From Verrucomicrobiota bacterium (GTDB lineage Bacteria; Verrucomicrobiota; Verrucomicrobiia; Limisphaerales; UBA9464): a DNA stretch of 46,887 nt. This document shows positions 1 to 46,887 of the stretch, one piece after another; positions within the stretch are counted from its first letter, which is position 1; each line of letters begins with the position of its first letter. The stretch spans positions 1 through 46,887 of the forward strand of contig JAFLEF010000058.1 in NCBI GenBank assembly GCA_017309115.1. Reading direction: 5' to 3'. The notes beneath the pieces were generated by a model. It saw only the letters and a list, made by a program, of their open reading frames with translations, made no database searches and was not told the DNA's origin. The position numbers and the translations under genes were made by a program.

Positions 1-305
1 CAGGTTCGCTTCCGGCTGCTCTCCACCCCGCCTTGCGGCGACGCAGTTGCCTTCAGCTACACGACGCCCTGTCGGCATCGTACTCAGTCTTTCACTGGTT
101 AGTCTCATCAGTTTCACAAACGCACGGGCAGGGCGGAATCCGCCGCCCGCGTGAACTCCAGACCTCCCCAAAGCCCTCCGAGCAGGGCTAGAAAACGAGC
201 CGTCCGAGACAGCGGGCAGATGACAAACCGGCGCATGGAGCGATTTCCGAACCTAGCCAACTTCGTCAGGTTGGAAACGAGGAAACCGCGAACGGTTCGC
301 TGCCC
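1..305 (+). other. Window edge: possible 3' end of an ORF, then intergenic
   Basis: Frame 1 is open from the window edge to a TAG at 100-102 (33 codons, no start visible). The short peptide is rich in Arg, Thr and Pro and I do not recognise it, so it may be the tail of a gene that begins outside the window or chance. From 103 to 305 I see no convincing gene and no clear terminator. The segment lies downstream of the minus-strand STAS gene, so it may contain that gene's 3' untranslated end. Confidence 0.2.
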
Positions 306-818
306 TCAGGGCATGAGGGCCACTTCTCGCTCCAGGATTTGGGTTACGTCCGCGAATTTATCCCGGTTCTCCGGCTTGATCGCGCTCAGGAACCGATGGG
401 CGTCCAAACAGCACAGGGTGGTTTCCTTCTTGGACGCCGGCCCGGCAGCCACTTCGGTGGCCACTCCTTCGGGCAGAACCCAATTTTCGCCCTCCACCAG
501 GCTGACCAGCGGAAGGATTCCCAGATTGTCCAATAGGTCGCGCACTCGGGCATTGGGATTGACCAACACAAACCGGGCCGGGCCTCCAGTGGACGGACCC
601 AGTTCGGTTGCCAGAGCGGCAAGGATCCCGGAGAACGTGCTATCCATCAGCTTGCAGTCCGCCAGATCCAAACAAAACCGTTCGATTCCCTCGGCATCCA
701 ACCGATTCACCAACACCTTAAAGTCGCGAGCCCGCTCCACGGTCGCTCGCCCCTCCAAGCGAACAAACGCCGTGGGAGGCACGACCCACACGAGAATCTT
801 GGATCCCGGTAGCGGCAT
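306..818 (-). CDS. STAS-domain protein (anti-sigma-factor antagonist-like)
   Basis: The translation has the STAS pattern: an N-terminal beta strand ending in FVRLEGRATVERARDF, a central strand and loop reading LDLADCKLMDSTFSGILA (about residues 50-67), then a helix and a strand (RFVLVNPNARVRDLLDNLGI). The segment CKLMDSTF matches the position of the phosphorylatable Ser/Thr loop of SpoIIAA-type antagonists (D-S-T/S-F), so partner-switching control by an anti-sigma kinase is plausible. No anti-sigma factor or phosphatase gene is next to it. About 60 residues follow the STAS core and are not assigned. The start is uncertain: the ATG at 818 begins directly before the first strand, whereas a GTG at 902 preceded by a G-rich stretch would add 28 residues without obvious domain content. 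Confidence 0.7.
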   Translation of the reverse strand: MPLPGSKILVWVVPPTAFVRLEGRATVERARDFKVLVNRLDAEGIERFCLDLADCKLMDSTFSGILAALATELGPSTGGPARFVLVNPNARVRDLLDNLGILPLVSLVEGENWVLPEGVATEVAAGPASKKETTLCCLDAHRFLSAIKPENRDKFADVTQILEREVALMP

Positions 819-981
819 GACCCTGGTAGGTTCCGCCCGAACCCGGTCTCGGTCAAGAATGCGAAGCCACCCAATCCAGGGGAGGTCAGCTCCCGAAGCC
901 ACGTTCCCCCCGGACCAATTCTACCCCGAGTCCATCATTGTGGATTCCACCCCGATACGCTCTGTTATCCCTCGCATCGCC

Positions 982-1278
982 ATGCCGAAAGCCTCATCCA
1001 CACCGTCCCGTCGCCGTGCCGCCACTCGCCCCGTTCGGGAAAAGCGGCGGCTATGGCTCACCTTCTCCGCCGAGGCGACCACCAAGCCACTCCTCTGGCA
1101 GATGAGCCAACGCTTTGATCTGGTATTCAATATCCGCAATTCCTCGGTGACGAATCAGATGGGTCTGATTGCGCTAGAACTCGAAGGGGATCCCAAAGTC
1201 GTCGAGGCCGCCGTCCGCTGGTTCCGCAAGAAGGGCGTTCAGGTAGATCCGGTGGAACTCAACGCGATCGAAGGCTGA
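982..1278 (+). CDS. NIL-domain protein
   Basis: A 98-residue protein transcribed divergently from the STAS gene. After a basic, unstructured N-terminus (about 22 residues) it has the NIL-domain order of strand-helix-strand-strand-helix-strand: RRLWLTFSAEATTKPLLWQM, FDLVFNIRNSSVT, MGLIALELEGDPKVVEAAVRW, GVQVDPVEL. NIL domains are known as the C-terminal ligand-sensing part of MetN ABC ATPases and in some ferredoxins. Here it is free-standing, and no ABC transporter or ferredoxin gene is adjacent. The ATG at 982 was chosen because the same frame upstream is low-complexity and overlaps the STAS gene antisense. A role as a small ligand sensor is an inference. Confidence 0.75.
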   Translation: MPKASSTPSRRRAATRPVREKRRLWLTFSAEATTKPLLWQMSQRFDLVFNIRNSSVTNQMGLIALELEGDPKVVEAAVRWFRKKGVQVDPVELNAIEG

Positions 1279-1376
1279 GCCAGGGCCTCTAATTCCCCGG
1301 ACTTCGCCACTTCTCCCCATTTCCAATTTTGGGTGGGGGCGCCTCCCCGATTTCGAGTCGATTCACGCCTCGCTCC

Positions 1377-2270
1377 TCAGGCGAAGGTTCGCTTCGCCCA
1401 GGCCGAGAGAATCTTTCCAAACTCCGTGGCCGCCCGACTCAGAGACCGCTGGCGCAAATGCGCCAGGGCCACCTTGCGCTCAGGTCGGAGCCCGCTGAGG
1501 GAACGGTATTCGGGTTGTTCCGCTCGCTCCATCCGGGTCGCCATGGCGGGGACTAAGGAAACTCCAAGTCCGGCGCACACCAGCGATTGAATCGTTTCCA
1601 ACTGGGCGCTGCGAAATTGGATGCGCGGCCGAACTTCCCGCCGATCACAAAACCGGAGGACTTGGTCCCCCAGACAGTGGCCCTCCTTCATCACGATGAA
1701 GGGCTCCGTCATCAGGTCCTCCAAGCGGAGCGACCGCTTCCGGGCCAGTTCGTGACCAGGAGGCAGTGCCACCCGCAATTCTTCCGCAAAAAGTTCGTCC
1801 CACTCAATTCTTTCGTCCACCAGTGGCGGGCTCACCAACGCGCAATCGAGATCATACGACAAAACCTGCTTCACCAACTGAGCGGTGGTGTCCTCTTCCA
1901 CAATCAGTTCCACTCCGGGAAAGCGTTGGGAGAACTCCGCCACTACAGGCGGCAACAGATATGGGGCCAGCGTGGGCAACACGCCTACGGAAAGCCGACC
2001 CCGAAGCAAAGAACCCACTTCCTGGGCCTCCCGCCGAGCATCCTCCGCCTCGGCGAGAATCCGCACCGCCCGGCGCAGAAACAGCTGACCCGCCGCCGTC
2101 AGCCGCGTCTCCCGGTTGAGTCGATCAAACAGTCGCTCCCCCAGTTCATCCTCCAGTTTTTGCACCTGCTGACTCAAGGACGGCTGGGAGACATGACACT
2201 CCTCGGCCGCCCGGGAAAAATTCCCCGTTCGGGCCAACGCGACCACATACCTCAGCTGGTGCATTTCCAT
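1377..2270 (-). CDS. oxyR: LysR-family hydrogen-peroxide sensor OxyR
   Basis: LysR regulator of normal length (297 residues from the ATG at 2270, which has AGGA 7 bases upstream; a TTG at 2276 is the longer alternative). The N-terminal winged helix-turn-helix is clear (SRAAEECHVSQPSLSQQVQK). The effector domain carries GHCLGDQVLRFC, which aligns with the redox loop of E. coli OxyR: the two cysteines (about residues 199 and 208 of this start) keep the same spacing as C199 and C208. On that basis it should sense peroxide by disulfide formation and activate defence genes. It lies alone, downstream of the yheT-like gene in the same orientation, separated by a repeat-bearing gap. sodA and feoAAB elsewhere in the window are candidate functional relatives, not shown targets. 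Confidence 0.9.
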   Translation of the reverse strand: MEMHQLRYVVALARTGNFSRAAEECHVSQPSLSQQVQKLEDELGERLFDRLNRETRLTAAGQLFLRRAVRILAEAEDARREAQEVGSLLRGRLSVGVLPTLAPYLLPPVVAEFSQRFPGVELIVEEDTTAQLVKQVLSYDLDCALVSPPLVDERIEWDELFAEELRVALPPGHELARKRSLRLEDLMTEPFIVMKEGHCLGDQVLRFCDRREVRPRIQFRSAQLETIQSLVCAGLGVSLVPAMATRMERAEQPEYRSLSGLRPERKVALAHLRQRSLSRAATEFGKILSAWAKRTFA

Positions 2271-2415
2271 AGGCAAATCCTATCCAGAGCATTGGAAACA
2301 ACAATTTCTTCAATGAGCAAAAACCCTGTTTCAGTTCCGGGGCCGTCAGCACGGGTCCCTTACATCAACGGCCCAAGCCCTTGGTGAACGTCGGTACGGC
2401 CTGATCAAAGCGGAG

Positions 2416-2442
2416 CGCAGGCGGACATCCGGTCCGCCTGCG
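2416..2442. repeat. Perfect 11-bp inverted repeat (hairpin)
   Basis: Arms of 11 bp (cgcaggcggac / gtccgcctgcg) flank a 5-base loop. It lies between yheT and oxyR, both on the minus strand. No T-run follows on either strand, so it is not a textbook intrinsic terminator. It sits directly beside the larger palindrome at 2457-2543. Confidence 0.6.
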
Positions 2443-2456
2443 TCTCTAAAATCCGG

Positions 2457-2543
2457 AAGGGCGACGCTCGGCGGAGCCATCCGTAGGTGGTCTCCCCTTC
2501 TCGTCATTTCAAAGGGACGCGAACGGCTCCACAGAGCGTCGCC
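2457..2543. repeat. Solo palindromic element related to the 136-bp array
   Basis: Left arm gggcgacgctcggcggagcc and right arm ggctccacagagcgtcgccc are inverted copies with two mismatches over 20 bp, separated by about 45 bp. The arm sequence is nearly the same as the left arm of each unit in the tandem array at 14075-14744, so this is a dispersed, partly diverged member of that repeat family located 20 bp past the 3' end of the yheT-like gene. Confidence 0.65.
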
Positions 2544-2562
2544 CAATCTCTCAACCTTAAAC

Positions 2563-3543
2563 TCACAACTCCCCCGGCATCGCCGTCTCCAGAAACTCCA
2601 ACGCCCGTCGCTCCGACCAATATTCCCAGGGGTACGCTCCACCCCCGACGAATCCGACGTGACCGCCTGCGCCTGGGATTTCCAGGAAGACGTGGGAACT
2701 GCGCTTGGCCAGCTCCCGCGGAAAACAGGGTGGAGCCAGGAACGGATCGTCCGCGGCATTCAGAATTAAGGTCGGCACGGAAATCGTGGGCAAAAACCCT
2801 ACCGCCGAACACTGCGCCCAATACTCTTCGGCGCTGGCAAACCCATGCAGCGGCGCCGTGAATGCGTCATCGAATTCGGCAAAGGTGGTCATTCGTCGCC
2901 AGTCGGCAGCGGGAAAGGAGGCTCCAAACCGACGTTGCTTGGCCTCCATTTTGGCTCCCATTTCCCGGAGAAAGCGTCGCATGAAGAACCGGCATTCCGG
3001 ACCCGCCATGTGCACCGCCGCCGCCCGTAGATCACAGGGCACTGAGATCGCCACCCCCGCCCCAACCCACTGCCGTTCCGGCCCCTCCTCCCCCAGAAAC
3101 TTCAGCGTGAGGTTCCCTCCCAGACTGAAGCCCACCACCGCGACGCGCACCGCCGGACGCTGCCGAACCACCTCGCGCACCACGGCCGCCAAATCCTCGG
3201 TTGCCCCACTGTGATACGACCGGGGCAGACGATTGGGCTCGCCCGAACATCCCCGAAAATTCCACGCCACCACCTCCCATCCCCGGAGTTGGGCCGACCG
3301 CGCCAATCCCCGGACATAGGTACGTTGAGAACTGCCCTCCAAACCGTGGCTGATGATCAACACCCGCCGGGCCGACTCCCCCCACCAGTCCAAATCCAGA
3401 AAATCCCCATCGGCCAACTCCAATCGCTGCCGACGCACCCGGCCCGCCGGCGGACGTCGCCCCACCGAAGGCCACACCGTCTGCCAGTGTGCCGAACGGC
3501 ACCACCACGGAGGTCGATAGCTGGAGGGGGAAACGAGAGGCAC
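2563..3543 (-). CDS. YheT-family alpha/beta-hydrolase
   Basis: A 326-residue alpha/beta-hydrolase of the YheT/ABHD1-3 family (COG0429). Visible family marks are the N-terminal SAHWQTVWP box, the oxyanion region IISHGLEGSS (about residues 64-72), WNFRGCSGEPN, the nucleophile elbow GFSLGGN with Ser140, an acid in NAADDPF (D265/D266) and the His in GGHVGF (H295). The catalytic triad is therefore intact. Substrate is unknown for most members; esterase or lipid hydrolase activity is typical. The only start in range is GTG. It follows the hpnK-like gene by 15 bases in the same direction and is probably the last gene of that string. Confidence 0.85.
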   Translation of the reverse strand: MPLVSPSSYRPPWWCRSAHWQTVWPSVGRRPPAGRVRRQRLELADGDFLDLDWWGESARRVLIISHGLEGSSQRTYVRGLARSAQLRGWEVVAWNFRGCSGEPNRLPRSYHSGATEDLAAVVREVVRQRPAVRVAVVGFSLGGNLTLKFLGEEGPERQWVGAGVAISVPCDLRAAAVHMAGPECRFFMRRFLREMGAKMEAKQRRFGASFPAADWRRMTTFAEFDDAFTAPLHGFASAEEYWAQCSAVGFLPTISVPTLILNAADDPFLAPPCFPRELAKRSSHVFLEIPGAGGHVGFVGGGAYPWEYWSERRALEFLETAMPGEL

Positions 3544-3558
3544 AGCCGCAGCCGCTTC

Positions 3559-4425
3559 TCAAGTCGGCAAACTGGTTGTCGCCGGCACGAGATCACCGTG
3601 ATTGATCAGTTCGCGTCCGGGTTGCGCCATGAAGTGTTTAAGCTCCGGATTCAGCAACAATTCCAACTCATCCCCGTGCTCATCGGTATCCGGATTTAGG
3701 CAAACCTCGTAGGTGCCCGGAGGCAGCTCTTCCAACAGGGTGAGCAAATAATCCAGGTCCATGCTCCCACTGGCCATGGTGCCCAATACGGCATCGGTCA
3801 TACAGATGCCTCGGCGGAGCAGCAAAGGTCGGGCGCCCTGGTCGAAATACCGCATCAGCAGGCCCATGGGCACGTTGGACAGGGATCGTCCCGGGAACAG
3901 CCGCAGATGGGTCAGCACGGGATCGTGCGTCGCCCGGATTGCCCGAATTTTCCAGGCGTCGTGGTACCGTCGAATGAACCCGTACACCACTGGATGCAGA
4001 TGCATTCCACCCCGACCGCTGATAAATCCCAAAGGCAATCCCATGCGTCGATACAGTCGAATCTGGGCGTCCACCTCGGCCTGCAAGGCGCTTTTCAACT
4101 GCGGATTGAACCGATACCGAAAGGCATTACCCCACAGCCGATCGCCAAACTCGAAGCGTTCATCAACAACCCCGACGATTTCACTGGGTTTGAGGACCGA
4201 TTTACCGTGAGTCAGCACCAACTGGAGGCCTACCTCCAAACCGGGATTCTGTTTGCACCAGGCGACAGCCGATTCCACCGCCGTTCCTCGAACCGGCAGG
4301 GAGGCGGCCGTCAGCACCCCCTCCTGATACGCCCGGAAAATAGCGTCATTGGCCTTCTGGGATCGCCCCAGGTTATCCGCCGTGAAGATAACCCGCAGTC
4401 GGGGATCAAATTCCTCAAACACCAT
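3559..4425 (-). CDS. hpnK: ChbG/HpnK (YdjC)-family deacetylase
   Basis: About 288 residues of the YdjC/ChbG/HpnK carbohydrate-deacetylase family. The N-terminal metal-site strand reads VIFTADNLGRS, where the family usually has ADDFG, so the second acidic ligand is Asn here. The second metal motif is present as GGMHLHPVVYGF, and a C-terminal strand-turn reads PPGTYEVCLNPDTDEHG. In hopanoid clusters HpnK is found next to HpnC/HpnD, and here it overlaps the squalene synthase gene by 11 bases, which supports the HpnK name over ChbG. The ATG at 4425 was preferred to a TTG at 4434. Its biochemical role in lipid synthesis is not settled for the family; the changed DD motif adds doubt about activity. 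Confidence 0.8.
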   Translation of the reverse strand: MVFEEFDPRLRVIFTADNLGRSQKANDAIFRAYQEGVLTAASLPVRGTAVESAVAWCKQNPGLEVGLQLVLTHGKSVLKPSEIVGVVDERFEFGDRLWGNAFRYRFNPQLKSALQAEVDAQIRLYRRMGLPLGFISGRGGMHLHPVVYGFIRRYHDAWKIRAIRATHDPVLTHLRLFPGRSLSNVPMGLLMRYFDQGARPLLLRRGICMTDAVLGTMASGSMDLDYLLTLLEELPPGTYEVCLNPDTDEHGDELELLLNPELKHFMAQPGRELINHGDLVPATTSLPT

Positions 4426-5287
4426 AGGCGGCAAGGGGCAGTCCGGTCTTCACCCGCAGCCACGCCAGGAGCAACAGACCGAGTTTATGGGGTTTGGTTA
4501 ACCGCACGGGCTCGGGAGCCAAAACCGGAAATCGCCGCCGCTCCAACCGGCGAAAGAGTTTCCAGTACACGGTTCCCATGAGTTCGGCGGCCACCATGGA
4601 TTGCCGGTCTTCCGGCGGCAAGGCCGCCCGTGCCTGCCGGTAGTACGCGCGCGTTCGCTGGGCGAAGGCTTCCGCCACGTGGGTGAATCCCGGGGAAGGA
4701 CGCCGCCCCAAGATGTCCTCACAGGTGACTCCGTGTCGGGCCAGCTCTTCCTCCGGCAGATACACCCGGCCCCGTTCGGCATCGTTCCCGACATCCCGGA
4801 GAATGTTGGTGTATTGAAGTGCTTTCCCCATGGCGTCGGCATAGGCCCGACATCCGGGGTGACGATACCCAAAGATCTCAATGCTCAGCAGGCCCACCAC
4901 TGAAGCGACCCGATAGCAATAGCCGTCCAAAGAGGCGTAATCCGGATAGCGGACCTGTGTAAGGTCCATTTCCACTCCCAGGATCAGCTCGTCGAACAAG
5001 GCAAACGGCAGCCGATATTCGGCGATGAACGGCTGAAGTTCGCGATTCACCGCCAGCTCGGGTCGCTGGCCTTCGCAGGCTCGCCGGACATCCGCGCGCC
5101 ACAACTGCAGGGCCGCCTGACGTTCCGCCACCGGCCGGGATTCCTCGTCGGCCACGTCATCCACCTCCCGACAGAAGGCGTAGAGCGCACTCATCGCCGC
5201 CCGTCGCGAGGGCGGAAGAACGATGAACGCCAGCGCCAGATTGGAGGCGCTTTTCTGCGTGATCTGGTCGCTAACCTCGGTGCTCAC
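4415..5287 (-). CDS. hpnD: Squalene/phytoene synthase, HpnD-like
   Basis: A 290-residue trans-isoprenyl diphosphate synthase (head-to-head type). Both aspartate-rich motifs are present: REVDDVADE (about residues 40-48) and NILRDVGNDAERGRVYLP (about 160-177). YCYRVASVVGLLSIEIFG is the usual substrate-tunnel helix. HpnD makes presqualene diphosphate from two farnesyl diphosphates, the first step toward squalene and hopanoids; phytoene synthase or HpnC cannot be excluded by eye. The GTG start shares bases with the stop of the upstream small membrane-protein gene, and the 3' end overlaps the hpnK-like gene. No hpnC, hpnE or squalene-hopene cyclase lies in the window, so the rest of the pathway must be elsewhere. 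Confidence 0.88.
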   Translation of the reverse strand: MSTEVSDQITQKSASNLALAFIVLPPSRRAAMSALYAFCREVDDVADEESRPVAERQAALQLWRADVRRACEGQRPELAVNRELQPFIAEYRLPFALFDELILGVEMDLTQVRYPDYASLDGYCYRVASVVGLLSIEIFGYRHPGCRAYADAMGKALQYTNILRDVGNDAERGRVYLPEEELARHGVTCEDILGRRPSPGFTHVAEAFAQRTRAYYRQARAALPPEDRQSMVAAELMGTVYWKLFRRLERRRFPVLAPEPVRLTKPHKLGLLLLAWLRVKTGLPLAAYGV

Positions 5288-5628
5288 AGCGGCGGCGGTT
5301 CAGAACCACCCGCACCCTGCGGAGGCAGGCCTCCGGTCTGGGCACGGGTTGGATTGCGGGTCCGATGGTCCCGACGACGACGACGGCGGCGGCGGTGTCC
5401 GCTGGACTCTTCGGTGTCCCCCTCCAACAACGCACCCTTCTGTCGGTAGCGAGGGGACTTCCGGAAGAACACCGCCCAGATCACCAGCGCCACCACCACG
5501 GCGGCGACGACCACGATAATGGGCAGAATCCCGCGCAACGATTGCTGCGTGTTCGGATTCAGCGCATTGGGCAATTGGGCCGCATCCGGAATAGCGGCGG
5601 CAACCAAGCTGCAGACGGAAAACGTCAT
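5284..5628 (-). CDS. Small membrane protein with Arg-rich tail
   Basis: A 114-residue protein I do not recognise. The N-terminus is weakly signal-like (residues 1-20), one strong transmembrane helix spans about residues 34-55 (GILPIIVVVAAVVVALVIWA), and the cytoplasmic tail is highly basic with a run of eight arginines followed by Pro/Gly-rich sequence. Its ATG overlaps the stop of the NtrC-type gene by 4 bases and its own stop overlaps the hpnD start by 4 bases, so it is very likely translated with them. It could be a small accessory or anchoring subunit, but nothing in the sequence shows its partner. Confidence 0.7.
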   Translation of the reverse strand: MTFSVCSLVAAAIPDAAQLPNALNPNTQQSLRGILPIIVVVAAVVVALVIWAVFFRKSPRYRQKGALLEGDTEESSGHRRRRRRRRDHRTRNPTRAQTGGLPPQGAGGSEPPPL

Positions 5629-7079
5629 CGGACGGACGAGACTGCCGGGGAATCGGAGTCGTCGTCAACGACCCCATCAGCCTTCAGATCCAGACGGCTC
5701 ATCCGATACCGCAGCGCATGGCGGGAAAGATCCAATTGCTGCGCGGCCCGGGAGAGATTTCCACCACAGCGCTGCAGGGCGGCCAGAATGAGCTCCCGTT
5801 CGAACTGCACCAGGGCTTCGCTCAGGGAAATCGGCGTGGATCCAACCTGGGCAGCCGTGGGTCGATTGACCGGAGCCGCATTCAACTCGCCATTGCGCAG
5901 ACGTGACTCAATTTCGAAGTCTGGCAGGCTGGTAGGCCGGATGACGTCGCTCGTCTCGAGAATCACCGCCCGTTCCAACACGTTGCGAAGCTCTCGGACG
6001 TTGCCCGGCCATGAATGCGCCAACAGCGCTGATTGGGCCGCCGGGGTAATTCCGGTAATGGACTTGCCGAGGCGCAGAGTGAACTGACGCAGAAAAAACT
6101 GGGCCAGCAGCAGGATGTCATTTCCCCGTTCCCGTAGCGGAGGCGGACGGAATTGCATGACGTTGAGCCGGTGAAACAGATCTTCCCGGAATTCCCCCTT
6201 TTGAATGGCCTCCACAATGTTCCGGTTGGTGGCGGCAATCAGCCGAACATTGACCCGAAGTTCCTGAGTTCCGCCCACCCGGGTGAACGAACCGTCCTCC
6301 AGAAACCGCAGCAGTTTCGCCTGCAACGGCCGGCTCATGTCCCCGATCTCGTCCAAAAAGATCGTCCCTCCATCCGCCTCCTCCACCAACCCCCGTTTGG
6401 TCCGATGGGCCCCGGTGAAGGCACCCCGCTCATACCCGAACAGTTCACTCTCCAACAGGGTCTCGGGAATGGCCGCACAATTCAGGCGGACATATGTCTT
6501 GCCCACCCGCTTGCTCAGTCCGTGGATGGCGCCCGCGATCAGTTCCTTCCCAGTCCCGCTCTCCCCCAGAATCAGCACCGTGGCGTCGGTCGGCGCCACC
6601 GTCTGCACCAATTGCCGCAGTTCCTTCACCTTCTGCGCTTCGCCAATGAGATGGTCGAGTTTGTAGGGCTCGCCCGCCCGAGCCTTTAACGCAGCGTTCT
6701 CCGCCAATAACTGATACCGCTCCGCACAGCGGCTCACCGCATGCAACAGTTCCCCGGGTTCAAACGGCTTGCCCAGATAGTCCACGGCCCCGTTCTTGAT
6801 CGCCTCGACCGCCAGTTTTGGCGTGGCGTAGGCCGTGATGATCAACACCGGAAGGTTGGGATTGCGCCGGGTAACTTCCTTGAGGAATTCGTATCCGCTC
6901 ATCCCGCCCAACCGGGCATCGGTGATCACCAAAAACACCTCTTCAGAGGCAATCAGCTTGAGCCCCGCCTCAGCCGATTCGGCCAGTCGCACCTCGTATC
7001 CTTCGTCTCGCAGGACGGTCTCCAAGGTGAGACGCATGTTTTTCTCGTCATCCACGACGAGCAGGGGCGGAAGTTTCAT
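5625..7079 (-). CDS. NtrC-type sigma-54 response regulator
   Basis: A 484-residue activator with three modules: a receiver domain (residues 1-120, phospho-acceptor D54 in VITDARLGG, K104 in LGKPF), an AAA+ domain (about 140-375) and a Fis-type helix-turn-helix (about 435-475, GGNLSRAAQQLDLSRHALRY). The AAA+ domain has Walker A GESGTGKE (172-179), the sigma-54 contact loop GAFTGA (219-224) and Walker B TIFLDEIGD. All are intact, so it should drive open-complex formation at sigma-54 promoters after phosphorylation by the upstream kinase, whose gene overlaps it by 4 bases (ATGA). Because it is embedded with hpnD and hpnK, isoprenoid-lipid or envelope genes are candidate targets. That link is inferred only from gene order. 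Confidence 0.93.
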   Translation of the reverse strand: MKLPPLLVVDDEKNMRLTLETVLRDEGYEVRLAESAEAGLKLIASEEVFLVITDARLGGMSGYEFLKEVTRRNPNLPVLIITAYATPKLAVEAIKNGAVDYLGKPFEPGELLHAVSRCAERYQLLAENAALKARAGEPYKLDHLIGEAQKVKELRQLVQTVAPTDATVLILGESGTGKELIAGAIHGLSKRVGKTYVRLNCAAIPETLLESELFGYERGAFTGAHRTKRGLVEEADGGTIFLDEIGDMSRPLQAKLLRFLEDGSFTRVGGTQELRVNVRLIAATNRNIVEAIQKGEFREDLFHRLNVMQFRPPPLRERGNDILLLAQFFLRQFTLRLGKSITGITPAAQSALLAHSWPGNVRELRNVLERAVILETSDVIRPTSLPDFEIESRLRNGELNAAPVNRPTAAQVGSTPISLSEALVQFERELILAALQRCGGNLSRAAQQLDLSRHALRYRMSRLDLKADGVVDDDSDSPAVSSVR

Positions 7080-8500
7080 GAGCGTAATCGAATCAATGAG
7101 CGGGCGGGCAGGGTAAGGGTGAACATGGTACCCTTTCCAAGCTCCGATTCCACCGCCACCGTGCCACCATACAGCTCGGTGTTGTTCTTCACGATGGCCA
7201 GACCCAGTCCAGTGCCCCGATTTTTGGTGGTAAAGTAAGGCTCAAAAATCGACTTCAATTGATCCGCCGGAATGCCGGGACCCGTGTCCCGAATCGACAC
7301 CACCACAGAAAACTCCGGACCGGTTCGCGTCGTGAGATATATCTCCCCCTTACCGTTCATCGCCTCCCGGGCATTGGTCAGCAGATTCGCGAAAACCTCC
7401 GCAAAATGGCCCTGCTGACCCAGGAGCGCCGGCAATCCGGGAGCATAATCCCGGTGTACTTTGATCTCGAAACTGGCCCCCGCCGGCAGCACCAGATCCA
7501 CCGCCCGATCCACCTCCGCGTTGATATCCACCCGTTCGACTCGGCCCTCCGACAGCCGGGCATATCCCATCAACTCGGTGAGAATCTTGTCCGACCGGTC
7601 CACCTCCTCGCGAATGATCGAAATCTGTTGAGTGATCTTTTTTCCCTCCTTCACCGTCCGTTGCAGGGTGAACGCCGCGTTATTGATAATTCCCAGCGGA
7701 TTCTTGAGCTGGTGGGCAATCTCCGCTGCCAGACGTCCGGCGGCCTCCAACTGCTGCTGCTTGATCTGAAATTCCTGCGCGTCGAATTCCCGCTGCCGCT
7801 GCCGGTCGACCAGAATTTGGATGCCGGCACAACACGCCGTGAGCAGCAACATCAGCAGCATGCGCAAAATCAGCGACTCTGTGATCGGCACCTGACTTTC
7901 ATCAAAAAAACCACCCGAGACCGTGCCGCGACCGGTGGTCCGAATCAGTTCGAGTTCGGTTCCCGCCACCCAAATGTCGAGGATTCCGGCCAGTAGATAA
8001 CACAGGCTCACCAAAAAATTGACCGTGATCTGCACATCCGCGCTGGGAATAACCGCAGCGTTCCGCACCAACAGGCCCAGAAACGCCCAATAAAGAATGC
8101 TGTCGAACCCCCCCGTCACCAGGGTCAGCAACCCCAGCATGGCGCCGTCGAGGATGGTCATGATGCACGTCACCGGCACCACCAAGCGGGCCGAAACCTC
8201 GTCCATACCCCACAGGATCAAGCCGCTACCCACGTTCAACGCGAAGTAGAACAGGAAGAACATCCGGATATAGCCCAGCACTTCCTGCTGCAGATCCGTT
8301 AGTTCCGACAACCAGCCGGAAAAAAAGAGGGAGAAGGTGAGCAGGGCCAGGACCACGGCCTTGACGGGCAATCCGACCCCCCGCTCCACAAAGCGGATCC
8401 GGCTGAGGAAGACTTCCGGAGGCGGAGGAGGGGCCGTCGCCACCGCCCGCCAGCGCGACAGCAACGTTCGCAAATGGGGCCAGGACAGCGTTAGCGACAT
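7076..8500 (-). CDS. Membrane sensor histidine kinase (partner of NtrC-type regulator)
   Basis: A 474-residue kinase. The N-terminal half has about six hydrophobic helices between residues 45 and 230 and no recognisable extracytoplasmic domain, then a coiled linker (QRQREFDAQEFQIKQQQLEAA). The catalytic core follows: H box AAEIAHQLKNPLGIINN with the phospho-acceptor His263, N box NLLTNAREAM, G1 DTGPGIP, F box FEPYFTTK and G2 GTGLGLAIV. This HisKA_3-free, NtrB-like arrangement fits partnership with the overlapping sigma-54 activator. The ATG is preceded by AAGGAG at good spacing, one of the clearest ribosome-binding sites in the window, which suggests this gene may be an internal transcription unit start after coaC (30-base gap). 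The signal sensed is unknown; a membrane-embedded cue is plausible. Confidence 0.92.
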   Translation of the reverse strand: MSLTLSWPHLRTLLSRWRAVATAPPPPPEVFLSRIRFVERGVGLPVKAVVLALLTFSLFFSGWLSELTDLQQEVLGYIRMFFLFYFALNVGSGLILWGMDEVSARLVVPVTCIMTILDGAMLGLLTLVTGGFDSILYWAFLGLLVRNAAVIPSADVQITVNFLVSLCYLLAGILDIWVAGTELELIRTTGRGTVSGGFFDESQVPITESLILRMLLMLLLTACCAGIQILVDRQRQREFDAQEFQIKQQQLEAAGRLAAEIAHQLKNPLGIINNAAFTLQRTVKEGKKITQQISIIREEVDRSDKILTELMGYARLSEGRVERVDINAEVDRAVDLVLPAGASFEIKVHRDYAPGLPALLGQQGHFAEVFANLLTNAREAMNGKGEIYLTTRTGPEFSVVVSIRDTGPGIPADQLKSIFEPYFTTKNRGTGLGLAIVKNNTELYGGTVAVESELGKGTMFTLTLPARSLIRLRS

Positions 8501-8530
8501 AAGCTCTCCTTGGCAGGTTCCATGCCGAGA

Positions 8531-9082
8531 TTAACTGGTCGGCGTCAGCGCCAGGGCGCGCGCCACAATACCCTCGACCGGCCAAAGGCGGCCCAGTCCC
8601 TCATACCCACAGGACAACAGCCCTTCCTCCGGACCAATGAACTCCGCGCCGCGGGAGCGGAGCGTCGCCACATGACCCTGAGTCGCGGGATGCAGCCACA
8701 TCTTGCCATTCATCGCCGGGGCCAGCAGCACCTTCGCCTGCGGATTCAGCGCCAAGGCCAGACAGCTCAGGGCGTCATCCGCCAACCCCAGCGCCAACTT
8801 GGCCAACGTGTTGGCTGTCACCGGGGCCACCAACAGCAGCGCCGCCTCATCCGCCAACCGAATGTGCGTGGGTCGCCAGCCCTCCTCTTCGTCGTACAAG
8901 TCGGTGACCACCGGCATGCGCGAGAGCGTCTTGAACGGCAACGGCTGCACGAACCGCTGCGCGTCCGCCGTGAGGACCACCTGCACGCGCCGGCCGGCTT
9001 TGGTCAACTGACTCGCCACTTCAATCGCTTTGTGAGCGGCAATCGAACCAGTGACTCCGAGAACAATGAGCGGGGGATTCAT
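8531..9082 (-). CDS. coaC: Phosphopantothenoylcysteine decarboxylase (CoaC/Dfp flavoprotein)
   Basis: A 183-residue HFCD flavoprotein corresponding to the N-terminal half of CoaBC. Seen: VLGVTGSIAAHKA (FMN-binding strand), the THIRLAD box with the catalytic His, VAPVTANTLAK, PAMNGKMW (family PAMN motif) and the C-terminal redox/active-site Cys in LLSCGYEGLGRL. It decarboxylates 4'-phosphopantothenoylcysteine in coenzyme A synthesis. The CoaB ligase half is absent here, so it must be encoded separately or the enzyme is monofunctional. The start shares one base with the gmk stop (TGATG), and the order yicC-gmk-coaC resembles the common yicC-gmk-rpoZ-coaBC housekeeping cluster with rpoZ missing. 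Confidence 0.88.
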   Translation of the reverse strand: MNPPLIVLGVTGSIAAHKAIEVASQLTKAGRRVQVVLTADAQRFVQPLPFKTLSRMPVVTDLYDEEEGWRPTHIRLADEAALLLVAPVTANTLAKLALGLADDALSCLALALNPQAKVLLAPAMNGKMWLHPATQGHVATLRSRGAEFIGPEEGLLSCGYEGLGRLWPVEGIVARALALTPTS

Positions 9083-9699
9083 CAGGCAAAATTGAAGTCC
9101 TGACGATCCCGACGGAGCGTCTCCGCCTCGTAAATCGACCGCAACCGCCGGAGATCGTCCTCCCGGCTGCCGCTCACCACCAGATAATCAAACTCCCGCC
9201 ACCGCGCCGCTTCGTCCCGCGCTGATTCGATCCGCCGCTGCAGCGACTCAGCGGAATCAGAGCCCCGGCCACGTAAGCGCCGCTCCAATTCATCAAGCGA
9301 AGGCGGACTGAGAAATACCGTCACCAACGCCCCGGCCAGCACGGGATCCGACTTCGCCGCTTTCCGAACCGAAGCTGCCCCCTGGACATCAATGATTAGC
9401 AGCACGTCCTGTCCGGTGTTCAATTGCTCCAATACCCCGGACTTCAGCGTGCCATAGGACCGATCGTACACCGTTGCGTGTTCCAGGAACTCGTTCCGCG
9501 CCACGCGCTGGGCGAAGTCGTCCGCGGACAGAAAATGGTAATCCACCCCCTTCACCTCGCCGGCCCGCGGCGGCCGGGTGGTGCAGGTAATGACCCGCCG
9601 GAGTCGCGATGTCTCCTTGAGCAGAGCTTCGCCGACGGTGGATTTGCCCGCCCCGGAAGGCGCGGAGATCAGGAGAATCAGCGGAGAACTCATGGTCAT
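9082..9699 (-). CDS. gmk: Guanylate kinase
   Basis: A 205-residue guanylate kinase phosphorylating GMP to GDP. The P-loop is SAPSGAGKST (residues 12-21), followed by the GMP-binding TCTTRPPRAGEVKGVDYHFL segment, FLEHATVYDRSYGT and LLIIDVQGAASVR, all standard. Length is typical. The ATG overlaps the yicC stop by 4 bases and the stop touches the coaC start, so the three genes are likely co-translated. Confidence 0.96.
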   Translation of the reverse strand: MTMSSPLILLISAPSGAGKSTVGEALLKETSRLRRVITCTTRPPRAGEVKGVDYHFLSADDFAQRVARNEFLEHATVYDRSYGTLKSGVLEQLNTGQDVLLIIDVQGAASVRKAAKSDPVLAGALVTVFLSPPSLDELERRLRGRGSDSAESLQRRIESARDEAARWREFDYLVVSGSREDDLRRLRSIYEAETLRRDRQDFNFA

Positions 9700-10571
9700 T
9701 CGACGTTCTGCGCCTGTTCCCTAAACCGTTCGAGCTCGGTCTTCAAGAGCACCACCTCCGTGGCGATCCCGGCGTCATTGGCCTTGGAGCCAATGGTGTT
9801 GACCTCGCGATTGATCTCTTGAGCAAGGAAATCGAGCTTGCGACCGACGGGTTCGCGAGAATTCCGACAGTCTTCAAACTGCACGAAGTGACTGCTCAAT
9901 CGGGCCAACTCCTCGCTGATATCGGAGCGATCGGCGAAGAGAACAATCTCCTTCAAGACCCGCTCGTCTTCGCTCGAAACCCCGTCCAACCCGGCCAGTT
10001 TCAACCGCTGGAGCAGAGCTTCACGATACCGCCGAGCCACGCCCGGTGCTAACTCGCGAATACGGAGGGTGGCGGACTGCAGCTCGGCGACCCGGGCCGC
10101 CAGATCCTCGGCAAGCGCCTGCCCCTCGCGATCCCGCATCGCGTTGAATTCACCGAGCGCCGCCCGCCAGGCCGGCTCCAAGCGCGGCCAGAAGGCGTCT
10201 GGATCCACCCCCGTCTCGCCGGACTGGAGCACTCCAGGGCACCGCAACAAAGCCTCGACCGAAACCCCACCGGTCAGTTCCATCGTTCGCGCCAAGTCTT
10301 GCAACTCGCGGGCGTAAGCTTCGGCGAGCGGACGATTGAGCCGGACGGACAGGGCTGATGCCGGCAGTTCCAGATCCACCCGGACCTCCACCCGACCGCG
10401 CGCGACCACCTTCAACGACTCTTCGCGCAACCGCGGTTCCAAGGCTTCCAATTCCGGGGGCAGGCGCAGGCTCACTTCGGCTTGCTTGCGGTTGACGGAG
10501 CGGATTTCCACTCCAACTCGGCACCCCTCCGAGACGTGGACACCTCGGCCAAAACCGGTCATGGAACGCAT
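9696..10571 (-). CDS. yicC: YicC/YloC-family endoribonuclease
   Basis: A 291-residue protein beginning with the family signature MRSMTGFGRG and ending with the conserved C-terminal block GRKLDFLAQEINREVNTIGS and a KTELERFREQAQNVE tail. YicC family members are endoribonucleases acting on RNA and are commonly encoded just before gmk, as here. It is the first gene of the minus-strand string; a divergent gene starts 153 bases away, so the promoter should lie in 10572-10724. Confidence 0.93.
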   Translation of the reverse strand: MRSMTGFGRGVHVSEGCRVGVEIRSVNRKQAEVSLRLPPELEALEPRLREESLKVVARGRVEVRVDLELPASALSVRLNRPLAEAYARELQDLARTMELTGGVSVEALLRCPGVLQSGETGVDPDAFWPRLEPAWRAALGEFNAMRDREGQALAEDLAARVAELQSATLRIRELAPGVARRYREALLQRLKLAGLDGVSSEDERVLKEIVLFADRSDISEELARLSSHFVQFEDCRNSREPVGRKLDFLAQEINREVNTIGSKANDAGIATEVVLLKTELERFREQAQNVE

Positions 10572-10724
10572 CCCGACACCATGCGCACGCCGCCTTTCTC
10601 AGGCCAGCCCGAACCGGAACCGACCAACAAAGAAGTACAAAGAAGTGCGCGGCCGATACCTGTCGCTACCCCATCAAAGCGGATCGGCGTTCCCGCCCGT
10701 CGACCGAAATGCTACCTTCACTTT

Positions 10725-11693
10725 ATGCAGTCCTCACGACGCCGCTTTCTCCAAACCTCCGCCGGACTGGGCCTCGGGGCCGGACTGGCTCCCCTCGCCG
10801 CCCAAGCGCCCGACGGATCCGGGACCGCCCCCCGGGTGGCCAACGTCCAGCTCGCCATCTCCACCTACTCCTATTGGCACTTTCGTGGACCCAAGGTGAC
10901 TGTCTCCACCGTCATCGAACGGGCCGGAAAACTCGGCATCGCCGGCGTCGATGTGCTCCATCGCCAGATGGACATTCCGGAAAAGGAACCCCTCACCGCC
11001 GCCCATCGCAGCCACCTGGCCGAACTCAAACGACATGCCTTCCGCCACGGCGTCAGCCTGTGCTGCCTCAGCATTCATCAGGACTTCGTGGATCCCGATC
11101 CCGCCGTCCGCCGGCAACAGGTCGAACACACTCTCAAGTGCATCGAAATCGCCTACGCATTGGGCATTCCCATGCTGCGCATCAACTCCGGACGCTGGAA
11201 TACGATCCAGAGCTTCGATGATTTGATGAAAGCCCGGGGCATTGAACCCATTCTCCCGGGATTTACTGAAGATGACGGCTTCAAATGGTGCGCCGAGTGT
11301 CTGGAGCAGTGCCTCGCCAAGGCCGCCGAATGCGGGGTGATGTTAGCCGTGGAGAATCACTGGGGACTCACCCGCACACCGGAGGGCCTGTTGCGGCTGG
11401 CGGCGGCGGTTCCGTCACCGTGGGTGGGTGTGTTGATGGACACCGGCAATTTCCTGGAAGACCCCTACGACAAACTCGTCGCAATCGCCCCCAAAACCGT
11501 CTTTGTGCAGGCCAAGGCATATCCGGGCGGCGGCGAGTGGTACACCCTGGATTTGGATTACCCCCGCATCGCGCGAATTCTGGGAGCGGCTGGCTACCAA
11601 GGTTGGGTTTCTCTGGAAATGGAAGGCAAGGAGGACCCGGAAATCGCTGTTCCCAAGAGCCTTGAGGTCCTCCGTCGCGCTTTCGCCGGATAG
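10725..11693 (+). CDS. Tat-exported sugar phosphate isomerase/epimerase-like TIM barrel
   Basis: A 322-residue protein with a twin-arginine signal (SSRRRFLQTSAGLGLGAGLA) followed by an AP-endonuclease-2/xylose-isomerase-like TIM barrel. Barrel features include the strand-2 segment GIAGVDVLHRQM, MLRINSGRW, the metal-site Glu in LAVENHWGL, VGVLMDTGNFLEDP and the C-terminal WVSLEMEGKED with the last acidic ligand. Export by Tat suggests cofactor-loaded or folded transport to the periplasm. Such secreted isomerase-like proteins are common in Verrucomicrobia and Planctomycetes, where substrates are mostly unknown. The ATG at 10725 was chosen because it opens exactly at the Tat motif; the frame is open further upstream without domain content. 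Confidence 0.85.
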   Translation: MQSSRRRFLQTSAGLGLGAGLAPLAAQAPDGSGTAPRVANVQLAISTYSYWHFRGPKVTVSTVIERAGKLGIAGVDVLHRQMDIPEKEPLTAAHRSHLAELKRHAFRHGVSLCCLSIHQDFVDPDPAVRRQQVEHTLKCIEIAYALGIPMLRINSGRWNTIQSFDDLMKARGIEPILPGFTEDDGFKWCAECLEQCLAKAAECGVMLAVENHWGLTRTPEGLLRLAAAVPSPWVGVLMDTGNFLEDPYDKLVAIAPKTVFVQAKAYPGGGEWYTLDLDYPRIARILGAAGYQGWVSLEMEGKEDPEIAVPKSLEVLRRAFAG

Positions 11694-11945
11694 TCCGCTC
11701 CCGGCCCAATTGGGGATGGCGCGGTTAAATCGGCCCAAGACTGGGGGAAGGCATTACTGCTTCCAGATGCGGACTGAGGGACATGAACGTGGTGGCTTCA
11801 CCGCGTTTTCCGCGGTTTCAGGTAAAGCCTAGGTCGGCGCCGCCATTCGCCACCTTCCGCAATCCACCGCTTGCACCCTTCATTTTGATGTGTTATGCAA
11901 CCACCACACAGCACCCGTTAATCGACACCCGGTACCATTTCACCT

Positions 11946-12830
11946 ATGCACCTATCCTCCGGACTCTCCCCCCAGCGTCGCGGTGCACGCTCCGGCTTCA
12001 CGCTGATTGAGCTGCTCGTCGTCATCGCTATCATCGCCATCCTGGCCGGCATGCTTTTGCCGGCGCTGGGTAAGGCGAAATCCAAAGCCACCGGCATCGC
12101 CTGCATGAACAACAGCAAGCAGCTGATGATCGCCTGGCAAATGTACGTGAACGACAACCGGGACCTGATGCCGACGGCAGTTCATGGCGGCTGGGCTTCG
12201 GACCCGGTTGGTAGTGCGGCCACCCTCAGGCGTTTGGGCCTCGTGCCGATGATTTCCGGCTGGCAAACTTGGGATACCAGCCAGCACAACACCAACATCC
12301 AGTATTTGGTGAACGAACAGTTCGCCGCCCTTGGACCATACGTCGCCAAATCCCCTGGCGTCTTCAAGTGTCCCGCCGACATCTATCTTTCTCGCGTCCA
12401 AAAACAACGGGGCTGGAAGGAACGCGTTCGCACCATGTCCGCCAACATTTCAGTGGGTGGTGACCGCAAGAACAACGATGGACCGTTCCAACCGCAAATG
12501 GACGTCGTCACGAAGTTCGGCGGTCTGATCCGCCCCGGCCCTTCCGATGTCTGGGTCTTCTTGGATGAGCATCCGGACAGCATGAATGACGCCGGTTGCT
12601 TTACCCCCTCGGCCAATACCTGGGTCGACATGCCGGCTAGCTTCCACAACGGCGCGGCCGGTTTGGCCTTCGCCGACGGTCACGCTGAAATCAAGAAATG
12701 GGTCGATGGCAGCACCAAGGCCCCCGTCAAGTTCGGTGGTCTTCCCCCTAACAACACTCGCGACACTCGGGACAAACGCTGGCTCCGCGAACGCACTCCG
12801 CGGACTGTGGACGTGCTCCCGGATCGCTGA
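11946..12830 (+). CDS. Type II secretion-like pseudopilin with H-X9-DG motif
   Basis: A 294-residue prepilin-like protein. The cleavage/methylation site is [17 protein letters not shown] after a basic 16-residue leader; cleavage after Gly17 leaves the usual Phe+1 and Glu+5. The C-terminal globular part ends with the H-X9-DG motif ([13 protein letters not shown]), a hallmark of the abundant pseudopilins of Verrucomicrobia, Planctomycetes and Lentisphaerae. No secretion ATPase, peptidase or other pilus gene is nearby, so it is a stand-alone member of a multi-copy family. A 252-base leader precedes it and a strong terminator follows directly. Confidence 0.92.
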
Positions 12831-12842
12831 TCCTTCCTCAAC

Positions 12843-12878
12843 AAAAAACCCCGCTGCCTCCCAGCAGCGGGGTTTTTT
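12843..12878. terminator. Bidirectional intrinsic terminator
   Basis: A perfect 15-bp stem (aaaaaaccccgctgc / gcagcggggtttttt) with a 6-base loop. The A-run on one side and T-run on the other make it work on both strands. It lies between the convergent pseudopilin (stop 12830) and the aminotransferase (stop at 12906) and serves both. Confidence 0.95.
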
Positions 12879-12905
12879 GCTTTTGGGGACCGGCGGTCTC
12901 CCGAT

Positions 12906-13997
12906 TCAGAGCTTGGCCATGGCTTCGTCCAGCGCCCCAATCAAAACTTGGATCGTCTCCGGCGTCTCGTCGCCCATGTTGGAGACTCGGAAGGTCGTGC
13001 CCTTGATCTTGCCGTAGCCGCCATCGATCAGGAATCCCCGGTCCTTTACCAACTTCTGCAGCTTGGCCACGTCGATGGTGCGTCCCAGACCGGCGCGCGC
13101 CCCATTGTTGAAGCAGCACAGGGTCACCGACTCAAAGCCGGCTTCCGGGAACAGCCGCAGTTCGTGCCGGGCACCCCAGTCGCGCAGCATCTGATTGGTG
13201 TAGCGATGCCGGGCATACCGGGCCTCCAACCCTTCGGCAAAGAACTCGTCCACCTTGGAGGCCAAGGCATAGATGTGCGGGATGCTCGGCGTGCTGGGAG
13301 TCATGGAGTCCTTGGCGTTCTTCTCGAACTCCACGAAATCGAAGTAGTATCCGCGATCCGCAACCGTCGCCGCCTTGGCCAGCGCCGCCGGCGACACCGT
13401 GAACACGCTCAAACCCGGCGGCAGCGCAAACGCCTTCTGCGTGCCCGCCAGCAGCACGTCGATGCCCAATTCATCAAAGGCATGCGGGACGGCCGTCATC
13501 GAGCTCACGGCGTCCACGATGAACATCACGTCCGGAAACTTCTTCTTCAGTGCCGCAATCTCCCCCAACGGCGACATCGTGCCGGTGCTGGTTTCGTTGT
13601 GGATCAGCGTCAGGGAATCGAACTCTCCTGTCGCGAGGCGGGATTCAATCGCCTCGGCGCGGATGGGCGACCCCCAGGGCACTTGGAGCGCTTCGGCCTG
13701 CTTGCCACAGCGTTTGGCCACGTCGAACCATTTGTCCGAAAAGGCTCCGCACATGCAGGTCAGCACCTTCTTGGTGGTCAGATTTCGCAGCGCGCCTTCC
13801 ATCACGCCCCAGGCAGACGAGGTGGACAGATACACCAACTGGCGGGTGCCCAGCAGGGTTTGCAGCTTGGGCTGGAGGGCAGAGTAGAGGTCTTTGAAGC
13901 CCTGCCCCCGATGCCCAATCATCGGACGGCACATGGCCTCAAAGGTTTTCGGACTAACTTCAACCGGACCCGGAATGTGCAACTTCACGTGCGCCAT
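12906..13997 (-). CDS. Class V aminotransferase (alanine/serine-glyoxylate type)
   Basis: A 363-residue PLP enzyme. Seen: HIPGPVEVSPKTFEAM and PMIGHRGQGF (substrate end), STSSAWGVMEGALRN (phosphate cup), LIHNETSTGTMSP, the PLP-pyridine Asp162 in IVDAVSSM and the Schiff-base Lys188 in LAGTQKAF, with GFLIDGGYGKIKGTTFRVSN at the C-terminus. The closest described functions are alanine-glyoxylate or serine-pyruvate aminotransferase; phosphoserine or phosphonate transaminase variants of the fold are less likely. The ATG at 13997 is preferred because the open frame upstream reads into the first copy of the 136-bp repeat array. The array therefore sits in this gene's promoter side. Confidence 0.9.
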   Translation of the reverse strand: MAHVKLHIPGPVEVSPKTFEAMCRPMIGHRGQGFKDLYSALQPKLQTLLGTRQLVYLSTSSAWGVMEGALRNLTTKKVLTCMCGAFSDKWFDVAKRCGKQAEALQVPWGSPIRAEAIESRLATGEFDSLTLIHNETSTGTMSPLGEIAALKKKFPDVMFIVDAVSSMTAVPHAFDELGIDVLLAGTQKAFALPPGLSVFTVSPAALAKAATVADRGYYFDFVEFEKNAKDSMTPSTPSIPHIYALASKVDEFFAEGLEARYARHRYTNQMLRDWGARHELRLFPEAGFESVTLCCFNNGARAGLGRTIDVAKLQKLVKDRGFLIDGGYGKIKGTTFRVSNMGDETPETIQVLIGALDEAMAKL

Positions 13998-14074
13998 AAA
14001 GAGAGCGGAAGCTTTCACAGGGTTTCTCCAGAGGCAAGGAACGGCGTTGAACCAGCTGAAGGCTCCCTCCGGTG

Positions 14075-14744
14075 GGGCGACGCTCTGCGGAGCCGTCCGT
14101 GTGTGGACTCCGGACGCGTCATTCGCCGAGACGCGCACGGCTCGTCGGAGCCTCGCCCCACCAGGGGCGGCTTCCCGCTTCCCTCTCAGCTCTCAGCTTT
14201 CCCCCCGGTAGGGCGACGCTCCGCGGAGCCGTCCGTGTGTGGACTCCGGACGCGTCACTCGCCAATACGCGCACGGCTCGGCGGAGCCGCGCCCCACCAG
14301 GGGCGGCTTACCGCTTACCTCTCAGCTGTCAGCTTTCCCACAGGTAGGGCGACGCTCCGCGGAGCCGTCCGTGTGTGGACTCCGGACGCGTCATTCGCCG
14401 AGACGCGCACGGCTCGGCGGAGCCTCGCCCCACCAGGGGCGGCTTACCGCTTACCTCTCAGCTGTCAGCTTTCCCACAGGTAGGGCGACGCTCCGCGGAG
14501 CTGTTCGTGTGTGGACTCCTGGCGCGTCACTCGCCGAGACGCGCACGGCTCGGCGGAGCCTCGCCCCACCGGGGGCGGCTTCCCGCTTACCTCTCAGCTC
14601 TCAGCTTTCCCACAGGTAGGGCGACGCTCCGCGGAGCCGTCCGTGTGTGGACTCCTGACGCGTCACTCGCCAATACGCGCCCGGCTCGGCGGGGAGCCTC
14701 GCCCCACCAGGGGCGGCTTCCCGCTTCCCTCTCAGCTGTCAGCT
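14075..14744. repeat. Array of five 136-bp tandem palindromic units
   Basis: The motif gggcgacgctc starts at 14075, 14211, 14347, 14483 and 14619, an exact 136-bp period. Each unit has a left arm (gggcgacgctccgcggagcc), a conserved middle (gtgtgtggactcc, then a gacgcgtc palindrome in most copies), a right arm (ggctcggcggagcctcgccc, inverted to the left arm with two mismatches) and a tail of Ctc/Agct-type repeats (tcagctctcagctttccc). So each unit can fold into a long hairpin of about 90 bases plus a single-stranded tail. Copy 5 has a 2-bp insertion in the right arm and a degenerate tail. Copies differ by a few variants that are mixed between units. The array separates the aminotransferase from glnB, both of which point away from it. 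Confidence 0.93.
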
Positions 14745-14797
14745 CTTTTCGGAGCACAGGCTTTCCCCCCAAGTCCAGATCGAATCCGCAAAATTAA

Positions 14798-15220
<423 letters not shown>

Positions 15221-15614
15221 CCGTTTACTTCGGCGAACCTGAAACTGTTCACAACCCCCTCCCGAGTGAACCCGGTTTCATCCACCCGATTTCATCCGTT
15301 TTGGGCGCAAAACCCGGAGAAACTCCCGCGGTGAACAACGTGCGAACAACTCGTCATATTTTCGTCTAGTTTGCTGAGGGACCGTTCTCTAAAACGCCAG
15401 ACGTCAACGCGCCATCTGTTCCGGAAACTCCAGTGACCATCACGCTCAATCCATCTCTATCGACCAGGATTAAAACCCTGATTGTCAACGGATTGTGCAT
15501 CACTCAAGGCCGGTTCCAGCGCCCCGTTTTCGATCCCTTTTTTGCGCTTTTTTCGGGTTCTCCCGGCGCCACCTACGCCTCCTACCGGACGTTACCGTTC
15601 GGTGAACTGGTCGC
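15221..15614. other. glnB-dnaA intergenic leader with possible DnaA-box-like motifs
   Basis: About 390 bases without a convincing gene. It contains tgttcacaa (15246-15254), tcatccacc (15279-15287; 7 of 9 match to the E. coli DnaA box TTATCCACA), ggtgaacaa (15330-15338) and tgcgaacaa (15341-15349); the last two read ttgttcacc and ttgttcgca on the minus strand. Two T-rich clusters lie at 15536-15553. Being directly upstream of dnaA, this could hold autoregulatory DnaA sites or part of an origin, but the matches are weak and no AT-rich unwinding element stands out. Confidence 0.35.
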
Positions 15615-17042
15615 GTGAATAAACCTGCGGAATCAACCCGAACGCCCCGTTTGTCTCTCTCCATGCCCGCTACTGCCGAACACGTCTGGACCGCTGCCCA
15701 ATCTCAGCTGCGCGGAATGCTCCGCCAGGACCATTTCGCCCTATGGTTTGAACCGCTCCGCCCAGTCACGCTCGACGGCGATTTGTTGAAGCTCCAAGTC
15801 CGGGATGAGTTCTGCGCGATTTGGCTGACGAACAATTACCTCGATCTGCTCCGATCCGCCGCCAGCCGAGCCGCCGTTCGGCCGATCAACATCGAATTCG
15901 TGGTCGGAGAGTCCGGACCCGAAACGCCGCCGACCGTGGCCGACGAGACCGTTCCTTCCCGGATCGCCGGGGAAGAAGCTGATCCCGCCCCAGCCGCCAC
16001 GGCCAACGGAGCCCCGACCGACTCCCTGTTCAATCAGAACAGCACCTTTTCGAGCTTCGTGGTCGGTAGCAACAATCAGATGGCCCACAGCGCCTCCCTG
16101 GCCGTGGCCCAAAGTCCCGGACGTTCCTTCAACCCGCTGTTTCTATTCGGCGGCGTCGGTCTCGGTAAGACTCATCTGCTCAACGCCATCGGACACGAGA
16201 TTCTGGGCCGAAAGAAGAATCACAAGGTGGTCTACACCAGCTGCGAACGCTTCACCAACGAGTTCATCGACGCGCTTCAGAACAATCAACTGGCCCGCTT
16301 CCGCCGCCGGTATCGGCAGGTCGACGCGCTGCTGGTCGATGACATCCAGTTCCTCGCCGGCAAGGAACGGATCCAGGAGGAGTTCTTCCACACCTTCAAC
16401 ACCCTGCACGAAGCCCGCAAACAGATCGTCCTCAGCTGCGACCGCCCAGCCAGCGAAATTCCCGGACTCGAACAGCGGCTGATCTCCCGGTTCGAGTGGG
16501 GTATGACGGCCGACCTGCAACCCCCGGATGTCGAGACCCGCATGGCCATCCTCCGCAAAAAGGAGGCCTCGATGAAGATCAAGCTCGAGCCGAAGATCAT
16601 TCAGTTCCTGGCCGACAACATCCGTTCCAATGTCCGGCGGCTGGAAGGCGCGTTCCTCCGGGTCGCCAGCTTCCGTCAACTGGCCGGCCGCGCCGTGGTG
16701 CTCGACGATGTCGAGAGTCTGCTGCGCGAAATCCTCGAGGAAGAACGCCGTCGCAATCTGACCATCGAGGAAATCCAGCGCCGCGTGGCCGAGCATTACG
16801 ACATCCGCCTGGCCGACATGAAGAGTAAGCGCCGGCCCGAGAGCATCGCCTTCCCGCGCCAGGTCGCGATGTTCATCTCCCGTCAGCACACCGACAACTC
16901 GCTCAGCGAGATTGGCGATGCCTTTGGCGGCCGCGACCACGGCACCGTGATGCACGCCTGTCGCGCGGTGAAGAACCGCATGGAAGTGGATGCCCAAGTG
17001 CGCCAGACCGTGGGCTATTTGGAGAAGCAATTGCTGCGCTAA
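15615..17042 (+). CDS. dnaA: Chromosomal replication initiator DnaA
   Basis: A 475-residue DnaA (459 if the ATG at 15663 is used instead of the GTG at 15615). Domain I is visible as VWTAAQSQLRGMLRQDHFALWF, domain II is a Pro/Ala-rich linker (about residues 100-140), domain III has Walker A GGVGLGKTH (179-187) and Walker B LLVDDIQFLAG, and domain IV carries the DNA-binding signature GDAFGGRDHGTVMHACRAV. It binds origin DnaA boxes and opens the duplex. The classical neighbours dnaN, recF and gyrB are absent; glnB is upstream and a sialidase starts 4 bases downstream. Confidence 0.97.
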   Translation: MNKPAESTRTPRLSLSMPATAEHVWTAAQSQLRGMLRQDHFALWFEPLRPVTLDGDLLKLQVRDEFCAIWLTNNYLDLLRSAASRAAVRPINIEFVVGESGPETPPTVADETVPSRIAGEEADPAPAATANGAPTDSLFNQNSTFSSFVVGSNNQMAHSASLAVAQSPGRSFNPLFLFGGVGLGKTHLLNAIGHEILGRKKNHKVVYTSCERFTNEFIDALQNNQLARFRRRYRQVDALLVDDIQFLAGKERIQEEFFHTFNTLHEARKQIVLSCDRPASEIPGLEQRLISRFEWGMTADLQPPDVETRMAILRKKEASMKIKLEPKIIQFLADNIRSNVRRLEGAFLRVASFRQLAGRAVVLDDVESLLREILEEERRRNLTIEEIQRRVAEHYDIRLADMKSKRRPESIAFPRQVAMFISRQHTDNSLSEIGDAFGGRDHGTVMHACRAVKNRMEVDAQVRQTVGYLEKQLLR

Positions 17043-17046
17043 CGCC

Positions 17047-18285
17047 ATGCCCCCTTCCTCTCGCCGCCTGCGATCCCGCTTCGCGTGGGGCTGGGGACTT
17101 CTGGCAGGATGGCTGGGAATGCTGGGGCTGGGTTCCGCCGCCGAACCATTTCTGCGCAGCGAACTGATTTTCCCGCTCGAGTCATGGCACAACCACGGTT
17201 CCAGCCTAGTCGAGGCGCCCAACGGGGATTTGTTCGCCACTTGGTTCCATGGCTCCGGGGAGCGCAAGGCGGATGACGTCCGAATCGAGGCGGCCCGGCT
17301 CCGGCGGGGTCAGACCAATTGGACCGCCCGCTTCACGCTCGCCGACACCCCGGGATATCCTGACTGCAATCCCGCCCTGCACGTGGATTCCCGCGATCGG
17401 CTCTGGCTCTTCTACCCGACCATTCTCGATAATCATTGGGAGGGCGCGCTGCTGAAGTTCCGGGTGAGTTCGGACTGGCAAACCCAGACGCCCCCGAATT
17501 GGGAACGCAGTGAAGTGCTGCACGTGACTCCCGGCACTAACTTCGAAGGCACGATCGCTACCGTCCTGCCTCAACTGGAGAAAAATGCCGAACCGCTGCG
17601 CGCCGGCTGGAGCGAACAAACCCGCCGCGAAGTTCAGGAATACCTCGACGCCACCCGCAATAACGCCACGAACCTGCTGTACCGCCGGCTCGGCTGGATG
17701 CCCCGGGCGCATCCCCTGACGATCGGCGACCGGCTGATCCTAGGGGTCTATCACGATGGTTATTCCTTCACGCTGATGGCCATCACCGATGACGACGGCA
17801 CCAACTGGCACACCAGCATGCCGCTCATCGGCGGCGGCAACATTCAACCCAGCCTGGGACAACGTCGGGATGGCACCCTGATCGCCTACATGCGGGATAA
17901 TGGACCACCGCCGAAACGGCTGCTGATGGCCGAGTCCAAAGACCGGGGCGAAACGTGGGGACCCGTGGTGGATTCCGAGATTCCGAATCCGGGCTCCGGT
18001 GCCGATCATATCGTCCTGAAAGACGGACTCTGGGCCTGGGTTGGCAACGACACCGAGGAAGGGCGCCATCGGCTCTCCGTCTGGCTGAGTAACGACGAAG
18101 GCCGAACCTGGCGCTGGCGTCGTCCCCTGGAAAACGGAGCCAAGGAGGAGAGCTATTCCTATCCCAGCCTGATTCAGTCCCGAGACGGCACGTTGCACGC
18201 CACCTACAGCGTTCATCTTCCGAGCGGTAAATCGATTCGGCACGCCGCCTTCAACGTCGAGTGGGTGAAGTCCCCACCGCAGTAA
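17047..18285 (+). CDS. Secreted sialidase-like protein (BNR/Asp-box)
   Basis: A 412-residue protein with an N-terminal signal peptide (basic start, hydrophobic core about residues 12-28, cleavage near GSAAEP). The rest fits the BNR_2 six-bladed propeller family: SWHNHGSSLVEAPNGDLFATWF with the usual strand pattern, Asp boxes in TDDDGTNWH, SKDRGETWG and SNDEGRTWR, and PSLGQRRDGTLIAYMRDN. It probably acts on sialic acids or other acidic glycans outside the cytoplasm, although many verrucomicrobial members are not true sialidases. It begins 4 bases after dnaA, an odd pairing that may give it read-through transcription from dnaA. Confidence 0.85.
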   Translation: MPPSSRRLRSRFAWGWGLLAGWLGMLGLGSAAEPFLRSELIFPLESWHNHGSSLVEAPNGDLFATWFHGSGERKADDVRIEAARLRRGQTNWTARFTLADTPGYPDCNPALHVDSRDRLWLFYPTILDNHWEGALLKFRVSSDWQTQTPPNWERSEVLHVTPGTNFEGTIATVLPQLEKNAEPLRAGWSEQTRREVQEYLDATRNNATNLLYRRLGWMPRAHPLTIGDRLILGVYHDGYSFTLMAITDDDGTNWHTSMPLIGGGNIQPSLGQRRDGTLIAYMRDNGPPPKRLLMAESKDRGETWGPVVDSEIPNPGSGADHIVLKDGLWAWVGNDTEEGRHRLSVWLSNDEGRTWRWRRPLENGAKEESYSYPSLIQSRDGTLHATYSVHLPSGKSIRHAAFNVEWVKSPPQ

Positions 18286-18304
18286 CCCGAAACGCGCTGA
18301 TCTG

Positions 18305-19285
18305 ATGCAACCCGGGTTCAACGATTTGCTGGACGCCACGATTGCGCATCTGGAAGCACTACGTTCCAGCGGCGCCCGTCAGGTCCTCGTCTCCTCGCAA
18401 GTTCTGGCGGAACTGTCCGCCTCAACTGGACGAAAGGCGCCGACTCCGACTCCCAGCGTGCCCGCACCCGCGGCGGTTCGTCCGGCTTCCGCTTCGCCCA
18501 TCGCTCCGACCGCGCCGCGGCCCCCCTCCGCTCCGGCGGCCTTGCCCGCGAGCGTCACCGCTCGCTGGAACACCGCCACCCAAGCTCCCGCGCCGCGAAC
18601 CCCACCGGCTCCCGCCTCGGTTCCTGCCCCGATCATTACCCGCCCACCCAAGCTCGACCCGATCGCCCTGGCCGCCGCCCTGGAGAACTTGCGTCAGCGG
18701 ACCGTCGCCTGCGTGAAGTGTCCCAATCTGGTGTCGTCCCGGAAGAATGTGGTCTTCGGGGTGGGCGATCCCCAGGCCCGGCTGATGTTTGTCGGCGAAG
18801 CCCCGGGAGCCGACGAAGATGCCCAGGGCGAACCCTTCGTCGGACTCGCCGGCGAACTGCTCACCAAGATCATCACCGCCATGGGATTGAGCCGATCCCA
18901 AGTGTACATCGCCAACATCCTCAAGTGCCGACCGGACACGCCCGGCCAACCCTATGGCAATCGCAAACCCACGCCGGAGGAAATGACCACCTGCCTGCCG
19001 TGGTTGCAGGAGCAGATAGGTCTAATCCAACCCCAGGTCATGGTCGCCCTGGGCGTCACCGCCGTGGAAGGATTGCTCGGCAAAACGGACGGCATCACCC
19101 GCCTGCGCGGGAAGTGGCAGAACTATCAGGGCATTCCCCTGATGCCCACCTACCATCCGGCCTATCTCCTGCGAACCCAGTTGACCACGGACAAGCGCAA
19201 GGTGTGGGAGGACATGATGTCCGTGATGGAGCGGCTGCAGATGCCCATTTCGGAAAAGCAGCGCGGGTACTTCGTGGCGAAGTAA
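18305..19285 (+). CDS. Family 4 uracil-DNA glycosylase with Pro/Ala-rich N-terminal extension
   Basis: A 326-residue protein whose C-terminal two thirds (about residues 125-326) is a family 4 (UdgA-like) uracil-DNA glycosylase. The iron-sulfur cysteines are C136, C139, C208 and C230 (CVKC, ILKC, TTCLPW). Motif 1 is GEAPGADEDAQGEPFVG and the leucine-loop motif is HPAYLLR with His284. It removes uracil from DNA and starts base-excision repair. The first 115 residues comprise a short helical segment and then a long Pro/Ala/Thr linker, unusual for the compact thermophilic enzymes but frequent in bacterial relatives. The gene follows the sialidase by 19 bases. Confidence 0.92.
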   Translation: MQPGFNDLLDATIAHLEALRSSGARQVLVSSQVLAELSASTGRKAPTPTPSVPAPAAVRPASASPIAPTAPRPPSAPAALPASVTARWNTATQAPAPRTPPAPASVPAPIITRPPKLDPIALAAALENLRQRTVACVKCPNLVSSRKNVVFGVGDPQARLMFVGEAPGADEDAQGEPFVGLAGELLTKIITAMGLSRSQVYIANILKCRPDTPGQPYGNRKPTPEEMTTCLPWLQEQIGLIQPQVMVALGVTAVEGLLGKTDGITRLRGKWQNYQGIPLMPTYHPAYLLRTQLTTDKRKVWEDMMSVMERLQMPISEKQRGYFVAK

Positions 19286-19321
19286 CAAAGTGCTTAACAG
19301 GACGGAAACCGGAGGCAGGCA

Positions 19322-19792
19322 ATGAATATAAATCAAATCCGTCAATTAATTAAAAGCGCTGAAGAGAGTGGCACAACTATTGAGTTTTATGGGCCTCAAT
19401 CAGAAGAAACAATAGCTTTAGTTGAACAAGCTCTAGGGATACGGTTCCCAAGAGAGTATCGGATCTTTCTCCGTGAGTTTGGTGGTGGTGGCGCAGTTGA
19501 CACTCCGTTGAGTGGGATCTGGCCCAGCAACCCTTTTGATGCTGGCCGTGGTTCCGTATTTGGGGATACAGTTCGTGCTCGAGTCGAAAATGGTCTTCCA
19601 GAAAGGTATGTAGTTGTTTATCGCGACGATGATATTAGAGAACTTTGGGTCATTGACACTTTTGAAGTCAAAGCAGATGGAACTGTTCCCGTTTTGGGAT
19701 TTCCTGCGATGAGACCGACGGAACGGTGTGTCCGGATCGCTGACTCTTATGGTGCGTTAGTAGAAATCTATTTTTCCAACTTATGCGGTTAG
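19322..19792 (+). CDS. SMI1/KNR4 (SUKH) family protein, probable orphan immunity protein
   Basis: A 156-residue SUKH-fold protein. The family core is visible: an N-terminal helix, LGIRFPREYRIFLREFGGGG (about residues 39-58), and later strands ERYVVVYRDDDIRELWVID and ADSYGALVEIYF. SUKH proteins are best known as immunity proteins against polymorphic or contact-dependent toxins. The ribosome-binding site GGAGG is strong (6 bases before the ATG). The coding sequence is visibly richer in A and T than its neighbours, especially at third codon positions, which suggests recent acquisition. No toxin gene is next to it, and the following 930 bases hold little coding potential. Confidence 0.88.
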   Translation: MNINQIRQLIKSAEESGTTIEFYGPQSEETIALVEQALGIRFPREYRIFLREFGGGGAVDTPLSGIWPSNPFDAGRGSVFGDTVRARVENGLPERYVVVYRDDDIRELWVIDTFEVKADGTVPVLGFPAMRPTERCVRIADSYGALVEIYFSNLCG

Positions 19793-20726
19793 ACGGGGTG
19801 TAACCGAGTTTAAGATGCACATCCGCTGAGGGATAGCCTTTCGAGAAATGCCGTTTGCCGCCCCAGTCGAAATGCCTCGAGACTGGGGGATCTGTTGCGG
19901 CGCAACATCTCACCTCGACCACCCACGAATCCTTCGCCCCCAAACGTGCATCCTTTGTCCGGCTTTCCCGTATCCATGTCGGATAGCGGGCGGATTACGG
20001 ATGAGGACGTTCGACGCTCTTTGGACGACGAACTTGTCCAGCCCCTCGAAATCGCGGGACACGCCGCCGATGAAATTGAGGAACGGAGACGCGGCGACCG
20101 CTGTCGGTAGCCCATCAGTGGCAGAAGCTTTAAGCGCAGATTTGATTGCTGCACTGGACAGTAGGTGTTAGTGAGCAGGTGGACGGAGACGGGTCAGGCG
20201 ACTACATGCACTCAGGTATGCGGGGCGGTCCCCTATGTAGGTGCTTTTCGCCGATGCTCGATTCGCAGAAACGGAGTCTTGAGCTCCAAGTCAAATCAAC
20301 GAGCAACTCCCGAAGTGCCACCTGTCTGTTTAGCAAAGACCGACAGGCCCTAAGGTGTACCCGTCTCCGTCCATCCTGCAATTGCTGCCCGAGTGCTCCC
20401 GGGACCGCACGCAAACCTCATACCCTCGCAGATGGACGCAGATTTCTTTTTGATCAGGAGGGTCCGGCACAGAGTGTCAGGTAATCTGAGATCCTGTTCC
20501 ACGGTTCCGTCGGAGCCCACGCGGGCCTGGCCTGCTTGGCTTTCCCTCTGAAATCTGTGCGAATCTGTGTTTAATCTGCGGTTAAAGCCGCACCCGGGAT
20601 GACTTGCCCGATTCGGCAAAGCCACAGAGTTCCAGGTAAGTTCTAGGCAATCCATGCGGTGGTTGGGCAACGTCCACGTTTCTGATTCCTTACTGAAAAG
20701 GCTGACGGAGACGGGCGACAACCGAC
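19793..20726. other. Poorly coding accessory patch after the SUKH gene
   Basis: No credible full-length gene. A 44-codon reading frame starting at 19976 encodes an acidic, helical peptide (SDSGRITDEDVRRSLDDELV and onward, stop at 20110), and another frame overlapping its end continues as SPSVAEALSADLIAALDS; this could be a frameshifted remnant of one small gene. The motif gacggagacggg occurs at about 20181 and 20705 and inverted near 20360. The segment 20436-20590 carries a separate repeat family. I read it as decayed, recombined accessory DNA. Confidence 0.45.
20436..20590. repeat. Inverted cluster of atctgcg-type short repeats
   Basis: gcagatggacgcagatttc near the left end and gaaatctgtgcgaatctgtg near 20550 are imperfect inverted copies, followed by tttaatctgcggttaaag. 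The core aatctgcgg/ccgcagatt recurs at 27690-27715, 42474-42483 and 46744-46765, always outside genes, so it is a dispersed intergenic repeat family. Confidence 0.55.
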
Positions 20727-22994
20727 TCAGGGCGTCGCGATATAGCCGTGGTAAAGGCCCATGTAGTAGGGCAACAGGAACACGGTGCCCGCACCCAGTT
20801 CCCCACCGTTACCGCCGTAGTCCAAGGTCCACGGGTCGGTGTTCCAATGGTTGAAATCCCGATTCTCCACCGGGACCACCTTCTGAACGTTCCGCCACCC
20901 GCGAGGTCGGGAATCCGGTTCCAGCAGATCAATACTGTTCTGTCGCGGCAGACGAACCACATCCAGCCGATGACTGTTCTTGGCCGACCAATTGAGGCGA
21001 TCCAGGGAGAATCCGCGCAGCGTAGCCGCGGAATCTTCCAGCCAACCGGGCCACGGTGAGACGCTGAACTTGCCCCACTGACTGGTGATGAACTGGTCCT
21101 GGTTGACCGCGGCGAAGGCGAAGTTGAAGAAGGGATTCATCTCCGGTTCCTCGAGCGCCCAAAACAAGTGGAACGACAACCGCATGCGCGCCTTCAGGGC
21201 CTCGTCCTTGGAGTACCGCAGCAGATTGTAGAAGCACATGAACGCCATCTCGTCGTCGGACTGATTTCCCGAGCCCACCCCGGCCTGCATCTTCGGCACC
21301 ATCGCATTCTGTTCGTAGCCGTGCCGGTCAATGAGTTCCCGGGCAACCTGCGCGTACTTGCTGTCGCCCGTGACGTGTTCAGCCACGGTCAGATAACTCA
21401 GCATGCTGAGTGAATTGAGCCCCCGTTCCCACCACCAGCGCGGATCCTGGTTCAGGGCCTGCGGACCATAAACGCCCCAGCGCGTCGCCGTGCCATCGAT
21501 GTCCACCAACGAAAAATTGTGCTGAATGATATGATCGGTCAGACCGCGCACGACCTCCACGACGCGGGCTTTCTCTTCCGGTGTGTCGGCGCAGAGTTCG
21601 AAGTACTGGGCGTACAGGAAATAGTGTCCGTCCAACTCATCGCTGCTGGTGTCGCTCTTCCAATACCACGCGCCATCCGCACTTTTGGGCCAGCGGGGTT
21701 CGTACACCTTCCACATGGCATCCCGCTCCGCTTTGAAGGCTCGGTCCCCCGCCAGACGACCGGCATTGGGATCCGGCAACTGAGTCGAAACAATGGTGCG
21801 CGCCACATAACCCGGTGGCGGCGACGGTTGGCCACCCTGAGTCACCACTTGGAGAAAGCGCAGCGCTTCAAAGGCCTTTTTGGCCCGAGCCTTCGCGGCC
21901 GGATCTCGGGTGGCCGCCCAGGCAAAGCACTCCCCGGCCCCGTACATCGCGGTCCATAGGCCGTCGTTGTCACTGTCGCCGGGATTGGCCGACGACCGTT
22001 CGCCCCGTACTCGCAGTGCCGCCTCCGCCACAAATCCATACGGAGTCCGCCGGATGTACTGGTCGATCTCCTTTTCGTAGAATGCGGCTTTTTCGGCCAG
22101 GGTGAAGGGCCGGCGTTCAATCCAGCCAATCCCTCCCTTCGTCGCGAACCAGGCTTCGCCGTGCACATCCACCGCGATTTGGGTGACCTCATCCTGCGGC
22201 AACCAGCGCGGTCCCTGCCGATACTGCCACTCCCGGCCATCAAACCGGATGGCCCCCAGGCGCGTGCCGAACCACATCGTCCCATCCCGGGCCGCGGTAA
22301 TCCCGGTGAAATCATTCCAGGGCAGACCATCCCGACCGTCGAAGAACACCCATCCGTCGCCCTCCTGCCGCCCCACGCCCGCGCGTGCAGCCATCCACAC
22401 CCGACCCGCCGAATCGAAGGCCACGCCCAGCACATTCTCAAGTCCCCAAACCCGGCCCAATCCATCCGAAGCCCGGACCTGTTCCCACGAAGTGCCGGAC
22501 CACCGGTGCAGTCCGGCGGAAGACGCCAGCCACACCTGTCCCTGAGGCGAAAGCGCCAGTTGATTTAAGGTCGCCTGCGGTATCGGCAGCGACGTGGTAG
22601 CGTTGGCCGTCACGGCCCACAGAGACGAAGCGGTCAGCACGTAGTTGGTGTCGCCCCGCCGAACGATCTGGCGAACTTCAGCAGCGGGCACAGCCACCCG
22701 CAGCGGCCGGCCACCGGCATCGGGAAACAAAAACTCTCCCGCCGGGGCCTCGGGCACTCCGGACATCCATTCCCAGCGATCGGCTCCATACCGCCACCAG
22801 CGACCCGCCACATAGGCCCGCGGGGAACTATCGGGCCCTACCTCCACCAACTGCACCGCACCCGCCGGCAGTCCGTTGGTCCGAACGTGATGATGAGCCA
22901 GCTCCTGCAGGAACTGTTGGGGAATCCGATTCTCCGCCGCCGCGAGGGACCCCGCCACCACCAGACTGCCGAGCCAACCAAGCCAACGCATCAT
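20727..22994 (-). CDS. Secreted two-component-regulator-propeller plus alpha/alpha-toroid protein
   Basis: A 755-residue protein with a signal peptide (MMRWLGWLGSLVVAGSLAAAE). Residues about 100-290 contain propeller repeats of the Reg_prop type (SSLWAVTANATTSLPIPQ, GQVWLASSAGLHRW, GRVWMAARAGVGR, GTMWFGTRLGAIRFDG, GEAWFATKGGIGWIE). The remaining 450 residues look like an alpha/alpha-toroid fold, with Trp/Tyr-rich helices such as YWKSDTSSDELDGHYFLYAQ and RWWWERGLNSLSMLSYL, resembling glycan-processing enzymes or terpene-type toroids. Unlike the classic hybrid sensors there is no kinase module, so it is a secreted propeller protein and not a regulator. Substrate unknown. An ATG one codon later is an alternative start. 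Confidence 0.8.
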   Translation of the reverse strand: MMRWLGWLGSLVVAGSLAAAENRIPQQFLQELAHHHVRTNGLPAGAVQLVEVGPDSSPRAYVAGRWWRYGADRWEWMSGVPEAPAGEFLFPDAGGRPLRVAVPAAEVRQIVRRGDTNYVLTASSLWAVTANATTSLPIPQATLNQLALSPQGQVWLASSAGLHRWSGTSWEQVRASDGLGRVWGLENVLGVAFDSAGRVWMAARAGVGRQEGDGWVFFDGRDGLPWNDFTGITAARDGTMWFGTRLGAIRFDGREWQYRQGPRWLPQDEVTQIAVDVHGEAWFATKGGIGWIERRPFTLAEKAAFYEKEIDQYIRRTPYGFVAEAALRVRGERSSANPGDSDNDGLWTAMYGAGECFAWAATRDPAAKARAKKAFEALRFLQVVTQGGQPSPPPGYVARTIVSTQLPDPNAGRLAGDRAFKAERDAMWKVYEPRWPKSADGAWYWKSDTSSDELDGHYFLYAQYFELCADTPEEKARVVEVVRGLTDHIIQHNFSLVDIDGTATRWGVYGPQALNQDPRWWWERGLNSLSMLSYLTVAEHVTGDSKYAQVARELIDRHGYEQNAMVPKMQAGVGSGNQSDDEMAFMCFYNLLRYSKDEALKARMRLSFHLFWALEEPEMNPFFNFAFAAVNQDQFITSQWGKFSVSPWPGWLEDSAATLRGFSLDRLNWSAKNSHRLDVVRLPRQNSIDLLEPDSRPRGWRNVQKVVPVENRDFNHWNTDPWTLDYGGNGGELGAGTVFLLPYYMGLYHGYIATP

Positions 22995-23310
22995 GCGAAG
23001 AGGTTGAAGGAAAAGGCGACGGAAGACTACTTCTTGCCACCACTCTTCTCACGACACGTTCCCGGCAAAGCGGCGGACTAGTCGCTGACCAATAGCTGGT
23101 TCAAGATCACGGACCGAATGCTGTCTGAGGAAACCACTTTTGTCTGTTCGAGCGAAATGTCCGAAGATTTTTTCTCCGACGAGCGCCTTCACTGCCTTCG
23201 GAGAGGATGGTTCACCCACTACTCCGGTGGCAATTGCGGTTTAGCATCGGATCCTTCGTCAGGATCGGAGAACCATTGCCGGCCCAGAAGAGTACAGAAT
23301 CCAGCAGAAC
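22995..23310. other. Intergenic gap upstream of the antitoxin-like gene
   Basis: About 315 bases between the divergent propeller gene and the VapB-like gene. I see no gene with convincing codon structure, no strong hairpin and no recognised repeat; open frames crossing it are short or lack a plausible start. It should contain the promoters of both flanking genes. Confidence 0.4.
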
Positions 23311-23616
23311 ATGAAGATTACCCTGGATATCCCGGACGCCCTTTACCGGCGAGTCAAAGCCCGCAGCGCCCGGGAAGGACGAACATTTCGTTCAGTGGCC
23401 ATAAAACTACTGCAAAACTGGCTGAGCACCCCGCCTTCGGTCCCAATCGAGCCGGCCGTCGCCGAAGCCAATACACCCTGGTTGGCCGTCACCCGGGGCG
23501 CCCTCCGCCCGGACCAGAGTCACGACCTGGAATCCATCCGCGGCTCCGTCGCCGCAAGCTGGGTCGCCGAGGCCGCCGAAACCCTCCCGCACCGCAACTC
23601 AGGAAAACGCCCCTGA
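23311..23616 (+). CDS. VapB-like ribbon-helix-helix antitoxin, probably orphan
   Basis: A 101-residue protein. The N-terminus MKITLDIPDALYRRVKARSA with the following REGRTFRSVAIKLLQNWL is a ribbon-helix-helix (Arc/MetJ-type) DNA-binding segment as in VapB and related antitoxins. The C-terminal half (WLAVTRGALRPDQSHDLESI) is the flexible part that normally binds a PIN toxin. The stop codon at 23614-23616 overlaps the beginning of a broken vapC relic in the next frame, the normal overlap for such operons. The antitoxin appears intact while the toxin is not, so it may now be only a repressor or a solitary antitoxin. Confidence 0.7.
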   Translation: MKITLDIPDALYRRVKARSAREGRTFRSVAIKLLQNWLSTPPSVPIEPAVAEANTPWLAVTRGALRPDQSHDLESIRGSVAASWVAEAAETLPHRNSGKRP

Positions 23617-23717
23617 TCGCGGGCCGCACGAGCCTCGACACCTCCATCGTCATTCGATTGCGGGCGAGGCAACCGACTCACCATCATCCATTCTGCCGGC
23701 CGCCTAAGCCGGCCTAA
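23613..23717 (+). pseudogene. Truncated VapC-like PIN-domain toxin relic
   Basis: The frame beginning with a CTG at 23613 reads (L)IAGRTSLDTSIVIRLR, matching the first strand and helix of VapC PIN toxins, including the first catalytic Asp (SLDTSIVIRLL is the usual form). After about 18 codons the similarity ends, and the frame stops at 23715-23717 next to a short palindrome (aagccggcctaagccggctt, 23706-23725). Everything beyond the first catalytic motif is missing, so no active RNase can be made. The overlap with the antitoxin stop shows it was part of a vapBC operon. Confidence 0.6.
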
Positions 23718-23778
23718 GCCGGCTTCCCCACCCCGAATTTTCCTTTGCCTCCCCCGGCACTTGCAGTTCCATCGCCCA

Positions 23779-24474
23779 ATGAGTCCTCACGCCGCTCCCA
23801 AACAGTATAGGGTCTGGGCCATGGACGATGTGGTCTATGGACCCGTCACCCCGGATGTCCTGCGGGATTGGGTCCGGGATGAACGCATCCTGCCCGAAAC
23901 TTGGATCTTCTGTGAGGCCACCCGCCGCTGGAATGCCGCCCGGGAAATCGCCGAACTGCGGGTTCTGTTCGGCCTGGAAGATCAAGTCCAGGGCGGCGAA
24001 GAACCCCCGGCGATTCGTCCCGCCGTGTTGCGCCGCATCCGCGCCTTTGGGGAGTTGTCCGATGACGACCTTTCCGCCATCGGCCGCCTGGGGGAACTGG
24101 TGCAGATCGGGGCGTTTCAAACCCTCATGCGCGCCGGCACGCCCGCAGATGCCGTGTACTTCGTGATCGAAGGTCAGGTCCGCCAACGCATCATGGTTCG
24201 TGGCCGCGAGATCCTCATCGCCGTCAAGGAGTCGGGCACCGCCTTCGGCTACATCTCCCTCTTCGACGGCGGCAATCACATCACCGACGCCATCACCGAT
24301 TCTCCTACGATTCTCTTTCGGATTCCCCTCGGCCGTTTCCACCACTTCTGCAAAACCCGATCCGAGATCGGCGTGAACATCCTGCTGTCCCTCGGCCGCA
24401 CCCTGGCCACCCGGGTCCGCTCGGATGACCGGCATCTGTGCGAACTCGTCGCCCTGAATCAATCCGGCCGCTGA
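23779..24474 (+). CDS. GYF_2 domain plus cyclic-nucleotide-binding domain protein
   Basis: A 231-residue protein. Residues about 9-55 (YRVWAMDDVVYGPVTPDVLRD and WVRDERILPETWIFCEATRRW) resemble the GYF_2 domain, a presumed peptide-binding module. Residues about 92-210 form a CRP-type cyclic-nucleotide-binding beta barrel (LGELVQIGAFQTLMRAGTPA, VYFVIEGQVRQRI, AFGYISLFDGGNHITDAITD). The phosphate-binding cassette is not the canonical RSA form, so ligand binding is uncertain. There is no C-terminal helix-turn-helix, so it is not a CRP-type transcription factor. The ATG at 23779 is preferred to a TTG at 23761. It converges on the lipoprotein gene. Confidence 0.82.
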   Translation: MSPHAAPKQYRVWAMDDVVYGPVTPDVLRDWVRDERILPETWIFCEATRRWNAAREIAELRVLFGLEDQVQGGEEPPAIRPAVLRRIRAFGELSDDDLSAIGRLGELVQIGAFQTLMRAGTPADAVYFVIEGQVRQRIMVRGREILIAVKESGTAFGYISLFDGGNHITDAITDSPTILFRIPLGRFHHFCKTRSEIGVNILLSLGRTLATRVRSDDRHLCELVALNQSGR

Positions 24475-24486
24475 TTTCCGGGCTGG

Positions 24487-24942
24487 CTACCGGCGGAGCA
24501 TCTTGATGTCGCCAGTGTCCACTGTGGGTACCGTGCCATTGGTGCCCATCACGACATTGGTGAAGTAGCGCTGCAACGTCTCGTATCCGCTGGCCTGAAT
24601 TCGCAGCGTCACCGCATAACTCGGAAAGGACTCCAGGAACAGGTACGCTGTCTTTTCGCCCACCAGAAGGAATCTCCCATCCCTGTCCGTGCTGGCCACT
24701 GTGGGGCGCTTCTGCATCTGTTTCGCCCCCTTTTCTTCCGCATACGCGTCGCCCAACTCCTTGCCCTTCGCGCGCGATACCGTGGCATCGGCAATCGGCG
24801 TTCCGGTCTGGGCGTCAACCACCCGACCCTTCACCTGGGCCTCCGTCCATGACTGATGCGGCGGGGCGAAGTTCTCACAACCCGCCATCAGCACCGCCAA
24901 GCCCAGCCCTGCCCAACTGATCCGCCTGCGAACAACGTCCAT
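24487..24942 (-). CDS. Lipoprotein with carboxypeptidase-regulatory-like domain
   Basis: A 151-residue predicted lipoprotein with lipobox LMAGC (Cys22). The mature part has the CarboxypepD_reg/transthyretin-like pattern VKGRVVDAQTGTPIADATVS, RDGRFLLVGEKTAYLFLES and VTLRIQASGYETLQRYF, and ends in short strands. Such domains are usually structural surface modules. It lies 63 bases downstream of moaA in the same direction but has no obvious functional link to molybdopterin synthesis. Confidence 0.8.
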   Translation of the reverse strand: MDVVRRRISWAGLGLAVLMAGCENFAPPHQSWTEAQVKGRVVDAQTGTPIADATVSRAKGKELGDAYAEEKGAKQMQKRPTVASTDRDGRFLLVGEKTAYLFLESFPSYAVTLRIQASGYETLQRYFTNVVMGTNGTVPTVDTGDIKMLRR

Positions 24943-25005
24943 AGTTCGACGTCATTGGAACCAAACGCGCCTCTCGGGAGCAAGTCACAGCGCAACCCGA
25001 CCGCT

Positions 25006-26070
25006 TCATCCTCCAATACAACTCATCGTGCGCGCGGGCTGAACAAAGTCGGGCTGACCAATCCGGTGCCCTGCTTCCTTGTGCGTCACAATCTCGATCA
25101 ACCGCTCCGCCAGCGCCTCGTCCGAGGACTCCTCCCGCAGCCATGGCCGCAGATCATGTTCCTCCAGGCTGAACAGACACGTCCGAATCTTGCCGTCCGC
25201 CGTCAACCGAAGCCGATTGCAATGCCCACAGAACGGTTCCGTCACCGGCGCAATGATTCCGATCTCTCCGGAGCCATCCGCAAACGCCCAGCGCCGGGCG
25301 GTCTCCGTCGGATGCCCCGCGACCGGAACGAGCTCAAACCGCGCCCGCAACCGCTCCAGAATCGTCCGACCCGACACCACCAGATCCCGCTGCCAGGCCC
25401 GATTGGAATCCAGCGGCATGAACTCAATGAAGCGCAGACTCAGCCGACGGTCCCGGGCGAATTCCGCCAGCGCCTCAATCTCGTGGTCATTCATCCCACC
25501 AATGATCACGGCGTTAACCTTCACCGGCGCGAATCCCAAACGCTGCGCCTGCTCGATCGCTGCCAACGCCGCCGGCAAGCCATCCCGACCCGTCATGGTT
25601 TGGAATCGGCCTCGATCCAGGGAATCCAAACTGATGCTGACCCGCCGCAATCCCGCCGTGCGCAGCGCCTCCGCCTTCTCGCCGAACAGGAATCCGTTGG
25701 TGGTCATCGCCAGGTCTTCCACGCCCGGAATGCGCGCCAAAGCCGCAATCAATTGAGCCACATCCCGCCGCAACAAGGGCTCCCCTCCGGTGACGCGCAC
25801 CTTTTGAATACCCAACGAGACGGCGACCCGCACCACCCGTTCGATCTCTTCGAAGCGCAGAATCTCGTGCTTGGGCTTCCATTCGTAGTTCAGCGGAATG
25901 GACTTCGCCGGACGAGGATTGCGCAGCGCATCAAACCGGGTCCGGTAGAAATTGGCGGCCTCCTCGGTCTCCGGCAGGCAGTACACGCACCGGAAATTGC
26001 AGCGATCGGTGATGCTGACCCGTAGGTCCCGCATCACCCGACCGTGTTCGTCCCGGAGTTCGCCGCGCAT
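25006..26070 (-). CDS. moaA: GTP 3',8-cyclase MoaA
   Basis: A 354-residue radical SAM enzyme that starts molybdenum cofactor synthesis from GTP. The radical SAM CX3CX2C motif is CNFRCVYC (C24, C28, C31 from the ATG at 26070), followed by VRVTGGEPLLRRD. The C-terminal GTP-side cluster is CGHCNRLRLTADGKIRTC, and the protein ends in the conserved Gly-Gly (SCIGG). An ATG at 26118 would add 16 residues lacking family similarity, so 26070 was chosen. A short insertion after the first cluster (ETEEAANFYRTRFDALRNPR) is longer than in E. coli. No other moa or moe gene is in the window. Confidence 0.95.
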   Translation of the reverse strand: MRGELRDEHGRVMRDLRVSITDRCNFRCVYCLPETEEAANFYRTRFDALRNPRPAKSIPLNYEWKPKHEILRFEEIERVVRVAVSLGIQKVRVTGGEPLLRRDVAQLIAALARIPGVEDLAMTTNGFLFGEKAEALRTAGLRRVSISLDSLDRGRFQTMTGRDGLPAALAAIEQAQRLGFAPVKVNAVIIGGMNDHEIEALAEFARDRRLSLRFIEFMPLDSNRAWQRDLVVSGRTILERLRARFELVPVAGHPTETARRWAFADGSGEIGIIAPVTEPFCGHCNRLRLTADGKIRTCLFSLEEHDLRPWLREESSDEALAERLIEIVTHKEAGHRIGQPDFVQPARTMSCIGG

Positions 26071-26139
26071 GCCGGACAACCTACCCGGCAGCACCGGGAC
26101 CGCCAGCCTGGAGGCCATCCGAAGCGAGAATCAGCCAAC

Positions 26140-26430
26140 TCATGATCGCAGGGTCTCCGCCAGGCGGTTGGCCCGATCCGCGAGGTCAAAATCCTTTGGG
26201 GTCAATCCGCCCGCGTCGTGGGTGGTGAGCGCTAGGCGCACCTTGTTCCAGCGAATGTCGATGTCGGGATGATGCTGGGCCTTCTCGGCCGCCCGGGCGA
26301 CGGCATTGACGAACTTCATCGCCTGCAGGAAATCGGCGAATTCAAAGGTGCGTCGCAGAACCGCTCCCCGGCGAGTCCAAGTCGGCAACGCCCGGGTGAG
26401 TTCACGAATCTCTGAAGGGGACAGTGGCAT
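26140..26430 (-). CDS. Pterin-4a-carbinolamine dehydratase
   Basis: A 96-residue PCD/DCoH-family protein. The signature is EKAQHHPDIDIRWNKVRLAL followed by TTHDAGGLTPKDFDLA, with the catalytic His-His-Pro and downstream His. It dehydrates 4a-hydroxytetrahydropterins; in bacteria lacking phenylalanine hydroxylase it has been linked to pterin salvage or molybdopterin metabolism, and here it sits between a DUF362 gene and moaA in one minus-strand run. An ATG at 26430 was preferred to an upstream TTG at 26463. Confidence 0.93.
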   Translation of the reverse strand: MPLSPSEIRELTRALPTWTRRGAVLRRTFEFADFLQAMKFVNAVARAAEKAQHHPDIDIRWNKVRLALTTHDAGGLTPKDFDLADRANRLAETLRS

Positions 26431-26470
26431 GTCCGAACATGGTGCGAATTCGGCGTCCCACAACCCAACG

Positions 26471-27565
26471 TCAGTTCACCCGGCGCAGATCGATTCGCTT
26501 GAGATCCGACACGCCCAATTCCAACAACTCGGCGTTCACATAGACATCTGTCTCGAACTGCTTATCCACCGTGTAAGGCGACGCCTTGCGCGCCCGGGTG
26601 AGGTCCTCGAGCGCCACGGCATCCAACGCCACCGGATCCCGGCTGAACCGGAGTTCATTCAAAACCATGGTGTTGTACAGCCGCACGGTTTCCTCGCCCC
26701 GATACTGGCAGACCATCGCGTCACTAACTCCGAAGGGCACTCGGGCCAGCACATCATCCAACGCGCAGATTTCCGGGACTGCTTCCGCTAGGAGATTGGG
26801 GTTGTTCTGAAAACGCAGACTGTTGTCGACGGATCCCAGCGCCAATCCGACCAACTGGCCATTCACCCCGGCGAGATTGTGGGTCAACACCGGGGTCACG
26901 GGTATCACCACGGTCAACTCCTTCGTGAGTAATCGCGTCACATAGGACCGGCGGCCGGCGTTGAGATCGTCCCGGCGATTGAATTCCAAATCTCCAGCAA
27001 CCAACCGGCCGAGCACCGCCTTTTCGTAGGCCCGTTCCGGATCCGGATCCCAGCCGGCGTCTTCGCTGGAAACGCAACGAACGCCCAAGTCATGCGCCAA
27101 CGAATACCAACCGGCGTTGCGCAGATCAGAGGAGCGCTTGTCCCAGATCACAATCTTCTCCGCGGGATGCCCCGACTCCTTCAAGGACTCCACCAACGCT
27201 CGCACCACCACAGGACGCGTTCCACTGACGTCTCCGGGAGCGGACGTCACCTTGAATCCGACCACGTCATTGGTGCGAATCAGGGCGCGCCACGCCTGGC
27301 TGATGGTGGGTTTGTCGGCCAGGGCCGTGATCCCCCGTTCGACCATTCGACGGACGACTGGGGCATTGGGAACGAAGAACGTGGTGGCCCCCGGATCTTG
27401 CACCACGAGCACCTCGGCCCGGGGCCGGTTGGTGGAGGAACTGAAGCGAGCCTCGCCGGTCGGTTCGGCGGCAGATCCCAGAAAGACGCCCGCCACCAGG
27501 CCCAGCAGCACCCGGCAGCTCAAATTCCACGGCGTCACGTTTCGGAACATGCTCGGCCGAAACAT
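26471..27565 (-). CDS. Secreted DUF362-domain protein
   Basis: A 364-residue protein with a signal peptide (hydrophobic core SCRVLLGLVAGVFLGSAAE, after a short basic start; the ATG at 27550 would also work). The mature domain matches DUF362: TNDVVGFKVTSAPGDVSGTR, a KIVIWDKRSSDLRNAG segment, VVIPVTPVLTHNLAGVNGQL and SDAMVCQYRGEETVRLYNTM. Unlike many DUF362 proteins it has no 4Fe-4S CxxCxxC motif, so it is unlikely to carry clusters. Role unknown. It leads a minus-strand run with PCD and moaA. Confidence 0.8.
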   Translation of the reverse strand: MFRPSMFRNVTPWNLSCRVLLGLVAGVFLGSAAEPTGEARFSSSTNRPRAEVLVVQDPGATTFFVPNAPVVRRMVERGITALADKPTISQAWRALIRTNDVVGFKVTSAPGDVSGTRPVVVRALVESLKESGHPAEKIVIWDKRSSDLRNAGWYSLAHDLGVRCVSSEDAGWDPDPERAYEKAVLGRLVAGDLEFNRRDDLNAGRRSYVTRLLTKELTVVIPVTPVLTHNLAGVNGQLVGLALGSVDNSLRFQNNPNLLAEAVPEICALDDVLARVPFGVSDAMVCQYRGEETVRLYNTMVLNELRFSRDPVALDAVALEDLTRARKASPYTVDKQFETDVYVNAELLELGVSDLKRIDLRRVN

Positions 27566-27649
27566 GCCGGGACCCCGGGGCGGATGCAAAGACCAAGCCA
27601 CCGACTGTCCTGCCCTATCGCCCGACCGATTGGGAATTCAGCCTTCCCA

Positions 27650-27720
27650 AAATCTGCGTCTGATCGGCGTTCAATCTGCGGATAAACCCTCCCTTCAGCG
27701 GTTTTCCGCAGATTGACGAC
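27650..27720. repeat. atctgcgg-type intergenic repeat, inverted pair
   Basis: Contains aatctgcgtctgatcggcg, then ttcaatctgcggataaac and, inverted, ttttccgcagattgac. The core aatctgcgg/ccgcagatt is shared with elements at 20436-20590, 42474 and 46744. It lies in the 258-base gap between divergent DUF362 and malate dehydrogenase genes, where both promoters should be. Confidence 0.55.
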
Positions 27721-27823
27721 GGATGTTCCGGGGAGCCAAGTTCGACTGACCCGAGGGGAACGGGAACCGGTTTTGGGCTTTCGCTTGGCGAGCCATTCTC
27801 CCACCCTCTCTCCACCAAATCGC

Positions 27824-28810
27824 ATGAAAGCTCCCCTTCGCGTGGCTGTTACCGGCGCTGCCGGACAAATCGGTTATTCCCTCCTCTTTCGCATCGCCTC
27901 CGGATCCATGTTCGGACCGGATCAGCCGGTCATTCTGCACCTGATCGAAATCGAACCGGTGCTCAAGGCGCTCAATGGCGTGGTCATGGAACTCGATGAC
28001 TGCGCGTTCCCGTTGCTTAAAGGTGTCGTTCCTACCGCCAGCCTCGACGAAGGCTTCAAGGGCGTGAACTGGGCCCTCTTGGTCGGCAGTGTTCCCCGCA
28101 AGAAGGACATGGAACGTAAGGACCTCCTGGGCATCAACGGCAAGATCTTCACCGGTCAGGGCCAAGCCATCGCCCGCAATGCCGCCGCCGACATTCGGAC
28201 CCTGGTCGTGGGCAATCCCTGCAACACCAACTGTCTGATCGCCATGAACAGCGCCCCGGAGATTCCGCGGGACCGCTGGTTCGCGATGACGATGCTGGAT
28301 CAGAACCGCGCCAAGACCCAACTCGCCAAAAAGGCCGGCGTGGACAGCACCGCCGTCACCAACATCGCCATCTGGGGCAACCACAGCTTGACGATGTACC
28401 CCGACTTCCCCAACGCCAAGATCGGCGGTCGCCCGGCCACGGACGTCATCAGCGACGAAGCTTGGTTCAAGGACACCTTCATTCCCACCGTGCAAAAGCG
28501 CGGCGCGGCAATCATCGAAGCCCGCGGGCTCAGCTCAGCCGCTTCCGCCGCCAACGCGGTGGTGGACACGGTCCGAGCGCTTACCCAGCCCACGCCGGCC
28601 GGCGACTGCTTCAGCGTCGCCGTGTGCTCCGATGGCAGCTACGGCATTGAGAAGGGTCTGATCTACAGCTTCCCCATGCGCAGCGACGGCAGCCGCTGGG
28701 AAATTCAGTCCGGCGTTCCGGTCGGCGAATTCAGCCGCTCCAAGATCGTGGCGACCGAGAACGAACTGAAAGAAGAGAAGTCGCTGGTGAGCGACTTGCT
28801 CCCGAAGTAA
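27824..28810 (+). CDS. mdh: Malate dehydrogenase
   Basis: A 328-residue NAD-dependent malate dehydrogenase of the type 2 (Thermus/cytosolic-like) group. Seen: Rossmann loop [13 protein letters not shown], acidic residue at the end of strand 2 (LIEIEP, fitting NAD use), substrate arginines in [31 protein letters not shown] with the catalytic Asp, and [13 protein letters not shown] with catalytic His187. It interconverts malate and oxaloacetate in the TCA cycle. The ATG at 27824 directly precedes the Rossmann strand. Confidence 0.96.
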
Positions 28811-28823
28811 CAGCCCCCCAGGG

Positions 28824-29474
28824 TCAACTCGCCGGCGGCGAAGCGTGCGCCGCCGGCGAACTCAACACTTCCAAGGCCCGCAGGCTCGCGGCGGTCCGGG
28901 TCTCCACGCCAAGTCGGGAGAAGATCTCGAGCACGTGTTTCTTCACGGTGGCTTCGCTGATCCCCAGGATGGTCGCGATGTCCCCGTTGGTCTTGCCCTG
29001 GGCAATCCAGAGCAACGTTTCCGCGACCCGCGGCGTGAGTTCCAACTCCACTTCCAGTGGTCGCGCGGAATCGAAGTTGGGACGAAACTCCGGCCGGACC
29101 GTCTGCTCCGCCCGGGTCAGGCGGGAGCGGATGGCTTCCAGCAACTCAGCCTTCACCACGGGCTTGGTCAGATAGTCATCGGCTCCCAGATTCATCCCCG
29201 CGCGTACGTCCGGTTTCTCGCCCTTGGCCGTCAGAAAGATGAACGGCGTGGCGGACAGACCGGAATCGCGGCGCAACTCCGCCAACACGCCGTAGCCGTC
29301 GAGTTCCGGCATCATCACGTCGCACAGGATCAGATCCGGCGCCTCGCGACGCGCCAGTTCCACACCCTCGCGACCGTGGGCGGCGCCCACTACGGCGAAC
29401 TGTTCCAGCCGAAGAATCGTCAGCAGATTGCGACGCATTTCCGGCTCATCCTCAATCACCAGGATTTTCTTCAT
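28824..29474 (-). CDS. NarL/LuxR-family response regulator
   Basis: A 216-residue regulator. The receiver domain (residues 1-120) has the acidic pocket EDE, phospho-acceptor Asp52 in LILCDVMMPELDG and Lys in YLTKPV. The C-terminal LuxR helix-turn-helix (about 146-205) reads ELTPRVAETLLWIAQGKTNG and ATILGISEATVKKHV. Its start is 56 bases after the stop of the large PAS/GAF kinase and both share direction, so they form a two-component pair. Its last codons overlap a perfect palindrome at 28829-28859. Confidence 0.93.
   Translation of the reverse strand: MKKILVIEDEPEMRRNLLTILRLEQFAVVGAAHGREGVELARREAPDLILCDVMMPELDGYGVLAELRRDSGLSATPFIFLTAKGEKPDVRAGMNLGADDYLTKPVVKAELLEAIRSRLTRAEQTVRPEFRPNFDSARPLEVELELTPRVAETLLWIAQGKTNGDIATILGISEATVKKHVLEIFSRLGVETRTAASLRALEVLSSPAAHASPPAS
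28829..28859. repeat. Perfect 12-bp inverted repeat at convergent gene ends
   Basis: tcgccggcggcg and cgccgccggcga flank a 7-base loop, 18 bases after the mdh stop. The repeat is also the coding 3' end of the convergent response regulator. A very GC-rich stem without T-run: a possible weak transcription or mRNA-stability element. Confidence 0.6.
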
Positions 29475-29530
29475 GAGATTCTGCCCATCAAACGGGGAAT
29501 TTAGAGACGCTACGGACTCATCCCGACTTG

Positions 29531-32500
29531 TCAGGTGGATTCCGGGGCCGGACCAAACATCGGGATGAACACCCGCATGGTGGTTCCCTGGCCCACTTCA
29601 CTTTCCAGACCGATCCGGCCGCCGTGCAGATCCACGCACCGTTTCACGATCACCAAACCAAGGCCCGTCCCGGGTCGATGACCCACGTTGCTACCCCGAT
29701 GGAACGCCTGGAAGACCCACTCGCGATCCGCCTCGGGAATGCCGATGCCTCGATCCTGCACTTCGAACACACCTTCCGAGCCGTCCCGGAAGACCCGCAG
29801 CTCCACCTGCGTTCCGGGCTCGGAATACTTCACCGCATTCATCAAGAGGTTCGTCAAAATGTGCCGCAACAACCGATCATCGCCTGAGCCCACTGCCAGA
29901 TCACGGGCCACCTGAACTCCGACTGGACAGCAGCGACTCGTGGCCGAGGCCACCTCGTCCACAATCCGCGAGCAGAACTCGGGCACGTTGATTTCCTGAG
30001 CCTGGAACTCGGTCTTTCCGGCATCGAACCGGCTCAACAGCAGAACTTCCTCCATCAGGTTCCCCATGCGCCGGGTGTACTTGCAGATGGTGTTGAGATG
30101 TTCCACGCGTTCCTCCGGCGCCAGTCGCTCGAAATAATCGCGTAGGATTTCCGCGCTGGACCCAATCACACCCAGCGGGGTGCGAAACTCGTGGGACACC
30201 AGGGAGGTGAAGTTGCTCTTCATCCGACCCAGTTCCTGTTCGCGCTCCAGCGCCCGACGCAGTTCCAGCTCGGCGCGCTTACGCTCGGTCACATCGAAGC
30301 CCAGACCCAAGATCCCTACGACCTGGCCCGCTTCGTTCTTGAGCGGAACCTTGGTGGTCTCCACCCAAAACGTCCGGCCGGCCTCCGACATCGGTTCCTC
30401 GCCGACATGCAATGTCTCGCCCGAGGCCATCAGGCGACGGTCCTCCTCGCGTTGACGTTCCGCAGCGGAACCCGCCAGGAGTTCGGCATCGGTCTTTCCG
30501 GCAATGGTCTCAGGGGAATGGCCCAGAGTGGCGGCGAAGTTCTCGTTGGTGAGCACGTAGCGACCGGTCAGATCCTTGAAGAACGCGTAGCCCGGAAGAT
30601 GGTTCAACAACGCGACCAGTTCGTTGTGCCGTTGCCGGAACGCATCCGCCGCCCGCTTCCGTTCAATGGCCAACGCGGTCTGTTCGGCCACAAACATCAT
30701 CAGACGCTTCTCCTCGTTTCCGTACGCACGACCGTCGTGGTAATCCTGCACCGCCATCGCCCCAAACGTCACGCCCCGCACGGTCAGGGGCACGCCCAGC
30801 CATTGAGCCGCCGGCGACCCCACGGCCTCCACCTGATTCCGCGACCGGATGTGGGCCTCCAGATCCGGACTGGTCAGCAGCGGTTCGCCCGTTTGCATCA
30901 CGTACTCGGTGTACCCCCGACCCAACCGGCGGGGTCGGGGCTGCGGATCCCGTTCGTCCACGTAGTACGGAAACGAGAGCAACTCACTCTCGGGATCATA
31001 AATCGCGATGTAGAAGTTGCGGGCGGGCATCAGCAGCGCCACCACCGCATGCAGCAGCGGATACAGTTGCTCGAGGGTGTCAGCCTCATGAATGGCCTCG
31101 GAGATTCGGTACAGAGCCTGAGCAACCTGGAGCTGACGCTGGCGCTCGGTGATATCGCTGATGACTGCCTGAACGATGCGACGCTCGCCGAGGCTGATGG
31201 CCGTGAGGGTCACTTCCATCGGGAATTCAGAGCCGTCCGCCCGCCGGCCGACCCAGTCGAACCGGGCGCTGCCCAGCCTTAACGTCTGTTGCAAATACCG
31301 GTCAGCCAGTTCCGCCGCCGTCAATCCCCCGGCTTGAAGCGGCGCCGAAAAATCGGCCGGGCTGTGCCCGAGCAACTGATCGGCTGGATATCCGAGCATG
31401 CGGGCCGCCGCCGGGTTGGCCGCAATGATGGTGTGGTGATCTTGCAGCAGCACGCCCTGGCTGGTGCCTTCGAACAAAGCCCGATGGCGAGCCTCCGAGT
31501 CGCGCAAGGCCTGCTCGGCGCGCTTCCGGGAAATGGCGACGGCCGCCTGTTCGCCGATGAACGTCAGGATGCGTTGCTCCACTTCACTGAACGCCTGTTC
31601 GTCCTCGTAATCCTGCACCACCATCACGCCAATCGTGCGCCCGTTGGCAATCAGGGGAACCCCCAGCCAGACCGCCGAAGGAGTGCCGTTCTCGACCGAC
31701 CAATCCTGTCCCGCCCGACTGCCCGCGGGACGCAGCATGGACGCCCGATCGGCCAGCAGCGCGCGTCCGGTGCGAAACACATGCGCGGTCATACCCGTGC
31801 GCAGACGCCGCGGAGGCGGTGCCGGATCACGTTCGTCCACGTGGTATACGAAGTGGTGCAGATCCGTCTCCGGATCGTGCAGGGCGAGATAAAAATTCTC
31901 GGCCGGCATCAACTCCCGCACCGCCGCATGGATGAGCGGAAACAGCCGTTCCAAATTCTCCGCGAGGTGAATGGATTCCGAGATGCGGAAGAGCGCGTGT
32001 TCCGTCTTCTCCCGCCGCTGACGTTCCGCCACTTCATCGCGCAATAGTTCGTTGGCCAACTGCAACGCCGCCGTACGCTCCGCCACCCGTTCCTCGAGGA
32101 ATTGATTCAGCTGACGCAATCCCTGTTCCGCCGCACGGCGATCAGTGATGTCCACAATCGAGCCGATGTGAAACAGCACCTCGCCCGTCTCGGAATCCGG
32201 AATGGCCCGACTGCTCATCAGGCCCCAGAACAGGGAACCGTCCTTGCGAACAAACTCCACCTCGACCGCCTGAAAGCGTCCGGTGCGCGCCAACCGATCC
32301 AGCAACCGTCGACGATCCTCGGCCCGAGCGTAGAGGCGCTCCCGTGGAAAGGATCGAAGCTCCTCGATGGAGCCGTAGCCAAACAGGGTGAGGTACGCCC
32401 GGTTGACGTAGATCAACTCGTGGTCGGGACCGCTTCGGTACACCGCCTCGCGCAGGTTGTCCGCGATCGACGCCAAAATCCGCTGATTCTCCCTGAGCGC

Positions 32501-32869
32501 CAGTTCTGCCTCGTAACGGGCCGTGACATCCCGCGTGGTGAGGACCAACCGTTCCTGTCCGTCCATCGGCAGCAATACGAGCGCGACTTCCACTCGAACC
32601 GGCGTGCCATCGCAGCGAACCAACCGGCATTCCACCAACGGTCGGGCCGCGTCCTGGGAACTGTCCGCCACCGCCAAATGCTCCCAGAAGGCATCATCGC
32701 CCGCCAATTCCTCCGGTCTCAACTCCTGCCACCGCCGACCGATCAGCGCCCGGGCCGAAGACGCCCGCATCAACGTCGCCGCCGCCGGATTGCAATCCAG
32801 GATGCGCCCGTTCGCCGGATCCAGCAGCCACATGGGATCCGGGCTGCGGTTGAATAGGAGGGCGAACAT
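29531..32869 (-). CDS. Cytoplasmic multi-PAS/GAF sensor histidine kinase
   Basis: A 1112-residue kinase without transmembrane helices. Domain order: PAS (LLFNRSPDPMWLLD), PAS (GPDHELIYVNRAYLTLFGYG), coiled coil (VAERTAALQLANELLRDEVA), GAF, PAS (FEGTSQGVLLQDHHTIIAAN), GAF, PAS (GYAFFKDLTGRYVLTNENFA), then HisKA with the phospho-acceptor His893 in LVSHEFRTPLG and HATPase with NLLMNAVKYS, DRGIGIP and GTGLGLVIV. The two GAF domains are similar to each other (HVDERDPAPPPRRL and YVDERDPQPRPRRL), which suggests a duplication of a GAF-PAS unit. The ATG at 32869 is used, because the longer frame to 33034 adds 55 residues without domain content. Likely partner: the downstream NarL-type regulator. Confidence 0.93.
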   Translation of the reverse strand: MFALLFNRSPDPMWLLDPANGRILDCNPAAATLMRASSARALIGRRWQELRPEELAGDDAFWEHLAVADSSQDAARPLVECRLVRCDGTPVRVEVALVLLPMDGQERLVLTTRDVTARYEAELALRENQRILASIADNLREAVYRSGPDHELIYVNRAYLTLFGYGSIEELRSFPRERLYARAEDRRRLLDRLARTGRFQAVEVEFVRKDGSLFWGLMSSRAIPDSETGEVLFHIGSIVDITDRRAAEQGLRQLNQFLEERVAERTAALQLANELLRDEVAERQRREKTEHALFRISESIHLAENLERLFPLIHAAVRELMPAENFYLALHDPETDLHHFVYHVDERDPAPPPRRLRTGMTAHVFRTGRALLADRASMLRPAGSRAGQDWSVENGTPSAVWLGVPLIANGRTIGVMVVQDYEDEQAFSEVEQRILTFIGEQAAVAISRKRAEQALRDSEARHRALFEGTSQGVLLQDHHTIIAANPAAARMLGYPADQLLGHSPADFSAPLQAGGLTAAELADRYLQQTLRLGSARFDWVGRRADGSEFPMEVTLTAISLGERRIVQAVISDITERQRQLQVAQALYRISEAIHEADTLEQLYPLLHAVVALLMPARNFYIAIYDPESELLSFPYYVDERDPQPRPRRLGRGYTEYVMQTGEPLLTSPDLEAHIRSRNQVEAVGSPAAQWLGVPLTVRGVTFGAMAVQDYHDGRAYGNEEKRLMMFVAEQTALAIERKRAADAFRQRHNELVALLNHLPGYAFFKDLTGRYVLTNENFAATLGHSPETIAGKTDAELLAGSAAERQREEDRRLMASGETLHVGEEPMSEAGRTFWVETTKVPLKNEAGQVVGILGLGFDVTERKRAELELRRALEREQELGRMKSNFTSLVSHEFRTPLGVIGSSAEILRDYFERLAPEERVEHLNTICKYTRRMGNLMEEVLLLSRFDAGKTEFQAQEINVPEFCSRIVDEVASATSRCCPVGVQVARDLAVGSGDDRLLRHILTNLLMNAVKYSEPGTQVELRVFRDGSEGVFEVQDRGIGIPEADREWVFQAFHRGSNVGHRPGTGLGLVIVKRCVDLHGGRIGLESEVGQGTTMRVFIPMFGPAPEST

Positions 32870-33024
32870 GGGCTCGGTATGCCCCGAGACTCGGGGCGCG
32901 GCACTACCTCTTTGGTGGCATTGAGAATCGCAATTCTGGGTTCTAGTCGTGATGACGTCGAACGCAGCCGGTTCGTTCAACGCCTCCCGGCGCTGATCCC
33001 CGAACCGCTCTTCGGATAGCAAAC

Positions 33025-33348
33025 ATGAACTCAACCGTCACCCTGAACCACGCTCTTTCCGTTTGCTGCGGAAAGCCGATCCAGGGAATTCCCACCCGTA
33101 GTCCCGAACGCGATCGGGCGTATCGGCGAGCCCTGCGCGCCGCAGAACTCGCCGCCTGGCACGCCGCGGATCCCACCGCCATCACCCGCATCTCCCCACC
33201 CATCACCCGGGACCGAACGGAGTCCACGCTGTTCGTGGCCCTCGCGGGAGCCGCCCTCGCCGCTCTCGTCCTGGGAACCACCGGCGCTTTGGATTGGATT
33301 GGTGATTTCGATGTCCTCACCCGTTGGCTTCACGCCCTACGTTCCTGA
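33025..33348 (+). CDS. Small predicted membrane protein
   Basis: A 107-residue protein, unrecognised. Residues 28-65 are charged and rich in Arg and Ala (RSPERDRAYRRALRAAELAA), and one hydrophobic helix lies at about residues 68-86 (LFVALAGAALAALVLGTTG). It is divergent from the kinase gene and its last 12 bases overlap the 3' end of hemB tail to tail. Codon use is consistent with a real gene, but no family is apparent. Confidence 0.55.
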   Translation: MNSTVTLNHALSVCCGKPIQGIPTRSPERDRAYRRALRAAELAAWHAADPTAITRISPPITRDRTESTLFVALAGAALAALVLGTTGALDWIGDFDVLTRWLHALRS

Positions 33349-34347
33349 GCGCGCCCGGGCCAAAGCCTCGGCGAAGTACGTGAGAATCACGTCGGCACCG
33401 GCGCGCTTGATAGCCAGCACGGATTCCTCCCGGGTACGCTCCAAGTCCAGCCAACCCCGTTGGGCCGCGGCCTGAATCTGCGCGTACTCGCCGCTGACTT
33501 GATACGCCGCGATCGGCACCCGAGTGGCGGACCGCAGTTCAGCAATCACATCCAAATACGGCCCGGCCGGCTTGACCATCAGCACGTCCGCGCCTTCCGC
33601 CTCATCGAGCAACGCGTCGGCCACAGCCTCGCGGCGATTGGCCGGATTCAGTTGATACGTCCGCTTGTCGAGCGACCGGGTCCCCGCCGCCGCAGCGCTC
33701 CCAACGGCTTCGCGAAACGGTCCGTAATAGGCCGAGGCGAACTTGGCGGCATAAGCGAGAATGCCCACCCCGCCCCAACCCGCCGCATCCAGCGCCCGAC
33801 GAATCGCGCCCACCCGACCGTCCATCATGTCGCTCGGCGCCACAAAGTCGGATCCGGCCGCGGCCTGCAACACCGCCATTCGGGCCAGCACCGCCACCGT
33901 CCGGTCGTTGTCCACATCCGTTCCATCAGCGGTCAGCACGCCGTCGTGCCCGTGGGTCGTGTACGGATCCAGCGCCACATCGGTAAAGATCAGCAAGCGG
34001 GGGACCGCCGCCCGGACCGCCCGCACCGCGCGCAGCACCAGACACTCCGGATTCAGTGCCTCCGTTCCGACGGCATCCTTTACCGCCGGATCGGTGACCG
34101 GAAATAACGCCACGCCGGGAATGCCTAAATCGGAAAGAACCCGGCAGTGCTCCACCAAATCCGGCAGGGAATGACGAACGATGCCCGGCATGGAATCCAC
34201 CGGGGTCGGTGCGCCGCCGCCCTCCCGGACAAACAACGGCGCAATCAAGTCCGCCGTCTCCACCCGGCATTCCTCGAACAAGGCCCGGACCGCCGGCGTT
34301 CGCCGCAATCGCCGCGGCCGCCGCGGCATTTCAAATCGCTCTTCCAT
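33337..34347 (-). CDS. hemB: Delta-aminolevulinic acid dehydratase (porphobilinogen synthase)
   Basis: A 336-residue HemB condensing two 5-aminolevulinates to porphobilinogen, the first common step to heme and corrinoids. Active-site lysines are K202 (YAAKFASAYYGPF) and K259 (LMVKPAGPYLD). The metal-binding region reads DVALDPYTTHGHDG (123-136), with Ala and Asp where zinc enzymes have Cys, so it belongs to the magnesium/potassium class without catalytic zinc. The N-terminus starts with RPRRLRRTPAVRALFEE as usual. It stands alone, with no other heme genes nearby. Confidence 0.96.
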   Translation of the reverse strand: MEERFEMPRRPRRLRRTPAVRALFEECRVETADLIAPLFVREGGGAPTPVDSMPGIVRHSLPDLVEHCRVLSDLGIPGVALFPVTDPAVKDAVGTEALNPECLVLRAVRAVRAAVPRLLIFTDVALDPYTTHGHDGVLTADGTDVDNDRTVAVLARMAVLQAAAGSDFVAPSDMMDGRVGAIRRALDAAGWGGVGILAYAAKFASAYYGPFREAVGSAAAAGTRSLDKRTYQLNPANRREAVADALLDEAEGADVLMVKPAGPYLDVIAELRSATRVPIAAYQVSGEYAQIQAAAQRGWLDLERTREESVLAIKRAGADVILTYFAEALARARSGT

Positions 34348-34410
34348 CGGAACGCCGAGCGTATGCCGGACCCGGGGCTCTTGAAAAGAAGCGACCCATC
34401 CGCGCCCGCT

Positions 34411-36672
34411 TCAAACGGTCATGAGCAGAAGCCAAATCAAAGCCGCGTACCCGATCCGGAGCAGCGCACTCAGACTCCCGTAAGACACCCACGAACGTCC
34501 CCACCGCCACTGCGTCGTCCCCAAAATCCAAACCGGCAACTTCCATCCCACCCAACCCACCCCCGCGAACAATGCCAACCACACGACCCAGCACACCCGG
34601 GAGAGCAGATCGAGCCACAACGGATGCTTCGGCACGGTCAATTCCGGCACGTCGATCCGTTCGCCGCGCAGGATGAAGGCGACGATCGACGGAATGTTGC
34701 GGGGATCGAGCGCTGCCCGATGCCCGCCCAGGATGAACTGCGTTTCGCCATTCTTCACAGTGCCATCGTCAAAGCCATCGAAGCCGGCACTTCCCAAATC
34801 GGGATTCAGAAACCGGAACACCGGCAATTCAAACAGCTTGGGAAACAGCGCCACGACCCAGTCGGCCGACCCGACAAAATTCCGCACCTGACCCACCCGG
34901 CCCACGAACTGGCTCCAGGGAAAATCGCGGCGGACCACACTGCCGGCAAAGACCACCCGACCGACCTTCAAGGTCTGATACTTCGACAAGGCACTGGCCA
35001 GGACGTGCGTGCCATTGCTGTGACCGATGAAGTCGATCTCCTTCAAGTTCGGGAATCGCGCCTGCAATTCGGTTACCTGATCCATGAACCAGCGGACGTT
35101 CTTTTGCCGATCGCCAAACAGGAGAAAGTCTCCCATCGGGAAGTAGCCGTAGGCGGCCCGATGAACGTAGATCTTCTCGCGCTCGCCCGGATGCAACTGA
35201 GCGAACCCCTCCTCCAGCGGTCGCAGGAATCCCGACGTCCAAGCTCCCATATCGCGAATGCCGTGCAGCACGAACACCACATGGGTGACATTGGTGTCGG
35301 TGTCGGTGGCCGCCACCGGATTGGCCCGCCGGAGCTTGAGCAGGTGATCGTCGCCGCCAAAGGCGCTCTGGATTTTGCGCTTTCGCTCCAGGCCATCGCC
35401 GGAGTCCCCCAACTGCATCAGATCGCTATGACCGGTGTTGTTCACCCGTACCCAAAGAAAATCCTGGGCCGCCCGCAGATCGCGACTGTCATCGCCACTC
35501 ACGACCTCGTCTTCGTCCCCCAGCACCTGAACCATGACCGGAATCGACAGGCCATTCGTCCCCGCGCGCGATCGGTCCATCGTGGCCAGCCATTGCAGTC
35601 GCAGATTGGCGACAAAAGGTTCGCCCCGCCGAAAGCTTCGGAGGTAGTCCCCAGTGCCGCTCAGACGAGCCACCAGCAGACCCAACCGACGAAGTCCGGC
35701 CGCAAACGAATTGAGATCGTTCAGGTGTCCGTCCGGATTCCAGCCGCGATTCATGCCCGCCAGGAGAACGAAGCGGTCCACCTTCTTCACCCATTCCCGG
35801 GGCGGTCGGGTGGTGGCCACGGCTCCCGCGATCCGCAAATCCTCCACGCTCCCGCAGCCGTAGAGATACGCCTTGCGCACCAGCAAGGCGCCCATGCTGT
35901 AGCCCGACAGGATGATTCGCCGGTACTTTTTCTCGTGATCCCGCTGGGCGATGGCTTCCTCCAACTGACTCGCCAGGATGACCGGATCCGCATTGGAGAA
36001 GACGTGAGTCGGATGATTGAAGAAGACGATGTCCGCCTCCGGCAGTTGTTCGTGAATCGCGCCCACGACGCCCTCCAGAGTTCGCAGCCCACCGGCAAAA
36101 CCGCGCACCAACACCACCAACTCCTCGGCCTCCGCCGACTCGTGCACGACGGTCAATTTCGCGGGTTCCCGGGCGTCCAGCCAGGCATCGGTCCGAGCCA
36201 GGATCACCGCCGCCAGAAGTAGGAGCAATCCCCCCACCGCGACCCAACCGAGCCACCCCAGACGATGAACACCCCGAACCGGACCGGACGGTTCCGCTAC
36301 GGAATCGGCCAACGCTCCCGCAGCCGGCAACGCCAAATAATCCTCAATCGGCCGAAACGGCCGGGCACCGACCGAGGAAAAATCTGTACGCAGGGCTTCG
36401 AACAAACAGGTTCCGAGCAGGGCTTGGGCGTAGTCCGCCGCGGGAGCCTCCAACTCCCGAGCGATCCGCGAACGCAGTTGTTCGGCCCGTCTCAACTGCG
36501 GCGCCATTCGGGCCAACTCCCCGGTGCTCCAATCGTATTCCCACCGCAGTTCCGCCCGTCCCGTGTCGGGGTTCTCGACGGTGTACACGATGGCCGAGTC
36601 CATCCGACCCAACACCAAGAGGACCGAGTGGCCCTGGATGTCCTGGGAACCCACTCGGTAGTCGCGTTTCAT
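34411..36672 (-). CDS. Membrane protein with two alpha/beta-hydrolase domains
   Basis: A 753-residue protein with an unusual layout: a soluble N-terminal 130 residues, a transmembrane helix at about 138-160, a first alpha/beta-hydrolase domain (ELVVLVRGFAGG; nucleophile elbow GYSMGA with Ser259; acidic GDEDEVV about 386-391; His415 in NTGHSD), a second hydrolase domain (VFVLHGIRDMGAW at 466-478; GHSNGT with Ser552), then about three hydrophobic helices at 680-753 (WLDLLSRVCWVVWLALFAGV and onward). Both elbows have the Ser nucleophile, so both domains may be active. The second domain resembles PGAP1/lipase-like esterases. Membrane anchoring suggests a role at the cell envelope, perhaps on lipids; no partner gene is evident. 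hemB lies 63 bases downstream. Confidence 0.75.
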   Translation of the reverse strand: MKRDYRVGSQDIQGHSVLLVLGRMDSAIVYTVENPDTGRAELRWEYDWSTGELARMAPQLRRAEQLRSRIARELEAPAADYAQALLGTCLFEALRTDFSSVGARPFRPIEDYLALPAAGALADSVAEPSGPVRGVHRLGWLGWVAVGGLLLLLAAVILARTDAWLDAREPAKLTVVHESAEAEELVVLVRGFAGGLRTLEGVVGAIHEQLPEADIVFFNHPTHVFSNADPVILASQLEEAIAQRDHEKKYRRIILSGYSMGALLVRKAYLYGCGSVEDLRIAGAVATTRPPREWVKKVDRFVLLAGMNRGWNPDGHLNDLNSFAAGLRRLGLLVARLSGTGDYLRSFRRGEPFVANLRLQWLATMDRSRAGTNGLSIPVMVQVLGDEDEVVSGDDSRDLRAAQDFLWVRVNNTGHSDLMQLGDSGDGLERKRKIQSAFGGDDHLLKLRRANPVAATDTDTNVTHVVFVLHGIRDMGAWTSGFLRPLEEGFAQLHPGEREKIYVHRAAYGYFPMGDFLLFGDRQKNVRWFMDQVTELQARFPNLKEIDFIGHSNGTHVLASALSKYQTLKVGRVVFAGSVVRRDFPWSQFVGRVGQVRNFVGSADWVVALFPKLFELPVFRFLNPDLGSAGFDGFDDGTVKNGETQFILGGHRAALDPRNIPSIVAFILRGERIDVPELTVPKHPLWLDLLSRVCWVVWLALFAGVGWVGWKLPVWILGTTQWRWGRSWVSYGSLSALLRIGYAALIWLLLMTV

Positions 36673-36961
36673 TGCGGAGATTGCGGACGCCTCGATCCGT
36701 GGCCGACTCGTCAGTCATTTCGGGGTAACGGCCGGAGCGAAGTAAGGGAGTTTTCCAACCCAATTTCCAGAGAAGTCCCACTGATCCTGCGGCGAACTCC
36801 GGGGCGAACGACAAAGCACTAATCGAAAGCATCACTCGCTCTGCTTCCTTAACGAAAACTCCTTCGGCCGAGGCAAATCCTGCAAATCGCTGAAACCGAG
36901 GCGGTCCTTGGGAGTCTGCCGGGTGTTCTTCGACTGCGACTTTGGCCGAGAAACTCGTCAG

Positions 36962-39292
36962 ATGCCCTACCCTGCCCCCCAGCCACGCTCGTTCGTTTCG
37001 GGCGGTTTCGTCAGAGCTTGGCTGACCGGCTGGCTCAGCGTGTTGCTGAGTTGCGACATCCTCCAGGCGGCCGCCCCCTCCGCGCCAGTCCCGGCGCCTG
37101 GGACGCTCCAAATGGCGGACCTGCTGCAGCGCATCGCCCGGCAAACCACCCCGGTGCAAAACCCTTTCCTGTCCCGCGAACAGGCCGAGTTGGTCCGCCG
37201 CCAACTGGCCACCAATCAAAACCCGGCTCAGCAAATTCCCCTGGAGTTCGCCCTCGGCACCCGGTTGCTCCAGAGCGGCGACAACGAGGGGGCGGTGGCC
37301 GTGTTCGACCGACTGGAACATCAGATTCACGCGAAGGGTGTTCCGGTCAACACCACCAACTTCCTGAATCTGCGTCTCAATCAAGCGCTCGCCCATTTGC
37401 GTCAGGGCGAAGTGCGGAACTGTCTCACCAATCCCCACAGCCAGTCCTGTCTGCTGCCCATCGAAGGCCACGGACGTCACGTCTGGCAGGACGGCAGCCG
37501 GGCGGCCATCGGCATTCTCACCAATACGCTGGAGCAGTTTCCCGACAGCCTCGCCGCCCGCTGGTTGCTCAACGTCGCCGCCATGACCGTGGGCGATTAT
37601 CCCGATCAGGTTCCCGAACGCTGGCGCATTCCGCCCGCCGCCTTCGCGTCCGAAGCCGAGGTCGAACGAATGGTGAACGTCGCCGGACCCGCTGGGCTCG
37701 CGCTCAATGGCCTCTCCGGCGGAGTCGTGGTGGAAGATCTGGATGGCGACGGTCTGCTCGACATCGTGTCTTCCTCCATTGGCTTCAGTGATCCGCTGCG
37801 CTTTCTGCACAACAACGGGGACGGAACGTTTTCGGATCGTTCCCGGGAGGCGGGCTTCACCGGATTAACCGGCGGTCTGAACATTCTCGCGACCGACTAC
37901 AACAACGATGGTCACGTCGACCTGCACGTGCTGCGCGGAGGCTGGGCCCGGGAAGGCGGCCGGTTTCCCGACTCGCTGTTGAAGAATCGGGGGGATGGAA
38001 CGTTTGAAGATGTGACCGCGGCCGCCGGACTGCTTTCGTTTCATCCGGGCCAGACCGCCACCTGGTTCGACTTTGACGGCGATGGCTGGCTGGACGTCTT
38101 CGTCGGCAACGAAACGGTCGCCGGCGAATCCCGCCACTCCTGCGAGCTCTACCGCAACAATCGCAACGGAACCTTCACCGAAGTGGCGCTGGGCGCCGGA
38201 GTCCGCGTCAACGCCTACGTCAAAGGCGTGACCTCTGGCGACTACAACAACGACGGGCGCCCCGATCTCTACGTGTCCATTCTGGGCCGGCCGAATCAGC
38301 TCTTTCGCAATGACGGTCCCGCTCCCGCCAGTGCCGGCACCAACGCCTGGAAGTTCACCGAAGTCGCCGCCTCTGCCGGCGTGCAGGAACCGTTGTACAG
38401 CTTTCCCACCTGGTTCTTCGACTACGACAACGATGGCCACGAGGATCTCTTCGTCGCGGGCTACCGCATCAACGACGTCGGAGATGTCGCGGCTGATTAC
38501 CTGGGACTCCCCGGCAACGGACAACGCACCAAACTGTTTCACAATCGCGGTGATGGCACCTTCGAAGACGTCAGCGAAAAAGCCGGACTGAACCGCGTGC
38601 TGCACGCCATGGGTTCCAATTACGGCGACCTGGACAATGACGGTTGGCTCGATCTTTACCTCGGCACCGGTGATCCGGATTACCTGACCGTAATTCCCAA
38701 CCGAATGTTCCGAAACACGGACGGAAAGCGGTTCCAGGACGTAACCACCAGCGCCGGTCTGGGCCACTTGCAGAAGGGGCACGCCGTCTCCTTCGCCGAT
38801 GTAGACAATGACGGCGATCAGGATCTCTACGTCGATCTGGGCGGGGCGTATCAAGGGGATCTGGCGCCCAATGCGCTGTTCGCCAATCCAGGCTCCGGAG
38901 GCTCCTGGGTGAAACTCCAACTGGTGGGAACCAAGGCGAATCGGCCGGGCATCGGCGCCCGGCTGACCCTCACCGTGAGCGGACCTTCGGGTGAACGCGT
39001 GATTCGCCGGACAGTGGGAACGGGTGGCAGTTTCGGGGACAATCCGCTGCGCCAGGAGATCGGTCTGGGCGACGCCCGCAGCATCCGTTCGTTGGAGATT
39101 CGTTGGCCGGGCAGTGGAACCGTCCAAACGCTCCGCGATTTGGAGCCTAATCGCCTTTACCGGGTGACCGAAGGAAATGCCCAACCGGAGCTCATACCGT
39201 TGAAGTCATTCGCCCTGCCCTTACCCGCAGCCCACCTCGAAACCACCACCCCGACTCCGACCGCTCCACCGGCTGATCGTCGGTCTCCGTGA
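36962..39292 (+). CDS. Secreted FG-GAP/VCBS protein with ASPIC/UnbV C-terminus
   Basis: A 776-residue secreted protein (signal: AWLTGWLSVLLSCDILQAAA). Residues about 40-250 are helical and TPR-like (ALGTRLLQSGDNEGAVAVFD, NLRLNQALAHLRQGEV). Then come seven or more FG-GAP/VCBS repeats with calcium-binding cores (DLDGDGLLDIV, DYNNDGHVDLHV, DFDGDGWLDVFV, DYNNDGRPDLYV, DYDNDGHEDLFV, DLDNDGWLDLYL, DVDNDGDQDLYV). The C-terminal 100 residues are the ASPIC/UnbV domain (NRPGIGARLTLTVSG, SFGDNPLRQEIGLGDA, LEIRWPGSGTVQTL). The family is very common in Verrucomicrobia and Planctomycetes; the function is unproven, presumably extracellular or envelope binding. The ATG at 36962 is preferred to 36908. Confidence 0.9.
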   Translation: MPYPAPQPRSFVSGGFVRAWLTGWLSVLLSCDILQAAAPSAPVPAPGTLQMADLLQRIARQTTPVQNPFLSREQAELVRRQLATNQNPAQQIPLEFALGTRLLQSGDNEGAVAVFDRLEHQIHAKGVPVNTTNFLNLRLNQALAHLRQGEVRNCLTNPHSQSCLLPIEGHGRHVWQDGSRAAIGILTNTLEQFPDSLAARWLLNVAAMTVGDYPDQVPERWRIPPAAFASEAEVERMVNVAGPAGLALNGLSGGVVVEDLDGDGLLDIVSSSIGFSDPLRFLHNNGDGTFSDRSREAGFTGLTGGLNILATDYNNDGHVDLHVLRGGWAREGGRFPDSLLKNRGDGTFEDVTAAAGLLSFHPGQTATWFDFDGDGWLDVFVGNETVAGESRHSCELYRNNRNGTFTEVALGAGVRVNAYVKGVTSGDYNNDGRPDLYVSILGRPNQLFRNDGPAPASAGTNAWKFTEVAASAGVQEPLYSFPTWFFDYDNDGHEDLFVAGYRINDVGDVAADYLGLPGNGQRTKLFHNRGDGTFEDVSEKAGLNRVLHAMGSNYGDLDNDGWLDLYLGTGDPDYLTVIPNRMFRNTDGKRFQDVTTSAGLGHLQKGHAVSFADVDNDGDQDLYVDLGGAYQGDLAPNALFANPGSGGSWVKLQLVGTKANRPGIGARLTLTVSGPSGERVIRRTVGTGGSFGDNPLRQEIGLGDARSIRSLEIRWPGSGTVQTLRDLEPNRLYRVTEGNAQPELIPLKSFALPLPAAHLETTTPTPTAPPADRRSP

Positions 39293-39334
39293 GGTCGGTC
39301 TTGCCCTTGGGCACCAGCCGGGGAAGGTTGCGCC

Positions 39335-41680
39335 ATGTTCCGACGGTTGTTGTTCGGTGGATTGGGATGCTTGGCCTGGATGGCCGCGGTCTTGGCGGAT
39401 TCGACGAATCGCTTTGGCTTCGGCGGCCCGGAAGTATTCCCTCTCGAATACGGGGTCGCCTTCCTCCATGTGACCGATCTTGACGGCGACGGGCTGAACG
39501 ACGTCGTGGCCGTGAACAACGCCCGCTCGAAGATCAACTTGCTGTACAACCGCACCGGCAATTCCAACGCGCCGGTCACCGCTTCGAAAGTAGGCCGACG
39601 CGACGTCAATGAACTGCCGCCGGATGCCCGGTTCCGCATCGAATCGATTTCCTCCGAGAAACGCATCACCTCGCTGGCTGCCGCCGACCTCAACAGTGAT
39701 GGCCGCGTGGACCTGGCCTACTTCGGCGAGCCCAAGGAACTGGTCATTCAGTTCAATCAAGGCACCAACGGCTGGTCCCAACCCCGCCGCTGGCCGCTCG
39801 ATGACGGTGCTCTGGATTACAACGCCCTGACCACCGGAGACATCAACGGCGATGGTCGCAGCGATCTGCTCCTGCTGGCGGAAAAGCACATTTATCTGCT
39901 GCGCCAGCAAGCAGACGGCACCCTGGGCGAACCCGACCGACTACCTTACACCGGCATCGTGAAGGCGATCCAAGTGCTCGACCTCAATGGCGACGGACGG
40001 AAGGACCTGCTGTTCGTGAATTGGGACAACGCCAATCCGTTCCGCTTCCGCCTGCAGCAAGCCGATGGTCAATTTGAGCCGGAGGTTCATCTCCCGCTCA
40101 GCGCCATTCGTAGCTACTGGGCCGATGACTTGGACCAGGACGGCAAGACCGAGGTTGTCGCCATCGCCGCCAAATCCGGCCGGGCCGCCGTGTCCAATTT
40201 CGCCCGCAAACCGGCGGAACCGCTGGTGGATGGCTTGGTCGATGGACAGTTCTCGGTGCTGCCGCTCAGCCGGACTGACAAACCCCGCCGAGGCATGTTG
40301 TGGACCGACCTCGACGGCGATGGTCTGACCGATCTGCTCGTCGCCGATCCCAGCAGCGGACAGATTGCGCTGTGGCATCAGCGGACCAACGGCACCCTGG
40401 ATGAACCCCGCAATTTCCCCAGTCTGACCGGCGTGGCCGACCTCACCGCCATCGACTGGAATGGCGATGGCCGGAAGGAATTGTTCCTCCTCAGTTCCGA
40501 TGAAAAGCAGGTCGGCGTGGCCTCGCTCGACGCCAGTGGCCGCCTGCCCTTCCCGCAATTGGTGTCACTGACGGGCCGCCCCCTGGCCCTGGCGACCGGC
40601 GTGCTGAAGGACGGACAGAAGCCGGTGTTGGCCCTGATTCAGGAACGCGACGACAAACGGCCGGGCAAAGACGGAAAAGAAGAAACGTTCACGGTGCGGG
40701 AACTGGTGTTGAAGTCGGCCGACGGTTCGACCCAGACCCAGAAGCTCGCCGAGGAGTTCAAGGGCTCACCCGCCCGCCTGGCCTTTCACGATGCGAATCA
40801 GGACGGCTTGACCGACCTGGTCCTGCTGACGCCTTACGAGAAGGTCAAAGTGCTGGTCCAACGCGCCGAGGAAAAGGACGGCAAACGCTTCGATGAAGCC
40901 GATGTCACCCCGCCCGGTGGGAGTTTGGAGTCCCCGTGGATGCTCACCGCCGATGTGGATCGCGATGGCAAGGAGGAGCTGGTCTTGCCGCAAAAGAATT
41001 TCCTCCGCGCCGTGGTTCTCTCGGGCGAAGCCGGGGAGAAACCAACGTGGAGCTTCACCGTCCGCGACCAGATCAACGGCGCCACCAGCAGTTCGCGACT
41101 GGTCGCCGCCGCCGCTCTCCCGCAACCCAACGGCCAGGCACCCCTGCTCTTCCTGCTGGACGCCGACCGGAAGGCATTGTCGGTGGCGCGTCGGGACACC
41201 AACGGCGTCTGGCAAACCGTCCGAAACACGCAACTGCCGGTGACTGATTTTTCCTCACTCGTGCCGGTGGGATTGGGCACGAATCAACCCAACACCATTG
41301 CCTTCATGGGTGGCAATTCCGTGGCATGGAAACGGTTTTCCGGAGACGTCTGGGACCTGACCGAACTCGACGGCTATGAAACGCCCATCCGCGATGGTTG
41401 GCTCCACGACGTCACCAGCGGCGACCTGAACAGCGACGGCCGAAAGGATCTCGTCTTCCTGGAAACGTCCCGCAATTACGTGGACCTGGTCCTCTTCGAA
41501 CCCCCGCATCAACTGGAAGCGGGCAATCGCTGGCCGGTGTTTGAAGAACGAACGTTCCGTCAGCGCCGCAATGAGATTCCGGAGCCCCGCGAAGCCGTCA
41601 TCAGCGACGTGACCGGCGACGGCAAGAACGACCTGCTCTTGATCGTCCACGACCGCATCTTGGTGTATCCGCAGGAGTAA
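39335..41680 (+). CDS. Secreted FG-GAP/VCBS repeat propeller protein
   Basis: A 781-residue secreted protein (signal MFRRLLFGGLGCLAWMAAVLA) made almost entirely of FG-GAP/VCBS repeats, with cores such as DLDGDGLNDVVAV, DLNSDGRVDLAYF, DINGDGRSDLLLL, DLNGDGRKDLLFV, DLDGDGLTDLLVA, DANQDGLTDLVLL, DLNSDGRKDLVFL and DVTGDGKNDLLLI. It lacks the ASPIC/UnbV tail of the preceding gene, from which it is separated by 42 bases, so the two are probably co-transcribed. It likely forms one or two calcium-stabilised beta propellers. Function unknown. Confidence 0.9.
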   Translation: MFRRLLFGGLGCLAWMAAVLADSTNRFGFGGPEVFPLEYGVAFLHVTDLDGDGLNDVVAVNNARSKINLLYNRTGNSNAPVTASKVGRRDVNELPPDARFRIESISSEKRITSLAAADLNSDGRVDLAYFGEPKELVIQFNQGTNGWSQPRRWPLDDGALDYNALTTGDINGDGRSDLLLLAEKHIYLLRQQADGTLGEPDRLPYTGIVKAIQVLDLNGDGRKDLLFVNWDNANPFRFRLQQADGQFEPEVHLPLSAIRSYWADDLDQDGKTEVVAIAAKSGRAAVSNFARKPAEPLVDGLVDGQFSVLPLSRTDKPRRGMLWTDLDGDGLTDLLVADPSSGQIALWHQRTNGTLDEPRNFPSLTGVADLTAIDWNGDGRKELFLLSSDEKQVGVASLDASGRLPFPQLVSLTGRPLALATGVLKDGQKPVLALIQERDDKRPGKDGKEETFTVRELVLKSADGSTQTQKLAEEFKGSPARLAFHDANQDGLTDLVLLTPYEKVKVLVQRAEEKDGKRFDEADVTPPGGSLESPWMLTADVDRDGKEELVLPQKNFLRAVVLSGEAGEKPTWSFTVRDQINGATSSSRLVAAAALPQPNGQAPLLFLLDADRKALSVARRDTNGVWQTVRNTQLPVTDFSSLVPVGLGTNQPNTIAFMGGNSVAWKRFSGDVWDLTELDGYETPIRDGWLHDVTSGDLNSDGRKDLVFLETSRNYVDLVLFEPPHQLEAGNRWPVFEERTFRQRRNEIPEPREAVISDVTGDGKNDLLLIVHDRILVYPQE

Positions 41681-41808
41681 GCGTGAACACCGCTGAGGAG
41701 TTCTCCACTAACGACGCCGAGGACGCACGACTGCGCGTCCGTCACCCTCCTCATCATTGGCGATAGACTGGACCCACGAGGTGAACAGGGTCCTCCATCG
41801 TCACTACC
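41681..41808. other. Spacer after the VCBS pair
   Basis: Contains a short imperfect palindrome (gacgcacgactgcgcgtc) about 40-60 bases after the stop of the second VCBS gene, which may help terminate transcription. No gene is visible in this short gap. Confidence 0.4.
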
Positions 41809-41952
41809 GTGAGTGAAAATCATGGCGCTTTGAGTTCTCTCTTGCGTACAAAGGGAAGTGATGTTGTGAGACTCAGAAATGGTTACAGTGCCACCATTGA
41901 GACTTTTGGGCCGGCAATTAAGGACGGCTGGTCTGACTCGCATCGTTGTTAG
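41809..41952 (+). CDS. Short AT-richer ORF, possible remnant or small protein
   Basis: A GTG-started frame of 47 codons (VSENHGALSSLLRTKGSDVV, then NGYSATIETFGPAIKDGWSD). Base composition is lower in GC than the flanking VCBS genes and similar to the membrane-protein gene that begins 27 bases later, so both may have arrived together. I do not recognise the peptide. It could be the tail of a lost gene, a small immunity-type protein or chance. Confidence 0.35.
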   Translation: MSENHGALSSLLRTKGSDVVRLRNGYSATIETFGPAIKDGWSDSHRC

Positions 41953-41979
41953 GTAAAGCGGGATGGAAGGGGTCAAGAA

Positions 41980-42366
41980 ATGAACACTACCTTAAAAAGT
42001 GTCATCGCAATGTTTTGCAGCACCATTGCATTTGTTGTTGGCAGCCTGATCTCCATCGACAACCCAGCCAACCTAGCCGTTGCGACTTTCGGTGCGCCAG
42101 GCGGTATCATGTTTGTTGGCTGGCCAGTCTTGGCACTTCTCTGGAACAGGTACAACTGGAGGGTGATGCTGGCGGTAATGATTGTTAATAGTTTATCAGG
42201 AATTCTTCACCTATTCGTCTTCAATGATTTTGTTTCGATGCTCCAATTGCAGCATAGATTTGTGGGCGCATTATCTGCAATCTATTCGCTCACGTGGATA
42301 TGCGTATCAGTGTATCTATATTTCTTAATAGCATGCAGGGCCGAGGTAGAGGGTGGTGGCCGGTGA
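41980..42366 (+). CDS. Orphan small multi-pass membrane protein
   Basis: A 128-residue hydrophobic protein with about four membrane helices (VIAMFCSTIAFVVGSLISI, GGIMFVGWPVLALLWN, VMLAVMIVNSLSGILHLFVF and ALSAIYSLTWICVSVYLYFL). A G-rich ribosome-binding site (GAAGGGG) precedes the ATG. The coding sequence is AT-richer than the rest of the window, suggesting recent transfer. No family recognised; membrane immunity proteins and small accessory proteins are possibilities. Confidence 0.7.
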   Translation: MNTTLKSVIAMFCSTIAFVVGSLISIDNPANLAVATFGAPGGIMFVGWPVLALLWNRYNWRVMLAVMIVNSLSGILHLFVFNDFVSMLQLQHRFVGALSAIYSLTWICVSVYLYFLIACRAEVEGGGR

Positions 42367-42722
42367 GACAATGAGAAGGTCAGGAGCGAAGCGAAAATGC
42401 GCTCACTTAGACACATCGGTGTTGACCGCCTCGGTTACCGACGTCGCCCCCTCCCGTCAGCGCCAACCTGGGTTAATCTGCGGATCACCCTTCCCCTTCG
42501 AGTTGACCGCCTTTTGTCCCGGCGGCCGGGGCGTGGAGTATTTCGAGGCCCCACATTCCATCAACGCGCCCCAAAGCGGCAGAGGGCTGCCGCACTCCAA
42601 ACGCTTCGCGATCCCTTGACCGTCTCTCCAAGTCTCCCCCTCCCCCTTTCTCCCCCTCTCCCGCTCCTTCCTGTTTTCATGTTTTCCAGATTAACCCCCT
42701 TCAGTGGAACCTCGCCCTACCC
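42367..42722. other. Intergenic region with dispersed repeats
   Basis: About 355 bases without a credible gene. It includes ggttaatctgcggatcac (atctgcgg repeat core, 42470-42487) and a pyrimidine-rich stretch (ctccccctccccctttctcc, about 42637-42656). It lies on the 3' side of sodA and after the membrane-protein gene. Confidence 0.5.
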
Positions 42723-42795
42723 GGAGCGCTGACGTCTCGCCGACCAGTTTCCGAAGATGGGAGGAGAAACACGCCGGCGAGACGCCAGCGCTCCC
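42723..42795. repeat. Imperfect palindromic element (gacgtctcgccg type)
   Basis: Left arm ggagcgctgacgtctcgccg and right arm cggcgagacgccagcgctcc are inverted with one mismatch over 20 bp, separated by about 30 bases. It ends just before the sodA terminator. It is unrelated in sequence to the 136-bp array arms, so it is a second palindrome family. Confidence 0.65.
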
Positions 42796-42797
42796 AC

Positions 42798-42828
42798 AAA
42801 AAAAAGGCGCTCCGAACACGGAGCGCCT
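42798..42828 (-). terminator. Intrinsic terminator of sodA
   Basis: Read on the minus strand: a perfect 10-bp stem (aggcgctccg / cggagcgcct) with a 4-base loop, followed by a run of eight T. It lies 20 bases after the sodA stop. Confidence 0.93.
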
Positions 42829-42847
42829 CAAGCAAGGAAGAGCCGGA

Positions 42848-43471
42848 TTACTTCGCGGCAGCGTAGAGGGCGGCCACGGCGTCCCAATCCACCACGCTCC
42901 AGAACGCCTTGAGGTAATCGGCGCGCTTGTTCTGGTACTTGAGGTAGTAGGCGTGTTCCCAGACATCGACACCGAGGATCGGCTTGCCGTCGATGCCGGA
43001 GACCGCCTTGCCCATGACCGGAGTGTCCTGATTCGGCGTGGAGGCGATCTCGATCTTTCCGCCGTTGACCACCAGCCAGGCCCAACCGGAACCGAAGCGA
43101 CCCAGACCGGCGGCTTCGAACTTGGCCTTGAATTCATCCAGGCTGCCGAAGGTGGCGTTGATCGCCGCACCGAGTTCGCCCGTCGGCGTACCGCCCTTGC
43201 CGGGACCCATCAGCTTCCAGAAGAAACTGTGGTTCCAGTGGCCGCCACCATTGTTCCGCACCGGGCCACGGATCGCGTCGGGAACCGCCGAGAGGTCTCC
43301 GATGATGGCTTCCAACGACTTGGACTCCAACGGAGTGCCAGCAATCGCCTTGTTCAGGTTGTCGACGTAAGCCTTGTGGTGCCGTCCATGGTGGATTTCC
43401 ATGGTGAGCGCATCAATGTGCGGTTCGAGGGCTTCTTTGGCGTAGGGAAGTGCGGGGAGTTCGAATGGCAT
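42848..43471 (-). CDS. sodA: Superoxide dismutase (Mn/Fe), probably Mn-type
   Basis: A 207-residue superoxide dismutase. Metal ligands are H27 ([13 protein letters not shown]), H81 ([11 protein letters not shown]), D169 and H173 ([13 protein letters not shown]). The Gly-Gly-Gly before HWNH and a Gln at about position 148 (STPNQDTP) are the pattern of manganese enzymes, although cambialistic behaviour is possible. It removes superoxide in the cytosol; no signal peptide is seen. The ATG at 43471 begins the usual [11 protein letters not shown]. It is divergent from feoA and followed by a clear terminator. Confidence 0.96.
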
Positions 43472-43622
43472 AAACCTGGTATTCTTTGGTGAAAGCGGTC
43501 GGAAGCGCCCATCGCTTCCGGCGACCGCGAAGAATCCTAGTGCCGGTCTCCCAAAGCACAAAGGTCAAAGCAGGTGCGCAATCCACCGACAACCCTGCGC
43601 AACCGTCCGTCAATGCCATCGG

Positions 43623-43961
43623 TTGCCGAATCTCGAGCCGATTCCTACGTTGCTTCCGTTGCAGCCGACTCCGCCAGAACCGCCCCGGCCTCCCGTGGTC
43701 CCGGGAGCTCCAGTGCTGTACCCGTTGAACCGGGTCCGGGCCGGCTGCGTGGTTATCGTGCGGCAACTGACCGCCGGGCCCGACACAAACCAGAGGCTCC
43801 GGGAAATGGGCTTCGGCGAAGAACAACGCGTCAAGGTCATCACCCTGCAAAACAACGTGCTCTGTCAGGTCTGCAACGCCCGCCTCGGTCTGAGCGCGAA
43901 GTTGGCCGAACAAATCCTGGTCGAACCGGTCGGGCCTTCTTCCCTGCGTCTGGCCGCCTGA
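43623..43961 (+). CDS. feoA: FeoA-domain protein (first copy), Pro-rich N-terminus
   Basis: A 112-residue protein whose last 75 residues are a FeoA SH3-like domain (LNRVRAGCVVIVRQLTAGPD, NQRLREMGFGEEQRVKVITL, LCQVCNARLGLSAKLAEQIL). The first 35 residues are proline-rich and unusual for FeoA. The start is uncertain: TTG at 43623 is used, and GTG codons at about 43695 would remove the Pro-rich part. It is 21 bases before a second feoA and in the same operon as feoB. FeoA is thought to assist or regulate the FeoB transporter. Confidence 0.85.
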   Translation: MPNLEPIPTLLPLQPTPPEPPRPPVVPGAPVLYPLNRVRAGCVVIVRQLTAGPDTNQRLREMGFGEEQRVKVITLQNNVLCQVCNARLGLSAKLAEQILVEPVGPSSLRLAA

Positions 43962-43981
43962 CAATTCTCCTCTCCCGGCCC

Positions 43982-44218
43982 ATGAATCCGCCCGTCGCCC
44001 TTTCCACGCTCACCCCCGGATCCCGCGCCGTGGTCACGGAGATCCGGATCCCAGTGGAACATCGGGCGCGTCTGCTGGAGATGGGTCTGCTGGCGGGCAC
44101 CGCCGTGGAACTCGTTCGCTTTGCCCCGCTGGGCGACCCCATCGAAATCAAGGTGCGCGGCTACAATCTTTCCCTCCGCCGGCACGAGGCCGAACAAGTC
44201 CTGGTTCGTCCGTCCTGA
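43982..44218 (+). CDS. feoA: FeoA-domain protein (second copy)
   Basis: A 78-residue compact FeoA: LTPGSRAVVTEIRI, RARLLEMGLLAGTAVELVRF and GDPIEIKVRGYNLSLRRHEA, ending in a beta strand. It resembles canonical stand-alone FeoA more than the first copy does. It is 28 bases before feoB. Confidence 0.92.
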   Translation: MNPPVALSTLTPGSRAVVTEIRIPVEHRARLLEMGLLAGTAVELVRFAPLGDPIEIKVRGYNLSLRRHEAEQVLVRPS

Positions 44219-44246
44219 ACCGAACCCCACCTTTTCGTTCTCCCAG

Positions 44247-46559
44247 GTGAACCGACCGTTCCAAGCCGTTCTCACCGGCAATCCCAATTGCGGCAAAACA
44301 ACCCTGTTTAACGCCCTCACGGGACTGCGCGCCCGGGTTGGCAACTACGCCGGAGTCACGGTGGAACGGAAAGAGGGAGCCCTGCTGGGAGCTCCGCCTG
44401 CCCACCCGGTCACCGTTCTCGACCTGCCCGGCACCTACAGCCTGAGCCCGCAGTCCCTGGATGAACAGATCGCCCGGGACGTGCTGTTTCAGCGACTGCC
44501 CGAGGTCCCGCCGCCCGATCTGGTCATCGTCGTCATCGACGCGTCCAACCTGCAGCGCAATCTCTACTACGCGACGCAGGTGATCGAACTCGGTCATCCC
44601 ACCTATCTGGCACTGAACATGGTCGACGTGGCCGAAGCCAACGGGCTAGACATCGACCTGAAGTCCCTCTCCGCCGCGCTCGGGGTTCCGGTGTTCCCCT
44701 TGGTGGCCAGCGAAGGAACCGGAGTTCCAGCCCTCCGTCAGGCCATTCAGGAATTCGCCGCCCGGCCTGGCACCCAGGCAGTCATTCCCCGGGAGTTCAA
44801 CGAACTGCCCGAAACGTTCGGCCGGGAGGCGCAGCAGATCGAAGCCCGCCTGGAATCGCTCTTCCCGCATCGGGAACGTCTGGCCGCGGCCGAGGCGCTG
44901 CTGATTCTGAGCGATGACAAGGTGCTGAACTCGCACCGCGACCTGTACCCCAAGGAAGTCCAGGACGCCGTGGCCGCCGCCCGGCAACGGCTCGAGGCCG
45001 CCGGAGTGGACTGGCGCAGCGCCGCAATCGAGGCCCGCTACGCCCGGGTCTTCGCCATCACGCAGCATGTGGTCAACGAAACGGCTCCCTCCGGGGAAAC
45101 GTTCTCGGACCGACTCGACCGGATCCTCACCCATCGGGTCTGGGGACTGCTCATTTTCGTGGGCATCATGGCGCTGATGTTCCAGAGCATCTTCACCTTC
45201 GCCTCCATTCCCATGGATGCCCTCGACCAGGGAGTCACCTGGCTCGCGGATCGGGTCAGTGGCGCGCTCGGCCCAGGCGATCTGCAGGACCTATTGGCCA
45301 ACGGAATCATCAAGGGAGTGGGCGCGGTCGTCGTGTTCCTGCCGCAGATCTGTTTGCTCTTCCTGTTCATCGCGCTGCTGGAGGACACCGGGTACATGTC
45401 TCGGGCGGCGTTTCTGATGGACCGGCTGATGTCCCGCGTCGGACTGCACGGAAAGAGCTTCATTCCGATGCTCTCGTCCTTCGCCTGCGCCATCCCGGGC
45501 ATCATGGCCACGCGAACGATTGAGAGTCCCAAGGACCGCTTGGTGACCATCCTGGTCGCGCCGCTGATGAGTTGTTCCGCCCGATTGCCGGTGTACACCG
45601 TGCTGATCGCCGCCTGCATTCCGCCCATCCGCTTTTTGGGATTCATTGGTCTGCCGGGCCTGACGCTGCTGGGCATGTATCTGCTCGGAATTGTCGGGGC
45701 GCTGGGCATGGCCTGGCTCTTCAAGAAGACGCTGCTGAAGGGCGAACCCCCGCCGTTGATTCTCGAACTGCCGCCGTACAAACGCCCGGTGATCTCGGTG
45801 GTCCTGCGGCACATGTGGGACCGGTCCAAGTTGTTTCTCCGTCGGGCGGGCACCGTCATCCTGGGGATCAACATCCTACTCTGGTTTCTGGCGACTTATC
45901 CGAAGGACGCCGGCATTCAATCCCAGGCCGACGAGGAATTGGCCGCAATCGCCCAGCGACTGATTCCCGAGCGGCTCGCGGGTCAGACGAACACCGCCGG
46001 AATTCTGGCGACCGCCGAGTCTCTGGCCCAAGAAGCCCGCACCGCCGGAACGAACTCCCCGCTGGCCTCCTTCGCGACGGAGTGGGACCTGGTCAACACC
46101 CACACGTCCCGCGCCGTGGCCGGCGACCAACTGCGACACAGCTTTGCCGGCCGGCTCGGGCACTGGATCGAACCGTTCATTCGCCCGCTGGGATTCGACT
46201 GGAAGATTGGCATTGGCCTGGTGGCCTCCTTCGCCGCTCGGGAGGTGTTCGTCAGCACCATGTCGGTCGTGTACAACGTCGGGGAATTCGACGATTCCGA
46301 CGAAGGAACAGCGACCTTGGTAGACACCCTAAAGGCCGAAACCCGGGAGGATGGTACCGTCACGTACACCACGCTGACCGGTCTGACCTTGATGGTGTTC
46401 TACGTGTTCGCGATGCAGTGCATCAGCACCGTCGCCATTGTCCGGCGGGAAACCAACGGCTGGAAATGGCCCTTATTCCAGCTGGCGTACATGACCGCGC
46501 TGGCCTGGGTGCTGGCCTTTGTCACGTATCAGGGAGGACGGCTGCTGGGGTGGAGTTGA
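44247..46559 (+). CDS. feoB: Ferrous iron transporter FeoB
   Basis: A 770-residue FeoB from a GTG start placed directly before the G domain. G1 GNPNCGKTT (11-19), G3 LDLPGTYSL and G4 NMVD are present, so the NTPase part is complete. The membrane part has two Gate domains (GVGAVVVFLPQICLLFLFIA, SFACAIPGIMATRTIESPKD, and GIGLVASFAAREVFVSTMSV). A long soluble stretch between the gates (about residues 550-640, rich in Ala, Glu and Gln) is an extra periplasmic or cytoplasmic loop. It imports Fe(II). Operon with two feoA genes; no fur gene nearby and no clear Fur box recognised. Confidence 0.95.
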   Translation: MNRPFQAVLTGNPNCGKTTLFNALTGLRARVGNYAGVTVERKEGALLGAPPAHPVTVLDLPGTYSLSPQSLDEQIARDVLFQRLPEVPPPDLVIVVIDASNLQRNLYYATQVIELGHPTYLALNMVDVAEANGLDIDLKSLSAALGVPVFPLVASEGTGVPALRQAIQEFAARPGTQAVIPREFNELPETFGREAQQIEARLESLFPHRERLAAAEALLILSDDKVLNSHRDLYPKEVQDAVAAARQRLEAAGVDWRSAAIEARYARVFAITQHVVNETAPSGETFSDRLDRILTHRVWGLLIFVGIMALMFQSIFTFASIPMDALDQGVTWLADRVSGALGPGDLQDLLANGIIKGVGAVVVFLPQICLLFLFIALLEDTGYMSRAAFLMDRLMSRVGLHGKSFIPMLSSFACAIPGIMATRTIESPKDRLVTILVAPLMSCSARLPVYTVLIAACIPPIRFLGFIGLPGLTLLGMYLLGIVGALGMAWLFKKTLLKGEPPPLILELPPYKRPVISVVLRHMWDRSKLFLRRAGTVILGINILLWFLATYPKDAGIQSQADEELAAIAQRLIPERLAGQTNTAGILATAESLAQEARTAGTNSPLASFATEWDLVNTHTSRAVAGDQLRHSFAGRLGHWIEPFIRPLGFDWKIGIGLVASFAAREVFVSTMSVVYNVGEFDDSDEGTATLVDTLKAETREDGTVTYTTLTGLTLMVFYVFAMQCISTVAIVRRETNGWKWPLFQLAYMTALAWVLAFVTYQGGRLLGWS

Positions 46560-46887
46560 GAGGAGCGATTCCGGTTTCGTCCCTTCGTGTCCCCGCAATT
46601 CCGCGCGTGAAGTGGTTCCGGTGAGTCAGCGCCTCGTTCCCTCGGCGGAGCCCTTCCCGCTTACCGCTTGCCGCTTACCGGCCCCCTTCCCCTTCCGACC
46701 TCTCAACTCTCAGCTCTCAGCTCTCACGGAGGGGAGGTTTTGAACCGCAGATTAAGCAGATTAACCCGACTTCCGCTACTCGGAGGTGATTCTGGTAATT
46801 TTTGGGGGTTGTCGCGCGGATTTGCCAATGTTTTGGCAGGGTCTTTGGCCGAAGTGCGTGTAGTGGCGACCTACCCTCTTCCGGGCC
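46560..46887. other. 3' flank of feoB with repeat remnants
   Basis: No gene visible. 46647-46735 contains cggcggagcccttcccgctt, then short direct repeats of cttaccgctt and ctctcagctctcag, matching the right arm and tail of the 136-bp units, so it is a decayed partial copy. It is followed by aaccgcagattaagcagatt (46743-46762), a member of the atctgcgg family. No terminator is evident for feoB. Confidence 0.5.

What the first reader, a model, noticed from the sequence alone, without database searches (positions are those of the whole stretch)
14075..14744. Five exact-period 136-bp palindromic units between an aminotransferase gene and glnB
Unit starts are spaced exactly 136 bp apart. Each unit can fold into a long hairpin plus a pyrimidine-rich tail. 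Single-base variants (attcgcc or actcgcc; gctgtcagc or gctctcagc; cttacc or cttccc) are shuffled between copies, which suggests gene conversion or unequal recombination. Solo relatives elsewhere in the window show that the element can disperse. It might be a small structured RNA array, a non-autonomous element, or a protein- or nucleoid-binding site.
Basis: partly seen in the sequence, partly recalled or inferred. Interest (0 to 1): 0.8.

Follow-up and report, generated by a model that had tools for sequence, protein, structure and literature searches.

The report
Tandem cluster of REPIN mobile palindromes
The five-fold repeat is a local tandem copying of a small mobile DNA palindrome (a REPIN) that has spread through the intergenic DNA of this uncultured Verrucomicrobia-type bacterium, and its likely mobilising enzyme lies elsewhere in the same genome between more copies of the same palindrome: a new example of a known kind.

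Summary
The array is real: five units of 136 bp at 14064-14744. Each unit is a 92-nt imperfect palindrome plus a 44-nt tail. The palindrome is two inverted halves, each beginning GGTRGGGCGA: the anatomy of a head-to-head GTAG-type REP doublet, a REPIN. It is dispersed: 76 copies in 817,546 bases of this genome, none inside a called gene. An exact arm pattern taken from this genome matches 416 times here and at most 5 times in each of 293 other genomes of the order (the relative G003, with diverged copies, was not among them). A RAYT (REP-associated tyrosine transposase) gene in the same genome lies between two clusters of this REPIN. The most similar RAYT found, 54% identical in another genus, also has a related REPIN on each side. 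Seven relatives keep the divergent glnB-aminotransferase pair with a 148-186 bp gap; the window gap is 884 bp, 203 without the array, so the array is an insertion. Tandem growth by unequal recombination or slippage is supported; an RNA role is not. Ordered REPIN clusters are a described kind (PMC3116915).

The parts
14064..14744 (+). whole tandem array, 5 units of 136 bp (fifth unit with a 2-nt insertion)
14071..14162 (+). REPIN core 1 (two inverted GTRG half-palindromes, 92 nt)
   Evidence: profile hit; fold
14207..14298 (+). REPIN core 2
14343..14434 (+). REPIN core 3
14479..14570 (+). REPIN core 4
14615..14708 (+). REPIN core 5 (2-nt insertion in the 3' arm)
14163..14206 (+). tail of unit 1: short linker, two GCTTMCC heptamers, two CTCTCAG-type heptamers; repeated at 14299-14342, 14435-14478, 14571-14614 and 14709-14744
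   Evidence: sequence; heptamer families
12906..13997 (-). class-V aminotransferase gene (PF00266), divergent neighbour
14882..15220 (+). glnB, P-II nitrogen regulator (PF00543), divergent neighbour
2456..2546 (+). solo diverged copy of the same REPIN
42697..42721 (-). lone half-arm (degenerate REP)

Best explanation
The array is an ordered REPIN cluster. One GTRG-type REPIN (a REP doublet, 92 nt) inserted between the divergent genes glnB and a class-V aminotransferase gene, and the REPIN plus 44 nt of adjoining heptamer-repeat DNA was then amplified in tandem to five units by slippage or unequal recombination. The REPIN family is non-autonomous and is most likely moved in trans, through folded single-stranded DNA, by the HUH-tyrosine RAYT encoded at G000:C33:46960-47427. 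Shown here: the anatomy, dispersal, intergenic placement, relatives without the array at the same gene pair, co-location with the RAYT, and tandem copying signatures. Inferred: RAYT catalysis on this REP, movement as single-stranded DNA, the exact recombination route, and the exact insertion point. No host function is needed to explain it, and none is shown.
For: Anatomy: outer GGTRGGGCGA on both sides of an imperfect 92-nt palindrome. Copies: 76 in 817,546 bases, 0 of 76 with more than half inside a called gene while 84.6% of the bases are coding. Arm pattern: 416 in this genome, reversed control 0; 14 of the other 293 order genomes have any, at most 5 each. RAYT-1 (74.9 bits to NF047646, E 6e-21) matches TnpA-REP 4er8 (E 3e-06), its HLH aligned to HMH and its Tyr127 to Tyr115; it lies between 5 and 7 REPIN copies, two of the five partial. 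The most similar RAYT found (54%, L262, another genus) has a related REPIN on each side (E 6e-06 and 2e-04). The four short RAYTs of this genome each have their own repeat word at their own locus. Empty site: in 7 relatives the gap is 148-186 bp; window 884, or 203 without the array. Tandem duplication: 16 of 16 multi-copy clusters have one orientation, with locus-specific periods (136; 134/134/126; 269/270; mostly 113-115) and tails.
Against: No movement was observed. The same-genus genome G003, which has 25 matches to the unit, has as its best RAYT-1 relative a gene (L266, 41%) without this REPIN at its flanks. Of 21 Pfam Y1_Tnp loci in five genomes of the genus, 0 had an arm within 5 mismatches. 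RAYT-1 was found only with the NCBIfam model and scores below that model's cut-off (74.9 against 80) and below Pfam's (19.7 against 23). Of 30 RAYT-like loci examined, 28 lack this REPIN family at the profile threshold. The two 25-nt halves tested do not fold better than shuffles on their own. The terminal motif is GTRG, not strictly GTAG. Compensatory changes, described for SBW25 REPINs, were not found. Outside the coding ends the intergenic DNA of the relatives aligns poorly, so the insertion point is not fixed.
Confidence: 0.9

Rival explanations
1. Purely local slippage duplication of an ordinary intergenic hairpin, with no mobile element involved.
For: Units within clusters are far more alike than copies in different clusters, and the duplicated tail differs between arrays.
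Against: 76 homologous copies in 817,546 bases and 416 arm matches genome-wide, a RAYT flanked by the same palindrome, and 7 relatives without the array at the same gene pair. Slippage explains the tandem step only, not the dispersal.
Confidence: 0.03
2. A structured RNA, attenuator or transcription terminator array acting in the transcripts of glnB or the aminotransferase.
For: A stable predicted hairpin on the strand folded, lying between two divergent genes. On the 11-pair RNAalifold structure the share of paired cells (0.970) is reached by only 13 of 500 shuffles.
Against: No Rfam match at gathering scores. Double-sided changes do not exceed shuffles: 2 observed against a mean of 0.9, reached by 111 of 500, on the RNAalifold structure, and 8 against 19.8, reached by 500 of 500, on the full hairpin, where the share of paired cells is also reached by 500 of 500. 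C-C and G-G mismatches are kept in 52 and 54 of 63 copies. No orientation bias relative to genes, and 21 of 73 copies lie between divergent genes.
Confidence: 0.03
3. A MITE moved by a DDE transposase through its terminal inverted repeats.
For: Inverted ends GGTRGGGCGA and high copy number.
Against: No target-site duplication was evident by eye in the 58 copies printed with flanks (not tested statistically), and a RAYT is flanked by the element in two genera. DDE genes near copies were not searched.
Confidence: 0.03
4. A host-selected binding site (gyrase, IHF or another nucleoid protein) or a chromosomal insulator, with the array kept for function at glnB.
For: REP clusters bind such proteins in enterobacteria (recalled; that BIMEs and REPs serve as binding sites is in the start of the abstract of PMC2817692 as shown in the listing). 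The array separates two divergent genes.
Against: Amplified in this genome and rare or diverged in the relatives searched, absent at the same gene pair in 7 relatives. Nothing positive was found; not testable here.
Confidence: 0.05

Closest known systems
REPIN ordered clusters of Pseudomonas fluorescens SBW25 (Bertels and Rainey 2011, PMC3116915; section on REPIN clusters and passages read)
   Same: [quoted passage not shown] each of three RAYTs there has a cluster of its own REPIN group next to it.
   Different: Here the tail is built of heptamer repeats, the terminal motif is GTRG, and no compensatory changes were found, which that paper calls common for its GI REPINs.
GTAG head-to-head REP dimers (Di Nocera et al. 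2013, PMC3733652; passages read)
   Same: Dimers with GTAG termini outside, partners mostly 20-100 bp apart, dimers reiterated in tandem with flanking DNA, heterodimers with unlike arms; Opitutus terrae, a verrucomicrobium, is noted there as highly enriched in GTAG repeats.
   Different: The consensus found here was not compared with that paper's Figure 1, which is not held, so whether it is one of GTAG-1 to GTAG-24 is open.
E. coli TnpA-REP and REP/BIME (PMC8266576; abstract, outline and passages seen; PDB 4er8)
   Same: RAYT-1 matches 4er8 by sequence (E 3e-06), with HUH and tyrosine positions aligned.
   Different: The REP sequence differs; activity is untested.
Heptanucleotide tandem repeats of Xanthomonas, Nostoc and Calothrix (PMC4692102; passages read)
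   Same: Dispersed intergenic tandem 7-mers in high copy.
   Different: Units differ (GGGAATC and GGGGAYT there; GCTTACC and CTCTCAG here), and here the CTCTCAG type lies beside REPINs more often than at random intergenic places.

Membership tests
REPIN / GTAG REP doublet | two REP-like halves in inverted orientation with GTAG (GTRG) at the outer ends | tested here: met
   Pairs 1-92 to 3-90 read G-C, G-C, T-A in 58, 58 and 60 of 63 full copies; position 4 is G or A in at least 60. The motif is GTGG or GTAG, not GTAG alone.
REPIN / GTAG REP doublet | the doublet folds as one long single-stranded DNA hairpin | tested here: met
   z -3.66 and -4.47 for two of the five window cores, 0 of 200 shuffles as good
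REPIN / GTAG REP doublet | each single REP half forms its own stem-loop | tested here: inconclusive
   25-nt halves of one unit: z -0.03 and 0.02, although four of the five 5' halves hold a perfect 12-nt palindrome
REPIN / GTAG REP doublet | high copy number in extragenic space | tested here: met
   76 copies in 817,546 bases, 0 inside called genes; 416 exact arm matches genome-wide
REPIN / GTAG REP doublet | cognate RAYT gene adjacent to REPINs of the same family | tested here: met
   L253: RAYT-1 between 5 and 7 copies; L262: a related RAYT with a copy on each side
REPIN / GTAG REP doublet | compensatory changes across the hairpin (described for SBW25, not strictly defining) | tested here: not met
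   double-sided changes not above shuffles in 63 copies of this genome
REPIN / GTAG REP doublet | RAYT cleaves or mobilises the element | not testable with these tools
   needs an in vitro single-strand cleavage assay
Ordered (tandem) REPIN cluster | tandem repeats of near-identical REPINs including flanking sequence | tested here: met
   period 136 with co-amplified tail; same kind at C67, C37 and C33
Structured RNA family (Rfam) | match to a covariance model, or covariation support | tested here: not met
   0 gathering matches in the window; no excess of double-sided changes
DDE-transposase MITE | target-site duplications and a parent transposon with the same ends | tested here: inconclusive
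   no duplication evident by eye in the 58 copies printed; parent element not searched

The most novel reading that the evidence does not exclude
In this lineage REPINs and heptamer tandem-repeat families form one composite dispersing unit: RAYT-linked single-strand processing at the palindrome seeds or expands the 7-mer arrays beside it, so that a transposase-driven element generates microsatellites and then tandem arrays.
Probability: 0.15. Interest if true: 0.6.

Novelty: new member of a known kind. Interest (0 to 1): 0.3.

Why it matters
It extends a well-supported RAYT-REPIN pair to an uncultured lineage that, judged by its nearest protein relatives, is Verrucomicrobial. It gives relatives without the array at a conserved gene pair, and a genome in which four short RAYTs each sit beside their own repeat family, useful for testing RAYT-REP specificity outside Proteobacteria. 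The heptamer association is an open question that long reads and strain comparison could address.

Tried and rejected
First search for a mobiliser with Pfam Y1_Tnp: 5 loci in this genome and 16 in four same-genus genomes, 0 of 21 with an arm. In nine further genomes the 30 returned loci gave one arm hit, near a Y1 match with an in-frame stop (L187). This looked like evidence against REPIN status until the NCBIfam RAYT model found three RAYT places that Pfam had missed (C33:46990, C38, C37). RNA reading: Rfam and pair counts, rejected. Terminator or 3'-UTR reading: gene context and orientation, rejected. An element enclosing its own transposase between split arms: 18 arms lie outside the 76 copies and were not each inspected. 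The one RAYT seen between two arms (L252) is better read as a different RAYT unit inserted into a REPIN, because a 72-nt repeat of another family lies between the gene and each arm. Binning contamination as the source of the Y1 contigs: tetranucleotide distance is within the range of own 12-kb chunks for four of five Y1 stretches and just beyond it for L242 (0.157 against a maximum of 0.150); the C33 stretch tested there ends about 27 kb from RAYT-1.

Full report
What is there. TRF reports one tandem array in the window, 14064-14744, period 136, five copies, and the spacing is 136. The fifth unit has a 2-nt insertion in its 3' arm. Comparing the units with copies elsewhere splits each unit into a 92-nt palindromic core (14071-14162, 14207-14298, 14343-14434, 14479-14570, 14615-14708) and a 44-nt tail. 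The core begins GGTRGGGCGACGCTCC and ends GGAGCCTCGCCCYACC or a close variant, so both ends, read inward, start GGTRGGGCGA. Two of the five cores were folded as single-stranded DNA: z -3.66 and -4.47, 0 of 200 shuffles as good. The tail reads as two GCTTACC or GCTTCCC heptamers followed by two CTCTCAG-type heptamers (sequence). The array lies between two divergent genes: a class-V aminotransferase gene (12906-13997, -) and glnB (14882-15220, +).

It is dispersed and amplified in this genome. A BLAST search of the own genome gave 88 matches from 40 scored of 509 candidate places. In 817,546 bases of own sequence (the window plus all or part of five other contigs) the profile finds 76 copies at 52 loci: 36 single, 11 double, 3 triple, one of four and one of five. 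None of the 76 has more than half its length inside a called gene, while 84.6% of the bases are coding by my simple codon-score caller. Of 73 copies with a called gene on both sides, 32 lie between co-directional genes, 21 between divergent and 20 between convergent ones. Relative to co-directional genes 13 run the same way and 19 the opposite way. An exact arm pattern made from this genome's variants occurs 416 times in it (control 0). Fourteen of the other 293 genomes searched in the order have any match, at most 5 each; an exact pattern favours the genome it was made from, and the same-genus genomes G002 and G003 were not in that sample. In an alignment search of 38 relatives, 11 had a match, mostly to one arm only; G003 had 25, the rest at most 19.

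The array is an insertion at a conserved locus. Of 80 fetched relatives of the aminotransferase (the best 80 of 381), 8 hold a glnB-like gene in the fetched stretch. In 7 of these it is the divergent neighbour with a start-to-start gap of 148-186 bp; in the eighth it lies about 3.9 kb off. The window gap is 884 bp, and 203 bp when the array is left out. The intergenic middle aligns poorly, so the exact insertion point is not fixed. None of the 80 fetched stretches holds an arm within 3 mismatches.

How the tandem arose. In 16 of 16 multi-copy clusters all copies share one orientation (24 of 24 neighbouring steps; orientation is the better-scoring strand of a near-palindrome), which independent insertions would not be expected to give. 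Mean identity is 91% within clusters (32 pairs) and 79% between (1,921 pairs). Period and tail are locus-specific: 136 here, 134/134/126 at C67, 269/270 at C37, and mostly 113-115 with a quite different 21-nt tail at C33. So the exact 136 is the length of the locally duplicated segment, not of the element. Within the window array 18 of 28 pairs of informative sites are incompatible with a simple tree of units, as unequal crossing-over or conversion would produce.

The mobiliser. A first scan with Pfam PF01797 gave Y1 transposases whose flanks lack the element: 0 of 21 loci in five genomes of the genus. The NCBIfam RAYT model NF047646 found four short RAYTs in this genome, three at places PF01797 had missed (C33:46990, C38, C37; the fourth, C97, had been seen) besides the long Y1 proteins. 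RAYT-1 (G000:C33:46960-47427, about 155 aa) scores 74.9 bits, below the curated cut-off of 80. It matches TnpA-REP 4er8 at E 3e-06, with HLH aligned to its HMH and Tyr127 (P0001 numbering) to its Tyr115; that these are the catalytic residues is recalled. It lies between two clusters of the same REPIN, 5 copies on one side (two of them partial) and 7 on the other. A search of 51 family genomes with RAYT-1 matched 28 of them. Of the 30 loci fetched (L271 and L290 overlap), 2 are flanked by this REPIN family at the profile threshold of E 0.01: the own locus and L262, the most similar RAYT (54%) from another genus, with one copy on each side at E 6e-06 and 2e-04. L267 and L271 have short GGTRGGGCG words on both sides of the gene, and L270 and L272 one each, without reaching the threshold. 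The others have none, including the same-genus G003 gene (41%). The four short RAYTs each carry their own repeat word at their own locus, although L252 also holds one word of the window's family, and the word of the C97 RAYT does not occur in the 817,546 bases.

Mechanism. The best-supported account is a REPIN inserted, probably through folded single-stranded DNA and RAYT-1 acting in trans, followed by tandem copying of REPIN plus neighbouring heptamer DNA. The RAYT step rests on co-location in two genera and on what is known of RAYTs; no activity was tested. RNA-level function is disfavoured: no Rfam match; double-sided changes not above shuffles; and two mismatches, C-C and G-G, kept in 52 and 54 of 63 copies. 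One measure points the other way: on the 11-pair RNAalifold structure the paired share is reached by only 13 of 500 shuffles; on the full hairpin all 500 reach it. Unlike arms (heterodimers) are frequent in GTAG REP dimers, and PMC3733652 suggests they may be protected from removal (passage read).

Relation to the known. PMC3116915 (section on REPIN clusters read) describes tandem arrays of near-identical REPINs including flanking sequence as the commonest higher-order arrangement in SBW25, with each of its three RAYTs beside a cluster of one REPIN group. PMC3733652 (passages read) describes head-to-head GTAG dimers, tandem reiteration with flanking DNA, and notes the verrucomicrobium O. terrae as highly enriched. 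The finding is therefore a new member of a known kind. Literature searches for REPIN, RAYT or palindromic repeats together with Verrucomicrobia (all 8 and 11 papers listed, 20 of 5,164 listed) showed that paper and no listed title or abstract start describing this family; PMC12306157 does not mention Verrucomicrobia in its main text. Other listed papers were not opened for this question.

What is less ordinary. Exact period-7 tandem repeats number 166 in 817,546 bases against 19 for period 8 and 24 for period 9 (381 for period 6; shorter periods are commoner), and 112 of the 166 are five related units. A 22-nt heptamer string has 445 (overlapping) matches in this genome and one in the other 50 family genomes searched. 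Twenty-two of 52 REPIN loci have a CTCTCAG-type array within 80 nt, against a random intergenic mean of 5.2 and maximum of 13 in 300 draws; for the GCTTACC type it is 7 of 52 against a mean of 2.0 and maximum of 8, so not beyond the draws. Fifteen of 60 CTCTCAG-type arrays lie more than 300 nt from any copy. Heptamer repeats are known elsewhere (PMC4692102, passages read); I have no mechanism for the association beyond speculation.

Limits. The genome is a draft of 111 contigs (completeness 95.3, contamination 3.69), so unit number in the array is unverified. Gene calls are my own. Copy statistics come from about 11% of the genome, on contigs chosen because they held good matches (C35, C37, C67, C79, C90), so density may be overestimated.

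Noticed in passing
window 46660-46730; tails of 14064-14744; genome-wide: Tandem heptamers (GCTTACC- and CTCTCAG-type) are abundant in this genome; a 22-nt CTCTCAG-type string is nearly absent from 50 other family genomes. The CTCTCAG type lies beside REPINs more often than at random intergenic places.
   Followed up: partly
L252:1143-2597: A second RAYT with its own repeat family (72-nt repeat on both sides) sits between split arms of the window's REPIN, as if one RAYT unit had inserted into a REPIN.
   Followed up: partly
L255:1081-2405 and L254 (C97): Two further short RAYTs: one with copies of a CCGTCGGCGGCTACG repeat on both sides, one with three copies of a CCCGGCTTTAGCCGG repeat on one side.
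   Followed up: partly
L073:12899-13029: A REPIN copy interrupted by another element carrying GCTACCGCACTCCAAA.
   Followed up: no
L033 and L034 flanks: Long Y1 transposases (375-394 aa) with several TGCCTGGCACTC-like words in their flanks, resembling TIR-associated tyrosine transposases; the word TTGCCTGGCACTC does not occur in the 817,546 bases examined.
   Followed up: no
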